A stretch of DNA of 52,822 nt from an uncultured bacterium (lineage in GTDB: Bacteria > Patescibacteriota > Minisyncoccia > UBA6257 > UBA9933): the NCBI GenBank assembly GCA_913009635.1, contig CAJVXI010000003.1, forward strand, positions 1-52,822, given 5' to 3'. Positions 1 through 52,822 of this stretch are shown in pieces (position 1 is the stretch's first letter; each line of letters starts with the position of its first letter). A program made the position numbers and the translations under genes. The notes beneath the pieces are model-generated. The model saw only the letters and a list, made by a program, of their open reading frames with translations. It did no database searches and was not told the origin of the DNA.

Positions 1-155
1 AGGAGAAGCGGTGGTAGATAGAGGGAGTAAAGCGGAAGCGGGCATACGAGATAAGGGAATTTGACTGGAGTTCAGACTTTTTTTTTTTTCAAGCAGAAGA
101 CGGCATACGAGATAAAGGAATGTGACTGGAGTTCAGACGTGTGCTCTTCCGATCT
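1..155. other. Illumina P7 adapter/index contamination, including a degraded second copy
   Basis: 90-113 CAAGCAGAAGACGGCATACGAGAT, 8-nt index aaaggaat (114-121), then GTGACTGGAGTTCAGACGTGTGCTCTTCCGATCT (122-155); 1-89 contains an error-rich copy plus a poly-T run. Confidence 0.98.
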
Positions 156-2801
156 CACGAGGATCATTATTTCAGTCAATTCAAATGCAGGATCCCGTTC
201 CTCAATGGGGGCCTCTTTGATCCGCTTGGCAACTATGATTGGGTAAATACTGATATTCTTCTTCCAAACGAACTATTCTCAAATGACTATAAGACTAAAG
301 AGGGCGACACGGGTACTGGTATTTTAGATGTTTTTGATCGCTATAACTTCACCGTCAAAGAAGATGAGCCGCTTGAAAAAGAAGTTGCCGTGGATCCAGA
401 GATGCTTGGAAAGGTATTTGAGAATCTCTTGGAAGTAAAGGATCGTAAATCCAAAGGCACATACTACACTCCGCGAGAGATAGTTCACTATATGTGTCAA
501 GAAAGTTTGACGAACTATCTGGCGACAGAACTTAAAGGTAAAGTGAGTAAAAATGATATTGAGATGCTCATAAAATATGGCGAGACCGTAGTTGAGCATG
601 AAGCCGAGGTAGAAAGCCGTGGTAAAGAAACCAAAATATATTCGCACAAACTCCCGAAAAGCATTCGCGACAACGCCAATCTTATAGACGAAAAACTGGA
701 AACAATTCGCATCTGCGACCCGGCTGTTGGTTCGGGCGCTTTCCCGGTAGGAATGATGAATGAAATCATTCGTACGAGAAACGCGCTTACGAATTATCTC
801 AAAACTAAAAAAGGCCGAACGATTTATGACTTCAAACGTCATGCCATCCAAAATTGCCTTTATGGCGTAGACATTGACCTTGGTGCGGTAGAAATCGCCA
901 AGCTTCGGCTTTGGCTTTCTCTTATTGTGGACGAGGAGGATATCAAACAAATTAAGCCATTGCCGAACTTGGATTATAAAATCATGCAGGGCAACAGCCT
1001 ACTCGAAGAATTTGAGGGTATTAAGATTTTTGATGAAAAATTGCTACGCATTTCAGTAATAGATTCCGAAATATTAGATCCAGTAAATCAAAAGATTATA
1101 GGGTTGCAAAGCAAGCTTTTACAGTTTTACCAAAAGAATCCCAAATGGATGCAAAAAGGAGAACATCAAAACAAGCCGCAAGAAGTGATTATTTTAGAAT
1201 CGCAATTGCGGGACATTTTAAAAAAGCACAAAAAGATTCAAGAACAATCAACAGAACAAAAGGACTTATTTGCTTCTATTGCGGAGTCGCGAGCGATTAG
1301 AGACGAACTTGATAACTATCACAAGCAATTTTTTGGAGAAACCAATCCAGAAAGAAAAGAAGAATTAAAAAGGGCAATAGAAAATTTGGAATGGGAACTT
1401 ATTGAAGCGACTCTTAAAGAACAGAATAAGATTTCTGTTCTTAAAAAACTTGAAGAATTTAAGCGATTAAATATTAAACCCTTTTTCCTTTGGAAATTCA
1501 ATTTTGCTGATGTATTCGAAGAGAAAGGCGGATTTGATGTGGTGATAGCAAATCCGCCATACATAAGACAGGAGGAAATTAGTTACAAACAAGCACTGGA
1601 GAAAAAGTATGAAATTTTTAATTCAGTTTCAGATCTCTATACTTATTTCTATGAACGAGGATTCAAATTATTGCATGATCGTGGAGTATTAATATTTATA
1701 ACATCGAACAAATTTTTACGAGCACAATACGGCACTTTTTTGAGAAGATATTTACAGACGAATACAACCATTAGAAGTATTATTAATTTCGGAGACCAAC
1801 ACATGTTCAAGGCTATAACCAACACCCTGATTTTTATAGCTACAAAAGGAAATGGCGAAAACAATAAACTGAATTATTCGGACAATATTAATGAACCAGA
1901 TAAAATTAAATTCTCGCAAAGTGAATTACAAGATAGTGAATGGACGATTGAAAAACCAGAAGTAATTCATTTAAAAAACAAAATTGAGGGACTAGGAATA
2001 TCACTAAAGGATTGGGATGTAAGAATAAATTATGGAATTAAAACAGGATACAATGAAGCTTTTGTCATTGACAAGGAAACGCGAGATAAAATTGTTTCTA
2101 GAAATTCAAGTGCCGCTGAAATAATCAAACCAATTATCAGAGGAAGAGATATTGAAAGATATTACTACAATGAGTCCGGATTATATTTAATCAATGTCCA
2201 TAATGGGTATAAGGTAGATGACGGTTCTAAAGTAGAGGCAGTGGATATTAAAGATTATCCAGCGATTGGGTCTCATTTAGACCAATATCATAAAAAACTA
2301 GCAGAAAGACAAGACAAGGGGAAAACCATTTATAACTTGCGTGATTGTGCTTTTATACAAGATTTTTCTAAAGAAAAAATCATATGGATTGAACTTACAA
2401 ATAAAAATAGGTTTTCTTATTCTGATAAAGAAGATTATTTATTGGCCGGGGCATTTTTTATGGTTGGAGAATCACTAAAATATTTATTGGCATTTCTAAA
2501 TTCTAAATTATGTTATTTCTACTTTTCTTTAATCTGCAATAGTTCTGGGATGGCTACTATTCAATGGAAAAAATTCGCATTAGAAAAAATTCCCATTATG
2601 AAAATAAACGGAAAAGAACAAAAACCACTCATTGATCTTGTTAATAAAATTATCACAATCACTAAAGACAAAGATTATTTAGAAAACCTCAACAAGCAAA
2701 CCAAGGTTCGTGATTACGAAAAACAAATCGATCAAATGGTCTATAAACTCTACGGCCTCACGCCGGAGGAAGTTAAAGTTATTGAAGATTGTATAAAATA
2801 A
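156..2801 (+). CDS. Eco57I/TaqI-type restriction-modification DNA methyltransferase, 5' truncated
   Basis: SAM-binding motif DPAVGSGAFPVGMM, catalytic IANPPYIRQEE (NPPY), KGTYYTPREIV, TaqI-like C-terminal specificity region; N-terminus cut by adapter. Confidence 0.88.
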   Translation, partial: HEDHYFSQFKCRIPFLNGGLFDPLGNYDWVNTDILLPNELFSNDYKTKEGDTGTGILDVFDRYNFTVKEDEPLEKEVAVDPEMLGKVFENLLEVKDRKSKGTYYTPREIVHYMCQESLTNYLATELKGKVSKNDIEMLIKYGETVVEHEAEVESRGKETKIYSHKLPKSIRDNANLIDEKLETIRICDPAVGSGAFPVGMMNEIIRTRNALTNYLKTKKGRTIYDFKRHAIQNCLYGVDIDLGAVEIAKLRLWLSLIVDEEDIKQIKPLPNLDYKIMQGNSLLEEFEGIKIFDEKLLRISVIDSEILDPVNQKIIGLQSKLLQFYQKNPKWMQKGEHQNKPQEVIILESQLRDILKKHKKIQEQSTEQKDLFASIAESRAIRDELDNYHKQFFGETNPERKEELKRAIENLEWELIEATLKEQNKISVLKKLEEFKRLNIKPFFLWKFNFADVFEEKGGFDVVIANPPYIRQEEISYKQALEKKYEIFNSVSDLYTYFYERGFKLLHDRGVLIFITSNKFLRAQYGTFLRRYLQTNTTIRSIINFGDQHMFKAITNTLIFIATKGNGENNKLNYSDNINEPDKIKFSQSELQDSEWTIEKPEVIHLKNKIEGLGISLKDWDVRINYGIKTGYNEAFVIDKETRDKIVSRNSSAAEIIKPIIRGRDIERYYYNESGLYLINVHNGYKVDDGSKVEAVDIKDYPAIGSHLDQYHKKLAERQDKGKTIYNLRDCAFIQDFSKEKIIWIELTNKNRFSYSDKEDYLLAGAFFMVGESLKYLLAFLNSKLCYFYFSLICNSSGMATIQWKKFALEKIPIMKINGKEQKPLIDLVNKIITITKDKDYLENLNKQTKVRDYEKQIDQMVYKLYGLTPEEVKVIEDCIK

Positions 2802-2818
2802 AAAAGCTACCTCAAATT

Positions 2819-4141
2819 ATGGTATCAGACCAACAAATTATTCAAAAACTAAAAACGATCGACTCATGTAGATTTGAGTTGATGATTGATAATTTATTTC
2901 ATCAAGGAGCTTTCCCCGAAATAGTTAATTCAAATGCCTCCATTGAGATATTCGGTGTTAACGTCGAGAAAGAGCGCACTCGAAAGTCATCTCTTCGATC
3001 CGATGCGGAATTGATTACAGGAGAAGTGAAAATCGAAAGTAGTACACAAGAAAATTGGCAGCTAAAACTCAAAGAGGTCATCAAAAAAAATAAAGATCGA
3101 GTAATCAAAAAATTTGTTTTCTGTACAAATCAAGATACCGGCTCTAAACAGATAAGCGTTAATCGAAAAAGCATAGATGCTGACGAGTACTGCCGAAAAA
3201 ATTTACACTGCAATGATTGTTTTATTATTGGGCAACAAATACTGGTATTACAACTGCAAAACCCAATATTTTTTTACATAAGAAGAAATTTTTTAAACAT
3301 CTCTGAAGACTTCTTTTATTCGGTTGAGGGATATAAAAATGTCCTTAACCAAAACAGCTCATTAGTATGTAGCGTTGATCAATCTGAAATAGAAAGATAT
3401 GCCAAGGTTTTGTCTGATAATCTTACCTTTGATCCCGCACAAACAATTTTATTACACAACGATGATTATATAACACTACTGCATACAATCGCTGCTTTGG
3501 GTTGCCAACAAATAAACAATGATTTACAAAACACTATAAGTCAGGACCTGTGTTTTATAAAGTGGCCGCAAAATAGGGTGAATTTAGAAAATGTTAGCAC
3601 ATCAGAAGTAAATGACAGCATTCCAACCATTGTTTTTATTTGGGGAGCTCATGAGATTTCGAATCTTTCTGAATATTTAATGTTCAACAAACAAAAGGCT
3701 ATGCTGATTTTCGTCTGTAAGTCAGCATTTAAAGACGACGTGCAAAATAAAATTAAAAACTTTGGGGGATCAATTACAATACAAGATTTATATATTTCAG
3801 AAATTGATAAGCGAGAGGTAAGTACTGATGAACGAGAAACGCACAAACAAAAGATTAATACTGTCGTCGAAACGCTGACTGAAATTCTTCTTAAATATGA
3901 AGCATTGGTCTATTTTTATTCACCCTTTTACACGGACGACTCAGGTGTAAAAAAGAAAATCAGAAGTGTCTTGCAAATCGATCAAAATAAACTTAATAGT
4001 CTTAATAAACTTTTATTACAAAATGACCTTGCTTCTATAACTGGAAGGATACTTTGGCTTAAACAACCTGTTATAGCTAAGGAATTATTAAACGACTATC
4101 TCGACAATAAAACATTAAACATTGATGATTTAATAACATAA
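2819..4141 (+). CDS. Hypothetical protein with candidate PD-(D/E)xK nuclease-like N-terminus
   Basis: FELMIDNLF ... SDAELITGEVKIE ... KKFVFCTNQD resembles restriction-endonuclease-like cores; overlaps/abuts the methylase. Confidence 0.55.
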   Translation: MVSDQQIIQKLKTIDSCRFELMIDNLFHQGAFPEIVNSNASIEIFGVNVEKERTRKSSLRSDAELITGEVKIESSTQENWQLKLKEVIKKNKDRVIKKFVFCTNQDTGSKQISVNRKSIDADEYCRKNLHCNDCFIIGQQILVLQLQNPIFFYIRRNFLNISEDFFYSVEGYKNVLNQNSSLVCSVDQSEIERYAKVLSDNLTFDPAQTILLHNDDYITLLHTIAALGCQQINNDLQNTISQDLCFIKWPQNRVNLENVSTSEVNDSIPTIVFIWGAHEISNLSEYLMFNKQKAMLIFVCKSAFKDDVQNKIKNFGGSITIQDLYISEIDKREVSTDERETHKQKINTVVETLTEILLKYEALVYFYSPFYTDDSGVKKKIRSVLQIDQNKLNSLNKLLLQNDLASITGRILWLKQPVIAKELLNDYLDNKTLNIDDLIT

Positions 4142-4146
4142 TTGCT

Positions 4147-6573
4147 ATGAAAAAAAACAAGGCTCAACTTAGAAAATTAATGGAACTGAATAATCAGAAA
4201 GCGGATGAGTATCTTGCTAAATTTGCATGCGAGATTATTGCCGATATTAAAAAATCTAAAGATAATGATTCGATACTCGAAAATCTGGACTTACTAAAAG
4301 AGTTTATTTATAAAGTGCCAAACGAAATGATTGAAATAATGCGCTATATAATCGAAAAAAAGCCTACTTCCCCTGTCATTCACAAATCTAAATTCGGAGA
4401 ATTTGATGGCAAATCACATAAAGATTTAATCCTAATAGGAATTGAGCTTCTTGATCATATTAGATACATCGTCCACGATGAAGTATTGGAATTAATAAGA
4501 CAACTCTCTCAGTGGGAAGATTCCGAAGTGAAAAATAAGGCATTAGAGGTTATTAAGAAATTTGCAAAGTACGATTTCAATATTCTTACTAAAAGTAAAA
4601 TCGGCTATGGTGCTCAGCGCGAGATTTTAAATTTTATAAAACAATGGTCGTCTAATAAACAAAAACAGAATTTTGATTTCATCATTACTGCAACCAAAGA
4701 ATTGTTAAATAGTTCTATTGAGGGCAATACATGGAAAGATGAAAAAACTCTAGTATATCACTCTGGCGTGGTTGGCCCAACGGATTTCTTAAAACGAATT
4801 AGACGAGAAACAATAGAATTGCTTTTTGAACTATACCCAACAATTAAGGACTCCAAAAAACGGCTTCAAATAATCTCTACACTGGAAGAGGCAACGCGCA
4901 GGCCATCAAATGTGTTGTATGGAGATGATGTAACGCAGATGATTTTGGATGATATCGACCAGCTTATTGAAAACTACAGAAGTATTGTTTTTAATGATTC
5001 CCAAAAAATGCGAGAGGAGCCAGCTATAGTTGCGGAGATTGAAAAAGGACTCTATTGGCTTGCTAGAAATGAAAAGTTTAAGACTCAAAAAGTAATAAAT
5101 TTGCGTAAAGATATATTAAAAGATTCTTTCTATAGTCTATTTCGTCTCTTGGTTGGAGATCCAGTTACTTATAAAGAAGAAGAGGGGTGGGATACCGCGG
5201 ATAAAAAGCGCGCTGAAGCTATTGCGGAAAAGGTCCTGGAAATCAGTGAGAAAAATCTGCGTGGCTGGATTACAAAACTCAACATCATCGCTGAGCAAAA
5301 AGAAATTACAGAAGAATGGCATTTTCAAGAATTCAAACGATTTCTCCGCAAAATAGCAAAAGAAAAATCAGCACTAGCTGACAACATTCTCGCTAATGCT
5401 TTTAAAAAGAATAGATCACTAAAAGCGTTTACTGCAAACTTTCTCGATGGATTTAGAGACTCCACTGAATTCGATTTATGGGATAAGTATGTAACGGAAA
5501 TTATTAAAAGAAAAGAGGCGTTGCTCGTAAGTGCTATTTGCTTCTCGCTGAACCTCGCGGGAGAGGTTGATCTAAAAAAAGAAATAAGAAATCGCGATAT
5601 TGAGCTCCTCAACGACATTGTTAAAAAGCAAAATACTTTTGCTTTTCTGAGAACCAACAAAGATGGCCACTTTTTACTTCACTATGCGCTCATTAATACC
5701 CTTACAAGGAATTATGTGCGGTCCCCAAAGAAAATAGAGGGGCTTATTGTCGAAGAAATGGCGCGACATTCACAATATATTTCGATGTATTTCCAAAATC
5801 TCCAAATGTCGACATGGAAAAAGTGGATGGATGTCTCAAAATGGAGTGAAAAAGGAGCTGAGTTTCTCAAACAACAAATGATTGAGCTTCCAAGCCTTGA
5901 TTGGCATGCACAGGGCTTACTTCTTAATCTGGGCAAAGAAAATTTCACGATCATTATAGAAGTGTTTCTTGGGAGAATTAAGAAAGATAATGAAAGTAAA
6001 AAAAGACGAAGGTGCCTACTTCGGGAAGATCGTTATGAAGCAGTGCCGTATCATTTCAATCCTGATTTAAGAGAGCACATCGCATCGCATCCATGCTATA
6101 AAAAGGTAGTCTGCGAATGGTTCACAGAGGCGACTGTAGATTGGAGTGTTTATAACTGGGACATAGGACAATTCTTACAGCGCGTAGGCGGTCCATCGCT
6201 CTCTGAAATTTTGATGTCGCTTGTTGAAAAAGGAGACAAAGATAGCTTAATGAAGGTTACACGGATTATGGGTCCGTTTTGGGACGGCAACTTTGATTTG
6301 TGCATCGAGATTGCACGAAGAACGGAAAACGAAAAAATTCTCGGTCAGTTAGAAAGTGTTATGTATGCTACGGGAGTCGTTTCCGGAGAGTATGGAATCT
6401 CAGAAGCGTACGAGCGTAAAGCCAAAGATCTTGAGCAATACACCAGAGATAAAGATCCAAGAGCGAGAAAATTCGTGGAGAAGATGATAAAGAGCTTTAA
6501 AGAAGGCGCAGAACGCGAACGACAACGAGCTGATGAAGAAATCCAGCTTCGAAAAATTGAATTTGAAGGATAG
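4147..6573 (+). CDS. Large (808 aa) all-helical, possibly HEAT-like protein of unknown function
   Basis: Long ORF 5 nt after the preceding gene; repeated amphipathic helical segments; no catalytic motif recognised. Confidence 0.65.
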   Translation: MKKNKAQLRKLMELNNQKADEYLAKFACEIIADIKKSKDNDSILENLDLLKEFIYKVPNEMIEIMRYIIEKKPTSPVIHKSKFGEFDGKSHKDLILIGIELLDHIRYIVHDEVLELIRQLSQWEDSEVKNKALEVIKKFAKYDFNILTKSKIGYGAQREILNFIKQWSSNKQKQNFDFIITATKELLNSSIEGNTWKDEKTLVYHSGVVGPTDFLKRIRRETIELLFELYPTIKDSKKRLQIISTLEEATRRPSNVLYGDDVTQMILDDIDQLIENYRSIVFNDSQKMREEPAIVAEIEKGLYWLARNEKFKTQKVINLRKDILKDSFYSLFRLLVGDPVTYKEEEGWDTADKKRAEAIAEKVLEISEKNLRGWITKLNIIAEQKEITEEWHFQEFKRFLRKIAKEKSALADNILANAFKKNRSLKAFTANFLDGFRDSTEFDLWDKYVTEIIKRKEALLVSAICFSLNLAGEVDLKKEIRNRDIELLNDIVKKQNTFAFLRTNKDGHFLLHYALINTLTRNYVRSPKKIEGLIVEEMARHSQYISMYFQNLQMSTWKKWMDVSKWSEKGAEFLKQQMIELPSLDWHAQGLLLNLGKENFTIIIEVFLGRIKKDNESKKRRRCLLREDRYEAVPYHFNPDLREHIASHPCYKKVVCEWFTEATVDWSVYNWDIGQFLQRVGGPSLSEILMSLVEKGDKDSLMKVTRIMGPFWDGNFDLCIEIARRTENEKILGQLESVMYATGVVSGEYGISEAYERKAKDLEQYTRDKDPRARKFVEKMIKSFKEGAERERQRADEEIQLRKIEFEG

Positions 6574-6578
6574 CTATT

Positions 6579-6692
6579 ATGGACGAACAAAAAGAACGAC
6601 AACAGGAAATAAGGGAAAAATTAGAAAGTGAGGGTCTTGACCCCGACGAGTTTAATGAAGACGAACAAGAAGAACTTGTTGATATTCTTTAA
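6579..6692 (+). CDS. 37-aa acidic small protein (MDEQKERQQEIREKLESEGLDPDEFNEDEQEELVDIL)
   Basis: ATG at 6579 six nt after the preceding stop; absent from the supplied track because of length. Confidence 0.45.
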   Translation: MDEQKERQQEIREKLESEGLDPDEFNEDEQEELVDIL

Positions 6693-6705
6693 TTCAAAAA
6701 ATGAG

Positions 6706-7182
6706 ATGCCAAATAACAGATTCCATAATAAACTTTGGCAAATAGCCTTTGGGAAATGCGGCTACCCTTTTGTTTCGGTAGACAAACAGATGGACGAATA
6801 TTCTCAAAAATTACCAGGGAATAAACATCGACAGAAAGATCACGATCCATTAAGAGCTGGTGACTACGAAAATCCCGAGCCAGAAAAGGACAAATGGAGA
6901 ATTGTTTATCGGCTTTACCATATGGCAGTAGATTGTTGGTGGTCTAAATTATTAAAGAAAGAGCAGGAGAAATGGAAAAAGAATATTAGGAATGGGTATT
7001 ATCCTTCTGAAATAGACGAGTATTTTTGGAAAATAGTAGATGCGGCAGTAATAGATCCTTTTAATGTGTATAAAATATTGCCCTGGAAATGTGAACCCTT
7101 ACCCCATGGATGGAGGGAGTATATTAAAAATAAATCACCCAACAAAAAATTAGGAGAGATATGGCACGAGAAGAAATTTTAG
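6706..7182 (+). CDS. Hypothetical protein
   Basis: ORF in operon; start at MPNNRFHNKLW preferred over the track start at 6628. Confidence 0.6.
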   Translation: MPNNRFHNKLWQIAFGKCGYPFVSVDKQMDEYSQKLPGNKHRQKDHDPLRAGDYENPEPEKDKWRIVYRLYHMAVDCWWSKLLKKEQEKWKKNIRNGYYPSEIDEYFWKIVDAAVIDPFNVYKILPWKCEPLPHGWREYIKNKSPNKKLGEIWHEKKF

Positions 7183-7727
7183 AAAATCTAAATAAGGTAT
7201 TAAATAAACCTATCGAAAAAGAAAGGGTAGTTTATACAATGGTGGAGATTCGGAAATTTATTGAAAGATCGGAAAGTATTGCCACTAAGTGGAAAGATTT
7301 AAAATACTGGTGCGACTGGGTTGTTCACACGCATTTAGATAGAAGTTTTGCTAAGGAGACATTAAAAAAAATGGAAGAATACACAATCAACAATCCCAAT
7401 AGTAAATTCCATCACTCTTACTTTAATGAACAATTTATTTCACTAGAAAAATTGAGATGGCAACTATATGAATTTCTCAAATCTAACGATTTACCAACAG
7501 AGATTATTAACATTCCACCGTGGGATGATTTTTCGAAATATTTAGTTGAAACTTTGCGAGATTGTCCTCTTGAGAAAAATGACGGTTTAGTACGCAAATT
7601 TTTCTTTTCTAAACGCGATCATATTCCAGAAACCGAGGATTATTCTATTGATTGGGAGATTATATTTGACGGGACTAGGCCTAATTTATATGGAAGCGTT
7701 TTGCGTTTTAAAGATAGTAAAAAATAA
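7161..7727 (+). CDS. Hypothetical protein
   Basis: ORF overlapping the previous gene end by 22 nt. Confidence 0.6.
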   Translation: MAREEILENLNKVLNKPIEKERVVYTMVEIRKFIERSESIATKWKDLKYWCDWVVHTHLDRSFAKETLKKMEEYTINNPNSKFHHSYFNEQFISLEKLRWQLYEFLKSNDLPTEIINIPPWDDFSKYLVETLRDCPLEKNDGLVRKFFFSKRDHIPETEDYSIDWEIIFDGTRPNLYGSVLRFKDSKK

Positions 7728-7729
7728 CT

Positions 7730-8344
7730 ATGCATTCTCACCCAATAAAACATTGGAAGAACAAATTTATGAAAGCTGAAAAATATCATTTTACATCTGC
7801 GGATAAAAAATTTAGAAAAAATATTGAAAAACAGTATGGAGGAAAGATAAGCGACGAAGATTTTTATAAACTCATAAAAAAGCAAAAAAGGTGGTTGAAA
7901 GAATATATGGAAGCAGTAAAAAAATGGGCCCAAGAAAAACCATGGGAAGCAGAACAACTTTCAAAACTTGTAAAAAGCTGGGAGGAAAAAGAAAAGAATA
8001 AAAAACTCTATGATAAAGTGGCTAAACTTAAAAAGCTGACAGTTATTGAACTTGAAAAATTACTGACTCCGGTTTTAGAAAAAGAGGGATATATTAAACT
8101 TGAATTTTCTCAACTGGATCTACAGAAGGATGTTATAATCAGCTTTACTATACAGGATACAAAGACTGGCCAGCACGAATACGATAGCCGAATGAAACTC
8201 AAAAAAGTAATTGAAAAAACATTAGTAAATACAAATTGGAGATTAATGAGCGAAGGAATCCATTACAGACTTGGCATTCTTACTGGTCAATTGAGGGGAC
8301 GTGAACGCGAAGAAGATTTGGCTAAGCTGATTGGAACCAAATAA
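7730..8344 (+). CDS. Hypothetical lysine-rich protein
   Basis: ORF 2 nt after the previous stop. Confidence 0.6.
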   Translation: MHSHPIKHWKNKFMKAEKYHFTSADKKFRKNIEKQYGGKISDEDFYKLIKKQKRWLKEYMEAVKKWAQEKPWEAEQLSKLVKSWEEKEKNKKLYDKVAKLKKLTVIELEKLLTPVLEKEGYIKLEFSQLDLQKDVIISFTIQDTKTGQHEYDSRMKLKKVIEKTLVNTNWRLMSEGIHYRLGILTGQLRGREREEDLAKLIGTK

Positions 8345-8348
8345 TATT

Positions 8349-9563
8349 ATGGCAAAAAGTAAATATAGAGTCTATGCAAAAATAATTGGATACGTGCTCT
8401 CCGCTAAGGACGAAATTTGTTTATATGATTGCGTAATCAAAAAAATGCCGTTTAAGGAACAGAAGCGACGAAAATTTGTGGCAATTGAAGCAGACATTAA
8501 AGATCCAGGCAACCCTCGCTACCACAAAAGCTACATTACACAGAAAGTTTTTACTGATCCACGTTTTATTAAAACGCATTATGTTATTTATTGCGACGTT
8601 GAAGTACATGATGAGAATGTGGCTTTAGGAGTAGCGGTAAGGCTTTTTAATAGAGTATGTGGATCTTTGGCGTTAACGACGTCATCGTGGTTTAATAATA
8701 AACACAACCGCAACGACTATAAAAACTACGAATACCAATTATGTCGTGTATATAAACTTGATGAGGATGGAAGCGAAATACCTGTAAACAATCTGAGAAT
8801 AAACGGTGGCGCTTGGTCGATGATATGTAATCCTGGCAACACGAATTTTAAAGATCTCGATTTTAATATGTTAGCGAGGATGCTTTATTGCCGCGACGAA
8901 GTATTTAATAAGTCTTTCAAGTATTTACTACAGGCAGAGAAAGACTTTTACCTCCGCTTTCCTCCTCAGATGTTAACGATCAACTTATTCAAGTGTATAG
9001 AGCTCATCATCTTTTCGTTTGAAGGAAAAAGATTTGCCGGAAAGTTGCGCAAGGCTGTAATTGAACTTGGTCTTACACAAGATGATATCAAGCAAATCAA
9101 GAAATTAAAGGAAGCTCGGGATAGCGGTGATGTAGCGCATCCCAGAAAGGGATCTCGCTCCGACTTTTATCCACCGCAATTTCCAATTCCGGAAGATGTA
9201 AATTTTCCTAATTTCTGGTATTCAGGCTTAGTTTCTAAGGTTTTGCTTCAATATTTTCTGTATATTGATAGCTTAATAACGATGAAAATAGCCATAAACA
9301 AAAACGATCATCCCGATGAAATCATATCCGTGAATTACGGAAAATATTACGAAATCTCCCCAACCGTACGAGGAAGAAAAAGTGTGGTTTTACTGCTCAA
9401 GAAAAAGCTATCAGAATATTTCGAGGTTCCTTATGTTAATATTCGGTTGAGAAAGTACAATCATCCAGAGATAATATTTCAAATAAAGGACCATCTAAAA
9501 TTTAAGCTTAACACTTCAAAACCCGGAAGAAGGCATAAACTTATTATATTTCCTTTCTCATAA
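8349..9563 (+). CDS. Hypothetical protein with a candidate HEPN-like helical segment
   Basis: ORF; LFKCIELIIFSFEG ... IKKLKEARDSGDVAHP contains an R-x6-H arrangement. Confidence 0.6.
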   Translation: MAKSKYRVYAKIIGYVLSAKDEICLYDCVIKKMPFKEQKRRKFVAIEADIKDPGNPRYHKSYITQKVFTDPRFIKTHYVIYCDVEVHDENVALGVAVRLFNRVCGSLALTTSSWFNNKHNRNDYKNYEYQLCRVYKLDEDGSEIPVNNLRINGGAWSMICNPGNTNFKDLDFNMLARMLYCRDEVFNKSFKYLLQAEKDFYLRFPPQMLTINLFKCIELIIFSFEGKRFAGKLRKAVIELGLTQDDIKQIKKLKEARDSGDVAHPRKGSRSDFYPPQFPIPEDVNFPNFWYSGLVSKVLLQYFLYIDSLITMKIAINKNDHPDEIISVNYGKYYEISPTVRGRKSVVLLLKKKLSEYFEVPYVNIRLRKYNHPEIIFQIKDHLKFKLNTSKPGRRHKLIIFPFS

Positions 9564-9573
9564 AACCTTTTTT

Positions 9574-9616
9574 ACAAATGAGACACCAAAATTCCCCTTT
9601 ATAGCGTCTCATTTGT
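9574..9616. repeat. Inverted repeat ACAAATGAGAC / GTCTCATTTGT after the operon
   Basis: Perfect 11-bp arms 9574-9584 and 9606-9616. Confidence 0.8.
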
Positions 9617-9774
9617 CTCATTTCTTAATTTTAACCCTGACCGAGATGCCTCAATTTCGTTCTGGAATTATTCCCCAAAAAGCTTTATACTGTCTTAGAT
9701 CGGTCAGTTCTGGACCGAAGTCGCCCGCCTTCGCTCCGCCGAAGCTCGCAAGAGCGAAGGCGAGCTTCGCCAGA

Positions 9775-9877
9775 GCTACGGCGTGACAAGTCCGTCTTCG
9801 CCACGCTTCAGCGTGGCTACGGCGTGACAAGTCCGTCTTCGCCACGCTGAAGCGTAGCTACGGCGTAACAAGTCCGC
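9775..9877. repeat. 41-bp tandem palindromic repeat, about 2.5 copies
   Basis: GCTACGGCGTGACAAGTCCGTCTTCGCCACGCTTCAGCGTG at 9775, 9816 and 9857 (partial); internal hairpin CCACGCT..AGCGTGG. Confidence 0.9.
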
Positions 9878-9880
9878 TAT

Positions 9881-10014
9881 CAATACGCCGAAACTTTTAG
9901 TGAAGGCGATTAATCAATACGCCGAAACTTTTAGTGAAGGCGATTAATCAATACGCCGAAACTTTTAGTGAAGGCGATTAATCAATACGCCGAAACTTTT
10001 AGTGAAGGCGATTA
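9881..10014. repeat. 34-bp direct tandem repeat, 4 copies
   Basis: CAATACGCCGAAACTTTTAGTGAAGGCGATTAAT starting at 9881, 9915, 9949 and 9983. Confidence 0.95.
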
Positions 10015-10017
10015 AAT

Positions 10018-10251
10018 ATGTATTACGTTTACAGCTTACAATGCAAAGATGGCTATTATGTTGGATGTGCCAATGATTTAAAAGATAGAATTAATCGACA
10101 CAGAAAAGGACAAATTCCGGCTACAAAAAATAGATTGCCAATAAAATTAGATTTTTATTTTGCAACCAAAGACAAATACAAAGCATACGAATTTGAAAAA
10201 TACCTCAAATCAGGAAGTGGTAGAGCGTTTATTAAAAAACATTTAATATAA
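10018..10251 (+). CDS. Single-domain GIY-YIG nuclease family protein
   Basis: MYYVYSLQCKDGYYVGCANDLKDRINRH...KYLKSGSGRAFIKKHL. Confidence 0.85.
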   Translation: MYYVYSLQCKDGYYVGCANDLKDRINRHRKGQIPATKNRLPIKLDFYFATKDKYKAYEFEKYLKSGSGRAFIKKHLI

Positions 10252-10473
10252 AAGTTTTATTGAATGTGGTCCACCTATTCAAAAAATTTCGTTTATTAAG
10301 AAAAATAAGTTATAATCTAGAAATAAAAAATCTAAACCTATGATTAGAATTAAAATTGAAAAAATATTAAAAATTTAACATCAACAAATCAACAAAAATT
10401 AACCATATAAACCGTTATTTACAATTAAAAGGTCGAAAATTATTATAAATCCATACATTATAAATCCACACAA

Positions 10474-10842
10474 ATGATTAATAAAACATATCTTTGGCTT
10501 AGTATTATTGCGATTATCCTTATTGCCGGCGGAATTTATTGGTATTCTCAGCAAACATCAATAGACCAAGAATTAACGAATGAAGTAGAAACTCTTTCGG
10601 AAGATATTGCTGATATTGAAGAAATCAATCAAGATACAAGATTAAAAAATCTTGATGAAGATTTATCGGCAATTAGCGGAGAAGAACCAGGCGCGGTAAA
10701 TATAAATTCAATTATTAGCCTGGAAAGCGAACTAAACGATGAATTAGAAAGTTTTTCCGACGAATTATCGAATCTTGACGGATTTGACAGTGACGCGTCA
10801 TTAAATAATCTTGATAGCGATCTTTCCGGCGTTTCTCAATAA
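10474..10842 (+). CDS. Membrane-anchored acidic protein of unknown function
   Basis: N-terminal TM segment followed by repeated NLDxDLS-type acidic repeats. Confidence 0.6.
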   Translation: MINKTYLWLSIIAIILIAGGIYWYSQQTSIDQELTNEVETLSEDIADIEEINQDTRLKNLDEDLSAISGEEPGAVNINSIISLESELNDELESFSDELSNLDGFDSDASLNNLDSDLSGVSQ

Positions 10843-10884
10843 TAACTTATACTTAATAATATAATTATTAATTTAATTTAAATT

Positions 10885-11751
10885 ATGAAACAACCAAATA
10901 AATTTATTATTTCTTTTACTGTCTGCGCTCTTTTAATGGGGCTTATGACCAATATTGGGTCAGCTCAAACATTAAGACAAAAAGACGCGACCGCAAAAGC
11001 AAAATATCAACAAGCCAAACAAACATACACGAAAGAAGTCAACTTTTATAAAAGCAGCCGTCAAAATCTTATTAATGCCAGAGCTAAATACAGACAATTT
11101 AAAAACGCAGAAAATAAAACCGCTCTTGAAGATACGGCAAGAGAATTTATTAAAACAACAATCTCTGTAATGATTAGTCGATTAGAAACAATTAGAACAA
11201 AAGCCGAACATATTCGCGGTATTTCTGAATCAGAAAGACAAACTATTTTAGCGGAAATTAACGAAGATATTAACTGGCTTAAAGAAAGACAGCCAAAAAT
11301 TGACAACGCGACGCCAACTCAAATAAAAGAAGAAGCTAAAATTATTAGAAGTTATTGGAAAAATATTAAAGTAAAAATCAAAAAAGAAACCGGTCAAATT
11401 TTAGCGGCCAGAATTACTTTTGTAATTACAAAAGCCGAAAACTTCTCTACGAAGATTGCTTCAAAAATTGATGAATTAAACGCCGCCGGGAAAGACACGT
11501 CTCAATTAGAAATTCTACTTGACGATTTTAACCAAAAAATTGATTTAGCTAAAACAAAATATGAAGCAGCCAAAGAAAAATTCGCCGCTATCTCCAATTT
11601 AGCCGAATCCGACCAATTATTCCGTCAAGGACACCAATTTATCAAAGAAGCGCACTCCTATATCAAAGAAGCGTATCAAAAACTTAGAGAAATTGTTAAG
11701 GAAATAAAAAGTGTTAATACGTCCGCTGATATTCAATCAGACACCGAATAG
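10885..11751 (+). CDS. Secreted coiled-coil protein of unknown function
   Basis: Signal-peptide-like N-terminus; K/E/A-rich helices. Confidence 0.6.
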   Translation: MKQPNKFIISFTVCALLMGLMTNIGSAQTLRQKDATAKAKYQQAKQTYTKEVNFYKSSRQNLINARAKYRQFKNAENKTALEDTAREFIKTTISVMISRLETIRTKAEHIRGISESERQTILAEINEDINWLKERQPKIDNATPTQIKEEAKIIRSYWKNIKVKIKKETGQILAARITFVITKAENFSTKIASKIDELNAAGKDTSQLEILLDDFNQKIDLAKTKYEAAKEKFAAISNLAESDQLFRQGHQFIKEAHSYIKEAYQKLREIVKEIKSVNTSADIQSDTE

Positions 11752-11776
11752 TAATGAAAAAGTAAGTTTTATTATC

Positions 11777-11816
11777 AAACAAAGCACTGCCCTACAAAAG
11801 CAGTGTTTTGTTTTTT
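11777..11816 (+). terminator. Rho-independent terminator
   Basis: AAACAAAGCACTGC..GCAGTGTTTTGTTTTTT. Confidence 0.75.
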
Positions 11817-11873
11817 CAACGGCTAACACGCCTATTAGCCGTTGATTTTTTACGTTTCCCTAAATTCTATTTT

Positions 11874-12401
11874 CTAGATTCTAAATTCTAGTTTAACGTA
11901 CGCCACATCACTCGGAGACGAAGAATAAGAAATTTTCATTGTAGCCTTCTTAAAAGTTTGTTTGATTTTCTTGGCCAATCGTACGGCTGTTTGGTTTTCT
12001 GTTAAAGTAATTATTAAAGACGCTGATTGACGCTGATTTTTAGGCTGATTTATGCTGATCAACCTATCCATTGGATCACGCCCATAAGCTCTTTTACAAA
12101 AAGAGTTAATCAAATTAATTAATTCTTTGGAAATTTTCTGAGGAATATTGGTAATCTCAATCTGCCCTTCAAATTGTTTATTTTTTATCATTTTACAAGC
12201 CGGGCAAATAGCAAATTTTACCGGCAAATTCTCGCGAAGTTTTTTTAAATATCTAAGATTATGATGCCATGATTTTTTATAATAAACGGCATTACATTCC
12301 CGACAAAAAACCAAACCAAGTTTTCCTTTTGGAATTTCATGTTCTTCTGTTCTAGGCGCAAATAATTCAGTTTTCCCGGACTTAGAAATATTCTTTCTCA
12401 T
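11874..12401 (-). CDS. BCAM0308-like zinc-ribbon protein
   Basis: CRECNAVYYKKSWH ... CPACKMIKNKQFEGQIEI ... AVRLAKKI. Confidence 0.6.
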   Translation of the reverse strand: MRKNISKSGKTELFAPRTEEHEIPKGKLGLVFCRECNAVYYKKSWHHNLRYLKKLRENLPVKFAICPACKMIKNKQFEGQIEITNIPQKISKELINLINSFCKRAYGRDPMDRLISINQPKNQRQSASLIITLTENQTAVRLAKKIKQTFKKATMKISYSSSPSDVAYVKLEFRI

Positions 12402-12404
12402 ATT

Positions 12405-13535
12405 TTATAAAATAGCATAAATAATTCCTCCTATAAAGACCAATAACAAGCCGTAAATAATAAATGGATTAACCTTTTTAAGAATAACTCCTCTATCTGC
12501 TTCTGTTTTCTTGGCTTTAAGCCACATTAAAATAATCAAAATCCCCGCCAAACCAACGAAAACTCCGCCAACAATCCCGACTAATTCCAAAAAACTCCGA
12601 AATCCGAGCAAATACAAAAATAAAGGAAAAACAACAACAATTAATCCAATTAAAATTCGCGGAAATCTAAAATCATGCTCCAAGCTTTTTTTAGTATTCC
12701 GACCAATCATAATATAAGAACTAAACAAAGAAATTATTCCTAAAATTCCCAACAGCGTCAAAATTAACGATGGCAAACGCCCAACAAGACCGGAAACTGA
12801 ATCTTCGGAAACGGTTTCCGATAAACTGATAATTCCAAAAATAAACACCAAATAAATTAACATCGGAGTTAAACTTCCCAAAATAATGGGAATTTTTGAT
12901 TTTATTTGCGGCTGATTATTTTTTCTAAAATATCCAACCAGCGTTGGAATAGCTGTCCGTCCCGATAAAGAAAAAAGAATTGCCCCGTATGGCAAAAAAA
13001 CATAGCTAAAATTTAATAAAGGCGTTGAAAGCACTTGTTTAAAATTCGCCAATCCATAACAGAAAATAATAAAAATTACTGTCGCGGTACCGATAATAAT
13101 TAAAAACTCCGAAACCGCTAATCTATTAATTCCCAAAAAAACAGCTAAAGAGCCAAAGAGCCAAAAAATTAGAATTTTATAAAAATCAAATAAAACAATA
13201 TTGGGAAAAATTAAATTAAAAAAACTCACAGACAATACTAAATAAGCTGTTAATACAAAAATCATTCCAATAACAGTTATTAAAGTTGCCAACCGTCCGC
13301 CAAATTTTCCTAAATAAATTTCAGCATACCCCGGAAAACGATGGTTTTCTTTAGTACGAACAATAATATCCGCGTACATTAAATGAATCAAAGTAAAAAC
13401 CGCGCTAAAAATTATTAAATAAAATAAACCGGTAAAAATTCCGGCTTTTTCAAAAACATAGGGCAAGGCAAAAATCCCCGCGCCAATAATTGTCCCCGCC
13501 AACAAGCTCGCTGGCAGAATTATATTCCTGAACAT
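12405..13535 (-). CDS. Aromatic amino acid / amino acid permease family transporter
   Basis: ILPASLLAGTIIGAGIFALPYVFEKAG and multiple TM helices; start at MFRNII preferred. Confidence 0.8.
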   Translation of the reverse strand: MFRNIILPASLLAGTIIGAGIFALPYVFEKAGIFTGLFYLIIFSAVFTLIHLMYADIIVRTKENHRFPGYAEIYLGKFGGRLATLITVIGMIFVLTAYLVLSVSFFNLIFPNIVLFDFYKILIFWLFGSLAVFLGINRLAVSEFLIIIGTATVIFIIFCYGLANFKQVLSTPLLNFSYVFLPYGAILFSLSGRTAIPTLVGYFRKNNQPQIKSKIPIILGSLTPMLIYLVFIFGIISLSETVSEDSVSGLVGRLPSLILTLLGILGIISLFSSYIMIGRNTKKSLEHDFRFPRILIGLIVVVFPLFLYLLGFRSFLELVGIVGGVFVGLAGILIILMWLKAKKTEADRGVILKKVNPFIIYGLLLVFIGGIIYAIL

Positions 13536-13538
13536 ATA

Positions 13539-13678
13539 TAAATTCCAAACACCAAGCACCAAATAACAAATAAATTACAAATTCCAATTACCTAAATCCT
13601 AAACACGACGAGTTTCGGCTATTAGAATTTCGGTCATTGAATATTGTTTGAGATTTGGGATTTGTTATTTGAGATTTT
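13539..13678. repeat. Interspersed palindromic repeat, family B
   Basis: AAATTCCAAACACCAAGCACC...AAACACGACGAGTTTCGG...GAGATTTGGGATTTGTTATTTGAGATTT; related copies at 24264 and 40630. Confidence 0.75.
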
Positions 13679-13931
13679 ACGCTTCAAACACCTCGTCTCC
13701 TTCCCTTACTTTATCACTTACTTTAATACCAACTTCCTGACCCTTTTTGGCTTTATCAATGTCTTTATGATCATACTGCATTGAATCAATCTTTTGAGTA
13801 AAATCAACATTAGCGCCTTTAAAATGAACGGTTTCTCCAACCTTCATTGCTTTTTTGAATTTCACAATGGCTACTCCGATATTGCCAAAATAATGAGTAA
13901 CCTCGCCAATTGGTTTCTTTTCCATAATCAC
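13677..13931 (-). CDS. Translation elongation factor-like beta-barrel (EF-Tu domain 2-like) small protein
   Basis: IGEVTHYFGNIGVAIVKFKKAMKVGETVHFKG...GQEVGIKVSDKVREGDEV. Confidence 0.75.
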   Translation of the reverse strand: MIMEKKPIGEVTHYFGNIGVAIVKFKKAMKVGETVHFKGANVDFTQKIDSMQYDHKDIDKAKKGQEVGIKVSDKVREGDEVFEA

Positions 13932-14015
13932 TGACTTATGCTGACTTTACACTGACTTATACGGAAATAAACTTCTATATAGATCTGTGTCTAGTCCGTA
14001 TTAGTCTGTGCTATT
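13928..14015. repeat. Interspersed palindromic repeat, family F
   Basis: CACTGACTTATGCTGACTTTACACTGACTTATACGGA ... TCTGTGTCTAGTCCGTATTAGTCTGTG. Confidence 0.7.
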
Positions 14016-14594
14016 GCGACCTTTCTCTTTTTTAATTAATTCTATCACTTTCTCCACCAACTCTTTTGGATTTGAAGAATATACTATTTTCCCCGGACCT
14101 CGATGAGATTCAATAATTATCTTTTTCACTAAATCATCGGTTTCCCAAGAACCTTCTAAAATCCCGATTGGCTTTTGGTCTTCAAAAGCAATAGTGAATT
14201 CATTTAATGTTCCTAAACGACCGCATCCTACAATTACCGCGTCAGACGACCTAGTTAAAAGTAAATTTCTACCTGAATAATTAAAACCAGTATAAATAAT
14301 TAAGTCATGGTAGTCGGTCGGCAATTTATAATCCTGAATATGCTCTTTTTCGGTGGCAGCCGGTGAAAGCCCAATAACAATTCCCCCTTCGCTTTTAGCG
14401 CCTTTTGCCGCCCAAAGAGGAAAACCTGTTGTCGCGCCGTCAACTAAAACAGCGTCTTGTTTAATAATTTCCCTGCCTAATTCCTCGGCTAATCCACTGG
14501 CATCAGGTCCACAATGATCGGTTTCCGCCGCCCCAGAAATGCAGATTTTATATTTATAAGTTGTATGGCAAATATTGTTATCCATAATCAACAA
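14001..14594 (-). CDS. LOG-family / Rossmann-fold nucleotide-binding protein
   Basis: ICISGAAETDHCG ... GATTGFPLWAAKGAKSEGGIVIGLSPA ... VGCGRLGTLNEFTIAFEDQKPIGIL. Confidence 0.75.
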   Translation of the reverse strand: MLIMDNNICHTTYKYKICISGAAETDHCGPDASGLAEELGREIIKQDAVLVDGATTGFPLWAAKGAKSEGGIVIGLSPAATEKEHIQDYKLPTDYHDLIIYTGFNYSGRNLLLTRSSDAVIVGCGRLGTLNEFTIAFEDQKPIGILEGSWETDDLVKKIIIESHRGPGKIVYSSNPKELVEKVIELIKKEKGRNSTD

Positions 14595-14706
14595 GCCACT
14601 AGCGACTAGGGGTTAGCCACTAGGGTACATTAAAAAATTTTAACATAAAACAAATCAAAACCCTATACCCTAATCACTAGTGGCTAGTGGCTAGTGGCTA
14701 ATGGCT
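14592..14706. repeat. Interspersed palindromic repeat, family A, no cargo
   Basis: AGCCACTAGCGACTAGGGGTTAGCCACTAG ... CTAGTGGCTAGTGGCTAGTGGCTAATGGCT. Confidence 0.8.
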
Positions 14707-16093
14707 ATAAAATAACCTCATCATTCATTGAAGGAATATCAACTTCTATGGCAAATTCATCTTTTATTTTTTGAGCTAACGGTATCATCTGATCTCCTTC
14801 CCCTTGGACTATAAATACTTTTTTAAGTTTCGTTCTTTGCGGCTTAATCCAACTTAAAAGCTTTAATTTATCAGCATGAGCTGAATATCCTCCAATCGCC
14901 GCAACCCGGCATTTAACTTGAACTTTTTTTCCAAAAATTTTCACGAAATTTGTTGATGTAAGTCCACGCTTAATAGCCCTATTGCCGTCAAAAATCCTTC
15001 TTCCCAATGAACCCATTGCTTGATAACCAATAAACAAAATAGTGCTTTTAGGGTCAGGCAAGTAAAGACGTTCATGATGAATAATTCTTCCGCCCTGCGA
15101 CATTCCAGATCCGGCAATAATAACTTTTGGTGGCGCCACGTTTTTAATCTTCTTTGATTGTTCTGTTTTTAAGGTAAATTTCAAGCCGGGAAAATTAAAT
15201 ATTAAATCCCCTGATTTTGCCAGATTAATCGCCTCTTTATCAAAATATTCCGAATTGGAAGAATATTTTTTATAAACTTCGGTTAATTTAATAGCCAATG
15301 GACTGTCAATAAAAATTGGAACTTTAGGTATTCTTTTATTTTCCACCAAACTGTTTAATTCATATAAAAGATCCTGAGTTCTTTCCATGGCGAAAGCCGG
15401 AATCATTAATGTGCCACCAACTTTAAAAGTTTCCTCAATTAAATCCTCAAGCATATCCTTTCGTTTATTTAAATTTTCATGTATTCGATTTCCGTAAGTT
15501 GATTCAATTAAAACGTAATCAGCTTCCGGTAAACTTTCCGTGTCTTTAACTAAAGGAGTGGCAACATTCCCTAAATCTCCGGAAAAGATAACTTTTTTGC
15601 CTTCTTTATTGGAAACCCTAATAAAACTTGAACCAAGAATGTGTCCTGCATCAAAAAATTCAGCTTCTAAACCGTTAATTTTTATTTTCTGATGATAATC
15701 TATTCCCTTCCACAAACTCAGCGCACCTTGAACATCTTCGGTATTATAGATGGGCGCAAGGTTTTTCCTTTTAGCTTCCTTCCCTAAAATACCTTCTGAA
15801 TCAAGTAAAAGATACTCGGCAAATTCTTTTGTTGGTTTGGTTGAAAAAATCTGACCACGAAATCCGTCTTTATAGAGTTTAGGCAAACGGCCAATATGAT
15901 CGATATGAGCATGGGTAATTAGAACAACTTTGATTTCTTTTGGATTATAAGGAAATGGCTTAAAATTAAGTCGTTCACAAAAATTACTTCCTTGATATAA
16001 TCCACAATCAACTAATATCTTTGATTTTCCTTCTTCTATTAAATAATTAGCGCCAGTAACCGTCTTGGTCCCGCCATAAAAAATGAGCTTCAT
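14705..16093 (-). CDS. MBL-fold / beta-CASP RNA-processing exonuclease family
   Basis: LITHAHIDHIGRLPKL, SGDLGN, STYGNRIHE, GSGMSQGGRIIHH, YSAHAD. Confidence 0.9.
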   Translation of the reverse strand: MKLIFYGGTKTVTGANYLIEEGKSKILVDCGLYQGSNFCERLNFKPFPYNPKEIKVVLITHAHIDHIGRLPKLYKDGFRGQIFSTKPTKEFAEYLLLDSEGILGKEAKRKNLAPIYNTEDVQGALSLWKGIDYHQKIKINGLEAEFFDAGHILGSSFIRVSNKEGKKVIFSGDLGNVATPLVKDTESLPEADYVLIESTYGNRIHENLNKRKDMLEDLIEETFKVGGTLMIPAFAMERTQDLLYELNSLVENKRIPKVPIFIDSPLAIKLTEVYKKYSSNSEYFDKEAINLAKSGDLIFNFPGLKFTLKTEQSKKIKNVAPPKVIIAGSGMSQGGRIIHHERLYLPDPKSTILFIGYQAMGSLGRRIFDGNRAIKRGLTSTNFVKIFGKKVQVKCRVAAIGGYSAHADKLKLLSWIKPQRTKLKKVFIVQGEGDQMIPLAQKIKDEFAIEVDIPSMNDEVIL

Positions 16094-16167
16094 ATTGTTA
16101 TTCTAACACAATAATGTATAATAATTATATATACGAATTCTGATTTTTGAAACTAGCTTTTTTTAAC

Positions 16168-16196
16168 TTGACAAAAAATAAGAATTACGCTATAAT
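16168..16196 (+). promoter_or_regulatory. Exact-consensus sigma70-type promoter
   Basis: TTGACA (16168-16173), 17-nt spacer, TATAAT (16191-16196). Confidence 0.85.
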
Positions 16197-16328
16197 TAGC
16201 TTAACCTTAACAACTTAAAAATGGAGAGTTAATAAAATTCTGTAAACGCAGAAGTAAAAAGCATTATTACTTTATTCTTTTTTTAAATAAATTAAAGATG
16301 CTATCTAAAAAAAGGAGGTAATAAAATA

Positions 16329-16508
16329 ATGAGTGTTAAATTAGGAACTGACACAATAAGATGCAAAAATTGTGGCACCCTAAACACATCACAAACTCCT
16401 ACCTGTATTCACTGCGGAGAAAATCCTTTCAATGAACCTGTTTCTCTTCATACAAAAGAAGAAAAAAAGGGATGGAGAATAATCAAAAACATAGAAAGAC
16501 GTAATTAA
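16329..16508 (+). CDS. 59-aa zinc-ribbon protein
   Basis: MSVKLGTDTIRCKNCGTLNTSQTPTCIHCGENPF..., two CxxC pairs; AAAGGAGG Shine-Dalgarno upstream; followed by a terminator. Confidence 0.75.
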   Translation: MSVKLGTDTIRCKNCGTLNTSQTPTCIHCGENPFNEPVSLHTKEEKKGWRIIKNIERRN

Positions 16509-16523
16509 TCTATGATTTTCATT

Positions 16524-16560
16524 AAAGGGCTAGCTTATAAAGCTAAGCCCTTTTCTTTTA
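16524..16560 (+). terminator. Rho-independent terminator
   Basis: AAAGGGCTAGCTTATAAAGCTAAGCCCTTTTCTTTT. Confidence 0.75.
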
Positions 16561-16627
16561 CTTCTTTCGCAATTCAAAGAAAAATTTTTCGTGGAAATCG
16601 CTGGCGAGAAAAGAATTTTTCTTGTTC

Positions 16628-18028
16628 TTATTCCCCCTTAATAACTGCCAATGGTTTTAATCTAGCCACTTTTTTTGATAATCCTGCCTGATGAACCACT
16701 TCCACGACATTATCAACATCTTTATATGCCATAGGCGCTTCTTCAGCAACACCGCGCAAAGAATAACATTTTATTAAAATTCCTTTGTTTTCTAAATCTT
16801 TAATAACTTCTTTTCCAGATATAGTTTTAATTGCTTTATGACGCGACATTATACGCCCAGCACCATGACAGCTTGAAAAAAACGCCTGTTCGCTCTCTTT
16901 AGTTCCCTGTAAAATATAAGAAGCAGTTCCCATTGAACCTGGAATTAGAACTGGCTGACCCGGAAAAGCCCGCGTAGCGCCTTTTCTATGAACCAATAAA
17001 TCTCCTTCTAATTTGGCGATATTATGTGCGACATCATAAAGAACCGAAAGTCGTAAGTCGTTGGTCGTTGGTCGTTGGTTAGATAAAACCCTCTCCCAGC
17101 TCTGACGAATATAATGCGTAATCATTTGCCTATTTGCCCAGGCAAAATTTGCTCCGCAAGACATTGCCTTAAAATATCTTTGCCCTTCAGGAGAATTAAA
17201 AGGCGCGCAAGCCAATTCCCTGTCCAGCAACTTAATCCCGTATTTCGGCATCACTCGAAGCATCAAACGAATATAATCCGTAGCAATTTGATGCCCTAAG
17301 CCGCGCGAACCCGTATGAATCATTATAACCACATGGTCTTTATGTAAACCAAAAGTTTTAGCAACTTCATCGTCAAAAATCTCCTCAACTTTCTGAATTT
17401 CCAAAAAATGATTACCGCTTCCCAGTGTGCCAACTTGATCTCTGCCGCGTTTTTTGGCAGTATCAGAAACTTCTGAAACATCAGCCAATTCCAATTTACC
17501 GTTGGCCTCGCAATTTTTAATATCTTCTTCTTTACCGTAACCCTGTTTAACTATTTCTTGAGCTCCGTTTTCTAAAATCCTATCCAATTCTTTAATATCC
17601 AATTTCTTTAAATGGCCTTTGCCCAAGCCGGACGGAACAATTCTTTGAATTTCAGTTGCTAAATTATCAAGATTAGAGCTGATTTCGTTAACTGATAAAT
17701 TGGATTTCAATAAACGAACGCCGCAATTAATATCATAACCAACTGCTCCAGGCGAAATAATCCCATCTTCTTTTACTCGAGTAGCAAAAACTCCTCCAAT
17801 CGGCGAACCATAACCCTCATGAACGTCTGGCATTACCAAAGAATATTTTTCAATTCCAGGTAAAGCAGTTAAATTAACCAACTGCTCCAAACTTTTATCC
17901 TTAAAAACAGAATCCAGCATCTTTTCATCAACATAAATTCTTGCGGGAACACGCATATCTTTTCTGAACGACTTTGGAATCTCCCAAAGATAATTATTTA
18001 TTTTTGTAAGATTTTTCTTTTGAAGCAT
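16628..18028 (-). CDS. rtcB: RNA-splicing ligase RtcB
   Basis: MPDVHEGYGSPIGGVFAT, GAVGYDINCGVRLL, GTLGSGNHFLE, HTGSRGLGHQ, SCHGAGRIMSRHKA. Confidence 0.96.
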   Translation of the reverse strand: MLQKKNLTKINNYLWEIPKSFRKDMRVPARIYVDEKMLDSVFKDKSLEQLVNLTALPGIEKYSLVMPDVHEGYGSPIGGVFATRVKEDGIISPGAVGYDINCGVRLLKSNLSVNEISSNLDNLATEIQRIVPSGLGKGHLKKLDIKELDRILENGAQEIVKQGYGKEEDIKNCEANGKLELADVSEVSDTAKKRGRDQVGTLGSGNHFLEIQKVEEIFDDEVAKTFGLHKDHVVIMIHTGSRGLGHQIATDYIRLMLRVMPKYGIKLLDRELACAPFNSPEGQRYFKAMSCGANFAWANRQMITHYIRQSWERVLSNQRPTTNDLRLSVLYDVAHNIAKLEGDLLVHRKGATRAFPGQPVLIPGSMGTASYILQGTKESEQAFFSSCHGAGRIMSRHKAIKTISGKEVIKDLENKGILIKCYSLRGVAEEAPMAYKDVDNVVEVVHQAGLSKKVARLKPLAVIKGE

Positions 18029-18122
18029 AAAAAAATCACATTTGTTTTAATCTTTTTTTCAGCTTTTACCCTCTTCTCTCTTATTTTTTCTTTTATTTTT
18101 TTATCTTTTATCCTTTAAATGC

Positions 18123-18160
18123 CGCTCTAATAGATTAGAGCGCTCTAACCGATTAGAGCG
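18123..18160. promoter_or_regulatory. Two tandem 20-bp palindromes CGCTCTAA-N4-TTAGAGCG sharing CG
   Basis: 18123-18142 (N4 TAGA) and 18141-18160 (N4 CCGA). Confidence 0.8.
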
Positions 18161-18194
18161 TGCTTACAAACTTAACAACCCCTGCTTTTATATT

Positions 18195-18548
18195 TTATAC
18201 ACCTTTATACTTAGGAAATTTTGAAATTTTCTTTTTAGGTTTCTCCGGAAAACTACTGTATACTTTTTTCTTTCTTATTGGCTTTTTTAGTCCTTTTTTA
18301 ATAAAACTAATAGTATTATAATGAACATCGGCGATTTCGCTTATTTCCCGATAAGATAATCCTTGTTTTAATAAATAAAGTACAGAAAGTCGCTTTTCCA
18401 AAAGATTTAATTCCGGCGAAGAAAGTACACAGCCTAAAACAATATTTATATCGCTTGATGATTTTGCTTGATGAATTTCTTTAATTAACTCTTGCCAAAC
18501 TTTATCTATAAAATCTTTATCAAAATATTTTTTACTGGTTTTACCCAT
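18195..18548 (-). CDS. TrpR/YerC-like DNA-binding protein
   Basis: LLEKRLSVLYLLKQGLSYREISEIADVHYNTISFIKKGL, Trp-repressor-type helix-turn-helix. Confidence 0.8.
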   Translation of the reverse strand: MGKTSKKYFDKDFIDKVWQELIKEIHQAKSSSDINIVLGCVLSSPELNLLEKRLSVLYLLKQGLSYREISEIADVHYNTISFIKKGLKKPIRKKKVYSSFPEKPKKKISKFPKYKGV

Positions 18549-18623
18549 AATATTAAATAAATATTATATATATTAAAATATATTTATTAATATAAATTAT
18601 AACAAATAATGCCAATTTTATCC

Positions 18624-18661
18624 CGCTCTAACCCATTAGAGCGCTCTAATGTGTTAGAGCG
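18624..18661. promoter_or_regulatory. Second pair of tandem 20-bp palindromes CGCTCTAA-N4-TTAGAGCG
   Basis: 18624-18643 (N4 CCCA) and 18642-18661 (N4 TGTG). Confidence 0.8.
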
Positions 18662-18667
18662 CTCTTT

Positions 18668-18731
18668 ATATATATGTATGATATGCGTGTTTTTAAAATA
18701 TATATATGTATGATATGCGTGTTTTTAAAAA
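18668..18731. repeat. 32-bp direct repeat, 2 copies
   Basis: TATATATGTATGATATGCGTGTTTTTAAAA twice with 32-nt period. Confidence 0.85.
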
Positions 18732-18785
18732 TTATAAAATAAAAATAAAAAAGCAGCGCTGTGAAGCATTGCCTAAAATTGTTTA

Positions 18786-19211
18786 TTATATATCAAACAC
18801 TAAATCTGTCTGCCATACGTTAACTTTTAGTTTAATATCAACATCCTGATAGGTTACAGCTTTTATATCCTCATCAAATCTTTCTATCGGATAAGATATT
18901 AATTCTACCTCTAATTGATATTCTTTTTCGTTTAATACTTGATACTTAATACTAGATACTAAATACACACACTGATTAATTTGCGCTTTAGCTAAAATCT
19001 CATTAAGAAAATCCACTAAAAGCGAATTTATATCCATTGATTGAATTTTGATTTTAGTTTTTGGTTTTTGATTTTTAGTTTTTAAGTTTTTAATTTTTGA
19101 TGATAAAATTTGCGCCATTGCTTCCGTGGCGTTAATAAACAATTCCTCAATTGTTTTTCCGTAAATTCTCATTCGCAATTCAGCTGGATGAGGAAGAATT
19201 TCGTATTTCAT
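18786..19211 (-). CDS. Archease (RtcB activator)
   Basis: MKYEILPHPAELRMRIYGKTIEELFINATEAMAQIL ... DINSLLVDFLNEILA ... VTYQDVDIK. Confidence 0.85.
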   Translation of the reverse strand: MKYEILPHPAELRMRIYGKTIEELFINATEAMAQILSSKIKNLKTKNQKPKTKIKIQSMDINSLLVDFLNEILAKAQINQCVYLVSSIKYQVLNEKEYQLEVELISYPIERFDEDIKAVTYQDVDIKLKVNVWQTDLVFDI

Positions 19212-20506
19212 TGAAATTTCAACTTTAATATCTCTATAGCAATTTCTCGGTCATCAAAATAAATTCTTTTATCTTTAAAAATTTGACTGGTTTCGTGCCC
19301 CTTGCCTGCAATTAAAACAATATCATCTTTTTCAGCCAAAGAAATCGCTTTTTTAATTGCTTCTCTCCTATCTATAATTTCATATAAATTTATATTGGAA
19401 ATTCCTGATTTTATCTCAGATAAAATTCTATCAGGATTTTCGCTACGCGGATTATCAGAAGTAGTAATGATGAAATCCGCCATTTCTGAAGCGACTTTTC
19501 CCATTTTGAACCTTTTGGCCTTATCGCGATCTCCTCCGCAACCAAATACTACAATAATTTTATTTTTACAAAACACCCTTAAGGCAGAAAGGGCTTCCTT
19601 TAACGCGTCTTCGGTATGAGCGTAATCAACAAATACTGAAAAATTTTGTCCTTCATTAATTTTTTCCATTCTGCCAGGTATGGGCTTAACGTTAACCAAT
19701 GATTTTTTAATTTGTTTAATCGGGATATTTTGAAACATAGCCACGCAAATTGCCGCAGCAGTATTATAAACATTGAATTCACCAATTAAGGGTATTTCAA
19801 AATCTTCTTTATTAACTGTAAATTTTGACTTATCAGGTAATAAATTAATATCTTCAATCTCTAAAATATGATTTAATTTTTGATTTTTAATTTTTAATTT
19901 TATTTGATATCCATATTTATTTTTCACTGCTGGTTTTAAAAAATAATCTACATTTTTATCATCCAAATTATAAACCCCAAAACTATTTTCTTTCTTCGCA
20001 ATTTTTTCAAATAATTTAATTTTAGCAGTCCGATAATTCTCAAAACCGCCATGTCTTTCAAGATGCTCAGAAGATAAATTGGTAAAAACCGCCATATCAT
20101 AATCAATAAAGCGGTGTCGGTATTGTAAAATTCCCTCAGAAGAAGTTTCAATAACCGCGTAATGACAACCCAGCTTTAACATTTTTGCCAATAACTTTTG
20201 CAATTGAAATCTTCCCAGCATTGTATGGCCTGTTTTATTCAACCACTCTTCTTCGCCAATTCTAAAATTAACAGTAGTGGCCATACCCGTTTTAAGGCCA
20301 TTAGAATTAAAAATATGGGCAATTAAATTACAAGTAGTAGTTTTCCCTTTAGTTCCAGTGACGCCAATAACAAACATTTTTCGCGACGGGAAACCGTAAA
20401 TAAAAGCTGCTAAAGCTACTAAAAAATAATGATAAATCGGCTGAAATAACCGATAAAGAAATTTGGGAATAATATATTTTTCTAAAAACCTTAAAATCTT
20501 ATTCAC
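19208..20506 (-). CDS. MurE-like Mur ligase
   Basis: VIGVTGTKGKTTTCNLI, FTNLSSEHLERHG, VDYAHTEDAL, FGCGGDRDKAKR, SDNPRSENP. Confidence 0.9.
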   Translation of the reverse strand: MNKILRFLEKYIIPKFLYRLFQPIYHYFLVALAAFIYGFPSRKMFVIGVTGTKGKTTTCNLIAHIFNSNGLKTGMATTVNFRIGEEEWLNKTGHTMLGRFQLQKLLAKMLKLGCHYAVIETSSEGILQYRHRFIDYDMAVFTNLSSEHLERHGGFENYRTAKIKLFEKIAKKENSFGVYNLDDKNVDYFLKPAVKNKYGYQIKLKIKNQKLNHILEIEDINLLPDKSKFTVNKEDFEIPLIGEFNVYNTAAAICVAMFQNIPIKQIKKSLVNVKPIPGRMEKINEGQNFSVFVDYAHTEDALKEALSALRVFCKNKIIVVFGCGGDRDKAKRFKMGKVASEMADFIITTSDNPRSENPDRILSEIKSGISNINLYEIIDRREAIKKAISLAEKDDIVLIAGKGHETSQIFKDKRIYFDDREIAIEILKLKFQ

Positions 20507-20523
20507 AATATTAATAATTCATT

Positions 20524-21840
20524 TTATAAATTAAGATAGCTTAATGGATTTAAGTCACCACCAACCGGCATCGGTCCGCAAACGCGAGATGACCTGGTTC
20601 CTTCCGGAAAACCCGGCGTTGCCGGCGGAATAGTTTGACTACTGTAAACCACAAAGTGAAGATGGGGGCCCGTAGAACGGCCAGTGCTCCCAACATAGCC
20701 AATATTTTGCCCTCGTTCCACTTTATCTCCTATCTTTACCACCCATCGGGAAAGATGGGCATAAAAAGTGGTTAAATTGTTTTCATGTTTAATAACCACG
20801 AATTTACCGTAAGCACCACGCCTGCATAATTTCTTTCCATTAGTCCGATAATTATCTTGGTTGCCAACAGCAATAACCTCTCCTTTTTCCGCAGAAAATA
20901 TAGGTGTTCCCATTGGCGCGCCTAAATCAATGCCATTATGCCAACTGCGACCCATCCGCAAAACATATGATGTCTTCCCATATTTTTGAGTTAGCCGAGC
21001 TGGTGGAATTGGCACTGGAATTTTTAAAATCCCTGGCCGTGGAGTAGGTAAAGCAGTAGGGTTAATTTTCAAACGCAATTCTTCTTCAAATCCAAAAACT
21101 TCTTTAGCGATTTCTTCCTGTAGTGTATCCAACTCTTTTAATTGTTTTTGATATAAATACTCCTGATTTTTTGTTTGGCTTAAAATTATCTGCTTATCTT
21201 TTTTAACTTCTTCAACTATTTCCTTTTTGTTTTTAAGATTAAAGTTTTCTGCTTTTGTTAATTGTTTTTTGTTGGCTGCGTCATTTAAAGCATAATCCAA
21301 TTTTATTTTTGAACCACCTAAATTAGCAACCTCAACGGATAATTTGTCATTAAGATTGGCTAAATTCTGAATTTCAAAAATTCCGTCTGCTAAACTTTTA
21401 TTCCTAAGAAAAACCATTAAGGCAGTTTCTTCTTCTTGTTGTTGAAGTTGCCGTAAAATCTCAGCAATAGCTTCTCGATTAATAATAATTCTTTCTTCGG
21501 TATCAATAATGTCGTATTGAAGTGATTCAACTTCTAATCCTAGTTTGCCAATCATAACTTCGCTTGAACGAATACCTAATTTAAGCTGATTTACTTGGCT
21601 ATTAATTCTGCTTATTTGTTTTTTAAGAGTTTTACCTTCTTCTTGAGTTTGCTCAAGTTCTTCTTGGGTTTGTTCAATTTGATTATTAATCTCTTGAAGC
21701 TCTAGAGACTTCTGCTCAATAGAATACTTAAGCTCATCAGAATCAGCGCCTCTCACGGCATGATAAGAAAAAATCCCAAACAAACCAAAAATTACAAACA
21801 AAACCAATACCTTAAACAATATTTGATTATTATTATGCAT
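20524..21840 (-). CDS. M23-family peptidoglycan hydrolase / EnvC-like with coiled coil
   Basis: Signal anchor, coiled coil, WHNGIDLGAPMGTPIFSAEKGEVIAVG ... GSTGRSTGPHLHFVVY. Confidence 0.9.
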   Translation of the reverse strand: MHNNNQILFKVLVLFVIFGLFGIFSYHAVRGADSDELKYSIEQKSLELQEINNQIEQTQEELEQTQEEGKTLKKQISRINSQVNQLKLGIRSSEVMIGKLGLEVESLQYDIIDTEERIIINREAIAEILRQLQQQEEETALMVFLRNKSLADGIFEIQNLANLNDKLSVEVANLGGSKIKLDYALNDAANKKQLTKAENFNLKNKKEIVEEVKKDKQIILSQTKNQEYLYQKQLKELDTLQEEIAKEVFGFEEELRLKINPTALPTPRPGILKIPVPIPPARLTQKYGKTSYVLRMGRSWHNGIDLGAPMGTPIFSAEKGEVIAVGNQDNYRTNGKKLCRRGAYGKFVVIKHENNLTTFYAHLSRWVVKIGDKVERGQNIGYVGSTGRSTGPHLHFVVYSSQTIPPATPGFPEGTRSSRVCGPMPVGGDLNPLSYLNL

Positions 21841-21849
21841 ATTTTATTC

Positions 21850-22425
21850 TTACCTACCTAAAATCTTCAAGGCCATTTTTAATCTTTCTTCAGTTTTCTT
21901 GATTTTTGAAGAAATTTTTCTGAGCGCCTCTTGAATTTCACGCTGTTTATAGCCGAGACCTTTTAGCGCCTCTTCAATATCGCTGTCCGACTCCATCAAA
22001 GAAAGCAATTCTTCATCTTTACTGCTCTTAATCTTGTCAGAAAGCTCTAATATGATTCGATTCGCTGTTTTTTTGCCAACTCCAGAAGTTTTAATCAAAA
22101 GATCTGTCCGTCGTTGATTAACGGCTGTTAATAACCTGTTAATACTTGTTATACCTATAATCCTTAAAGCTGTTCTTGGTCCCACGCCGGTAATTGAAGT
22201 AAGCATCTTAAAAAAGTCCAATTCATCCTCTTTTAAAAAACCGTACAATTCCGCCCCATCCTGCCGAACATAAAAATAACAAAAAATCCTGAGCCGTGAG
22301 CCAAGCTGAGGCAAGGTCCTAAAGGTTTTAGACGAAACAAGGACCTTAAAACCAATGCCGTTTGTCTCAATAACCGCGAAATCTCGTTTTTTTATAATTA
22401 GCTTGCCTAAAAGAGAATGAATCAT
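21850..22425 (-). CDS. ruvA: Holliday junction DNA helicase RuvA
   Basis: LITSITGVGPRTALRI-type and TSGVGKKTANRIILELSDK helix-hairpin-helix motifs. Confidence 0.93.
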   Translation of the reverse strand: MIHSLLGKLIIKKRDFAVIETNGIGFKVLVSSKTFRTLPQLGSRLRIFCYFYVRQDGAELYGFLKEDELDFFKMLTSITGVGPRTALRIIGITSINRLLTAVNQRRTDLLIKTSGVGKKTANRIILELSDKIKSSKDEELLSLMESDSDIEEALKGLGYKQREIQEALRKISSKIKKTEERLKMALKILGR

Positions 22426-22586
22426 AAGCAAAGAATATAGGATTTAGAATTTAGGGTTTAGGAATTATAATAGTTATTATATTTCAAAACTGTTGACATT
22501 AAAAGCCACGTCCTATATTCTAAGTCCTATAACCCATTATTTAAATTTTAAAAATTAGAAATTAAAAATTAAAAATTTTTTAATAT

Positions 22587-22847
22587 ATGCCTATTATTAA
22601 ATCAGCTAAAAAAGCGTTGCGTCAAAATGCTCGGCGCCGCCAAAAAAACATTAAAAGAAAAACCGAATTAAAAACGGTTATTAAACAATATAAAAAATTA
22701 CTAGAAAACAATCCAGAAGAAGCTAAAAAACTTTTACCTCAAGTTTATAAAAAACTTGATAAATCAGCCAAGGTTAACGTTATTAAGAAAAATAAAGCTA
22801 GTCGTTTGAAATCACGGTTAACGAAAAAATTAAAAACTTCCAAATAA
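22587..22847 (+). CDS. rpsT: 30S ribosomal protein S20
   Basis: MPIIKSAKKALRQNARRRQKNIKRK...LDKSAKVNVIKKNKASRLKSRLTKKL. Confidence 0.95.
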   Translation: MPIIKSAKKALRQNARRRQKNIKRKTELKTVIKQYKKLLENNPEEAKKLLPQVYKKLDKSAKVNVIKKNKASRLKSRLTKKLKTSK

Positions 22848-22909
22848 AAAATCCCTGAATTAATCCTTGAATTCTTGTCCGCCTATGGCGGGAAAACAGG
22901 GATTTTTTA
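22845..22909. terminator. Bidirectional terminator
   Basis: AAAAAATCCCTG ... CAGGGATTTTTT. Confidence 0.75.
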
Positions 22910-22964
22910 TTTCTTCCCTTTCTGAAACCGTAATTTTTGAATTATGGCTTTGGAAAGAAAGGAG

Positions 22965-23390
22965 TTTCGGAAAATAAAAATCCGAAACTCCTTAAAAATT
23001 TTTAGAGAGTGTCTTCGACAATCTCTACAACTCTCTTAATAGAGAGCTTTGATGACCTCTTTTTTGGAGAGCCGATGATTGTTCCCGTGGCAGAACCTCC
23101 CCACCCAGGCTCCAGCGCGTTGAGTTTCGATAAGACAACGTCAAGGTAAATTATTAGAGTAAGCACTCCAATAATTTACCTTGAGTTAAAATTGCGCGCT
23201 ACCACAAGTGGTAGCGTTTTTTTAGGTACTTCCACACGTGGAAGTACTTCTATATTTATTACGTAATTAATTACGTAATTAAAATTTCAATATTAAGAGG
23301 TCGGACTTCCGATTTAATTTAACGAGGTTTAATCTCCTCTCAAATTTAATTTCAATATTTGGGAGGTTAAACCTCGCGGGAAATCCAACC
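22965..23390. other. Hairpin-dense intergenic region with candidate short ORFs on both strands
   Basis: GGAGTTTCGGA/TCCGAAACTCC; CAAGGTAAATTATT/AATAATTTACCTTG; CGCTACCAC aa GTGGTAGCG-T7; GTACTTCCAC/GTGGAAGTAC; 22-bp palindrome ATTACGTAATTAATTACGTAAT; CGAGGTTTAA/TTAAACCTCG. Confidence 0.75.
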
Positions 23391-23402
23391 TCATACTAGT
23401 GG

Positions 23403-24263
23403 CTAGTGGTTAATCACCAAGTCAAGTAGTACCTCCTCATAATCTAATCTTCCGGATTTAACCAATGGATCATAATCGGCTATTTTTTGAACTAATCTTA
23501 CTGATTGAGCTTGACTGGCTAATATATTAAAAATTTTCGCCGGCTCTTCTTGATTAGAAAACAAAATTTCCAAATTTCTTATTTTTTGCGAAAATGACTG
23601 ACTGCTAATAAGGTCCATTATTAAATAATACGCGTTTTGTTTGACGTTTGGAGTCATAATATAATCACTAATTTCTTCAATTTTATTTATATCAATAATA
23701 TTCTCTTTAACTAAAGACAGCTTCTCTATTTCATTAACCAATCCCCAACTATCCCCGCTAAAACTTTCCGCCAAAAAATTAATTGCTGTCGAAGTCAGAT
23801 TAATCTCTCTCTTATTCACTTCTTTTTTAATAAAATGCCTTAATCTTTCGCCTTCTAACTTATTAAATTCCTGAAATTTAAGCTCAGAAGCCGCTGTTTC
23901 TTTGTTAATTAAAAAATCAAACCCAACAGGTGGCTTGTTGTCTTCAGAAATGATTAACACTAAATTATGTAAAGGAAGCTGTACTTTAAGAAATTCTTTT
24001 AATTCTTTGCGCTGACCAATGGAATAAGCGCTTATTTTAAAAAAAGCATTTTCTAAAATTACCAACTTTTTACTTACAAAAAGCGACTGGGTAGTTGTAA
24101 ATTCTCGTAAGCGGTCAAATTCTTCCTGCTTATCTCCGTTTTGACCAGAAAAATCAAAATATCCTAAATTCAAAGCTGAATATTTTTTGCTGTAATCATC
24201 AACTAATTCTTTTATTTTTTTTTGACGCCGGTAGGAATCTAAACCGTATAAATAAATAATCAT
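23403..24263 (-). CDS. holA: DNA polymerase III subunit delta
   Basis: MIIYLYGLDSYRRQKKIKELV ... SLFVSKKLVILENAF ... INFLAESFSGDSWGLVNEIEKL; start at MIIYLY preferred. Confidence 0.8.
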   Translation of the reverse strand: MIIYLYGLDSYRRQKKIKELVDDYSKKYSALNLGYFDFSGQNGDKQEEFDRLREFTTTQSLFVSKKLVILENAFFKISAYSIGQRKELKEFLKVQLPLHNLVLIISEDNKPPVGFDFLINKETAASELKFQEFNKLEGERLRHFIKKEVNKREINLTSTAINFLAESFSGDSWGLVNEIEKLSLVKENIIDINKIEEISDYIMTPNVKQNAYYLIMDLISSQSFSQKIRNLEILFSNQEEPAKIFNILASQAQSVRLVQKIADYDPLVKSGRLDYEEVLLDLVINH

Positions 24264-24437
24264 GTAAAAGCACCAAATTTCAAGCACCAAATTCCAAATA
24301 AATTTCAAATTCCAATTTCCAAAATTCCAAACACGACGGGTTTTGGTCATTAGAATTTTGGGTATTGGATATTACCCCTCGGTCCTGAGACTCTCGAGGT
24401 CGAAGGATTTGGGATTTGTTATTTGTGATTTGAAATT
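24264..24437. repeat. Interspersed palindromic repeat, family B
   Basis: CACCAAATTTCAAGCACCAAATTCC...AAACACGACGGGTTTTGGTCATTAGAATTTTGGG...GGGATTTGTTATTTGTGATTTGAAATTT; encodes the C-terminus of the downstream-strand CTP synthase ORF. Confidence 0.8.
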
Positions 24438-26059
24438 TTAAATTGTATTGCCGTTTTGATAAATTCTTTAAATAATGGATGCGGGTTAAGAGGACGTGAT
24501 TTAAATTCCGGATGAAACTGTGTAGCTAAGAAAAACGGGTGTGTTTCACGTGATAATTCTAAAATTTCCATTAATTTTCTATCTGGAGAAAATCCGGAAA
24601 AAACCAATCCTTTTTTCTCTAATTTTTCAATATATTGAGGATTAACTTCATATCTATGACGATGACGCTCAGAAATCAAGTGTTGTTTGTAAGCATGGTA
24701 AGCAATAGTTCCTTTTTTAATAATTGCCGGATAAGCGCCCAGTCGCATCGTGCCGCCATAATTCTTTTCTGATAAATTCTTTTTCTGTTCCTGTAAAATA
24801 TCAATTACCGGATAAGAAGTTTTAGGATTAATTTCTGTGGTATGAGCTTTTTTTAATTTTCCAACCGAACGGGCAAATTCAATTGTTGCTAACTGCATTC
24901 CATAACAAAGTCCCAAAAAAGGAATTTTATTTTCCCTACAATAACGAATGGCAGCTATCTTTCCTTCCGTTCCACGACCGCCAAAACCGCCGGGAACAAT
25001 AATGCCATCATACTCGTTTAATTCCGATAAACGACTTGGCATTTTTTCATAAACCTCAGCATTAAGCCAAGAAATTATTGGCTTTCTCTTAAAAAAATAA
25101 GCTGCCTGCTTAACAGCTTCAATTACTGAAATATAAGAATCTGCTAAAACAAATTCTCCAGTATTAAAATACTTGCCAACAATTCCTATTTTCACCGGCT
25201 TTTTTGAAAGACGGACGTTTTTAATTAATCGTTGCCAACGCCGCAAATCACGTCCTTTTGACTTAAGATTTAATTTTTTTAAAATAAACTCGCTTAAATT
25301 ATCTTTTTCAAAATTTATTGGAACTTCATAAATGCTTTCTATGTTTGGCGCTGAAATAACAGCCTCATCAAGCACATTACAAAAAAAAGCGATTTTTTCT
25401 TTTCGTTTTTTGTCTAAGGGAACTTTTGCTCGGGCTATAATAATATCCGGCTGAATGCCCGCTGAATTTAATGTTCTAGCAGCATACTGAGTTGGCTTAG
25501 TTTTTAATTCTCCTCCTTCTTGAAGCGGTAAATAACTTACCAGACACGAAAGAACATCTTGAGATTTTCTAGTTTTTAGCATTCTAATTGCTTCTAAAAA
25601 TAAGATGTTTTGATACTCACCAACAGTGCCGCCAATTTCTACAATAACGATTTGAGATTTATTTTTAGTCGCTGCTTTATCAATCTTGTTTATAACCTCC
25701 AAGGGAATATGCGGAACTACTTCAACGCAACGACCGCCATATTCCAAATTTCTTTCTCGATTAATAACTGTCTGATAAATACTGCCTGTAGTCATATAAT
25801 TTGCGCCTGAAAGGTCTTTATCTAAAAATCGTTCGTAATTCCCCATATCTTGATCGCATTCCATTCCGTCATTTAAAACAAATACTTCACCGTGTTCAGT
25901 TGGATTCATTGTACCCGCGTCAACATTTACGTATGGATCAATTTTAATCGCGGTTACCTCAAAACCGCGTGATTGCAAGATCTTCCCGATTGATGCGGCC
26001 GCAACACCCTTACCAACTCCGGACATTACACCGCCTACTATAAATATGTATTTGCGCAT
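24419..26059 (-). CDS. pyrG: CTP synthase
   Basis: MRKYIFIVGGVMSGVGKGVAAASIGKIL ... GTMNPTEHGEVFVLNDGMECDQDMGNYERFL ... LGLCYGMQLA. Confidence 0.97.
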   Translation of the reverse strand: MRKYIFIVGGVMSGVGKGVAAASIGKILQSRGFEVTAIKIDPYVNVDAGTMNPTEHGEVFVLNDGMECDQDMGNYERFLDKDLSGANYMTTGSIYQTVINRERNLEYGGRCVEVVPHIPLEVINKIDKAATKNKSQIVIVEIGGTVGEYQNILFLEAIRMLKTRKSQDVLSCLVSYLPLQEGGELKTKPTQYAARTLNSAGIQPDIIIARAKVPLDKKRKEKIAFFCNVLDEAVISAPNIESIYEVPINFEKDNLSEFILKKLNLKSKGRDLRRWQRLIKNVRLSKKPVKIGIVGKYFNTGEFVLADSYISVIEAVKQAAYFFKRKPIISWLNAEVYEKMPSRLSELNEYDGIIVPGGFGGRGTEGKIAAIRYCRENKIPFLGLCYGMQLATIEFARSVGKLKKAHTTEINPKTSYPVIDILQEQKKNLSEKNYGGTMRLGAYPAIIKKGTIAYHAYKQHLISERHRHRYEVNPQYIEKLEKKGLVFSGFSPDRKLMEILELSRETHPFFLATQFHPEFKSRPLNPHPLFKEFIKTAIQFKISNHK

Positions 26060-26062
26060 AAT

Positions 26063-26152
26063 TTAGTAATTAGCCAATAGAATTTAGCCACTATAGTTAA
26101 AAATTAAAATTAAAACCATAAACCCTAGTGGCTAGTGGCTAGTGATTAATTA
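26063..26152. repeat. Interspersed palindromic repeat, family A, no cargo
   Basis: TTAGTAATTAGCCAATAGAATTTAGCCACTATAG ... CCCTAGTGGCTAGTGGCTAGTGATTAATTA. Confidence 0.75.
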
Positions 26153-27487
26153 TCTTTCCCCATAAATTATTTCTTTTGGCGGAATTAGTTTCGGATTAGT
26201 AGGAATAGTAAAATAAAAAGTAGTGCCTCTATTAAGCTCGGATTCAGCCCGAATTTCACCACCATGACGCTTAATTACATTTCTAATAATATAAAGCCCA
26301 AGCCCCAAACCGCTTGGAACAGCTCTAGTAGCGTTTTCAGCCCTAAAAAATTTAGTAAATAATTTATTAATCTGAGTAGGCGGAATGCCAATACCAGTAT
26401 CTTTAACGCTTATTTGAATATACGGCTGGTCCTTAACGCGCTCAAGTCCAACAGTTACTTTACCGTTAGGCACATTATATTTAATAGCATTATCAACAAG
26501 ATTGAATAAAACCATTTTTAATTTTTGCGGATCAACATAAAGGACAATTGAAGGTTCTTCTGGTTTTTGAAAATAAAGCTTAATACCGGATTGTTTTGCC
26601 AACAGCATTAATTCACCAAGAATTTCTTCGAGAAAGCTTATGATATTAACATTCTCAAATTGATAACCAAAACGTCCTTCTTCAATTTTAGAGACATCCA
26701 ATAAATCGTTAATTGTCTTTAAAAGATTTCCGGCAGCTCCGAACCCAGTATCCGCCAACTCTTTTTGGCTTGGCGTTAAAGATTCTTTTGATAAAGATTC
26801 CAAAGCCCAATAAACAGCTGTTGATGGCGTTCTTAACTGATGAGCAGCAACAGTGATAAATTCACTTTTTGAACGCAAAATCGCGATTTCTCGAGTCCTA
26901 TCATGAACTAATTTTACAAACCCCAATAAATGGCCTGATGAATCAATAATTTTATTAGTTGTTACTCTTAATTCTGTTTTTGGTTCTTCAAAAGAAAAAT
27001 CAGCTATTTGAGGGTAAACGCCTACCTCAGACAATTTAATTACTAAAGGAGCTAAAGACGGATAAATTATCTGAGACAATAATTTTAAATTAGGCCCCTT
27101 AGCTTTTTCTAAATCAAATACTTTGCCAATAACTTCTTCTGGTCTAATACTAAAAATCGCTTCAGCTGCCCGATTAAAAATTAAAATCTTAAAATTCGGG
27201 TCGTAAGCAATAACGCCAATATTTAAATTTGAAACAATGCCCGTTAATTCATTACGTTCAAGTTTAATGTCTAAATTTGAACGCGCTAAACGAAGATTAA
27301 CAATAAAAATAATAGTCGCTAAAACAAAAAACGCAATGGCAGTCGTCAAAAACCAAACTCGCGGTAAATAAGGAAAATTAATAACAAGAATTATTAGAAC
27401 TAACGGCAAAAAAATCCAGAACAACCGCATTTCCGGCAAGCCAGCGTATAAAGCAAATTTTTTAAACTGACGCTGAAAAAATTTCAT
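26150..27487 (-). CDS. PAS-domain sensor histidine kinase
   Basis: FITVAAHQLRTPSTAVYWALE H-box, NLVDNAIKYNVPNG, DTGIGIPPTQ, GLGLGLYIIRNVIKRHGGEI. Confidence 0.92.
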   Translation of the reverse strand: MKFFQRQFKKFALYAGLPEMRLFWIFLPLVLIILVINFPYLPRVWFLTTAIAFFVLATIIFIVNLRLARSNLDIKLERNELTGIVSNLNIGVIAYDPNFKILIFNRAAEAIFSIRPEEVIGKVFDLEKAKGPNLKLLSQIIYPSLAPLVIKLSEVGVYPQIADFSFEEPKTELRVTTNKIIDSSGHLLGFVKLVHDRTREIAILRSKSEFITVAAHQLRTPSTAVYWALESLSKESLTPSQKELADTGFGAAGNLLKTINDLLDVSKIEEGRFGYQFENVNIISFLEEILGELMLLAKQSGIKLYFQKPEEPSIVLYVDPQKLKMVLFNLVDNAIKYNVPNGKVTVGLERVKDQPYIQISVKDTGIGIPPTQINKLFTKFFRAENATRAVPSGLGLGLYIIRNVIKRHGGEIRAESELNRGTTFYFTIPTNPKLIPPKEIIYGER

Positions 27488-27566
27488 TCTTTTTTAATTA
27501 TACAATAGCGTAATGCCAATATACAAATGCGTACTAATGATACGAATAAATAAATACTAATATATG

Positions 27567-27654
27567 ATGCCAATATACTAATGGATACTAATGATACGAA
27601 TAAATACTAATTCGTATATATTAGTATAATTAGCATGAATTCGTATATTAGCAT
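27567..27654. repeat. Interspersed palindrome, family D, no cargo
   Basis: 36-bp arms 27567-27602 ATGCCAATATACTAATGGATACTAATGATACGAATA and 27619-27654, reverse complement ATGCTAATATACGAATTCATGCTAATTATACTAATA. Confidence 0.88.
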
Positions 27655-27687
27655 TTCACATAAGTATAATTAGCATGAATTAGTATA

Positions 27688-28638
27688 TTAGTATTTCATT
27701 AAATTTATTCTATCCACTAAGCTCTTAAAACCTAATTCTTCAAAATAAGAAATGGCCTCTTTTTTAGATAAACCAGAATATTTTAAATCCGCGATGTCTA
27801 AATCCAAAGGCGTATCTCGCCGAATAACTGATAAATTACGTGAAAGCAACGCCTGATCTTGAAATTCAAAAATCTTTTTATACGCCTTTTCTTGCCCACC
27901 CTTTTCTAAAAGATTTTCTAAGCTGCCATATTTACTAATTAATGGAGCAGCGGTTTTAGGACCAATCCCAGGCACTCCAGGAATATTATCGGAAGGATCG
28001 CCAACCAATCCTTTATAATCCGGAAGTTGGCTTGGCTTAACCCCATAGCGTTCTTTAATTGCAGCTTCGTTATAAAAAACTGTTTCGCTTATGCCCTTTT
28101 TTATGGTTTCAACCAAAACTTTATCATTATCATCTTCAACCAATTGAAGAATATCTAAGTCACCAGTTAAAATAATAATTCTTAAATCAGAAATCTTTTT
28201 AAATTTTTCCACAGAAGTTCCGATTAAATCATCTGCTTCAAACCCCGGGATTTCAAAAGTTTTTATCTGAAAACTATTAAATAATTTATGCGCTTCAATT
28301 ATTTGAGACACCAATTCATCCGGCGCTTTTGGTCGATGAGCTTTATATTCTTTAAATATCTCTTTTCGAAAAGTTGGTTCTGGCCTGTCAAAAAAAGCGG
28401 CTATGAAATCAATCCTTCGGCCATACTCAGGTCTTCGACTCCGAGACTCAGACTCGAGGAGATTGATGGTGAGCGGAGCCGAACCATCAAATTTCTGTTC
28501 CCGAAAAATTCTTATTAAAATACTTGCCAGTCCATAAATTGCTCCAACAGGTTTTTTGCTTTTAGTGGAAAATGGCGGCAAGGCGTGGAAACAACGATGG
28601 ACCAAAGCATTGGCGTCAATTAATAATAATGTCTTCAT
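27688..28638 (-). CDS. 5'-3' exonuclease (DNA polymerase I N-terminal-type) with apparent in-frame insert
   Basis: LLIDANALVHRCFHALPP, FDRPEPTFRKEIFKEYKAHRP, PGFEADDLIGT, GLVGDPSDNIPGVPGIGPKTA. Confidence 0.92.
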   Translation of the reverse strand: MKTLLLIDANALVHRCFHALPPFSTKSKKPVGAIYGLASILIRIFREQKFDGSAPLTINLLESESRSRRPEYGRRIDFIAAFFDRPEPTFRKEIFKEYKAHRPKAPDELVSQIIEAHKLFNSFQIKTFEIPGFEADDLIGTSVEKFKKISDLRIIILTGDLDILQLVEDDNDKVLVETIKKGISETVFYNEAAIKERYGVKPSQLPDYKGLVGDPSDNIPGVPGIGPKTAAPLISKYGSLENLLEKGGQEKAYKKIFEFQDQALLSRNLSVIRRDTPLDLDIADLKYSGLSKKEAISYFEELGFKSLVDRINLMKY

Positions 28639-28644
28639 AAAAAA

Positions 28645-28755
28645 TTGAAAATGTAAATATCAAAATGTAAAATGACAGATTAAAATGTTAAAATGGGACG
28701 TTAAAATTTAATAATTTTACATTGTCATTTTAATTTTTGATTTTTAAATTTTACA
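28645..28755. repeat. Interspersed palindromic repeat, family C, no cargo
   Basis: AAAATGTAAATATCAAAATGTAAAATGACA ... TGTCATTTTAATTTTTGATTTTTAAATTTTACATT. Confidence 0.78.
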
Positions 28756-29240
28756 TTAATAGAACGTTGATTAGCTTTATCTCCATATCCAAAATTTATC
28801 CAAATCACATCTCTTGGTAGTATCTTCCTTATTTTATCCGCCCATTCAATTAAAACAATGTTTTGAGAATCACCAACAATATCTTTAAATCCGAGCTTCA
28901 ACATCTCAGTCGGCTTATGAATCCTATAACAATCAATATGGTGTGCTAGTTTATAGTTTATAGTTTTTAGCCCCGAGGTTTTATTCGAGGCTCCGACTTT
29001 ACGTCGGAGTTTATAGTTTTTAATTAAAACGAAGGTGGGGCTAGTGATTCTTTTTTTTATTCCTAAAGCTCTTAAAAATCCCTGAACAAAAGTTGTTTTT
29101 CCTGAGCCCAAATCGCCTATTAAAGCCAAAACCAGAGCGTTTTTACGAGAATCTTTTTTAATAAGTTTTTTAACTAAAAATTTTGCGGTTTTTTTAGTTT
29201 GATTAGTTGAAGAAGAAATTTGAAAAAGTAATTTAGGCAT
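28725..29240 (-). CDS. tsaE: tRNA threonylcarbamoyladenosine biosynthesis ATPase TsaE
   Basis: LALIGDLGSGKTTFVQGFLRALGIKKRITSPTFVLIKNY ... HHIDCYRI ... IVLIEWADKI. Confidence 0.9.
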   Translation of the reverse strand: MPKLLFQISSSTNQTKKTAKFLVKKLIKKDSRKNALVLALIGDLGSGKTTFVQGFLRALGIKKRITSPTFVLIKNYKLRRKVGASNKTSGLKTINYKLAHHIDCYRIHKPTEMLKLGFKDIVGDSQNIVLIEWADKIRKILPRDVIWINFGYGDKANQRSINVKFKNQKLK

Positions 29241-29742
29241 TGTCTTCTTTATTTTTTTTAATAACTGCCACAGCTAAAAAAGATAAAATTAAGCATATTG
29301 CCAAGCCAATAAATAAAATATTTAAATCAAACGACTGATTGCTCGGTAAATTAACTATTTGCGAAACAAGGGCAGAATTTTGAGTTGAATCTTCAATATT
29401 TATCAGATCTCTATCTTTGGTAATAATTTCATCCTCGCTAACAATGTCGGAAAAACCCAATTGGTCAACTAAAGTATTATTCTTATCAAAAAGAAACAAT
29501 GTTTCTCCTTTATTATTTAAATAAATTTTTGTAGTTTTGTAATCAAGAATTAAATATTCGCCCGACTTAATGCTTAAATCGTTAAAATAAAAAACCTTGC
29601 CTGAAACATCTTTTATATACCAATCAGCAAGGTTAATTTCTTTACTGCCATTATTAAACAACTTTATCCATTCTCCGTCAGTGTCTTTTCCGGCTGGATT
29701 GGGAAGAAATTCTTTGATAATCACAGTTGCCTCATACTTCAT
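29233..29742 (-). CDS. Lamin-tail-domain protein with C-terminal TM
   Basis: IKEFLPNPAGKDTDGEWIKLFNNGSKEINLADWYIKD ... C-terminal TM helix. Confidence 0.75.
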   Translation of the reverse strand: MKYEATVIIKEFLPNPAGKDTDGEWIKLFNNGSKEINLADWYIKDVSGKVFYFNDLSIKSGEYLILDYKTTKIYLNNKGETLFLFDKNNTLVDQLGFSDIVSEDEIITKDRDLINIEDSTQNSALVSQIVNLPSNQSFDLNILFIGLAICLILSFLAVAVIKKNKEDNA

Positions 29743-30730
29743 GCTTCACATTTCTTAAATGTTTATACGCTTTCTCGGTAGCGACTCTTCCTGAAGAAGT
29801 TCTTTGAATCATGCCTATTCTTATCAAATATGGTTCAAAAACTTCTTCTATTATTTCCTTATCTTCTCCGATAGCAGCTGCTAAATTACTTGCTCCAACT
29901 GGACCACCGTTAAATTTCTTAATAATGGCTTCTAAGAGCTGGCGGTCTGCGATCTCTAACCCTATTTTGTCAATTTCTAAAAGATTTAAAGTTTTATAGG
30001 CAGTTTCAGAATCAATCATATTTATATTATTTACTTCCGCGAAATCCCGACTGCGTTTAAGCAAACGATTGGCTATTCTTGGCGTAAAACGGGAAGCATT
30101 TGCAATTATTGAAACCGCCCCCAAATCAATTCCTATTCCCAAAATTTCGGCCGAACGCTTAATAATAATCTCTATGTCTTTAACTTCATAATAATCAAGG
30201 CGGAAAGCGGCCCCAAAACGGGAACGAAGAGGAGAAGATAAAAGATTTGGACGAGTAGTGGCGGCAATTAAGGTAAAAGGAGGAAGGTCCAAACAAATCG
30301 TTCTGCTCGCGGGTCCCTTGCCAATAATAATATGAATTTTTCTGCTTTCCATTGCCGGATAAAGCGCTTCTTCTATCACCCTATTAAGCCGATGCGCCTC
30401 ATCAATAAAAAGAATATCTCCATTTTCCAAATTAGAAAGAGTGGCTACAATATCTCCGACTTTTTCCAAAGTTGGTCCGGACGCTATCTTTAAATTAGCG
30501 TTCATTTCTTTGGCAATTAAATTAGCTAAAGTAGTTTTACCCAATCCAGCTTGGCCATAGAATAACAAATGGTCGCTTGATTCGTTTCTTTTCTTAGCGG
30601 CTGCTAAAATAACTCTCAGGCCTTTTTTTATATGTTCTTGACCTATATAATCCTGCCAAGAGCTGGGTCTAAGCATTGAATCTATTACCTGGTCGTCTTT
30701 ATTTGTTTTTGCAATTGATTTTTTCGGCAT
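29732..30730 (-). CDS. ruvB: Holliday junction DNA helicase RuvB
   Basis: LRPSSWQDYIGQEHIKKGL, LLFYGQAGLGKTTLANLIAKE, LFIDEAHRLNRVIEEALYPAME; start at MPKKSIA preferred. Confidence 0.95.
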   Translation of the reverse strand: MPKKSIAKTNKDDQVIDSMLRPSSWQDYIGQEHIKKGLRVILAAAKKRNESSDHLLFYGQAGLGKTTLANLIAKEMNANLKIASGPTLEKVGDIVATLSNLENGDILFIDEAHRLNRVIEEALYPAMESRKIHIIIGKGPASRTICLDLPPFTLIAATTRPNLLSSPLRSRFGAAFRLDYYEVKDIEIIIKRSAEILGIGIDLGAVSIIANASRFTPRIANRLLKRSRDFAEVNNINMIDSETAYKTLNLLEIDKIGLEIADRQLLEAIIKKFNGGPVGASNLAAAIGEDKEIIEEVFEPYLIRIGMIQRTSSGRVATEKAYKHLRNVKHEV

Positions 30731-30771
30731 ATTGAGTATTATAGATTTTTTACCCCGCTCTTTAAAGGGGG

Positions 30772-30800
30772 TTGACAAAATAGTTATTTTATGCTAATTT
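30772..30800 (+). promoter_or_regulatory. Extended -10 sigma70-type promoter
   Basis: TTGACA 30772-30777, 17-nt spacer, TGC-TAATTT (-10 at 30795-30800). Confidence 0.7.
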
Positions 30801-30806
30801 AATATT

Positions 30807-30976
30807 AACAGACAGTGCGATGCCACAATAAGAAACCGCTGTTCTGTGGGTAAACGGAGTTTTTTTAGTTATGGATTGTCTGGTTCCGACTGGATAATTC
30901 CTCGAAAAAACTCTGAATCTTCTATTAATTTACGAAGACCACATTGTTTACAATGCCCACAGAATAGCGGTTTTTT
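30807..30976 (+). ncRNA. Candidate structured small RNA, 6S-like
   Basis: 18-bp closing stem 30833-30850/30956-30973 (one G-U), 11-bp inner stem 30855-30865/30905-30915, apical hairpin, 3'-side CATTG-TTTA-CAATG hairpin, ends in T6; promoter immediately upstream. Confidence 0.55.
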
Positions 30977-30983
30977 GCCATAA

Positions 30984-31286
30984 TTTTACCCCGTTAGATA
31001 GAAAATTATGCATCATTTTCGTCATTTTTTAATCTATGTTTTAAATATCTTTTACCCCAGGCTGTTTTAAGATATTTTTCACGATGAACAGCATCTTTAA
31101 TATTATTACTATTCTCACAGTACATAAATTTTAATGGTCTTCTGTCTTTAGTGCTTTCTACCCTTCCTTTATTATGCTCATTAAACGTCCTTTTAGATCT
31201 TCTGTTCTTCCAATATAGAAACCATTATCTTTTAGACTTTTCAAAACATATACGTGATGCATAATTTTCATCTAATAGGGTAAAGG
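30984..31286. mobile_element. Inverted-repeat-flanked element carrying a frameshifted GIY-YIG ORF
   Basis: Perfect inner arms AAAATTATGCATC / GATGCATAATTTT, extended by TTTACCC(CG/TA)TTAGAT. Confidence 0.65.
31006..31271 (-). pseudogene. GIY-YIG nuclease family, single-base frameshift
   Basis: MKIMHHVYVLKSLKDNGFYIGRTEDLK // KRTFNEHNKGRVESTKDRRPLKFMYCENSNNIKDAVHREKYLKTAWGKRYLKHRLKNDENDA; restored by one extra A in the A-run. Confidence 0.8.
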
Positions 31287-31323
31287 TTTTGTTCCTCCGA
31301 CGTTTCGTCGGAGACAAAGCCCC

Positions 31324-33012
31324 TTACCATTCAATTAGTCCCGTGGTTCGCTTTATCTCTTCAAAAGTTGTCAATCCAGAGACAACTTTCAAAATTCCAT
31401 CTTGTTGTATTGTAATCATTCCGCTAGCAACCGCAATTTTTTTAATTTCAGACCCAACCACTTCCTGGGCAATTATTTTTTCTAATTCTTTATCCATTAA
31501 AAGAAATTCAAAAATTCCAATTCTTCCCTTGTATCCTAAATCACTGCACTTATCACAACCCTTAGATTGAAAAATTTTAATTTCTTTATATTTATTCTTA
31601 TCAATTTTATCGGGTAATTTTTCTATAAATCTCTTAATCTTTTTTTCTAATTCCTTATCAACTTTTTGAGAAATTTTACAATCCTGACAAAGTTGTCTTA
31701 CCAAACGCTGGGCAATAATTAAATTAAGGGCTGGCGCAATAATTGATGGTTTAACGCCTATGTCAATTAATCGCGGAACAGCTCCTGAAGCTTGATTAGT
31801 ATGAAGAGTGGAAAAAACCAAATGGCCAGTTAAGGCCGCGTGCATAGCAATTTCTGCGGTTTCCAAATCGCGAATCTCGCCAACTAAAATCATATCCGGA
31901 TCCTGACGCAAAATCGAACGTAAACCGCCTGCGAATGTATAGCCAGTTTCAGGATCAACTTGAGTTTGCTCAACTCCCTCAAGATGGTATTCAATTGGAT
32001 CTTCGATGGTAATAGTTTTAATCTCCGATTTTTGAGTATGTTTTAAAAAAGCGTAAAGCGTAGTTGTTTTGCCGGAACCAGTTGGTCCAGTATTAAGAAT
32101 CATCCCATTGGGCCTGCCTAATTCTTTTTCAATAATTTCTAAATCATCGCTTCTAAATCCCAACTCCTTAAGACCCACCTGAATAGATTCTGGGTCAAGA
32201 ATTCTTAAAACAATGGTTTCTCCGTATTCCGAGGGAAGAATTGATGTCCTAATTTCAATATCTTTATCAGGAAGAGCAATAGTGAAACGTCCATCTTGAG
32301 GTTCATTGTGTATGTTTAATTTTAATCTGGAAAGTAATTTGATTCGTGAAACTAAATATAAATAATCATGTTTTTTAAATTTACTAAAAACATCGTGCAG
32401 CAAACCGTCAATTCTTAGGCGTAGTTTTACCTGCTCTTCTCCCGGTTCAAAATGAATGTCCGAAGCCCTATTGGCTAATGCGCCTGCTAAAATAACTTCA
32501 AAAATTTCGGCTGTTTTTATGCCTTCTTTGTCTGCTTTTTCAAACGATATTTTTATACTTTCTAATGAAGTAAGAACTTCTTTAAGTTTTGCCAATTTCT
32601 CTTCTTCTATCTCTACCTTGCCAGTAATCTGTGTTGACTTCTTAAAAACGAATTTATAAAAACTCCATGCATATTTCAAGCCAATTAAAGAAACAACAAA
32701 AATAGAAACCTGATATCCTTTTGATTCAAAATCTTTAATTATTTTTTTTGTTTCAAGGGTGTTTGGATCAAAAACCGCTAAAGCCATTTTCTTTTTTTTG
32801 GCTTCAATAGCCGCGACTTTTATTTTTTTAGCTGTTTCTTCCGCAATCAGGCCCAATGCCTTAATATTAACCGGCGAGATGGTTAAATTAATGTACTCGT
32901 AATTACTTTTTTGAGCTCGACGCTGAGCCGCTCTTTCCTCGGCGCCTCGCCGCATTTGCGCTAATTTTTCTTTAATGTTATTTATCATAAACATAGAAAC
33001 GAATCCTCGCAA
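31324..33012 (-). CDS. Type IV pilus/type II secretion ATPase GspE/PilB family
   Basis: LNTGPTGSGKTTTLYAFL, ASDIHFEPG, RSILRQDPDMILVGEIRDLETAEIAMHAALTGHLVFSTLHTN; start codon uncertain. Confidence 0.93.
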   Translation of the reverse strand: MRGFVSMFMINNIKEKLAQMRRGAEERAAQRRAQKSNYEYINLTISPVNIKALGLIAEETAKKIKVAAIEAKKKKMALAVFDPNTLETKKIIKDFESKGYQVSIFVVSLIGLKYAWSFYKFVFKKSTQITGKVEIEEEKLAKLKEVLTSLESIKISFEKADKEGIKTAEIFEVILAGALANRASDIHFEPGEEQVKLRLRIDGLLHDVFSKFKKHDYLYLVSRIKLLSRLKLNIHNEPQDGRFTIALPDKDIEIRTSILPSEYGETIVLRILDPESIQVGLKELGFRSDDLEIIEKELGRPNGMILNTGPTGSGKTTTLYAFLKHTQKSEIKTITIEDPIEYHLEGVEQTQVDPETGYTFAGGLRSILRQDPDMILVGEIRDLETAEIAMHAALTGHLVFSTLHTNQASGAVPRLIDIGVKPSIIAPALNLIIAQRLVRQLCQDCKISQKVDKELEKKIKRFIEKLPDKIDKNKYKEIKIFQSKGCDKCSDLGYKGRIGIFEFLLMDKELEKIIAQEVVGSEIKKIAVASGMITIQQDGILKVVSGLTTFEEIKRTTGLIEW

Positions 33013-33118
33013 ATCAATATGCGAACCTTCACGAAATTTCGCATTAATATTCGCAACTTTTCGCTTCTAAATTATATTATACATTATCTTATAAATTTTG
33101 GGAGGTTTAAACTTCGAG

Positions 33119-33146
33119 TTGACAGATGTCAAAAAATGTGTATAAT
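33119..33146 (+). promoter_or_regulatory. Sigma70-type promoter for the lipoprotein
   Basis: TTGACA, 16-nt spacer, TATAAT. Confidence 0.7.
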
Positions 33147-33203
33147 TACAAATAAGAACCTTAATAAAATAATACAAACATTGAACTTAGTAGGAGGTGT
33201 ATA

Positions 33204-33641
33204 GTGAGAAAATTATTGGTTGTAAGTTATTGGTTATTAGTTGTTGGCTTATTGGCTGGATGCGCTACTACAACAGCTACTACAACAAAAGGAAGTGTGT
33301 ATTATCCACCTGATTGCTCTACGTTTTCGGCAAGTGGCGAACAGGCCGCTTGCGAAAAAGGCAAGTCCGACGAAGCAGCGCGTGTTCAAAAAATACGCGA
33401 AATGGCGGCCTATAACTATGGCAAAACCGGACATTATGGTGGGTATAATAATTATGGTTATAATAACTACTCGCCATCCAACTACTGGCCAATCCTGTCA
33501 GTAAGAATAAAGACATGGAGCTATAGCCCAAAAAATTGGAGTAACCGATGGAGAAATAGGCATCATAAACACAATCGCCCACCTTACAATTATGACTATA
33601 ATTGCAACGGATTTCTTCGTTACACTCCGCATTGTAATTAA
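33204..33641 (+). CDS. Putative lipoprotein, Tyr/Asn-rich
   Basis: MRKLLVVSYWLLVVGLLAGCATTT signal peptide with LAGC lipobox; start GTG-GAG-AGG region, ATG-type start not certain. Confidence 0.65.
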   Translation: MRKLLVVSYWLLVVGLLAGCATTTATTTKGSVYYPPDCSTFSASGEQAACEKGKSDEAARVQKIREMAAYNYGKTGHYGGYNNYGYNNYSPSNYWPILSVRIKTWSYSPKNWSNRWRNRHHKHNRPPYNYDYNCNGFLRYTPHCN

Positions 33642-33763
33642 TTTAACTGCCTTCTGGCCCTATTTAATAAATAGGGCCTTATTTTTTTTCTTGAATATTA
33701 AATCTAAAAATTATAAACTATAAACTAGTCAACTAATCAACTGGTTAACTAATTAATTAAACT

Positions 33764-34378
33764 ATGGCAGGTCATTCTCATTGGGCAGGAATTAAACATA
33801 AAAAAGGGTTAACTGATCAAAAACGCAGTCAGTTATTTTCTAAATTATTAAAAATGGTTACAATTACCGCTCGTCAAGAACCCAATCCCAAATTTAATTC
33901 CCAGCTCCGAACGGCTATTGAAAAAGCAAAAGAGAATAATGTTCCGCAAAACAATATTGAGCGGGCAATCAAACGCGCTTCAGAGATAGGCGAAAATCTG
34001 GAAGAATTAATTATTGGAGCATACGGCCCAGAAGGCACAACAATGCTTATTGAGGTGGTGACCGACAATAAAAATCGGGCTGTCGCGGAAATTAAAAAAA
34101 TATTAAATGACAATAACGCTAAATGGGCAAAGTCCGGTTCAATCCAATGGGCGTTCAAACACACCACAGACCCATACAGACCCAACACAGACTCATATAG
34201 AAAAGAAAAAATCGGTCAGTATAAGTCTGCGTCAAATCCGTGTGAGTCTGCGAAAAGGTGGCAGGCAAAATTTAAACATAAAATACCGGTTGAAATAAAA
34301 GAAAAAATCCAAAATCTGATTAAAGAACTGGAAAATCACGGCGACGTACAACAAATAACCACAAACGCTGAATTATGA
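33764..34378 (+). CDS. yebC: YebC/PmpR family regulator with palindromic insert
   Basis: MAGHSHWAGIKHKKGLTDQKRSQLFSKL ... NNVPQNNIERAIKRASE ... YGPEGTTMLIEVVTDNKNRAVAEIKKIL. Confidence 0.92.
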   Translation: MAGHSHWAGIKHKKGLTDQKRSQLFSKLLKMVTITARQEPNPKFNSQLRTAIEKAKENNVPQNNIERAIKRASEIGENLEELIIGAYGPEGTTMLIEVVTDNKNRAVAEIKKILNDNNAKWAKSGSIQWAFKHTTDPYRPNTDSYRKEKIGQYKSASNPCESAKRWQAKFKHKIPVEIKEKIQNLIKELENHGDVQQITTNAEL

Positions 34379-34455
34379 ATCTTGAATTATAAATTATGGT
34401 AAATATAGATTCTTAATCCATAATTCGTTCTTCATGCTTCATACTTCATAATTCT

Positions 34456-34950
34456 ATGTTAATACTAGGCATTGACCCGGGCAGCACAAGAGTTGGTTAT
34501 GGCATAATTAAAAAAGACGGCAACGAATTTAGCTTTGTTAAAAGCGGACTCTTGAAAATTATCTCAAAAAATAAAAATCTCCGTCTTTTAGAATTAGAAA
34601 AATCTTTCAGAAAACTACTTGAACAACATAAACCGGATATCGTTGCTTTAGAAAAGCTTTTTTTTGTTAAAAATCTAAAAACAGGTCTGGAGGTAGCTCA
34701 AGCACGAGGGGTATTGACATTATTGGCTGTCCAACGCAAAATACCCATATTAGAATATACGCCTTCAGAAATTAAGCTAAATGTCGCGGGTTATGGCTCA
34801 GCCGACAAAAAAGCAGTAGCTAAAATGGTTGTTAAAATTTTGAAACTTGACGAAATAAATGGACCAGATGATATTAGCGATGCTTTAGCAATCGCCCTAA
34901 CAGCCGCCAATAATTATAAATTCCAAATTCCCTTACTCGACTTCACATAG
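34456..34950 (+). CDS. ruvC: Crossover junction endodeoxyribonuclease RuvC
   Basis: MLILGIDPGSTRVGYGIIKKDGN ... ALEKLFFVKNLKTGLEVAQARGV ... DDISDALAIALTA. Confidence 0.96.
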   Translation: MLILGIDPGSTRVGYGIIKKDGNEFSFVKSGLLKIISKNKNLRLLELEKSFRKLLEQHKPDIVALEKLFFVKNLKTGLEVAQARGVLTLLAVQRKIPILEYTPSEIKLNVAGYGSADKKAVAKMVVKILKLDEINGPDDISDALAIALTAANNYKFQIPLLDFT

Positions 34951-35087
34951 GCAAAATCCAGGCAGGCAGGCAAACACCAAATAATAAATCCTTTGCCCCG
35001 AGAATTTCTAGGTTAAGGGGCAATGCTCAATTACTAAAACATGTTCGAAATTTTAATAAAAAGGTCGTTTTTACTTAATTTGTAAAT

Positions 35088-35213
35088 ATGGCAACAGATA
35101 ATAAAGATTTAATTGGCGAAACTTGTAATGAATGCGGAGAAGAATTATCTATGGATGGAACCTGTCGTATTTGTTCTCCAAACGAAAGCGAAGATAAAAA
35201 CCTCGTTAGATAG
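35088..35213 (+). CDS. 41-aa zinc-ribbon protein
   Basis: MATDNKDLIGETCNECGEELSMDGTCRICSPNESEDKNLVR; CxxC pairs; stop lies inside the terminator. Confidence 0.65.
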   Translation: MATDNKDLIGETCNECGEELSMDGTCRICSPNESEDKNLVR

Positions 35214-35231
35214 CTATCTAACGAGGTTTTT
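35196..35231. terminator. 36-bp perfect palindrome acting as terminator
   Basis: AAAAACCTCGTTAGATAG|CTATCTAACGAGGTTTTT. Confidence 0.85.
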
Positions 35232-35406
35232 GATATGCTTATAACATGCACCCAGTTGAGAATTTCAAAAAATATTAAGCACATAAAGAACTATTTTGAT
35301 TAACGCAAAAGCATTTACTTGGAATGGGACTATAAATTATTAATATAGAAAATGAGGTTTTAAATATAATCTAATATTTACGTTTGAAATTCCTCTACTA
35401 GTAAGT

Positions 35407-37569
35407 ATGAAAAAAAAGAAAAAATTATTGCTTAAAATTATCGGCTTATTTTTTTTAATAATTTTTGGCTTGCTTCTTATAGGATTAACCCTATTAGCCA
35501 GGATGGCTAAAGAACTTCCAAACCCAGAACAATTCGTTAATCGTCAAATTACTCAATCAACCAAAATTTATGACCGCACTGGCGAAACTTTGCTTTATGA
35601 AATTCACGGCGAAGAAAAAAGAACAATTATTCCTTTTGAGGAAATTCCAAAGTATGCAAAACAAGCCGCTATCGCCATTGAAGACCAAAATTTTTATACT
35701 CATCCGGCTTTTGACTGGCGATCCATAATTAGAGCGCTATTTGTTAATCTATTAAAAGGCAGAGTAGTTCAAGGCGGTTCAACTATTACACAGCAATTAG
35801 CTAAAAATGCTTTTTTAACTCCGGAACGAACTTTTTCCAGAAAACTTAAAGAGTTGATTCTATCTTATTGGCTGGAACGACGATATTCGAAAGACGAAAT
35901 TTTCAATCTTTATCTTAATCAAATTCCTTATGGCGCCAATGCTTATGGAATTGAAGCAGCTAGCCAAACCTACTTCAACAAACCGGCCAAAGAATTAAGC
36001 TTAGCTGAAGCAGCTATTTTAGCCGCTCTTCCTAAGGCGCCCTCTTATTATTCTCCATGGGGAACTCACGTTGACGAATTAAAAAATAGAAAAAATTACA
36101 TCCTAAGTCAGATGTTTGAATTAAAATTCATTGATAAAGAAGAGAAAATCCGCAGTCAAAACAAGGAGTTAAAATTCACCTCACCGAATATCGGCTCGAT
36201 AAAAGCGCCTCATTTTGTAATGATGGTAAGAGAATATTTAAATAATAAATACGGGGAAGAAACAATAGAAAGGGGAGGGTTAAAAATAATAACCACTTTA
36301 GACTGGCCGCTTCAAGAAATTGCCGAAAAGGCAGTGAGAGAGGGAGCTGAACGAAATGAAGAATTATATAAAGGGAAAAATTCGGCTTTGGTTGCTCAAG
36401 ACGCCAAAACGGGTCAAATTCTCGCGTTAGTTGGTTCCCGTGACTATTTTGATATTGAAAATGAAGGGAATTTCAATGTTGCAAGCCAAGGATTAAGACA
36501 ACCTGGTTCGTCTTTTAAGCCCTTTGCCTATATCACGGCATTTAAAAAAGGCTATTCGCCGGAAACAGTTATTTTTGACTTACCAACTGAATTTGATACC
36601 AGCAATAATCCCCTTAAAAGCTATCGGCCGGAAAATTTTGACCAAAAATTCCGTGGGCCGGTAACTTTTCGCCAGGGTCTGGCTCAATCAATTAATTTAC
36701 CATCTGTAAAAACGCTTTATCTTGCCGGTATTGATGACACCATCAAAACAGCTCAGGATTTCGGCATTACTACCTTAAAACAGCGTAATCGCTATGGCCT
36801 TTCTTTGGTTTTGGGTGGCGGCGAAATAAAACTTATTGAAATGGTTGGCGCTTATTCAGTTTTTAGCCAAGAAGGCATAAAACACAAACAAACTTTAATT
36901 TTAAAAATAGAAGATTCTAAGGGAATTATTTTAGAAAAATATATAGATCAAGCTACCAGAGTAATTGAACCTCAATTTGCTAAATTGATTAATGATATTC
37001 TTTCTGACCAAGAAACCCGAAAAGGTCTTTTCCAGAACAGTTTTAATCTTACGGTGTTCCCAGACCGCGAAGTAGCTCTTAAAACCGGTACTTCTAATGA
37101 CTATAAAGATGCCTGGGCCTTTGGCTATACGCCATCTTTTGTTGTCGGTATTTGGGCTGGCAACAATAATAATCAACCAATGCAAAAACATGGCAGTAGT
37201 ATTTTAGCGGCAGTTCCAATTTGGCATAATTTCTTAAACAAAGCTCTTATCAATCAGCCGTTTGAATCATTTAATAAACCTGAACCAATATTCCAAGTTA
37301 AGCCGACTTTAAGAGGAGAATATATTATATATTATAAATTAGGCGATGAAATTTTTCCTCAAATTCATAATATTCTTTATTATGTAAATAAAGATGATCC
37401 GACTGGACCGGAACCGCAAAATCCAGAACAAAATTCACAATTTAAAAATTGGGAAGAACCAGTTTTATTATGGATTAAAAATAATATCGCAGAATTTGAG
37501 CAATATAATAAACCAATACCAGATAACGCTTATTTAATAGAAGCCCCAACATCAACCATTAGTTATTGA
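35407..37569 (+). CDS. Penicillin-binding protein 1A-type transglycosylase/transpeptidase
   Basis: AIEDQNFYTHPAFDWRSIIRAL, GGSTITQQLAKN, RQPGSSFKPFAYITAF, KTGTSNDYKDAWAFGYTP. Confidence 0.94.
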   Translation: MKKKKKLLLKIIGLFFLIIFGLLLIGLTLLARMAKELPNPEQFVNRQITQSTKIYDRTGETLLYEIHGEEKRTIIPFEEIPKYAKQAAIAIEDQNFYTHPAFDWRSIIRALFVNLLKGRVVQGGSTITQQLAKNAFLTPERTFSRKLKELILSYWLERRYSKDEIFNLYLNQIPYGANAYGIEAASQTYFNKPAKELSLAEAAILAALPKAPSYYSPWGTHVDELKNRKNYILSQMFELKFIDKEEKIRSQNKELKFTSPNIGSIKAPHFVMMVREYLNNKYGEETIERGGLKIITTLDWPLQEIAEKAVREGAERNEELYKGKNSALVAQDAKTGQILALVGSRDYFDIENEGNFNVASQGLRQPGSSFKPFAYITAFKKGYSPETVIFDLPTEFDTSNNPLKSYRPENFDQKFRGPVTFRQGLAQSINLPSVKTLYLAGIDDTIKTAQDFGITTLKQRNRYGLSLVLGGGEIKLIEMVGAYSVFSQEGIKHKQTLILKIEDSKGIILEKYIDQATRVIEPQFAKLINDILSDQETRKGLFQNSFNLTVFPDREVALKTGTSNDYKDAWAFGYTPSFVVGIWAGNNNNQPMQKHGSSILAAVPIWHNFLNKALINQPFESFNKPEPIFQVKPTLRGEYIIYYKLGDEIFPQIHNILYYVNKDDPTGPEPQNPEQNSQFKNWEEPVLLWIKNNIAEFEQYNKPIPDNAYLIEAPTSTISY

Positions 37570-37579
37570 TTAAACCAAC

Positions 37580-38695
37580 TCAACTGGATTTTATTGGCAT
37601 TATAATATAAAAATATGATATGTCATCCGGCGATTTAATTACTGCCGGTTTATTGTTGCCATTTAATCCAATAACAACATCTTCTGAATTTAAGTTTTTA
37701 AGTCCGTCCAAAAGAAAGCGCCAATTAAAAACAATTTCTAAGGATGGCCCTTTAATTTTAGCGGGAATTAAGTATTGATTTTCTCCTACGCCTTGACCAG
37801 TGGAATAAACTTCAATATTTTTTGTTTTTTCTTTAATACTTATTTTTATTTCACTAAGCCGGTCAATAAAAGTGCTTGTAAGTTTTACGGCATTAATTAA
37901 TTGTTCTCTGTTAATAATTATTTCTGTTTCTGTTGATTCTGGAATAATCGCTTGATAATCGGGGAAATCCCCGCTAATTAATCGTGAAATAATTTCTAAG
38001 TCATTATTTTTAAATAAAACTTGATTAGCATCAAAATAAATTAAAATTTTATCATCGTTTTCTTTAATTATTCGTATTACTTCTTGAATAGTTTTTAATG
38101 GAATAATTGTTTTAAGTTGTTTGTTAATTTGGGTTTTAAATTGATTATTGGAAATTGTTTTTTCTGACAATCTAAAACTATCAGTTGCCGCTAATTTAAG
38201 TGAATTGATTTGAAAATCAAAAAACACGCCGTTAAGTTCTGGCCTAATATTAGACATTTGAGCGGCACTAATTATTGAACATAAAGATTGTTTTAATATT
38301 GATGTTGAAATTTCTAAAAAATTTTGTTCGTTGTTAATTTTTGGTATAATTGGAAATTCCTCTTTTTTAATTCCTTGAATTTTAGCCTGATAATTATCGG
38401 TTTTAATTATTAAATTATTATTTTTAACTTCTAAATTAATTCTTTCTGTTTGAAGATTATTAATTATTGAACTAAAAATATTAATTGGAATTGTTAATCC
38501 ACCTTCTTCAATTATTTTTCCTGAAATAAAATTAGTAATGGCTAATTCTAAATTTGTTGCTGATAATTTAATTTTATTATCTGTGGTTTCAATTAAAAAA
38601 TTTTTTAAAATTGGCAAATTTAAATTTTCTCCGACAATTTTATCAATTTTATTTAATCCCTCTTTTAAGTTACTTCTAAGTATTATTAATTTCAT
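37580..38695 (-). CDS. dnaN: DNA polymerase III beta sliding clamp
   Basis: MKLIILRSNLKEGLNKIDKIVGENLNLPILKNFLIET ... GVFFDFQINSLKLAATDSFRLSEK ... YIIMPIK. Confidence 0.93.
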   Translation of the reverse strand: MKLIILRSNLKEGLNKIDKIVGENLNLPILKNFLIETTDNKIKLSATNLELAITNFISGKIIEEGGLTIPINIFSSIINNLQTERINLEVKNNNLIIKTDNYQAKIQGIKKEEFPIIPKINNEQNFLEISTSILKQSLCSIISAAQMSNIRPELNGVFFDFQINSLKLAATDSFRLSEKTISNNQFKTQINKQLKTIIPLKTIQEVIRIIKENDDKILIYFDANQVLFKNNDLEIISRLISGDFPDYQAIIPESTETEIIINREQLINAVKLTSTFIDRLSEIKISIKEKTKNIEVYSTGQGVGENQYLIPAKIKGPSLEIVFNWRFLLDGLKNLNSEDVVIGLNGNNKPAVIKSPDDISYFYIIMPIKSS

Positions 38696-38803
38696 AATAG
38701 TATTAGTAGTGGCTGTTAATAAGTTGATAAGTTAATAAATATCAACTTATCAATTAAATAATTTAACGACCTAGTTTTAATATTCTGTGGAAAAATATAG
38801 AAT

Positions 38804-40171
38804 TTATTGTTTATAAATTAACTCTTTAATTAATATGACTTTTTGGTTTAAATCACGATTTTTATTGATTTCTTCAGAGATTTTTTCATATGAATGAATG
38901 GCTGTGCTGTGGTCTCTTTTCCCCATCTTTTCCCCAATATTTGGATAGGATAAACTCAGGATATCCCTTAAAAGAAATATTGCTATTTGACGGGGCTCAA
39001 CAATCTCTTTTCTTCTAGAGCGGGCGGTTAATTCATTTGGGGTTGTTTCAAAAAATTCAGCAACCACCTTAATTACTTGATTAGGGCTGATATTTTTAAA
39101 AGATTGTTGAATAGAGGAATCTATAATTTCTTCAATTATAGCGGGTGTTAAATCATCACTTTTGTTTTCTCGATAAAAGGTAATTTTATTTAAAATTCCT
39201 TCAATTTCACGAACGTTTTTTCTTACTTTATTAGCGATTAATCCACAAAGATCGTCTGATAAAGCGCTATTTTGTTCTTGAAGCTTGGTTTTGATGATTG
39301 CTACCCTCATCTCATAGTCAGGTAAGCCGATATCGGCAATCATCCCTCCCAAAAAACGTGAGCGTAGCCGTTCTTCCAGTGTTGGAATGGCGGCTGGCGG
39401 TCTGTCAGACGAGATAATTATTTGTTTATTATTTTCATAAAGAGCATTAAAGGTATGGAAAAACTCTTCTTCGCTTCGCTCTTTTCCCCCAATAAATTGA
39501 ATGTCGTCAATAATTAAAACGTCAATATTACGATATCTGCTTTTAATATCATCCATTCGTTTGTTTCGAATTCCCCAAATTACTTCATTAACAAATTTTT
39601 CCGATGGCACGTATTTTGTTTTTATTCTATTTTTATAAAGTTGTTTAATTTCGTTGCCGATAGCTTGGATTAAATGAGTTTTCCCCAATCCGACACCTCC
39701 ATAAATAAAAAATGGATTATATTTTTTACCAACATCTTTAATTATTGCCGAAGCAGCTGCGTAAGCCAATTCATTAGAAGAGCCAACAACAAAAGAATTA
39801 AAATTATAACGTGGATGTAAATTAGTTTCGGGATCTATTTTTAATTCTGGAAAGCTTGGATGTGATTTATTAATTTTTTCGTGTTGGGTGTTGCGAATTT
39901 TTAACGCAGGCTCTTTGGTTGGTCCCGTTATAACGGTATATTTAATTCCTTTAATGGTTTCATCTAATGAGCGAAGAATACCCAATATGATTTTGTGATA
40001 TTTATTTTCTACCCATTCTTTAGCAAAGTTATTAGCTAAGCCAATTATTATTTGTCCTTCTTTATTTTTTTCAATTAGTTGGCTGTTTTTTAGCCAGGTC
40101 AGAAAATTAGGACGTGAAATTTGAAGTTCTAGCTCTGATAAAGTTGTTTGCCAAAGTTTTTTTAAGTCCAT
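38804..40171 (-). CDS. dnaA: Chromosomal replication initiator DnaA
   Basis: NPFFIYGGVGLGKTHLIQAIGNE, LIIDDIQFIGGKERSEEEFFHTFNAL, KMGKRDHSTAIHSYEKI. Confidence 0.97.
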   Translation of the reverse strand: MDLKKLWQTTLSELELQISRPNFLTWLKNSQLIEKNKEGQIIIGLANNFAKEWVENKYHKIILGILRSLDETIKGIKYTVITGPTKEPALKIRNTQHEKINKSHPSFPELKIDPETNLHPRYNFNSFVVGSSNELAYAAASAIIKDVGKKYNPFFIYGGVGLGKTHLIQAIGNEIKQLYKNRIKTKYVPSEKFVNEVIWGIRNKRMDDIKSRYRNIDVLIIDDIQFIGGKERSEEEFFHTFNALYENNKQIIISSDRPPAAIPTLEERLRSRFLGGMIADIGLPDYEMRVAIIKTKLQEQNSALSDDLCGLIANKVRKNVREIEGILNKITFYRENKSDDLTPAIIEEIIDSSIQQSFKNISPNQVIKVVAEFFETTPNELTARSRRKEIVEPRQIAIFLLRDILSLSYPNIGEKMGKRDHSTAIHSYEKISEEINKNRDLNQKVILIKELIYKQ

Positions 40172-40487
40172 AGTTATTTTGTTTTTTACAAAACTACAAA
40201 ATTGTGTGAAAGTACGAAAATTAATTTCGTGATTTTATGTGATTTCGTATTTTTATATGATTGTTTAATTATTATTTTAATTCTGCAATTAGTCAAATAC
40301 GGAAATGTATTAAACTTGTTGATTATTTGTGGAAAACTTTTTTGAATTTTTAATATAACATATTGATTAAATTAGAAAAATGCTTTATTATATAAAGATT
40401 CAAATATAATTATTAATCTTTGGTTATTATAGCTTTGGCTATTGCAATTTTTGTCAATAGTCATCGTCAATAGTCATTGTAATTATT
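40172..40487. promoter_or_regulatory. Candidate replication origin region between dnaA and rpmH
   Basis: AT-rich divergent intergenic region in the conserved rpmH/dnaA context; one weak DnaA-box-like TGTGGAAAA. Confidence 0.4.
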
Positions 40488-40622
40488 TTGTCTATCACTT
40501 ATCAGCCCAAAAAAAGAAAAAGACGTCGAACACATGGATTTTTAAAAAGATCTCGTTCAGTAGGCGGAAGGAACACCTTACAAAAAAGGCGGCAAAAAGG
40601 AAGAAAGAAAATTTCGGTATGA
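40488..40622 (+). CDS. rpmH: 50S ribosomal protein L34
   Basis: TTG start: [44 protein letters not shown]; not in supplied ORF track. Confidence 0.9.
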
Positions 40623-40629
40623 TTTTTAA

Positions 40630-40770
40630 ATCTCAAATTACAAGCACCAAATTTTAAATAAGCACCAATGACCAAAATCTCAATGACCAAAACCCGTCGT
40701 GTTTAGTCCGCCAGTTGGCGGATGGAATTTATTTGTGATTTGGAATTTGTGATTTGGAATTTATTTTTAT
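40630..40770. repeat. Interspersed palindromic repeat, family B
   Basis: CAAATTACAAGCACCAAATTTTAAATAAGCACCAATGACCAAAATCTCAATGACCAAAACCCGTCGTGTTTAG ... GGAATTTATTTGTGATTTGGAATTTGTGATTTGGAATTT. Confidence 0.78.
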
Positions 40771-41097
40771 ATGTTGTCTAAAAAATACCGTTTACCGATT
40801 CAAGAATTTTTAGGAAAGAGCTCTAAAAGTGTTAGGGGCGTATATTTTACAATCAAATCTAAAACTAATAATTTGTTGTTTAGTCGATTCGGCGTGGTTA
40901 TAAGTAGAAAGATAAGCAAGAGCGCGGTAAGACGTAATAAAATAAAAAGAATTATTTTCGATTTTATTAGATTCAAAGAATACTATTTAAAAGCTGGAAA
41001 AGATGTATTGGTTATCGTATCTCCACAAGTCAGTAAGTTGACGAAAATAGAGATAGAGGGAGAGCTGGAGAACATGTTAATAAAATGTAAAATTTAA
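40771..41097 (+). CDS. rnpA: Ribonuclease P protein component
   Basis: LFSRFGVVISRKISKSAVRRNKIKRIIFDFIR ... GKDVLVIVSPQ, position after rpmH. Confidence 0.9.
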   Translation: MLSKKYRLPIQEFLGKSSKSVRGVYFTIKSKTNNLLFSRFGVVISRKISKSAVRRNKIKRIIFDFIRFKEYYLKAGKDVLVIVSPQVSKLTKIEIEGELENMLIKCKI

Positions 41098-41210
41098 AAA
41101 TCAAAAATCAAAATGACAATGCAAAATTCTAAAATAAGTTATAAATAAAAACAACTTTAACATTTTAACTTGTCATTTTACATTTTGATATTTACATTTT
41201 TAATTTTTAT
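41083..41210. repeat. Interspersed palindromic repeat, family C, no cargo
   Basis: AAATGTAAAATTTAAAAATCAAAAATCAAAATGACAATGCAAAATTC ... CTTGTCATTTTACATTTTGATATTTACATTTTT; overlaps the rnpA stop. Confidence 0.78.
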
Positions 41211-41212
41211 CT

Positions 41213-41941
41213 ATGGCTAATTTATTTCATGAAATTTTATATCGTCCTCTATTTAACGCTTTAATTTTTTTATACCAAAATTTTTCTTTTCACGATCTTG
41301 GTATTGCTATTATTCTCCTGACTTTTTTAATTAGGCTAATTTTATTCCCTTTGTTTTATAAGGGCGCTAAGGATCAGGCGATTATGCAGCGCTTGGCGCC
41401 AAAAATTAAAGAAATTCAACGTAATCATAAACATAATAAAGAAAAACAAGCTCAAGCAATGTTAGCGCTTTATCGTCTTCATCGAGTTAACCCCTTTTCC
41501 AGTTTTTTGTTACTTATTGTCCAATTACCGATTATAATAGCTTTATATCGAGTTTTTTTACGGGGGCTTTCAAGCGATTCATTTAATATCTTATATTCTT
41601 TTATTGTTCAGCCGGATTCGTTAAATCTTTTTTCCTTAGGAATAATTGATTTAAGCACTCGTAATATTTTTGTTATAATTTTAGCGGTTGTTGCCCAATA
41701 TTTTCAGGGGAGATTGTCGCTTGCTCAAAATAAAAGCAGCGATACTAAATCATTGTCTCCTATGGAAAAAATGGGCAGGCAAATGGTTTTTATGGGTCCA
41801 GTCTTAACATTTGTTTTTTTATACGTGTTTAATCTACCGTCAGCTGTTGGTCTTTATTGGTTAACAACAACAGCATTTTCAGTTGTTCAACAGGTAGCAA
41901 TTAATAAACAATTAAAACAAAATGGAGAACTTACAAAATAA
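41213..41941 (+). CDS. yidC: Membrane protein insertase YidC/Oxa1
   Basis: LGIAIILLTFLIRLILFPLFYKGAKDQAIMQRLAPKIKEIQ ... LPSAVGLYWLTTTAFSVVQQ. Confidence 0.93.
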   Translation: MANLFHEILYRPLFNALIFLYQNFSFHDLGIAIILLTFLIRLILFPLFYKGAKDQAIMQRLAPKIKEIQRNHKHNKEKQAQAMLALYRLHRVNPFSSFLLLIVQLPIIIALYRVFLRGLSSDSFNILYSFIVQPDSLNLFSLGIIDLSTRNIFVIILAVVAQYFQGRLSLAQNKSSDTKSLSPMEKMGRQMVFMGPVLTFVFLYVFNLPSAVGLYWLTTTAFSVVQQVAINKQLKQNGELTK

Positions 41942-42350
41942 ACTTCAAAAACTTATTAAGCTAATGGGATTCGATGATTTCTCGATTAGTTATGACGCAG
42001 ATGGCAGTCGTTTTTTAATTTTTCTTAACGAAGGTGAAGATTTTAAGAAATTTTTACCATTTTTTGTAGCCGACTTAAATCATTTAGCTAAATTAATTGC
42101 AAAAAAAGATAAACTGGAAACGGTTTTTGTTGATGTAAATAATTACCGGCGTGAGCGTGAAAATTTAATTTTAGAGTTAGCCAGAGCGACTGCTAGAAAA
42201 GTTGTTGCTACAAACGAGGAGATTTCCTTGCCAATAATGAATGCTTATGAACGCCGATTAGTTCACTTGGAATTAGTTGGTCGACCAGATATAAGTACCG
42301 AGAGCACAGGAGAAGGCAAAGAGAGACGCGTGGTGATTAAACCGATTTAG
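41922..42350 (+). CDS. Jag/KhpB R3H-domain RNA-binding protein
   Basis: VDVNNYRRERENLILELARATARKV ... LPIMNAYERRLVHLELVGRPDISTESTGEGKERRVVIKP. Confidence 0.92.
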   Translation: MENLQNKLQKLIKLMGFDDFSISYDADGSRFLIFLNEGEDFKKFLPFFVADLNHLAKLIAKKDKLETVFVDVNNYRRERENLILELARATARKVVATNEEISLPIMNAYERRLVHLELVGRPDISTESTGEGKERRVVIKPI

Positions 42351-42756
42351 TTAGCCACTAGCCACTAGTATACCAATATGATAAATTCGTATAAAGATTT
42401 AATTGTTTGGCAAAAATCTTTTAATTTAGTTATAGAAATTTATAGATTAACTAATTTATTCCCGAAATCAGAAATTTACGGCTTAGTTGCCCAAATTCGC
42501 CGCTGTGCTGTTTCTATTCCCTCTAATATTGCAGAAGGTTTTGTAAGAAAACATCGAAAAGAATACGCTCAATTTATTTCTATTGCCTTTGGATCTGGCG
42601 CAGAATTGGAAACTCAGCTATTATTATCAAAGGCATTAAAAATGATGCCAGAAAAAGAATTTGTTAAATCAGAAGAATTATTAAATGAAATAATGAAAAT
42701 GTTAAATTCATTATTAACATCTTTAAGAAATTAACGTACTAGTGGCTAGTCGCTAA
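42351..42756. mobile_element. Inverted-repeat-flanked element (family A arms) carrying a four-helix-bundle ORF
   Basis: 42351-42370 TTAGCCACTAGCCACTAGTA versus 42737-42756 reverse complement TTAGCGACTAGCCACTAGTA, 19/20 identity. Confidence 0.75.
42378..42734 (+). CDS. Four-helix-bundle protein, S23/23S rRNA-intervening-sequence family
   Basis: YKDLIVWQKSFNLVIEIYRLTNLFPKSEIYGLVAQIRRCAVSIPSNIAEGFVRKHRKEYAQFISIAFGSGAELETQL. Confidence 0.92.
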   Translation: MINSYKDLIVWQKSFNLVIEIYRLTNLFPKSEIYGLVAQIRRCAVSIPSNIAEGFVRKHRKEYAQFISIAFGSGAELETQLLLSKALKMMPEKEFVKSEELLNEIMKMLNSLLTSLRN

Positions 42757-43885
42757 TCACTAATTTGTAAAGTATATTATCGTAGCGGTTGATAAACAGA
42801 AGCTGATTGTCTAAGATCGATAAACGAAAAGCGTCAATAGCTGATTTTGTTTCAGTGTAAATTATTTCAAATGTATTTTGTTCAATGTCCATTTCGTAAA
42901 TAAAATCTTCAAAATAGACGTTTCTTTTTAGATAATCATCCGGCAAAATTGGTTCTTGCGTTGAGCTGTGTGTCTGAGGAATAGCGCAATATATTTTATT
43001 TAAAGTGAGTAGGCACTTATTTGGCAATGTTGAGAAGTCAAAATTTGCTTGAGTTATTCCGTCGTCATTAATTAAATCCAAAGAAGAATTTCTTTTTTGG
43101 TCAACAAAGAATTTTATTCCTAAACTTCCGTCAGCTGACCAATTGGTCATTAAACCTCTTCCAGAGGCTATTTTTTTAAGAGTTTTATTTGTTATATTTA
43201 TTGACCAGATATCAGAATCAATTTGAGAAGATGGTTTTGGAAGCAGTAAAATATTTTCATTGGTTAGCCACTTTAGCTCAAGGTCTTTTTGGGAAAGAGA
43301 AATAATTTTAGTTGTTTTTGTTTCAGATATGTTTTTTGTGATTAAATCGCTTTTTCCGTTGTTGGTTTTCAGATAGGCAATTTTTTTGCTGTCTGGAGAA
43401 AAATCAGCTGCTGTAATTTCAGAAGGAAGTAATTCCCAAATTCTTTCAACTGCATTAAAGATATTAAATTGCGGTGAATCTCTTTTTCCGTATTTTATCA
43501 AAATTCTTTCGCCGTTGGCGCTGCTTTTTATTAATTGAATATTTTCTATTGGCTGAGAACTGATAATTTCATCTTCGGCGTTTTCTATAATTTTGAATAT
43601 TTTACCGTCTTGAGTAATATAGAAGATTTCGGCGGAGATAGTCAGTCCGCCTTCATCAAGGTTATGTCGGATGAAGTAATCAAAAATTGTCTGATCGCTG
43701 ATACTTTTTAGATTAGATGTTGGAGGTATCGGCGATATTGGAGGTGCAGGCGCGGTAATTATTGGAATTGTTGGAGATGTTGGCGGTGTTAAAATTTCCT
43801 GGGATTTTTTCCATGCAAAATAAATTCCACCTGCCAAAGCCAGAATACCAAAGATAACGCCGATTATAATGATTATTTTTCTCAT
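42746..43885 (-). CDS. Membrane-anchored TolB/beta-propeller-like protein
   Basis: N-terminal TM and Pro-rich linker; ADFSPDSKKIAYLK, TNWSADGSLGIK repeats. Confidence 0.6.
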   Translation of the reverse strand: MRKIIIIIGVIFGILALAGGIYFAWKKSQEILTPPTSPTIPIITAPAPPISPIPPTSNLKSISDQTIFDYFIRHNLDEGGLTISAEIFYITQDGKIFKIIENAEDEIISSQPIENIQLIKSSANGERILIKYGKRDSPQFNIFNAVERIWELLPSEITAADFSPDSKKIAYLKTNNGKSDLITKNISETKTTKIISLSQKDLELKWLTNENILLLPKPSSQIDSDIWSINITNKTLKKIASGRGLMTNWSADGSLGIKFFVDQKRNSSLDLINDDGITQANFDFSTLPNKCLLTLNKIYCAIPQTHSSTQEPILPDDYLKRNVYFEDFIYEMDIEQNTFEIIYTETKSAIDAFRLSILDNQLLFINRYDNILYKLVISD

Positions 43886-43908
43886 ATTTTAAATATTGCG
43901 TTATTTAA

Positions 43909-44340
43909 TTACCATTCTCCGCTAGCGCCACCTCCTTTAAATTCTCCGCCACCCCCACCTTTAAATGTGCCAGCTTCATCCATTGCTTTTTCGATAGACT
44001 CTTGTGTTTTTCCTAATTTTACCAAGTCAGGATTAATAGTATAAAGAATCAGATAGGCGCCTAATAAAAGCGCTAAGCCCCAAATAGCGCCAGTAAACCA
44101 TGCTTTGGCATCTTGCTGTTTTGACGCATTACCGGCGGAAACCGTATATAAAATTCCACCGTAAACCATTACTCCTAAGGCAATAACTCCGACTACGCCT
44201 AAAGCCCAAATATAAACACTACTTACCATTCCTGCCGGTTTTGTTTCGCCTGACCAAGGGTAATCTATACTAGCAGCAACTCCAAGCAGAGGGAAAAGCG
44301 CAATGACAATTATAAAAATTTTTAAAATTATTTTTTTCAT
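43909..44340 (-). CDS. TrbC/VirB2-type pilin-like protein
   Basis: Signal peptide, two TM helices (VSSVYIWALGVVGVIALGVMVYGGILYTVSAG; WGLALLLGAYLILYTINPDL), Gly-rich tail. Confidence 0.7.
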   Translation of the reverse strand: MKKIILKIFIIVIALFPLLGVAASIDYPWSGETKPAGMVSSVYIWALGVVGVIALGVMVYGGILYTVSAGNASKQQDAKAWFTGAIWGLALLLGAYLILYTINPDLVKLGKTQESIEKAMDEAGTFKGGGGGEFKGGGASGEW

Positions 44341-44352
44341 ATATTGATATTA

Positions 44353-45057
44353 TTATTTTATTTGTAATTGAATATTCTTATTTGCAAATTCAAATTGATT
44401 AGCGATATTTTTAATTATCGCTTTAAGATTTATAACGGTTCCTGGCGGAGTTTGCGTATTAATACTTAAACTAAGTTCTTGCGGGTTTTCGGTAATATCA
44501 GCTACTTGCTCATTAGCCCACCATTCAAAAGAAAGTTCGCCTAAATCTTTAATATTAAAAAAGAATGGAAAAACATGGAATAAATTTTCCCCAGCGCTAA
44601 TTTTTTGTTCAGTATAAGGCGCGTCGATTATAGCTTCCGGCATAACTATTGGAATATGAATAATTTTATATAAAGCGTTCGCGCTATAATCAACAACGGC
44701 AATTTTTACTTCAATATCGTTTCCTCGAAAATTATTATTGATAAATTGTAAGGATTTTATTCCTAAGCCGCTGTCTTCGTTTTTAAATAATTTATCGTTG
44801 ATATACCAACGGATTTTATTTTTTGAAAGATTAACGATTTTATTATTATTAATTAATTCAAAATTTATATTAATTGAAGAACCGCGAGTTGGAAAAACTT
44901 TGCCTTGGTACCAGTTTGGCACATAGCTGTCAGCTTGCCAAGAAGTAAGAAATTGGTGAGAAGCTCCAAAAGAAGAAAAAGGGAAGAAAAAAGAGAAAAG
45001 AAAAAATATGGCTAGAAATATGGAGATGTTTTTAAATTTTTTAATATTAGTATTCAT
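44353..45057 (-). CDS. Secreted protein of unknown function in secretion cluster
   Basis: Signal peptide and beta-rich domain. Confidence 0.55.
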   Translation of the reverse strand: MNTNIKKFKNISIFLAIFFLFSFFFPFSSFGASHQFLTSWQADSYVPNWYQGKVFPTRGSSININFELINNNKIVNLSKNKIRWYINDKLFKNEDSGLGIKSLQFINNNFRGNDIEVKIAVVDYSANALYKIIHIPIVMPEAIIDAPYTEQKISAGENLFHVFPFFFNIKDLGELSFEWWANEQVADITENPQELSLSINTQTPPGTVINLKAIIKNIANQFEFANKNIQLQIK

Positions 45058-45062
45058 TTTTA

Positions 45063-45395
45063 TTATTTTATTATTTTTACCGCTTTTGCCACTTTTACTC
45101 CCTCAGTAGTTGTTGGATGATTAGCTAAATAAATTGTAATAATTAAGCCAACCGTTCTCATAGGTAAGGCGCCTAAATATGGAATACATTCTAAAATATT
45201 AGTGGCTAAATCATAGGTTGACCTCACTCCTTTTATTCTAAAATAAAATTGAGTAACTGGGAAGGTTATAAGATCTAATATCAAAAAGTCGTCTAAACCG
45301 AAAAAAATCAATATTATGCCAATCAAGTCAGTAAATCCAATATACATTATCAATAAAATTGATTCTGGGAGTGATATGCATTTTTCATTATTCAT
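45063..45395 (-). CDS. Small membrane protein in secretion cluster
   Basis: Several hydrophobic helices. Confidence 0.55.
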   Translation of the reverse strand: MNNEKCISLPESILLIMYIGFTDLIGIILIFFGLDDFLILDLITFPVTQFYFRIKGVRSTYDLATNILECIPYLGALPMRTVGLIITIYLANHPTTTEGVKVAKAVKIIK

Positions 45396-45398
45396 AAT

Positions 45399-47144
45399 TT
45401 AGCTGTCTTTTTGTCCAAGTAATTGTTCCGGACTCGTTGTAATAACTTGGTCTTCAAAATAAGAAGCAATAATTTGAATTGATACGTGTTTTAAGCCCGC
45501 GAAGAATAGTCCTTCACCAATTGCCGCTTCTAATAATAATTGCTTTTCCGCTTCAGTAAGATTAAAAGTTTTAGCTATTAAATCTATGGTTGACGGCGCT
45601 TGTTTTAATAAAAGCTGCAAAGAAGAGTTGGTGATAATCGGCCGACCAAAAGGCGATTCAAGAAAATCAGCGACATTTTGAGTAATAGTAGTAAGTCCTA
45701 AATAATATTTTCTGCAGCGTTTTGCCAAACTAAAAAGAAAGGAAGCGCTGTCCGGGTATTTCATCATCCACCACGCCTCGTCAATAATCATAATTCGTTT
45801 TTTCATTTTGGCGCGAATAAGATTCCAGATAAAGTTAAGCACAATATACATGGCAATCGGCCTAAGTTGTTCTTCCAAATCGCGAATTGAGAAAACAATT
45901 AAACGGTTTTCAATGTCAATATTTGTTTGTTTGTTCGTGAAGCCAGAATAGCTTCCTCGAGTGTATTTTTCTAAACGCTGGGCTAATCCCAGAGCGCCTT
46001 TTGTATTTTCTAAGATAATTTGTAAATCTTCCAATGTTGGCGGTTGGACTTGGGTAAAATCTTTTTTCTCAGGCGTAATGTCTCGCGAAGCGTATGTTTC
46101 GGTAACCGCTCTATCTAAAAGAGCGTCTTCTTCGGGTGTAATTTCGCCAAGCATTAATTTTATCAGGCCGGTAAGATTAAGAATGTGCGATTTAAAAACA
46201 TCAGCAGCATCTTCATTTTCTGGAATAATAGGGATATCAAAGGGATTGATTTGATTTTCTGAAGTTAAGGAGATTTTAAAAAAGCTTCCGCCAACTGATT
46301 CAGTTAATTTTTGATATTCATTTTCTGGGTCAATAACTAAAACGTCAATCCCCATCATTAAAGAGCGGATAATTTCTATTTTAGTGGCGTAAGATTTACC
46401 AGCTCCGGCTTTAGCAAAAACAACCTGATTCGCGTTTTCTAAAGAAAAGCGGTCAAAAATTACTAAGGTATTATTATGACGATTAATACCGTAAAGAATT
46501 CCTTCGTCAGAAGTTAAATCAGTGGAAACAAATGGGAAAAATGAGGAAACAGGACCTGAATTAAGCGGAGTGTGGATGAGAAGCTTGTCTTGACCAAGAG
46601 GTAGTGTTGACTGAACTCCTTCTAATTGTTGGAAAATTGCCGGCTTAACGTAAACTAAATGGCTTTCAAATAAGGAGTTAATGCTTTCTTCTAAGCTATT
46701 AAGCTCTTCAATTGTTTCGCCGTAAATAGTGATATAAATTCCTACGTTAAATAATCGTTCCCTGGCTTGCTGAAGAGAATCTCGAAGTGATTCAATGTCT
46801 TGAAACGCGGTTTCTAAAAGTGGGTCTCTAACAAGACCTTTTTCTTGTTTTTCTAAAAGTTGAGCCTCAATTTGGGCGGTTTTTTTGCGTAGGCTTCTCA
46901 ATGCTATACTTGTGTCAACTGGGTGTATAAAAATGGAAATATCCAAAAGATTAGGAAGATTAATAATTGAATTAAACCAGCCGGTTGCCAGGTAGCGCGG
47001 GTAAGTAAAGATAAAAATTGTCTTCGCGAACTTATCGCCTAATTTTAAATAATTAGGATTGACTTCCATGGCTGCCGGCGCAATAACGTTTTTAATATCT
47101 TTTTCTCCAGCCGTATAAGGTTGAGGTATTTTAATCTTTTCCAT
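45399..47144 (-). CDS. VirB4-family conjugation/secretion ATPase
   Basis: VFAKAGAGKSYATKIEIIRSLMMGIDVLVIDPENEY, IMIIDEAWWMMKYPDSASFLFSLAKRCRKYYLGLTTITQNVADFL. Confidence 0.93.
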   Translation of the reverse strand: MEKIKIPQPYTAGEKDIKNVIAPAAMEVNPNYLKLGDKFAKTIFIFTYPRYLATGWFNSIINLPNLLDISIFIHPVDTSIALRSLRKKTAQIEAQLLEKQEKGLVRDPLLETAFQDIESLRDSLQQARERLFNVGIYITIYGETIEELNSLEESINSLFESHLVYVKPAIFQQLEGVQSTLPLGQDKLLIHTPLNSGPVSSFFPFVSTDLTSDEGILYGINRHNNTLVIFDRFSLENANQVVFAKAGAGKSYATKIEIIRSLMMGIDVLVIDPENEYQKLTESVGGSFFKISLTSENQINPFDIPIIPENEDAADVFKSHILNLTGLIKLMLGEITPEEDALLDRAVTETYASRDITPEKKDFTQVQPPTLEDLQIILENTKGALGLAQRLEKYTRGSYSGFTNKQTNIDIENRLIVFSIRDLEEQLRPIAMYIVLNFIWNLIRAKMKKRIMIIDEAWWMMKYPDSASFLFSLAKRCRKYYLGLTTITQNVADFLESPFGRPIITNSSLQLLLKQAPSTIDLIAKTFNLTEAEKQLLLEAAIGEGLFFAGLKHVSIQIIASYFEDQVITTSPEQLLGQKDS

Positions 47145-47580
47145 AAGAGTGTTCGCGAATTAGCGAATTCGCGCGAATATACGAATTTAATTTAAAATTA
47201 GAATTAAGAACTCGTCGGTATTTGATGCCATCCTTAGTAAAATATATTATAATCGCTAATTTGTAATTGCCCGATTTTAGATAATTCATAACTTGTTTAA
47301 TAAAAGGATATCCTAAATTATACCTTGCTTTTAATTCAACGACAATTTTACCGTTAATAACAAAATCTAATCGATATCGTCCAATTTTATTATTTTCATA
47401 TTTTATATCAATAATTTTTTCGCGTTCGTATTTTAATAGCTCATTGTCTAATTCTTTGCTGAAAGCTTTTTGATAATAATCTTCTTTTAAGCCATAACCC
47501 AGATTATTATATGTTTTAAAAGCCGCGCCAATTATTTTATAACTTTCTTTTGGATAAATAATTTCTTTGTTATTCGCCAT
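47131..47580 (-). CDS. GxxExxY-family protein (copy 1)
   Basis: YPKESYKIIGAAFKTYNNLGYGLKEDYYQKAFSKEL ... YRLDFVINGKIVVELKA. Confidence 0.88.
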   Translation of the reverse strand: MANNKEIIYPKESYKIIGAAFKTYNNLGYGLKEDYYQKAFSKELDNELLKYEREKIIDIKYENNKIGRYRLDFVINGKIVVELKARYNLGYPFIKQVMNYLKSGNYKLAIIIYFTKDGIKYRRVLNSNFKLNSYIRANSLIREHSYGKD

Positions 47581-47610
47581 ATTCGCAAATATTCGCTAAT
47601 TAGTGATTAC
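47150..47610. mobile_element. Inverted-repeat-flanked element carrying GxxExxY copy 1
   Basis: Left ..AATTAGCGAATTCGCGCGAATATACGAAT versus right reverse complement AATTAGCGAATATTTGCGAATATGGCGAAT. Confidence 0.65.
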
Positions 47611-48254
47611 TCTTTTGCTATTTTTAATTCTTTTTTCTCTATCGCGCTTGGATTGTAAAGATTATAAAATAATTCAATCAATTCTTCATTATTAAGAGGC
47701 ACTATTCGGAGACCGATTTGCGTAAGACCATTAACTACTCGGTCTGTTTTGTGATTAAGCTGTTGGATTTTTTGCTCCAAAGTTTGCTCTGTTTGAGACG
47801 ATTGTATTTTTTTGCCAAGTTTAAACATATTTAAAAGTTTTTTACCGCCAACAGGAATTTTAATTGGGTCATAAGGAACTACAACAAAGAAAGTTTTTGC
47901 CATTACCGCGTTTTGCTCCACAAATGAACGTATAAATTCTATGTATTCAGAAATTTGATTTTTTAATAGCCCGTTGTCTTCTTGGCTTTTGCGTTCAGCT
48001 AATTTTTTAAGGTAGCCGTCAATATTAAGTTTCCGCGAATGTATTATAAATTGGACAGAAAAGTCCAGTGTATTTAAAAAATTTTGATAGGTATAAGTAA
48101 TAATATTTTGTTCTTCTTCTGATTTAAGTTCAAAATTAATTCCAGCCACCATTAAAATTCGGCGTAACGAACCGTTTTTTAAAACAATTACGCCGTTAAC
48201 AATGTCTTCTATATCAACAAATTGCTGAGTGGAGCCACTTTGTTTTTGTGCCAT
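47607..48254 (-). CDS. TraC-like/VirB4 N-terminal-domain protein
   Basis: VDIEDIVNGVIVLKNGSLRRILMVAGINFELKSEEEQNIITYTYQNFLNTLDFSVQFIIHSRKLNI, adjacent to VirB4. Confidence 0.75.
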   Translation of the reverse strand: MAQKQSGSTQQFVDIEDIVNGVIVLKNGSLRRILMVAGINFELKSEEEQNIITYTYQNFLNTLDFSVQFIIHSRKLNIDGYLKKLAERKSQEDNGLLKNQISEYIEFIRSFVEQNAVMAKTFFVVVPYDPIKIPVGGKKLLNMFKLGKKIQSSQTEQTLEQKIQQLNHKTDRVVNGLTQIGLRIVPLNNEELIELFYNLYNPSAIEKKELKIAKE

Positions 48255-48263
48255 AGTAATGTA

Positions 48264-48740
48264 ATGCTAATATACTAATTCATACTAATTATACTAATAA
48301 ATACTAATTTATGTAAATTTATTTCTTGTATCCGTATCTATCCGAATTATTCTCATTGGCTTAATGTATTGAGATCTAAAGTTTATTAATAATCCAAGTT
48401 TAATATCTGCAATTTGTAAATAGCGTTGTATCTGGCAATAATCTTCGCGAGTAATAATTCTTTTAGTTTTTATCTCGATAATAATTTTATTGTCTATTAA
48501 AAAATCAACTATATTACCGGTATCGCCAAGAATAAACTCTCTTTTATAAGAAATTTTGATTTCTTTTAATTGTTTTTCTATTTTATCGGCATACTGTTTT
48601 TCGCGTGCATATCTTCCTATTTCATTATGAATATCAAAACAAATACCGGTAATAATATAAGAAAGTTCAGGGTAAATTAATTTATTATTTTTGTTATTCG
48701 TATTCATTAGTATCATTAGCACGCATTCGTATATTGGCAT
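48264..48740. mobile_element. Inverted-repeat-flanked element (family D arms) carrying GxxExxY copy 2
   Basis: 48264-48299 ATGCTAATATACTAATTCATACTAATTATACTAATA versus 48705-48740 reverse complement ATGCCAATATACGAATGCGTGCTAATGATACTAATG, about 29/36. Confidence 0.8.
48309..48707 (-). CDS. GxxExxY-family protein (copy 2)
   Basis: [38 protein letters not shown] ... [32 protein letters not shown]; start at MNTNNK preferred. Confidence 0.88.
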
Positions 48741-48744
48741 TGCG

Positions 48745-49275
48745 CTATCTATAATCAACGCGTTTGGCAATTTCCTTTTCTCCGGTAATTTTTCTAAAAA
48801 GCTGAAATTTTTCTTTGGGCTTTTTCCCCCAAAAAGGTGTTCTTATGGTTTTTTCTCTTTTTGGCACGGGATTTTTGGTGGTCAAAAGATTTTGCCATAG
48901 TTTTTTTATGTTCGGTGTTTCAGAAAAAAATTTTTCCAATTTTTCTCTTTTAGAAATAACAGCTTCTGTTGTTGGAATTTCAATAAATTTTTCTTCTACT
49001 TCTCTTTGCCAAAGATAAAGTCGTGGCCTCCAGATAAAGCCCATAGCCAGCCAGAGGATTTCAGGAAGTGGTTTTCCGTTGTATTTTATAAGAGCTAAAG
49101 CCAGCGCTATTATCGTTAAAAAAACCGAAATTAAAAACCATAACCACATTTGTATGATAAAAAAAAGCATAAAACTAATAAGTCCAGCACCGGCTAAATA
49201 TAAAAATTGCCTTAAGCTTAAAGGTCCAATAATTTTATTTTCAACATCAATAAATTGTGGGACTTGAAATTGCAT
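48745..49275 (-). CDS. PrgI-family protein
   Basis: [31 protein letters not shown] ... [24 protein letters not shown]. Confidence 0.85.
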
Positions 49276-49490
49276 AAAATTAATTCAAAATGTAAATATC
49301 AAAAATCAAAATGACAAATTAAAATGTCAAAATTATTTCTTGCTTTTTAAAGTTAAAATGCTAGAAGCTAAGATATTTGCTATTTCAATAAGTTCATCTA
49401 ATAACCATTTTAATTCTGATTGCTCTTTTGAATTTTACACTGTCATTTTGCATTTTGATTTTTGATTTTTGATTTTAATTCAAACGTTCT
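49276..49490. repeat. Family C palindrome with internal decayed cargo
   Basis: AAAATGTAAATATCAAAAATCAAAATGACA ... TGTCATTTTGCATTTTGATTTTTGATTTTTGATTTT. Confidence 0.75.
49333..49440 (-). pseudogene. C-terminal remnant of a four-helix-bundle (S23-like) ORF
   Basis: ...QNLKWLLDELIEIANILASSILTLKSKK*, C-terminus only, inside the family C palindrome. Confidence 0.6.
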
Positions 49491-50555
49491 TAAATCAATA
49501 ACATCTTCCTCCTCTGACACGGACTCATGCTGACTGGACACGGACTTATACTGATTTTTTATTGGAAGATTTCCGGGTGGTTTAGATTGAGCACTTTGTT
49601 TAATTTCTGTGGATTGATGATTTTCTTCTTTTTTATCGGCTGGTCTGTATGAGTCTGTGTTAGGTCTGTATGGGTCAATGTTTTTGCCAAATGGTGAAGG
49701 CGTTTGCAGGCCGCCATAATGAACAACTCGTGGTTTGGGAATTTCAATTTTAGCGAGTTTTGGAGCTTCGGTAGGGGCTGTTTTAGGTATTTCTCTTGGA
49801 ATTTCTATTTTAGCTTTTGTTGCGGGTTTTATTCCTTGTTGTTTTTCTTTTTTAAGAAAGCCAAATAACCCGCTTAAAGAGCGTTGTTTAGTGTTGGTTA
49901 GTGGCGTGATTTTTTTCTCTTCGTGGATGATTTTCGGCATTAACACGGACTCATGCGGACTGGACACGGACTTTTGTGGACTTTCAACTTTTTCAATTTT
50001 CAGCGACTCCACTCCCGAAACTGTTTCTTTTGGAGGAATAATTTCTGGTTTATTTTTTTCTTGTTCTTCTTGTGATAAAATTTGTCTGTGTTTGTCAGTG
50101 TTCTGTCCGTGTATGTCCGCGCTTGCTTTCTGTTGTCTTAAGTCAACAATTTCCTTGCTATCCGTAGCTTTGGCGAAGGAGGGTTTTTCATCAATAGGCA
50201 TTTTTGCTGGAACAAATTCTTGTTCTAGTGGAGTATAATTTTTTTCTAAATCGTCTCTAATTGGCGTAAAAATTTTCCTATCAAATTCATCAGCGATATC
50301 ATTTGAGTTCTTATTATCTAAGTGCAGGTTTTCGCTAATTTCTTGGCTCATTTTATCAAGCGGCACAAAACCTAAAAGAACCAATCCGATTAATTGTTCA
50401 ATCATTAAGGTTTTCTCCTTTTTTAAGTAATGAGATTGACAGATTCGGCGAATGGTTTCGGCATTGTTTTCGGAAGTTAAAACATCCTTGATATTTTCAG
50501 GCAGAGAATTAAATCTTTTTTGAAATTGTTGTTCAGTTAGCAACGAGTAGTTCAT
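49443..50555 (-). CDS. Low-complexity protein of secretion cluster with several in-frame repeat-derived segments
   Basis: Segments KPSFAKATDSKE, QKSVSSPHESV, DPYRPNTDSYR, QYKSVSSQHESVS match repeat DNA families. Confidence 0.65.
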   Translation of the reverse strand: MNYSLLTEQQFQKRFNSLPENIKDVLTSENNAETIRRICQSHYLKKEKTLMIEQLIGLVLLGFVPLDKMSQEISENLHLDNKNSNDIADEFDRKIFTPIRDDLEKNYTPLEQEFVPAKMPIDEKPSFAKATDSKEIVDLRQQKASADIHGQNTDKHRQILSQEEQEKNKPEIIPPKETVSGVESLKIEKVESPQKSVSSPHESVLMPKIIHEEKKITPLTNTKQRSLSGLFGFLKKEKQQGIKPATKAKIEIPREIPKTAPTEAPKLAKIEIPKPRVVHYGGLQTPSPFGKNIDPYRPNTDSYRPADKKEENHQSTEIKQSAQSKPPGNLPIKNQYKSVSSQHESVSEEEDVIDLRTFELKSKIKNQNAK

Positions 50556-50575
50556 GGTTTTAGTTTTTTTTAAAT

Positions 50576-50685
50576 TTAAGCATTCTCTTTTTTCTCTTCA
50601 GTTTTCTTTTCTGTTATTGATTCTCCTTCAATAGTCATTTCGCCTTTGTCGGTCATTACTTTAAATTTTTGTTTTTTCTTTTTGA
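50576..50685 (-). CDS. C-terminal fragment of an unknown protein, truncated by the chimeric junction
   Basis: ...KQKFKVMTDKGEMTIEGESITEKKTEEKKENA*. Confidence 0.45.
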
Positions 50686-50687
50686 AT

Positions 50688-51902
50688 AATCCAGATACGG
50701 TTCCCCGTCAACATAGTAAACCGAAACTGGATAGGTGATAGTTTTTCCGGTTTGGTAGGTCATGATGGTAGAAAATGTAACACGACGACTCAGGTGATAA
50801 TTAAGAACCAGATTAGCCACATTTGGGATATCATAATTGGAAGGATAAGTTTTTCCATTGTTAATACTGTTCCAACTTTTTCCTCCATTCACAGTAACCA
50901 GTGAACGTGAATAGGTGTATGTGAGCCATCCTTCCAGTTTGCGGTTTGTCCTTTTAATAAGAATCTCTACTCCATATCCTTTTTCATTACCCTGCAAAAC
51001 AACTGTTTCCACATTTGGACTGTTCAAAAACGATGCGCCGTCTTTGAATTCCGGAGAACCAGACTCCTGTTTGTAATAGACTTCAACGGACACTTCCAAT
51101 CCGCTTTTTGGCATGGTGCGGAATACTCCAAAAGAAATTTGATTACTTCTTGAAGGATGAATATGGTAATCTGCCAATTTCCACTGAACATTGGGGGAAA
51201 TAGCAATTGTATTATTCAGCATAAACAGATTCTGATGCATCTGATTGAAGGCCAGTTTGATGGATCCGTTTTCGTCAGTTTGAAATTTGACTGCTGCACG
51301 GATGTCCGGCTCGGAATACCAATGTATCGGAACATTTTTTCCATAAATAACAGTATCGCTGACATAACGCAAATCAATCGGCATTCCGGGAGTATAATGA
51401 TACACAGTGGATGGCCCCAAAGGAGAGAATATTGTAAACCTAAAACCTGCCATAATACTTAAAATGGGTAACGGATTATAGATATCAGTAGCATACAATG
51501 AAGCTGCTAAGCCTTGTTCTTTACCCAATGCTACAGGGATCAGCAATGACTTGGTTCCGTAAGGAATCACATTTCCCCGGTCAAGTTTGTACATGACTGC
51601 ATCACCGCCAAAGTTAAGTGTATTATAGTTGCTTATCGTTTTGGTGAAATCAGCGCGAACTTCGTATTGTCCCATTTTATAAGCTTGCTGGTAAGCACTG
51701 GAAAGCTGTTCTTTATCAACAGTGCTGAAAGTATATTGTGAGGCAATAAGTGTAAAATCTCCTCTTAAAGAGTTTGTAAAATTATGACTGATGTCCAAAG
51801 AAGCGCCGTTGTTGGAATAATTATAATCATCAATTGTCGAAAGCCTGAAATGATCAAAGCTATGGTAGTAGAAAAATGACATTTGTGTTTTCTTCCCACT
51901 AG
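50688..51902 (-). CDS. TonB-dependent receptor fragment (Bacteroidetes-like), chimeric insert
   Basis: Outer-membrane beta-barrel strands, AGFRFTIFSPLGPSTVYHYTPG, PYLDYS near C-terminus; out of place in a CPR contig. Confidence 0.75.
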
Positions 51903-51904
51903 AG

Positions 51905-52300
51905 TCTCAAATAAGTAAAGAGTTCTTATCAGCTACTAATTCTTTTAGAGACAAAGAATTAAACAAAGATAAGGAAATTACAGGATTTTTCGAGAAGAAT
52001 GGTAGAGTAAGAGCTGTTAAGCTAAGGGGCGAAAGGTCTATGGGCTACCTAGTACCTTTAGAATCAATAGAAGAGTTCACTGGAAGAACAATTGAAGATT
52101 CTGAAGTAGGGAAAGAATTTGATACTATAGGAGATACATTAATGGTTAAGAAATACATTGTACCAGTTAGAAATAATGAGGGTAACAGACAGGGTAAGAT
52201 AGAGAAAAGGATCTCCAGACTTGTAGAAGGACAGTTCAGATTTCATGTTGATACTGAGAACTTTAGAAGAAAGGCAGGAACTTTACTCAAAATTGTAGGC
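51905..52300 (+). CDS. RNA ligase-like fragment (phage/DRB0094-type), chimeric insert
   Basis: QISKEFLSATNSFRDKELNKDKEITGFFEKNGRVRAVKLRGERSMGYLVPLESIEEFTG ... RLVEGQFRFHVDTENFRRKAGTL. Confidence 0.55.
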
Positions 52301-52380
52301 CGCTACTCAGAACTTCGTCTTATTTACTGCCCCTGTGAAAGTTTCATATATCCCCGACGTATTCTATTGCTTGTGATATT

Positions 52381-52713
52381 ATGGACTGGGGTATGAAGAA
52401 CCGACTGTCAAGGATTATTAAACCGAAAGATAATAGGACTGTCATGCTGGCCGTTGACCACGGCTATTTCATGGGCCCGACAACTGGCCTGGAGAAGCTG
52501 GATGAGATGGTGAACCCCCTATTGCCCTTTGCTGACACATTGATGCTGACCAGAGGTGCGCTTCGGAATTACATCGCCCCGGAGATTGATGTTCCCATTG
52601 TGCTCAGGGTATCTGGCGGTACCAGTATTCTTAATGACAATCTATTGCATGAGGGCATTATCACATCAATGGAGGAGGCAGTGCGTCTGAACGTTGCTGG
52701 CGTCGCATTCTCA
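52381..52713 (+). CDS. LsrF/class I aldolase-like fragment, chimeric insert
   Basis: MDWGMKNRLSRIIKPKDNRTVMLAVDHGYFMGPTTGLEKLDEMVNPLLPFADTLMLTRGALR. Confidence 0.8.
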
Positions 52714-52792
52714 AGATCGGAAGAGCACACGTCTGAACTCCAGTCACATTCCTTTATCTCGTATGCCGTCTTCTGCTTGAAAAAAAAAAAAA
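52714..52792. other. Illumina adapter read-through plus poly-A
   Basis: AGATCGGAAGAGCACACGTCTGAACTCCAGTCAC + index attccttt + ATCTCGTATGCCGTCTTCTGCTTG + A-run; the index is the reverse complement of the left-end index. Confidence 0.98.
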
Positions 52793-52822
52793 TACTAATA
52801 TAGATATAGCATAAATCAAGTT

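Follow-up and report, generated by a model that had tools for sequence, protein, structure and literature searches.

The window analysed here, a stretch of 52,822 nucleotides, contains at positions 42351-42756 of the forward strand an element made up of a 5' array of short repeats, an S23 gene and an inverted 3' array. Evidence for the element comes from the arm search and from relatives lacking S23 at this site. Its upstream neighbour is jag/eloR (41922-42350, +), which carries an R3H domain (PF01424, 4.2e-15). The 5' arm (42351-42370, +) consists of approximately three heptamer units, TTAGCCA, CTAGCCA and CTAGTA, and starts one base past the jag stop codon (42348-42350), with no gap. It is followed by the gene for an S23/four-helix-bundle protein of 118 aa (42378-42734, +) and by the inverted 3' arm (42737-42764, minus strand) with about four units, which on the reverse complement read TTAGTGA, TTAGCGA, CTAGCCA and CTAGTA. 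The converging neighbour (42746-43885, -), with a weak match to TolB-like propellers, has its last codons and stop inside the 3' arm, which encodes ..VISD and a TAG stop. This layout had been described in the initial annotation of the DNA, and the sequence agreed with it in each of these respects: the arms TTAGCCACTAGCCACTAGTA (42351-42370, +) and TTAGCGACTAGCCACTAGTA (42737-42756, -) are identical at 19 of 20 positions, the left arm adjoins jag directly and the converging ORF has its end within the right one. That annotation did not mention that each arm is built of heptamers in tandem, (CTAGCCA)n, with the two arms inverted relative to each other. The right arm is also about one unit longer than the 20-bp match and reaches approximately position 42764. 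The transcript of 42345-42765 is predicted to fold with a closing stem of about 20 bp (z -3.8 relative to shuffles), in agreement with the earlier description of a stem-bounded element with terminal inverted repeats around the S23 ORF. The element is located outside any 23S rRNA gene, at a junction of jag and another protein gene, and no rRNA family match was found nearby. S23 is its sole ORF; neither a recognised transposase ORF, as expected of an IS, nor a relation to one, as expected of a MITE, was seen.

The earlier S23-like call on the enclosed ORF was borne out by profile searches, with scores far above the curated cut-offs (PF05635, E 3.4e-39, 133.8 bits against 33.8; TIGR02436, 1.2e-36, 125.2 bits against 24). 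The AlphaFold2 model (pLDDT 91) has four helices, at residues 5-25, 34-55, 60-86 and 92-117. Two solved relatives, 2GSC and 2RLD, contain five chains each (2GSC was matched by the S23 alignment at 3e-31), which is consistent with an S23 pentamer; we take both S23 and Avd to be pentameric. The accessory protein bAvd of diversity-generating retroelements has a homologous four-helix-bundle fold (PF22296 match, 7.3e-7), but it is encoded next to a reverse transcriptase, has no arrays and lacks the polar residues specific for S23. These residues, Q39, R42, S46, N50, E53, S73 and E76, are 91-100% conserved in S23 and mostly different in Avd. In the model, residues 39-53 are placed in helix 2 and residues 73 and 76 in helix 3; that they act in catalysis or in binding is a guess. 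S23 contains no recognised catalytic motif and no known nuclease motif. Pairwise dN/dS across S23 genes was approximately 0.04-0.27, mostly below 0.2, and the protein is under purifying selection. Assignment of the window protein to Avd was rejected, since it scored 31.3 bits with NF033474 against a cut-off of 80, and the only RVT_1 match in the genome is outside the window, on contig C16.

Inverted arrays around S23 genes

The source genome has 12 PF05635 genes, and inverted short tandem units were seen by eye in the flanks of all 12. Nearly every S23 locus of the genome has its own unit of 7 or 8 bp: CTAGCCA, TTCTAAA, TTCATAA, ACTTAAAT, TTACAACA, ACAACCT, TTGTTACA and AAGGATA, as well as ATTTCTA (in two near-identical copies), CCAAATT and a weaker AAAAAGTC type. 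For a wider survey we aligned locally the upstream flank of each gene with the reverse complement of its downstream flank and considered scores of at least 14. The sample comprised 80 S23 loci from approximately 20 phyla, including cultured Flavobacterium, Chryseobacterium, Dysgonomonas and Aquimarina. The threshold was reached by 51 of 74 S23 genes, compared with 12 of 227 other ORFs from the same loci and 5 of 148 mismatched flank pairs (Fisher p ~4e-28, a value which overstates independence, as the sequences are related). With more relatives included, 125 of 167 S23 loci passed, again from about 20 phyla, so that roughly one quarter of the S23 genes remained below the threshold. None of 12 Avd paralogs located next to reverse transcriptases passed, the top score being 11 (Fisher p 2e-7, with the same overstatement due to relatedness). 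The arrangement, which the initial annotation had called notable within protein-coding DNA, is no isolated oddity: inverted heptamer or octamer arrays are the rule for S23 genes.

In 231 kb of the source genome 50 arrays of period 7 were counted, compared with 1-3 in shuffled sequence; period 8 gave 11, multiples such as 14 gave 41, and periods 6, 9, 10 and 11 gave 1-3. Arrays of period 12 (14 arrays) and period 15 (14 arrays) likewise exceeded the shuffles in this sample. When the period, 7 or 8, was mapped on the S23 protein tree, 14 changes were required; 200 shuffles averaged 27 and never went below 21. Sequences of the units were common only to S23 proteins that are approximately 60-70% identical or more. 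As the period follows the tree and the unit is shared only among close S23 proteins, the units evolve fast and yet stay tied to their S23. A common purpose of the arrays in providing stop codons in all frames was considered and did not prove general: 2.15 frames on average were closed in sense and 1.69 in antisense orientation, and many units lack TAG. In one locus of the source genome (L006) and three loci of relatives (L053, L059, L061) the S23 ORF continues across the 3' array in the same frame and is joined to a prepilin-like protein, for example ..IPNSTKGFTVIELIV.. and ..LNSQKDGYLMIELI...

Arrays also occur without the gene. The arm pattern, allowing at most three mismatches, was found at six sites in the window and at none in 100 shuffles, and four of the six lie in arrays without the gene, at 14675-14701, 23394-23413 and 26123-26142. 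The first of these is part of an inverted pair of CTAGCCA-unit arrays between two ORFs (14592-14708), which is REPIN- or MITE-like in appearance. The other two are solo CTAGCCA-unit arrays on the minus strand, one overlapping the end of ORF 23403-24350 (23394-23413) and one just past the end of ORF 26150-27487 (26123-26144). Out of 96 arrays located away from S23 in the 231-kb sample, 56 matched the arms of the genome's own S23 genes with a score of at least 16, compared with 14 when the arms were reversed without complementing. An inverted partner within 220 bp was present for 24 of the 96, compared with 6 in the control. For many gene-less arrays the genome has no matching S23. Judged by their units, gene-less arrays such as that at 14592-14708 are MITE/REPIN-like relatives of the S23 element. 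Chance bracketing of S23 by generic intergenic repeats was ruled out by the control ORFs, the mismatched flanks, the reversed arms, the Avd paralogs and the Fisher tests. Heptamer arrays with a TTTTGAT unit were noted at 19041-19101, 41081-41113 and 49444-49476 of the window; no matching S23 was found in the genome, and they are possibly the orphan of a lost S23 element. The window also contains, at 9774-10015, 2.5 copies of a 41-bp repeat and, after them, a 34-bp direct repeat in four perfect copies.

Copies, filled sites and empty sites

Two S23 copies of the genome, on C1 and C7, have exactly 476 bp in common (95%), and both ends of the shared stretch fall within the arrays; dS between these copies is 0.28 and dN 0.012. 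Filled and empty sites were seen in close relatives. Flanks in genome G021 matched those of its sister G020 mostly at 91-93%, with one at 84%. At the junction of a sigma-factor gene and dnaG, one of the two sisters has an S23 element; the other has an array without the gene, belonging to the family of the S23 that G020 itself carries. G017 and G001 lack both S23 and array at this junction. Another site is occupied by S23 in G021 but not in G020, G017 or G001.

Three further sites were found on complete plasmids of cyanobacteria. The first is filled in Trichormus and Scytonema and empty in Aulosira and Fremyella plasmids that are 97-98% identical; here the 5-bp sequence GTAAT stands at both ends of the element and a single time where the element is missing; a decayed remnant persists on a Nostoc plasmid. 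The second is filled in Nostoc C052 and N. edaphicum, empty in two C057 plasmids and occupied by a gene-less hairpin in ATCC 53789. The third is filled in Calothrix brevissima and empty in Tolypothrix, Aulosira and N. carneum. Only one of all the sites, that with GTAAT, shows a clean target duplication; at the other two plasmid sites the intergenic spacer was replaced. Judged from these alignments, it is the unit from array to array that moves between sites.

The check proposed earlier, a look for an empty site downstream of jag, speaks for mobility: none of the 28 relatives that could be read at this position has S23 there. Four of them (L046, L037, L029 and L043) have a homologue of the converging gene directly after jag, without S23, and in L037 a CTAGCCA-type array alone is located downstream of jag. 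The window site is weaker evidence for mobility than the plasmids, because its relatives are distant. A search of 2.9 million viral contigs recovered only some 20-25 S23 loci, and named phage records yielded none, so that S23 elements look mainly chromosomal and plasmid-borne.

Nature of the element and its relation to known repeats

Our preferred reading, to which we give a probability of about 0.6, is that the window locus belongs to a widespread family of mobile elements of approximately 0.4-0.5 kb, with S23 as sole gene between inverted arrays of 7- or 8-bp units, and that the intervening sequences (IVSs) of rRNA are rare insertions of this family. We infer a direct part for S23, in binding the arrays or in catalysing movement; cognate recognition is suggested by the co-occurrence of gene and unit. 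S23, whose two solved relatives are pentamers, would recognise the arrays of its own element, whether in DNA or in the transcript, and would promote copying of the unit into gene-gene junctions, either as the catalyst or as an accessory to a host enzyme. Gene-less arrays could be moved in trans, in a relationship resembling that of REPINs and RAYTs. The long stem predicted for the transcript could be cut by RNase III, which would let copies survive within operons and, rarely, within 23S rRNA, in which case they are called IVSs.

The principal competitor, which we regard as unlikely, makes S23 a captured passenger of heptamer arrays mobilised by an unrelated enzyme, such as a RAYT/Y1 transposase, a reverse transcriptase or a DDE transposase. 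The lack of a known nuclease motif in S23 would fit this, as would the excess of gene-less arrays over S23 copies and the presence in the source genome of two Y1_Tnp (RAYT-like) genes, L047 (C8:31224) and L048 (C15:3045), besides the single RVT_1 match. However, S23 is the gene found between arrays in about 20 phyla, the units track S23 relatedness, and the gene is under purifying selection. The RAYT genes have palindromes of their own, which are not heptamers (L047 is flanked by AAGGACATC..GATGTCCTT), and profile searches gave no match to RVT_1 or Y1_Tnp in G005, G057, G016 and G025, each with 4-8 S23 genes. RAYT as the source of the heptamers was rejected on these grounds, and the resident reverse transcriptase found no support as an obligate partner. 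A helper enzyme of another kind, such as a DDE, serine or tyrosine recombinase, is possible, the partner survey having covered RVT_1 and Y1_Tnp.

Two further readings were also weighed. If S23 bound RNA and regulated its own expression, with the arrays serving as bidirectional terminators or as sites of processing and with little or no mobility of the cassette, the strong stem predicted in the transcript would be accounted for, and so would the position of the arrays at gene ends, where they provide stop codons. The units of the 5' arm are moreover enriched in (N)AG triplets in the sense strand at a spacing of 7-8 nt (80 arms compared with 29 on the opposite strand), reminiscent of TRAP sites. 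Such a regulatory cassette is nevertheless improbable in our judgement, given the filled and empty sites in close relatives and the near-identical copies at unrelated sites. Least probable of all, in our judgement, is an intervening sequence excised from mRNA by RNase III, with movement of DNA incidental, as the initial annotation implied. The anatomy is that of the 23S rRNA IVSs (PMC4990558), including a predicted stem of about 20 bp, but none of the 60 loci scanned, out of 80, is in rRNA, and the many gene-less copies exist at the level of DNA.

Returning to the mobile element family, among its closest known counterparts is the S23-bearing IVS, the origin and function of which were called unclear more than 25 years after discovery (PMC4990558). 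The parallel drawn by the initial annotation stands: the 23S rRNA IVS of Coxiella is closed by a terminal stem of 28 bp, and its S23p ORF is preceded by GACAGAT heptamers in tandem (PMC4990558), and in Coxiella, Leptospira and Xanthomonas S23 is placed between terminal inverted repeats, as here. Sporadic distribution and suspected mobility (PMC4990558) are also common to both. The window element differs in adjoining jag, in belonging to a set with units that differ at nearly every locus, and in that filled and empty sites are seen directly. Inserts of the 23S_rRNA_IVP type also occur in rRNA genes of CPR bacteria (PMC11270868). Given 0 of 60 scanned S23 loci within an rRNA gene, and arrays as the rule, rRNA IVSs look exceptional, and the economical reading is that they are S23-heptamer elements which landed in rDNA.

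With REPINs and RAYTs the S23 elements share dispersed hairpins of short repeats accompanied by one or a few copies of a cognate gene flanked by matching repeats; they differ in having a four-helix-bundle protein and no Y1 transposase, and tandem units of 7 or 8 bp rather than palindromes. Intergenic heptamer arrays are likewise known as cyanobacterial STRRs, as GGGAATC repeats in Xanthomonas (PMC4692102) and as TAACTGA repeats in Beggiatoaceae (PMC4679880). These two papers describe, for Xanthomonas, 70-75 convergent inverted pairs per genome, generally with no mobile-element association (PMC4692102), and, for Beggiatoaceae, the speculation that the mobile element could be a protein which binds the repeats (PMC4679880); a text search of both gave no link to S23. 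TAACTGA or GACAGAT units were not found among the S23 loci fetched. More generally, the open-access papers searched contained no report of a general link between S23 and heptamer arrays. A more far-reaching version, tentative and in our view doubtful, is that S23 pentamers are a new class of transposition proteins which recognise terminal arrays of period 7 or 8 and carry out or directly license strand transfer through a near-invariant polar face that Avd does not conserve, Q39-R42-S46-N50-E53 of helix 2 together with S73/E76 of helix 3, with cyanobacterial STRRs, the Xanthomonas and Beggiatoa repeats and rRNA IVSs all being traces of one superfamily.

S23 has long been familiar solely as a small passenger gene of bacterial rRNA genes. 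The element family may explain the source of the rRNA inserts and of many bacterial heptamer repeats; one family would then account for S23-bearing IVSs and for several repeat families so far without a known source, each of which would be predicted to have its own S23 gene. It would also assign a role to proteins now annotated as 'four helix bundle protein' or 'S23 ribosomal protein'. These predictions are testable in cultured bacteria, as both filled and empty sites are available on complete plasmids from cyanobacteria in culture. On plasmids of Nostoc, Anabaena, Calothrix and Pseudanabaena (L242-L245), S23 elements were seen to interrupt operon junctions, for example cas6-cas4; others stand between genes for ribonucleotide reductase or for secretion.
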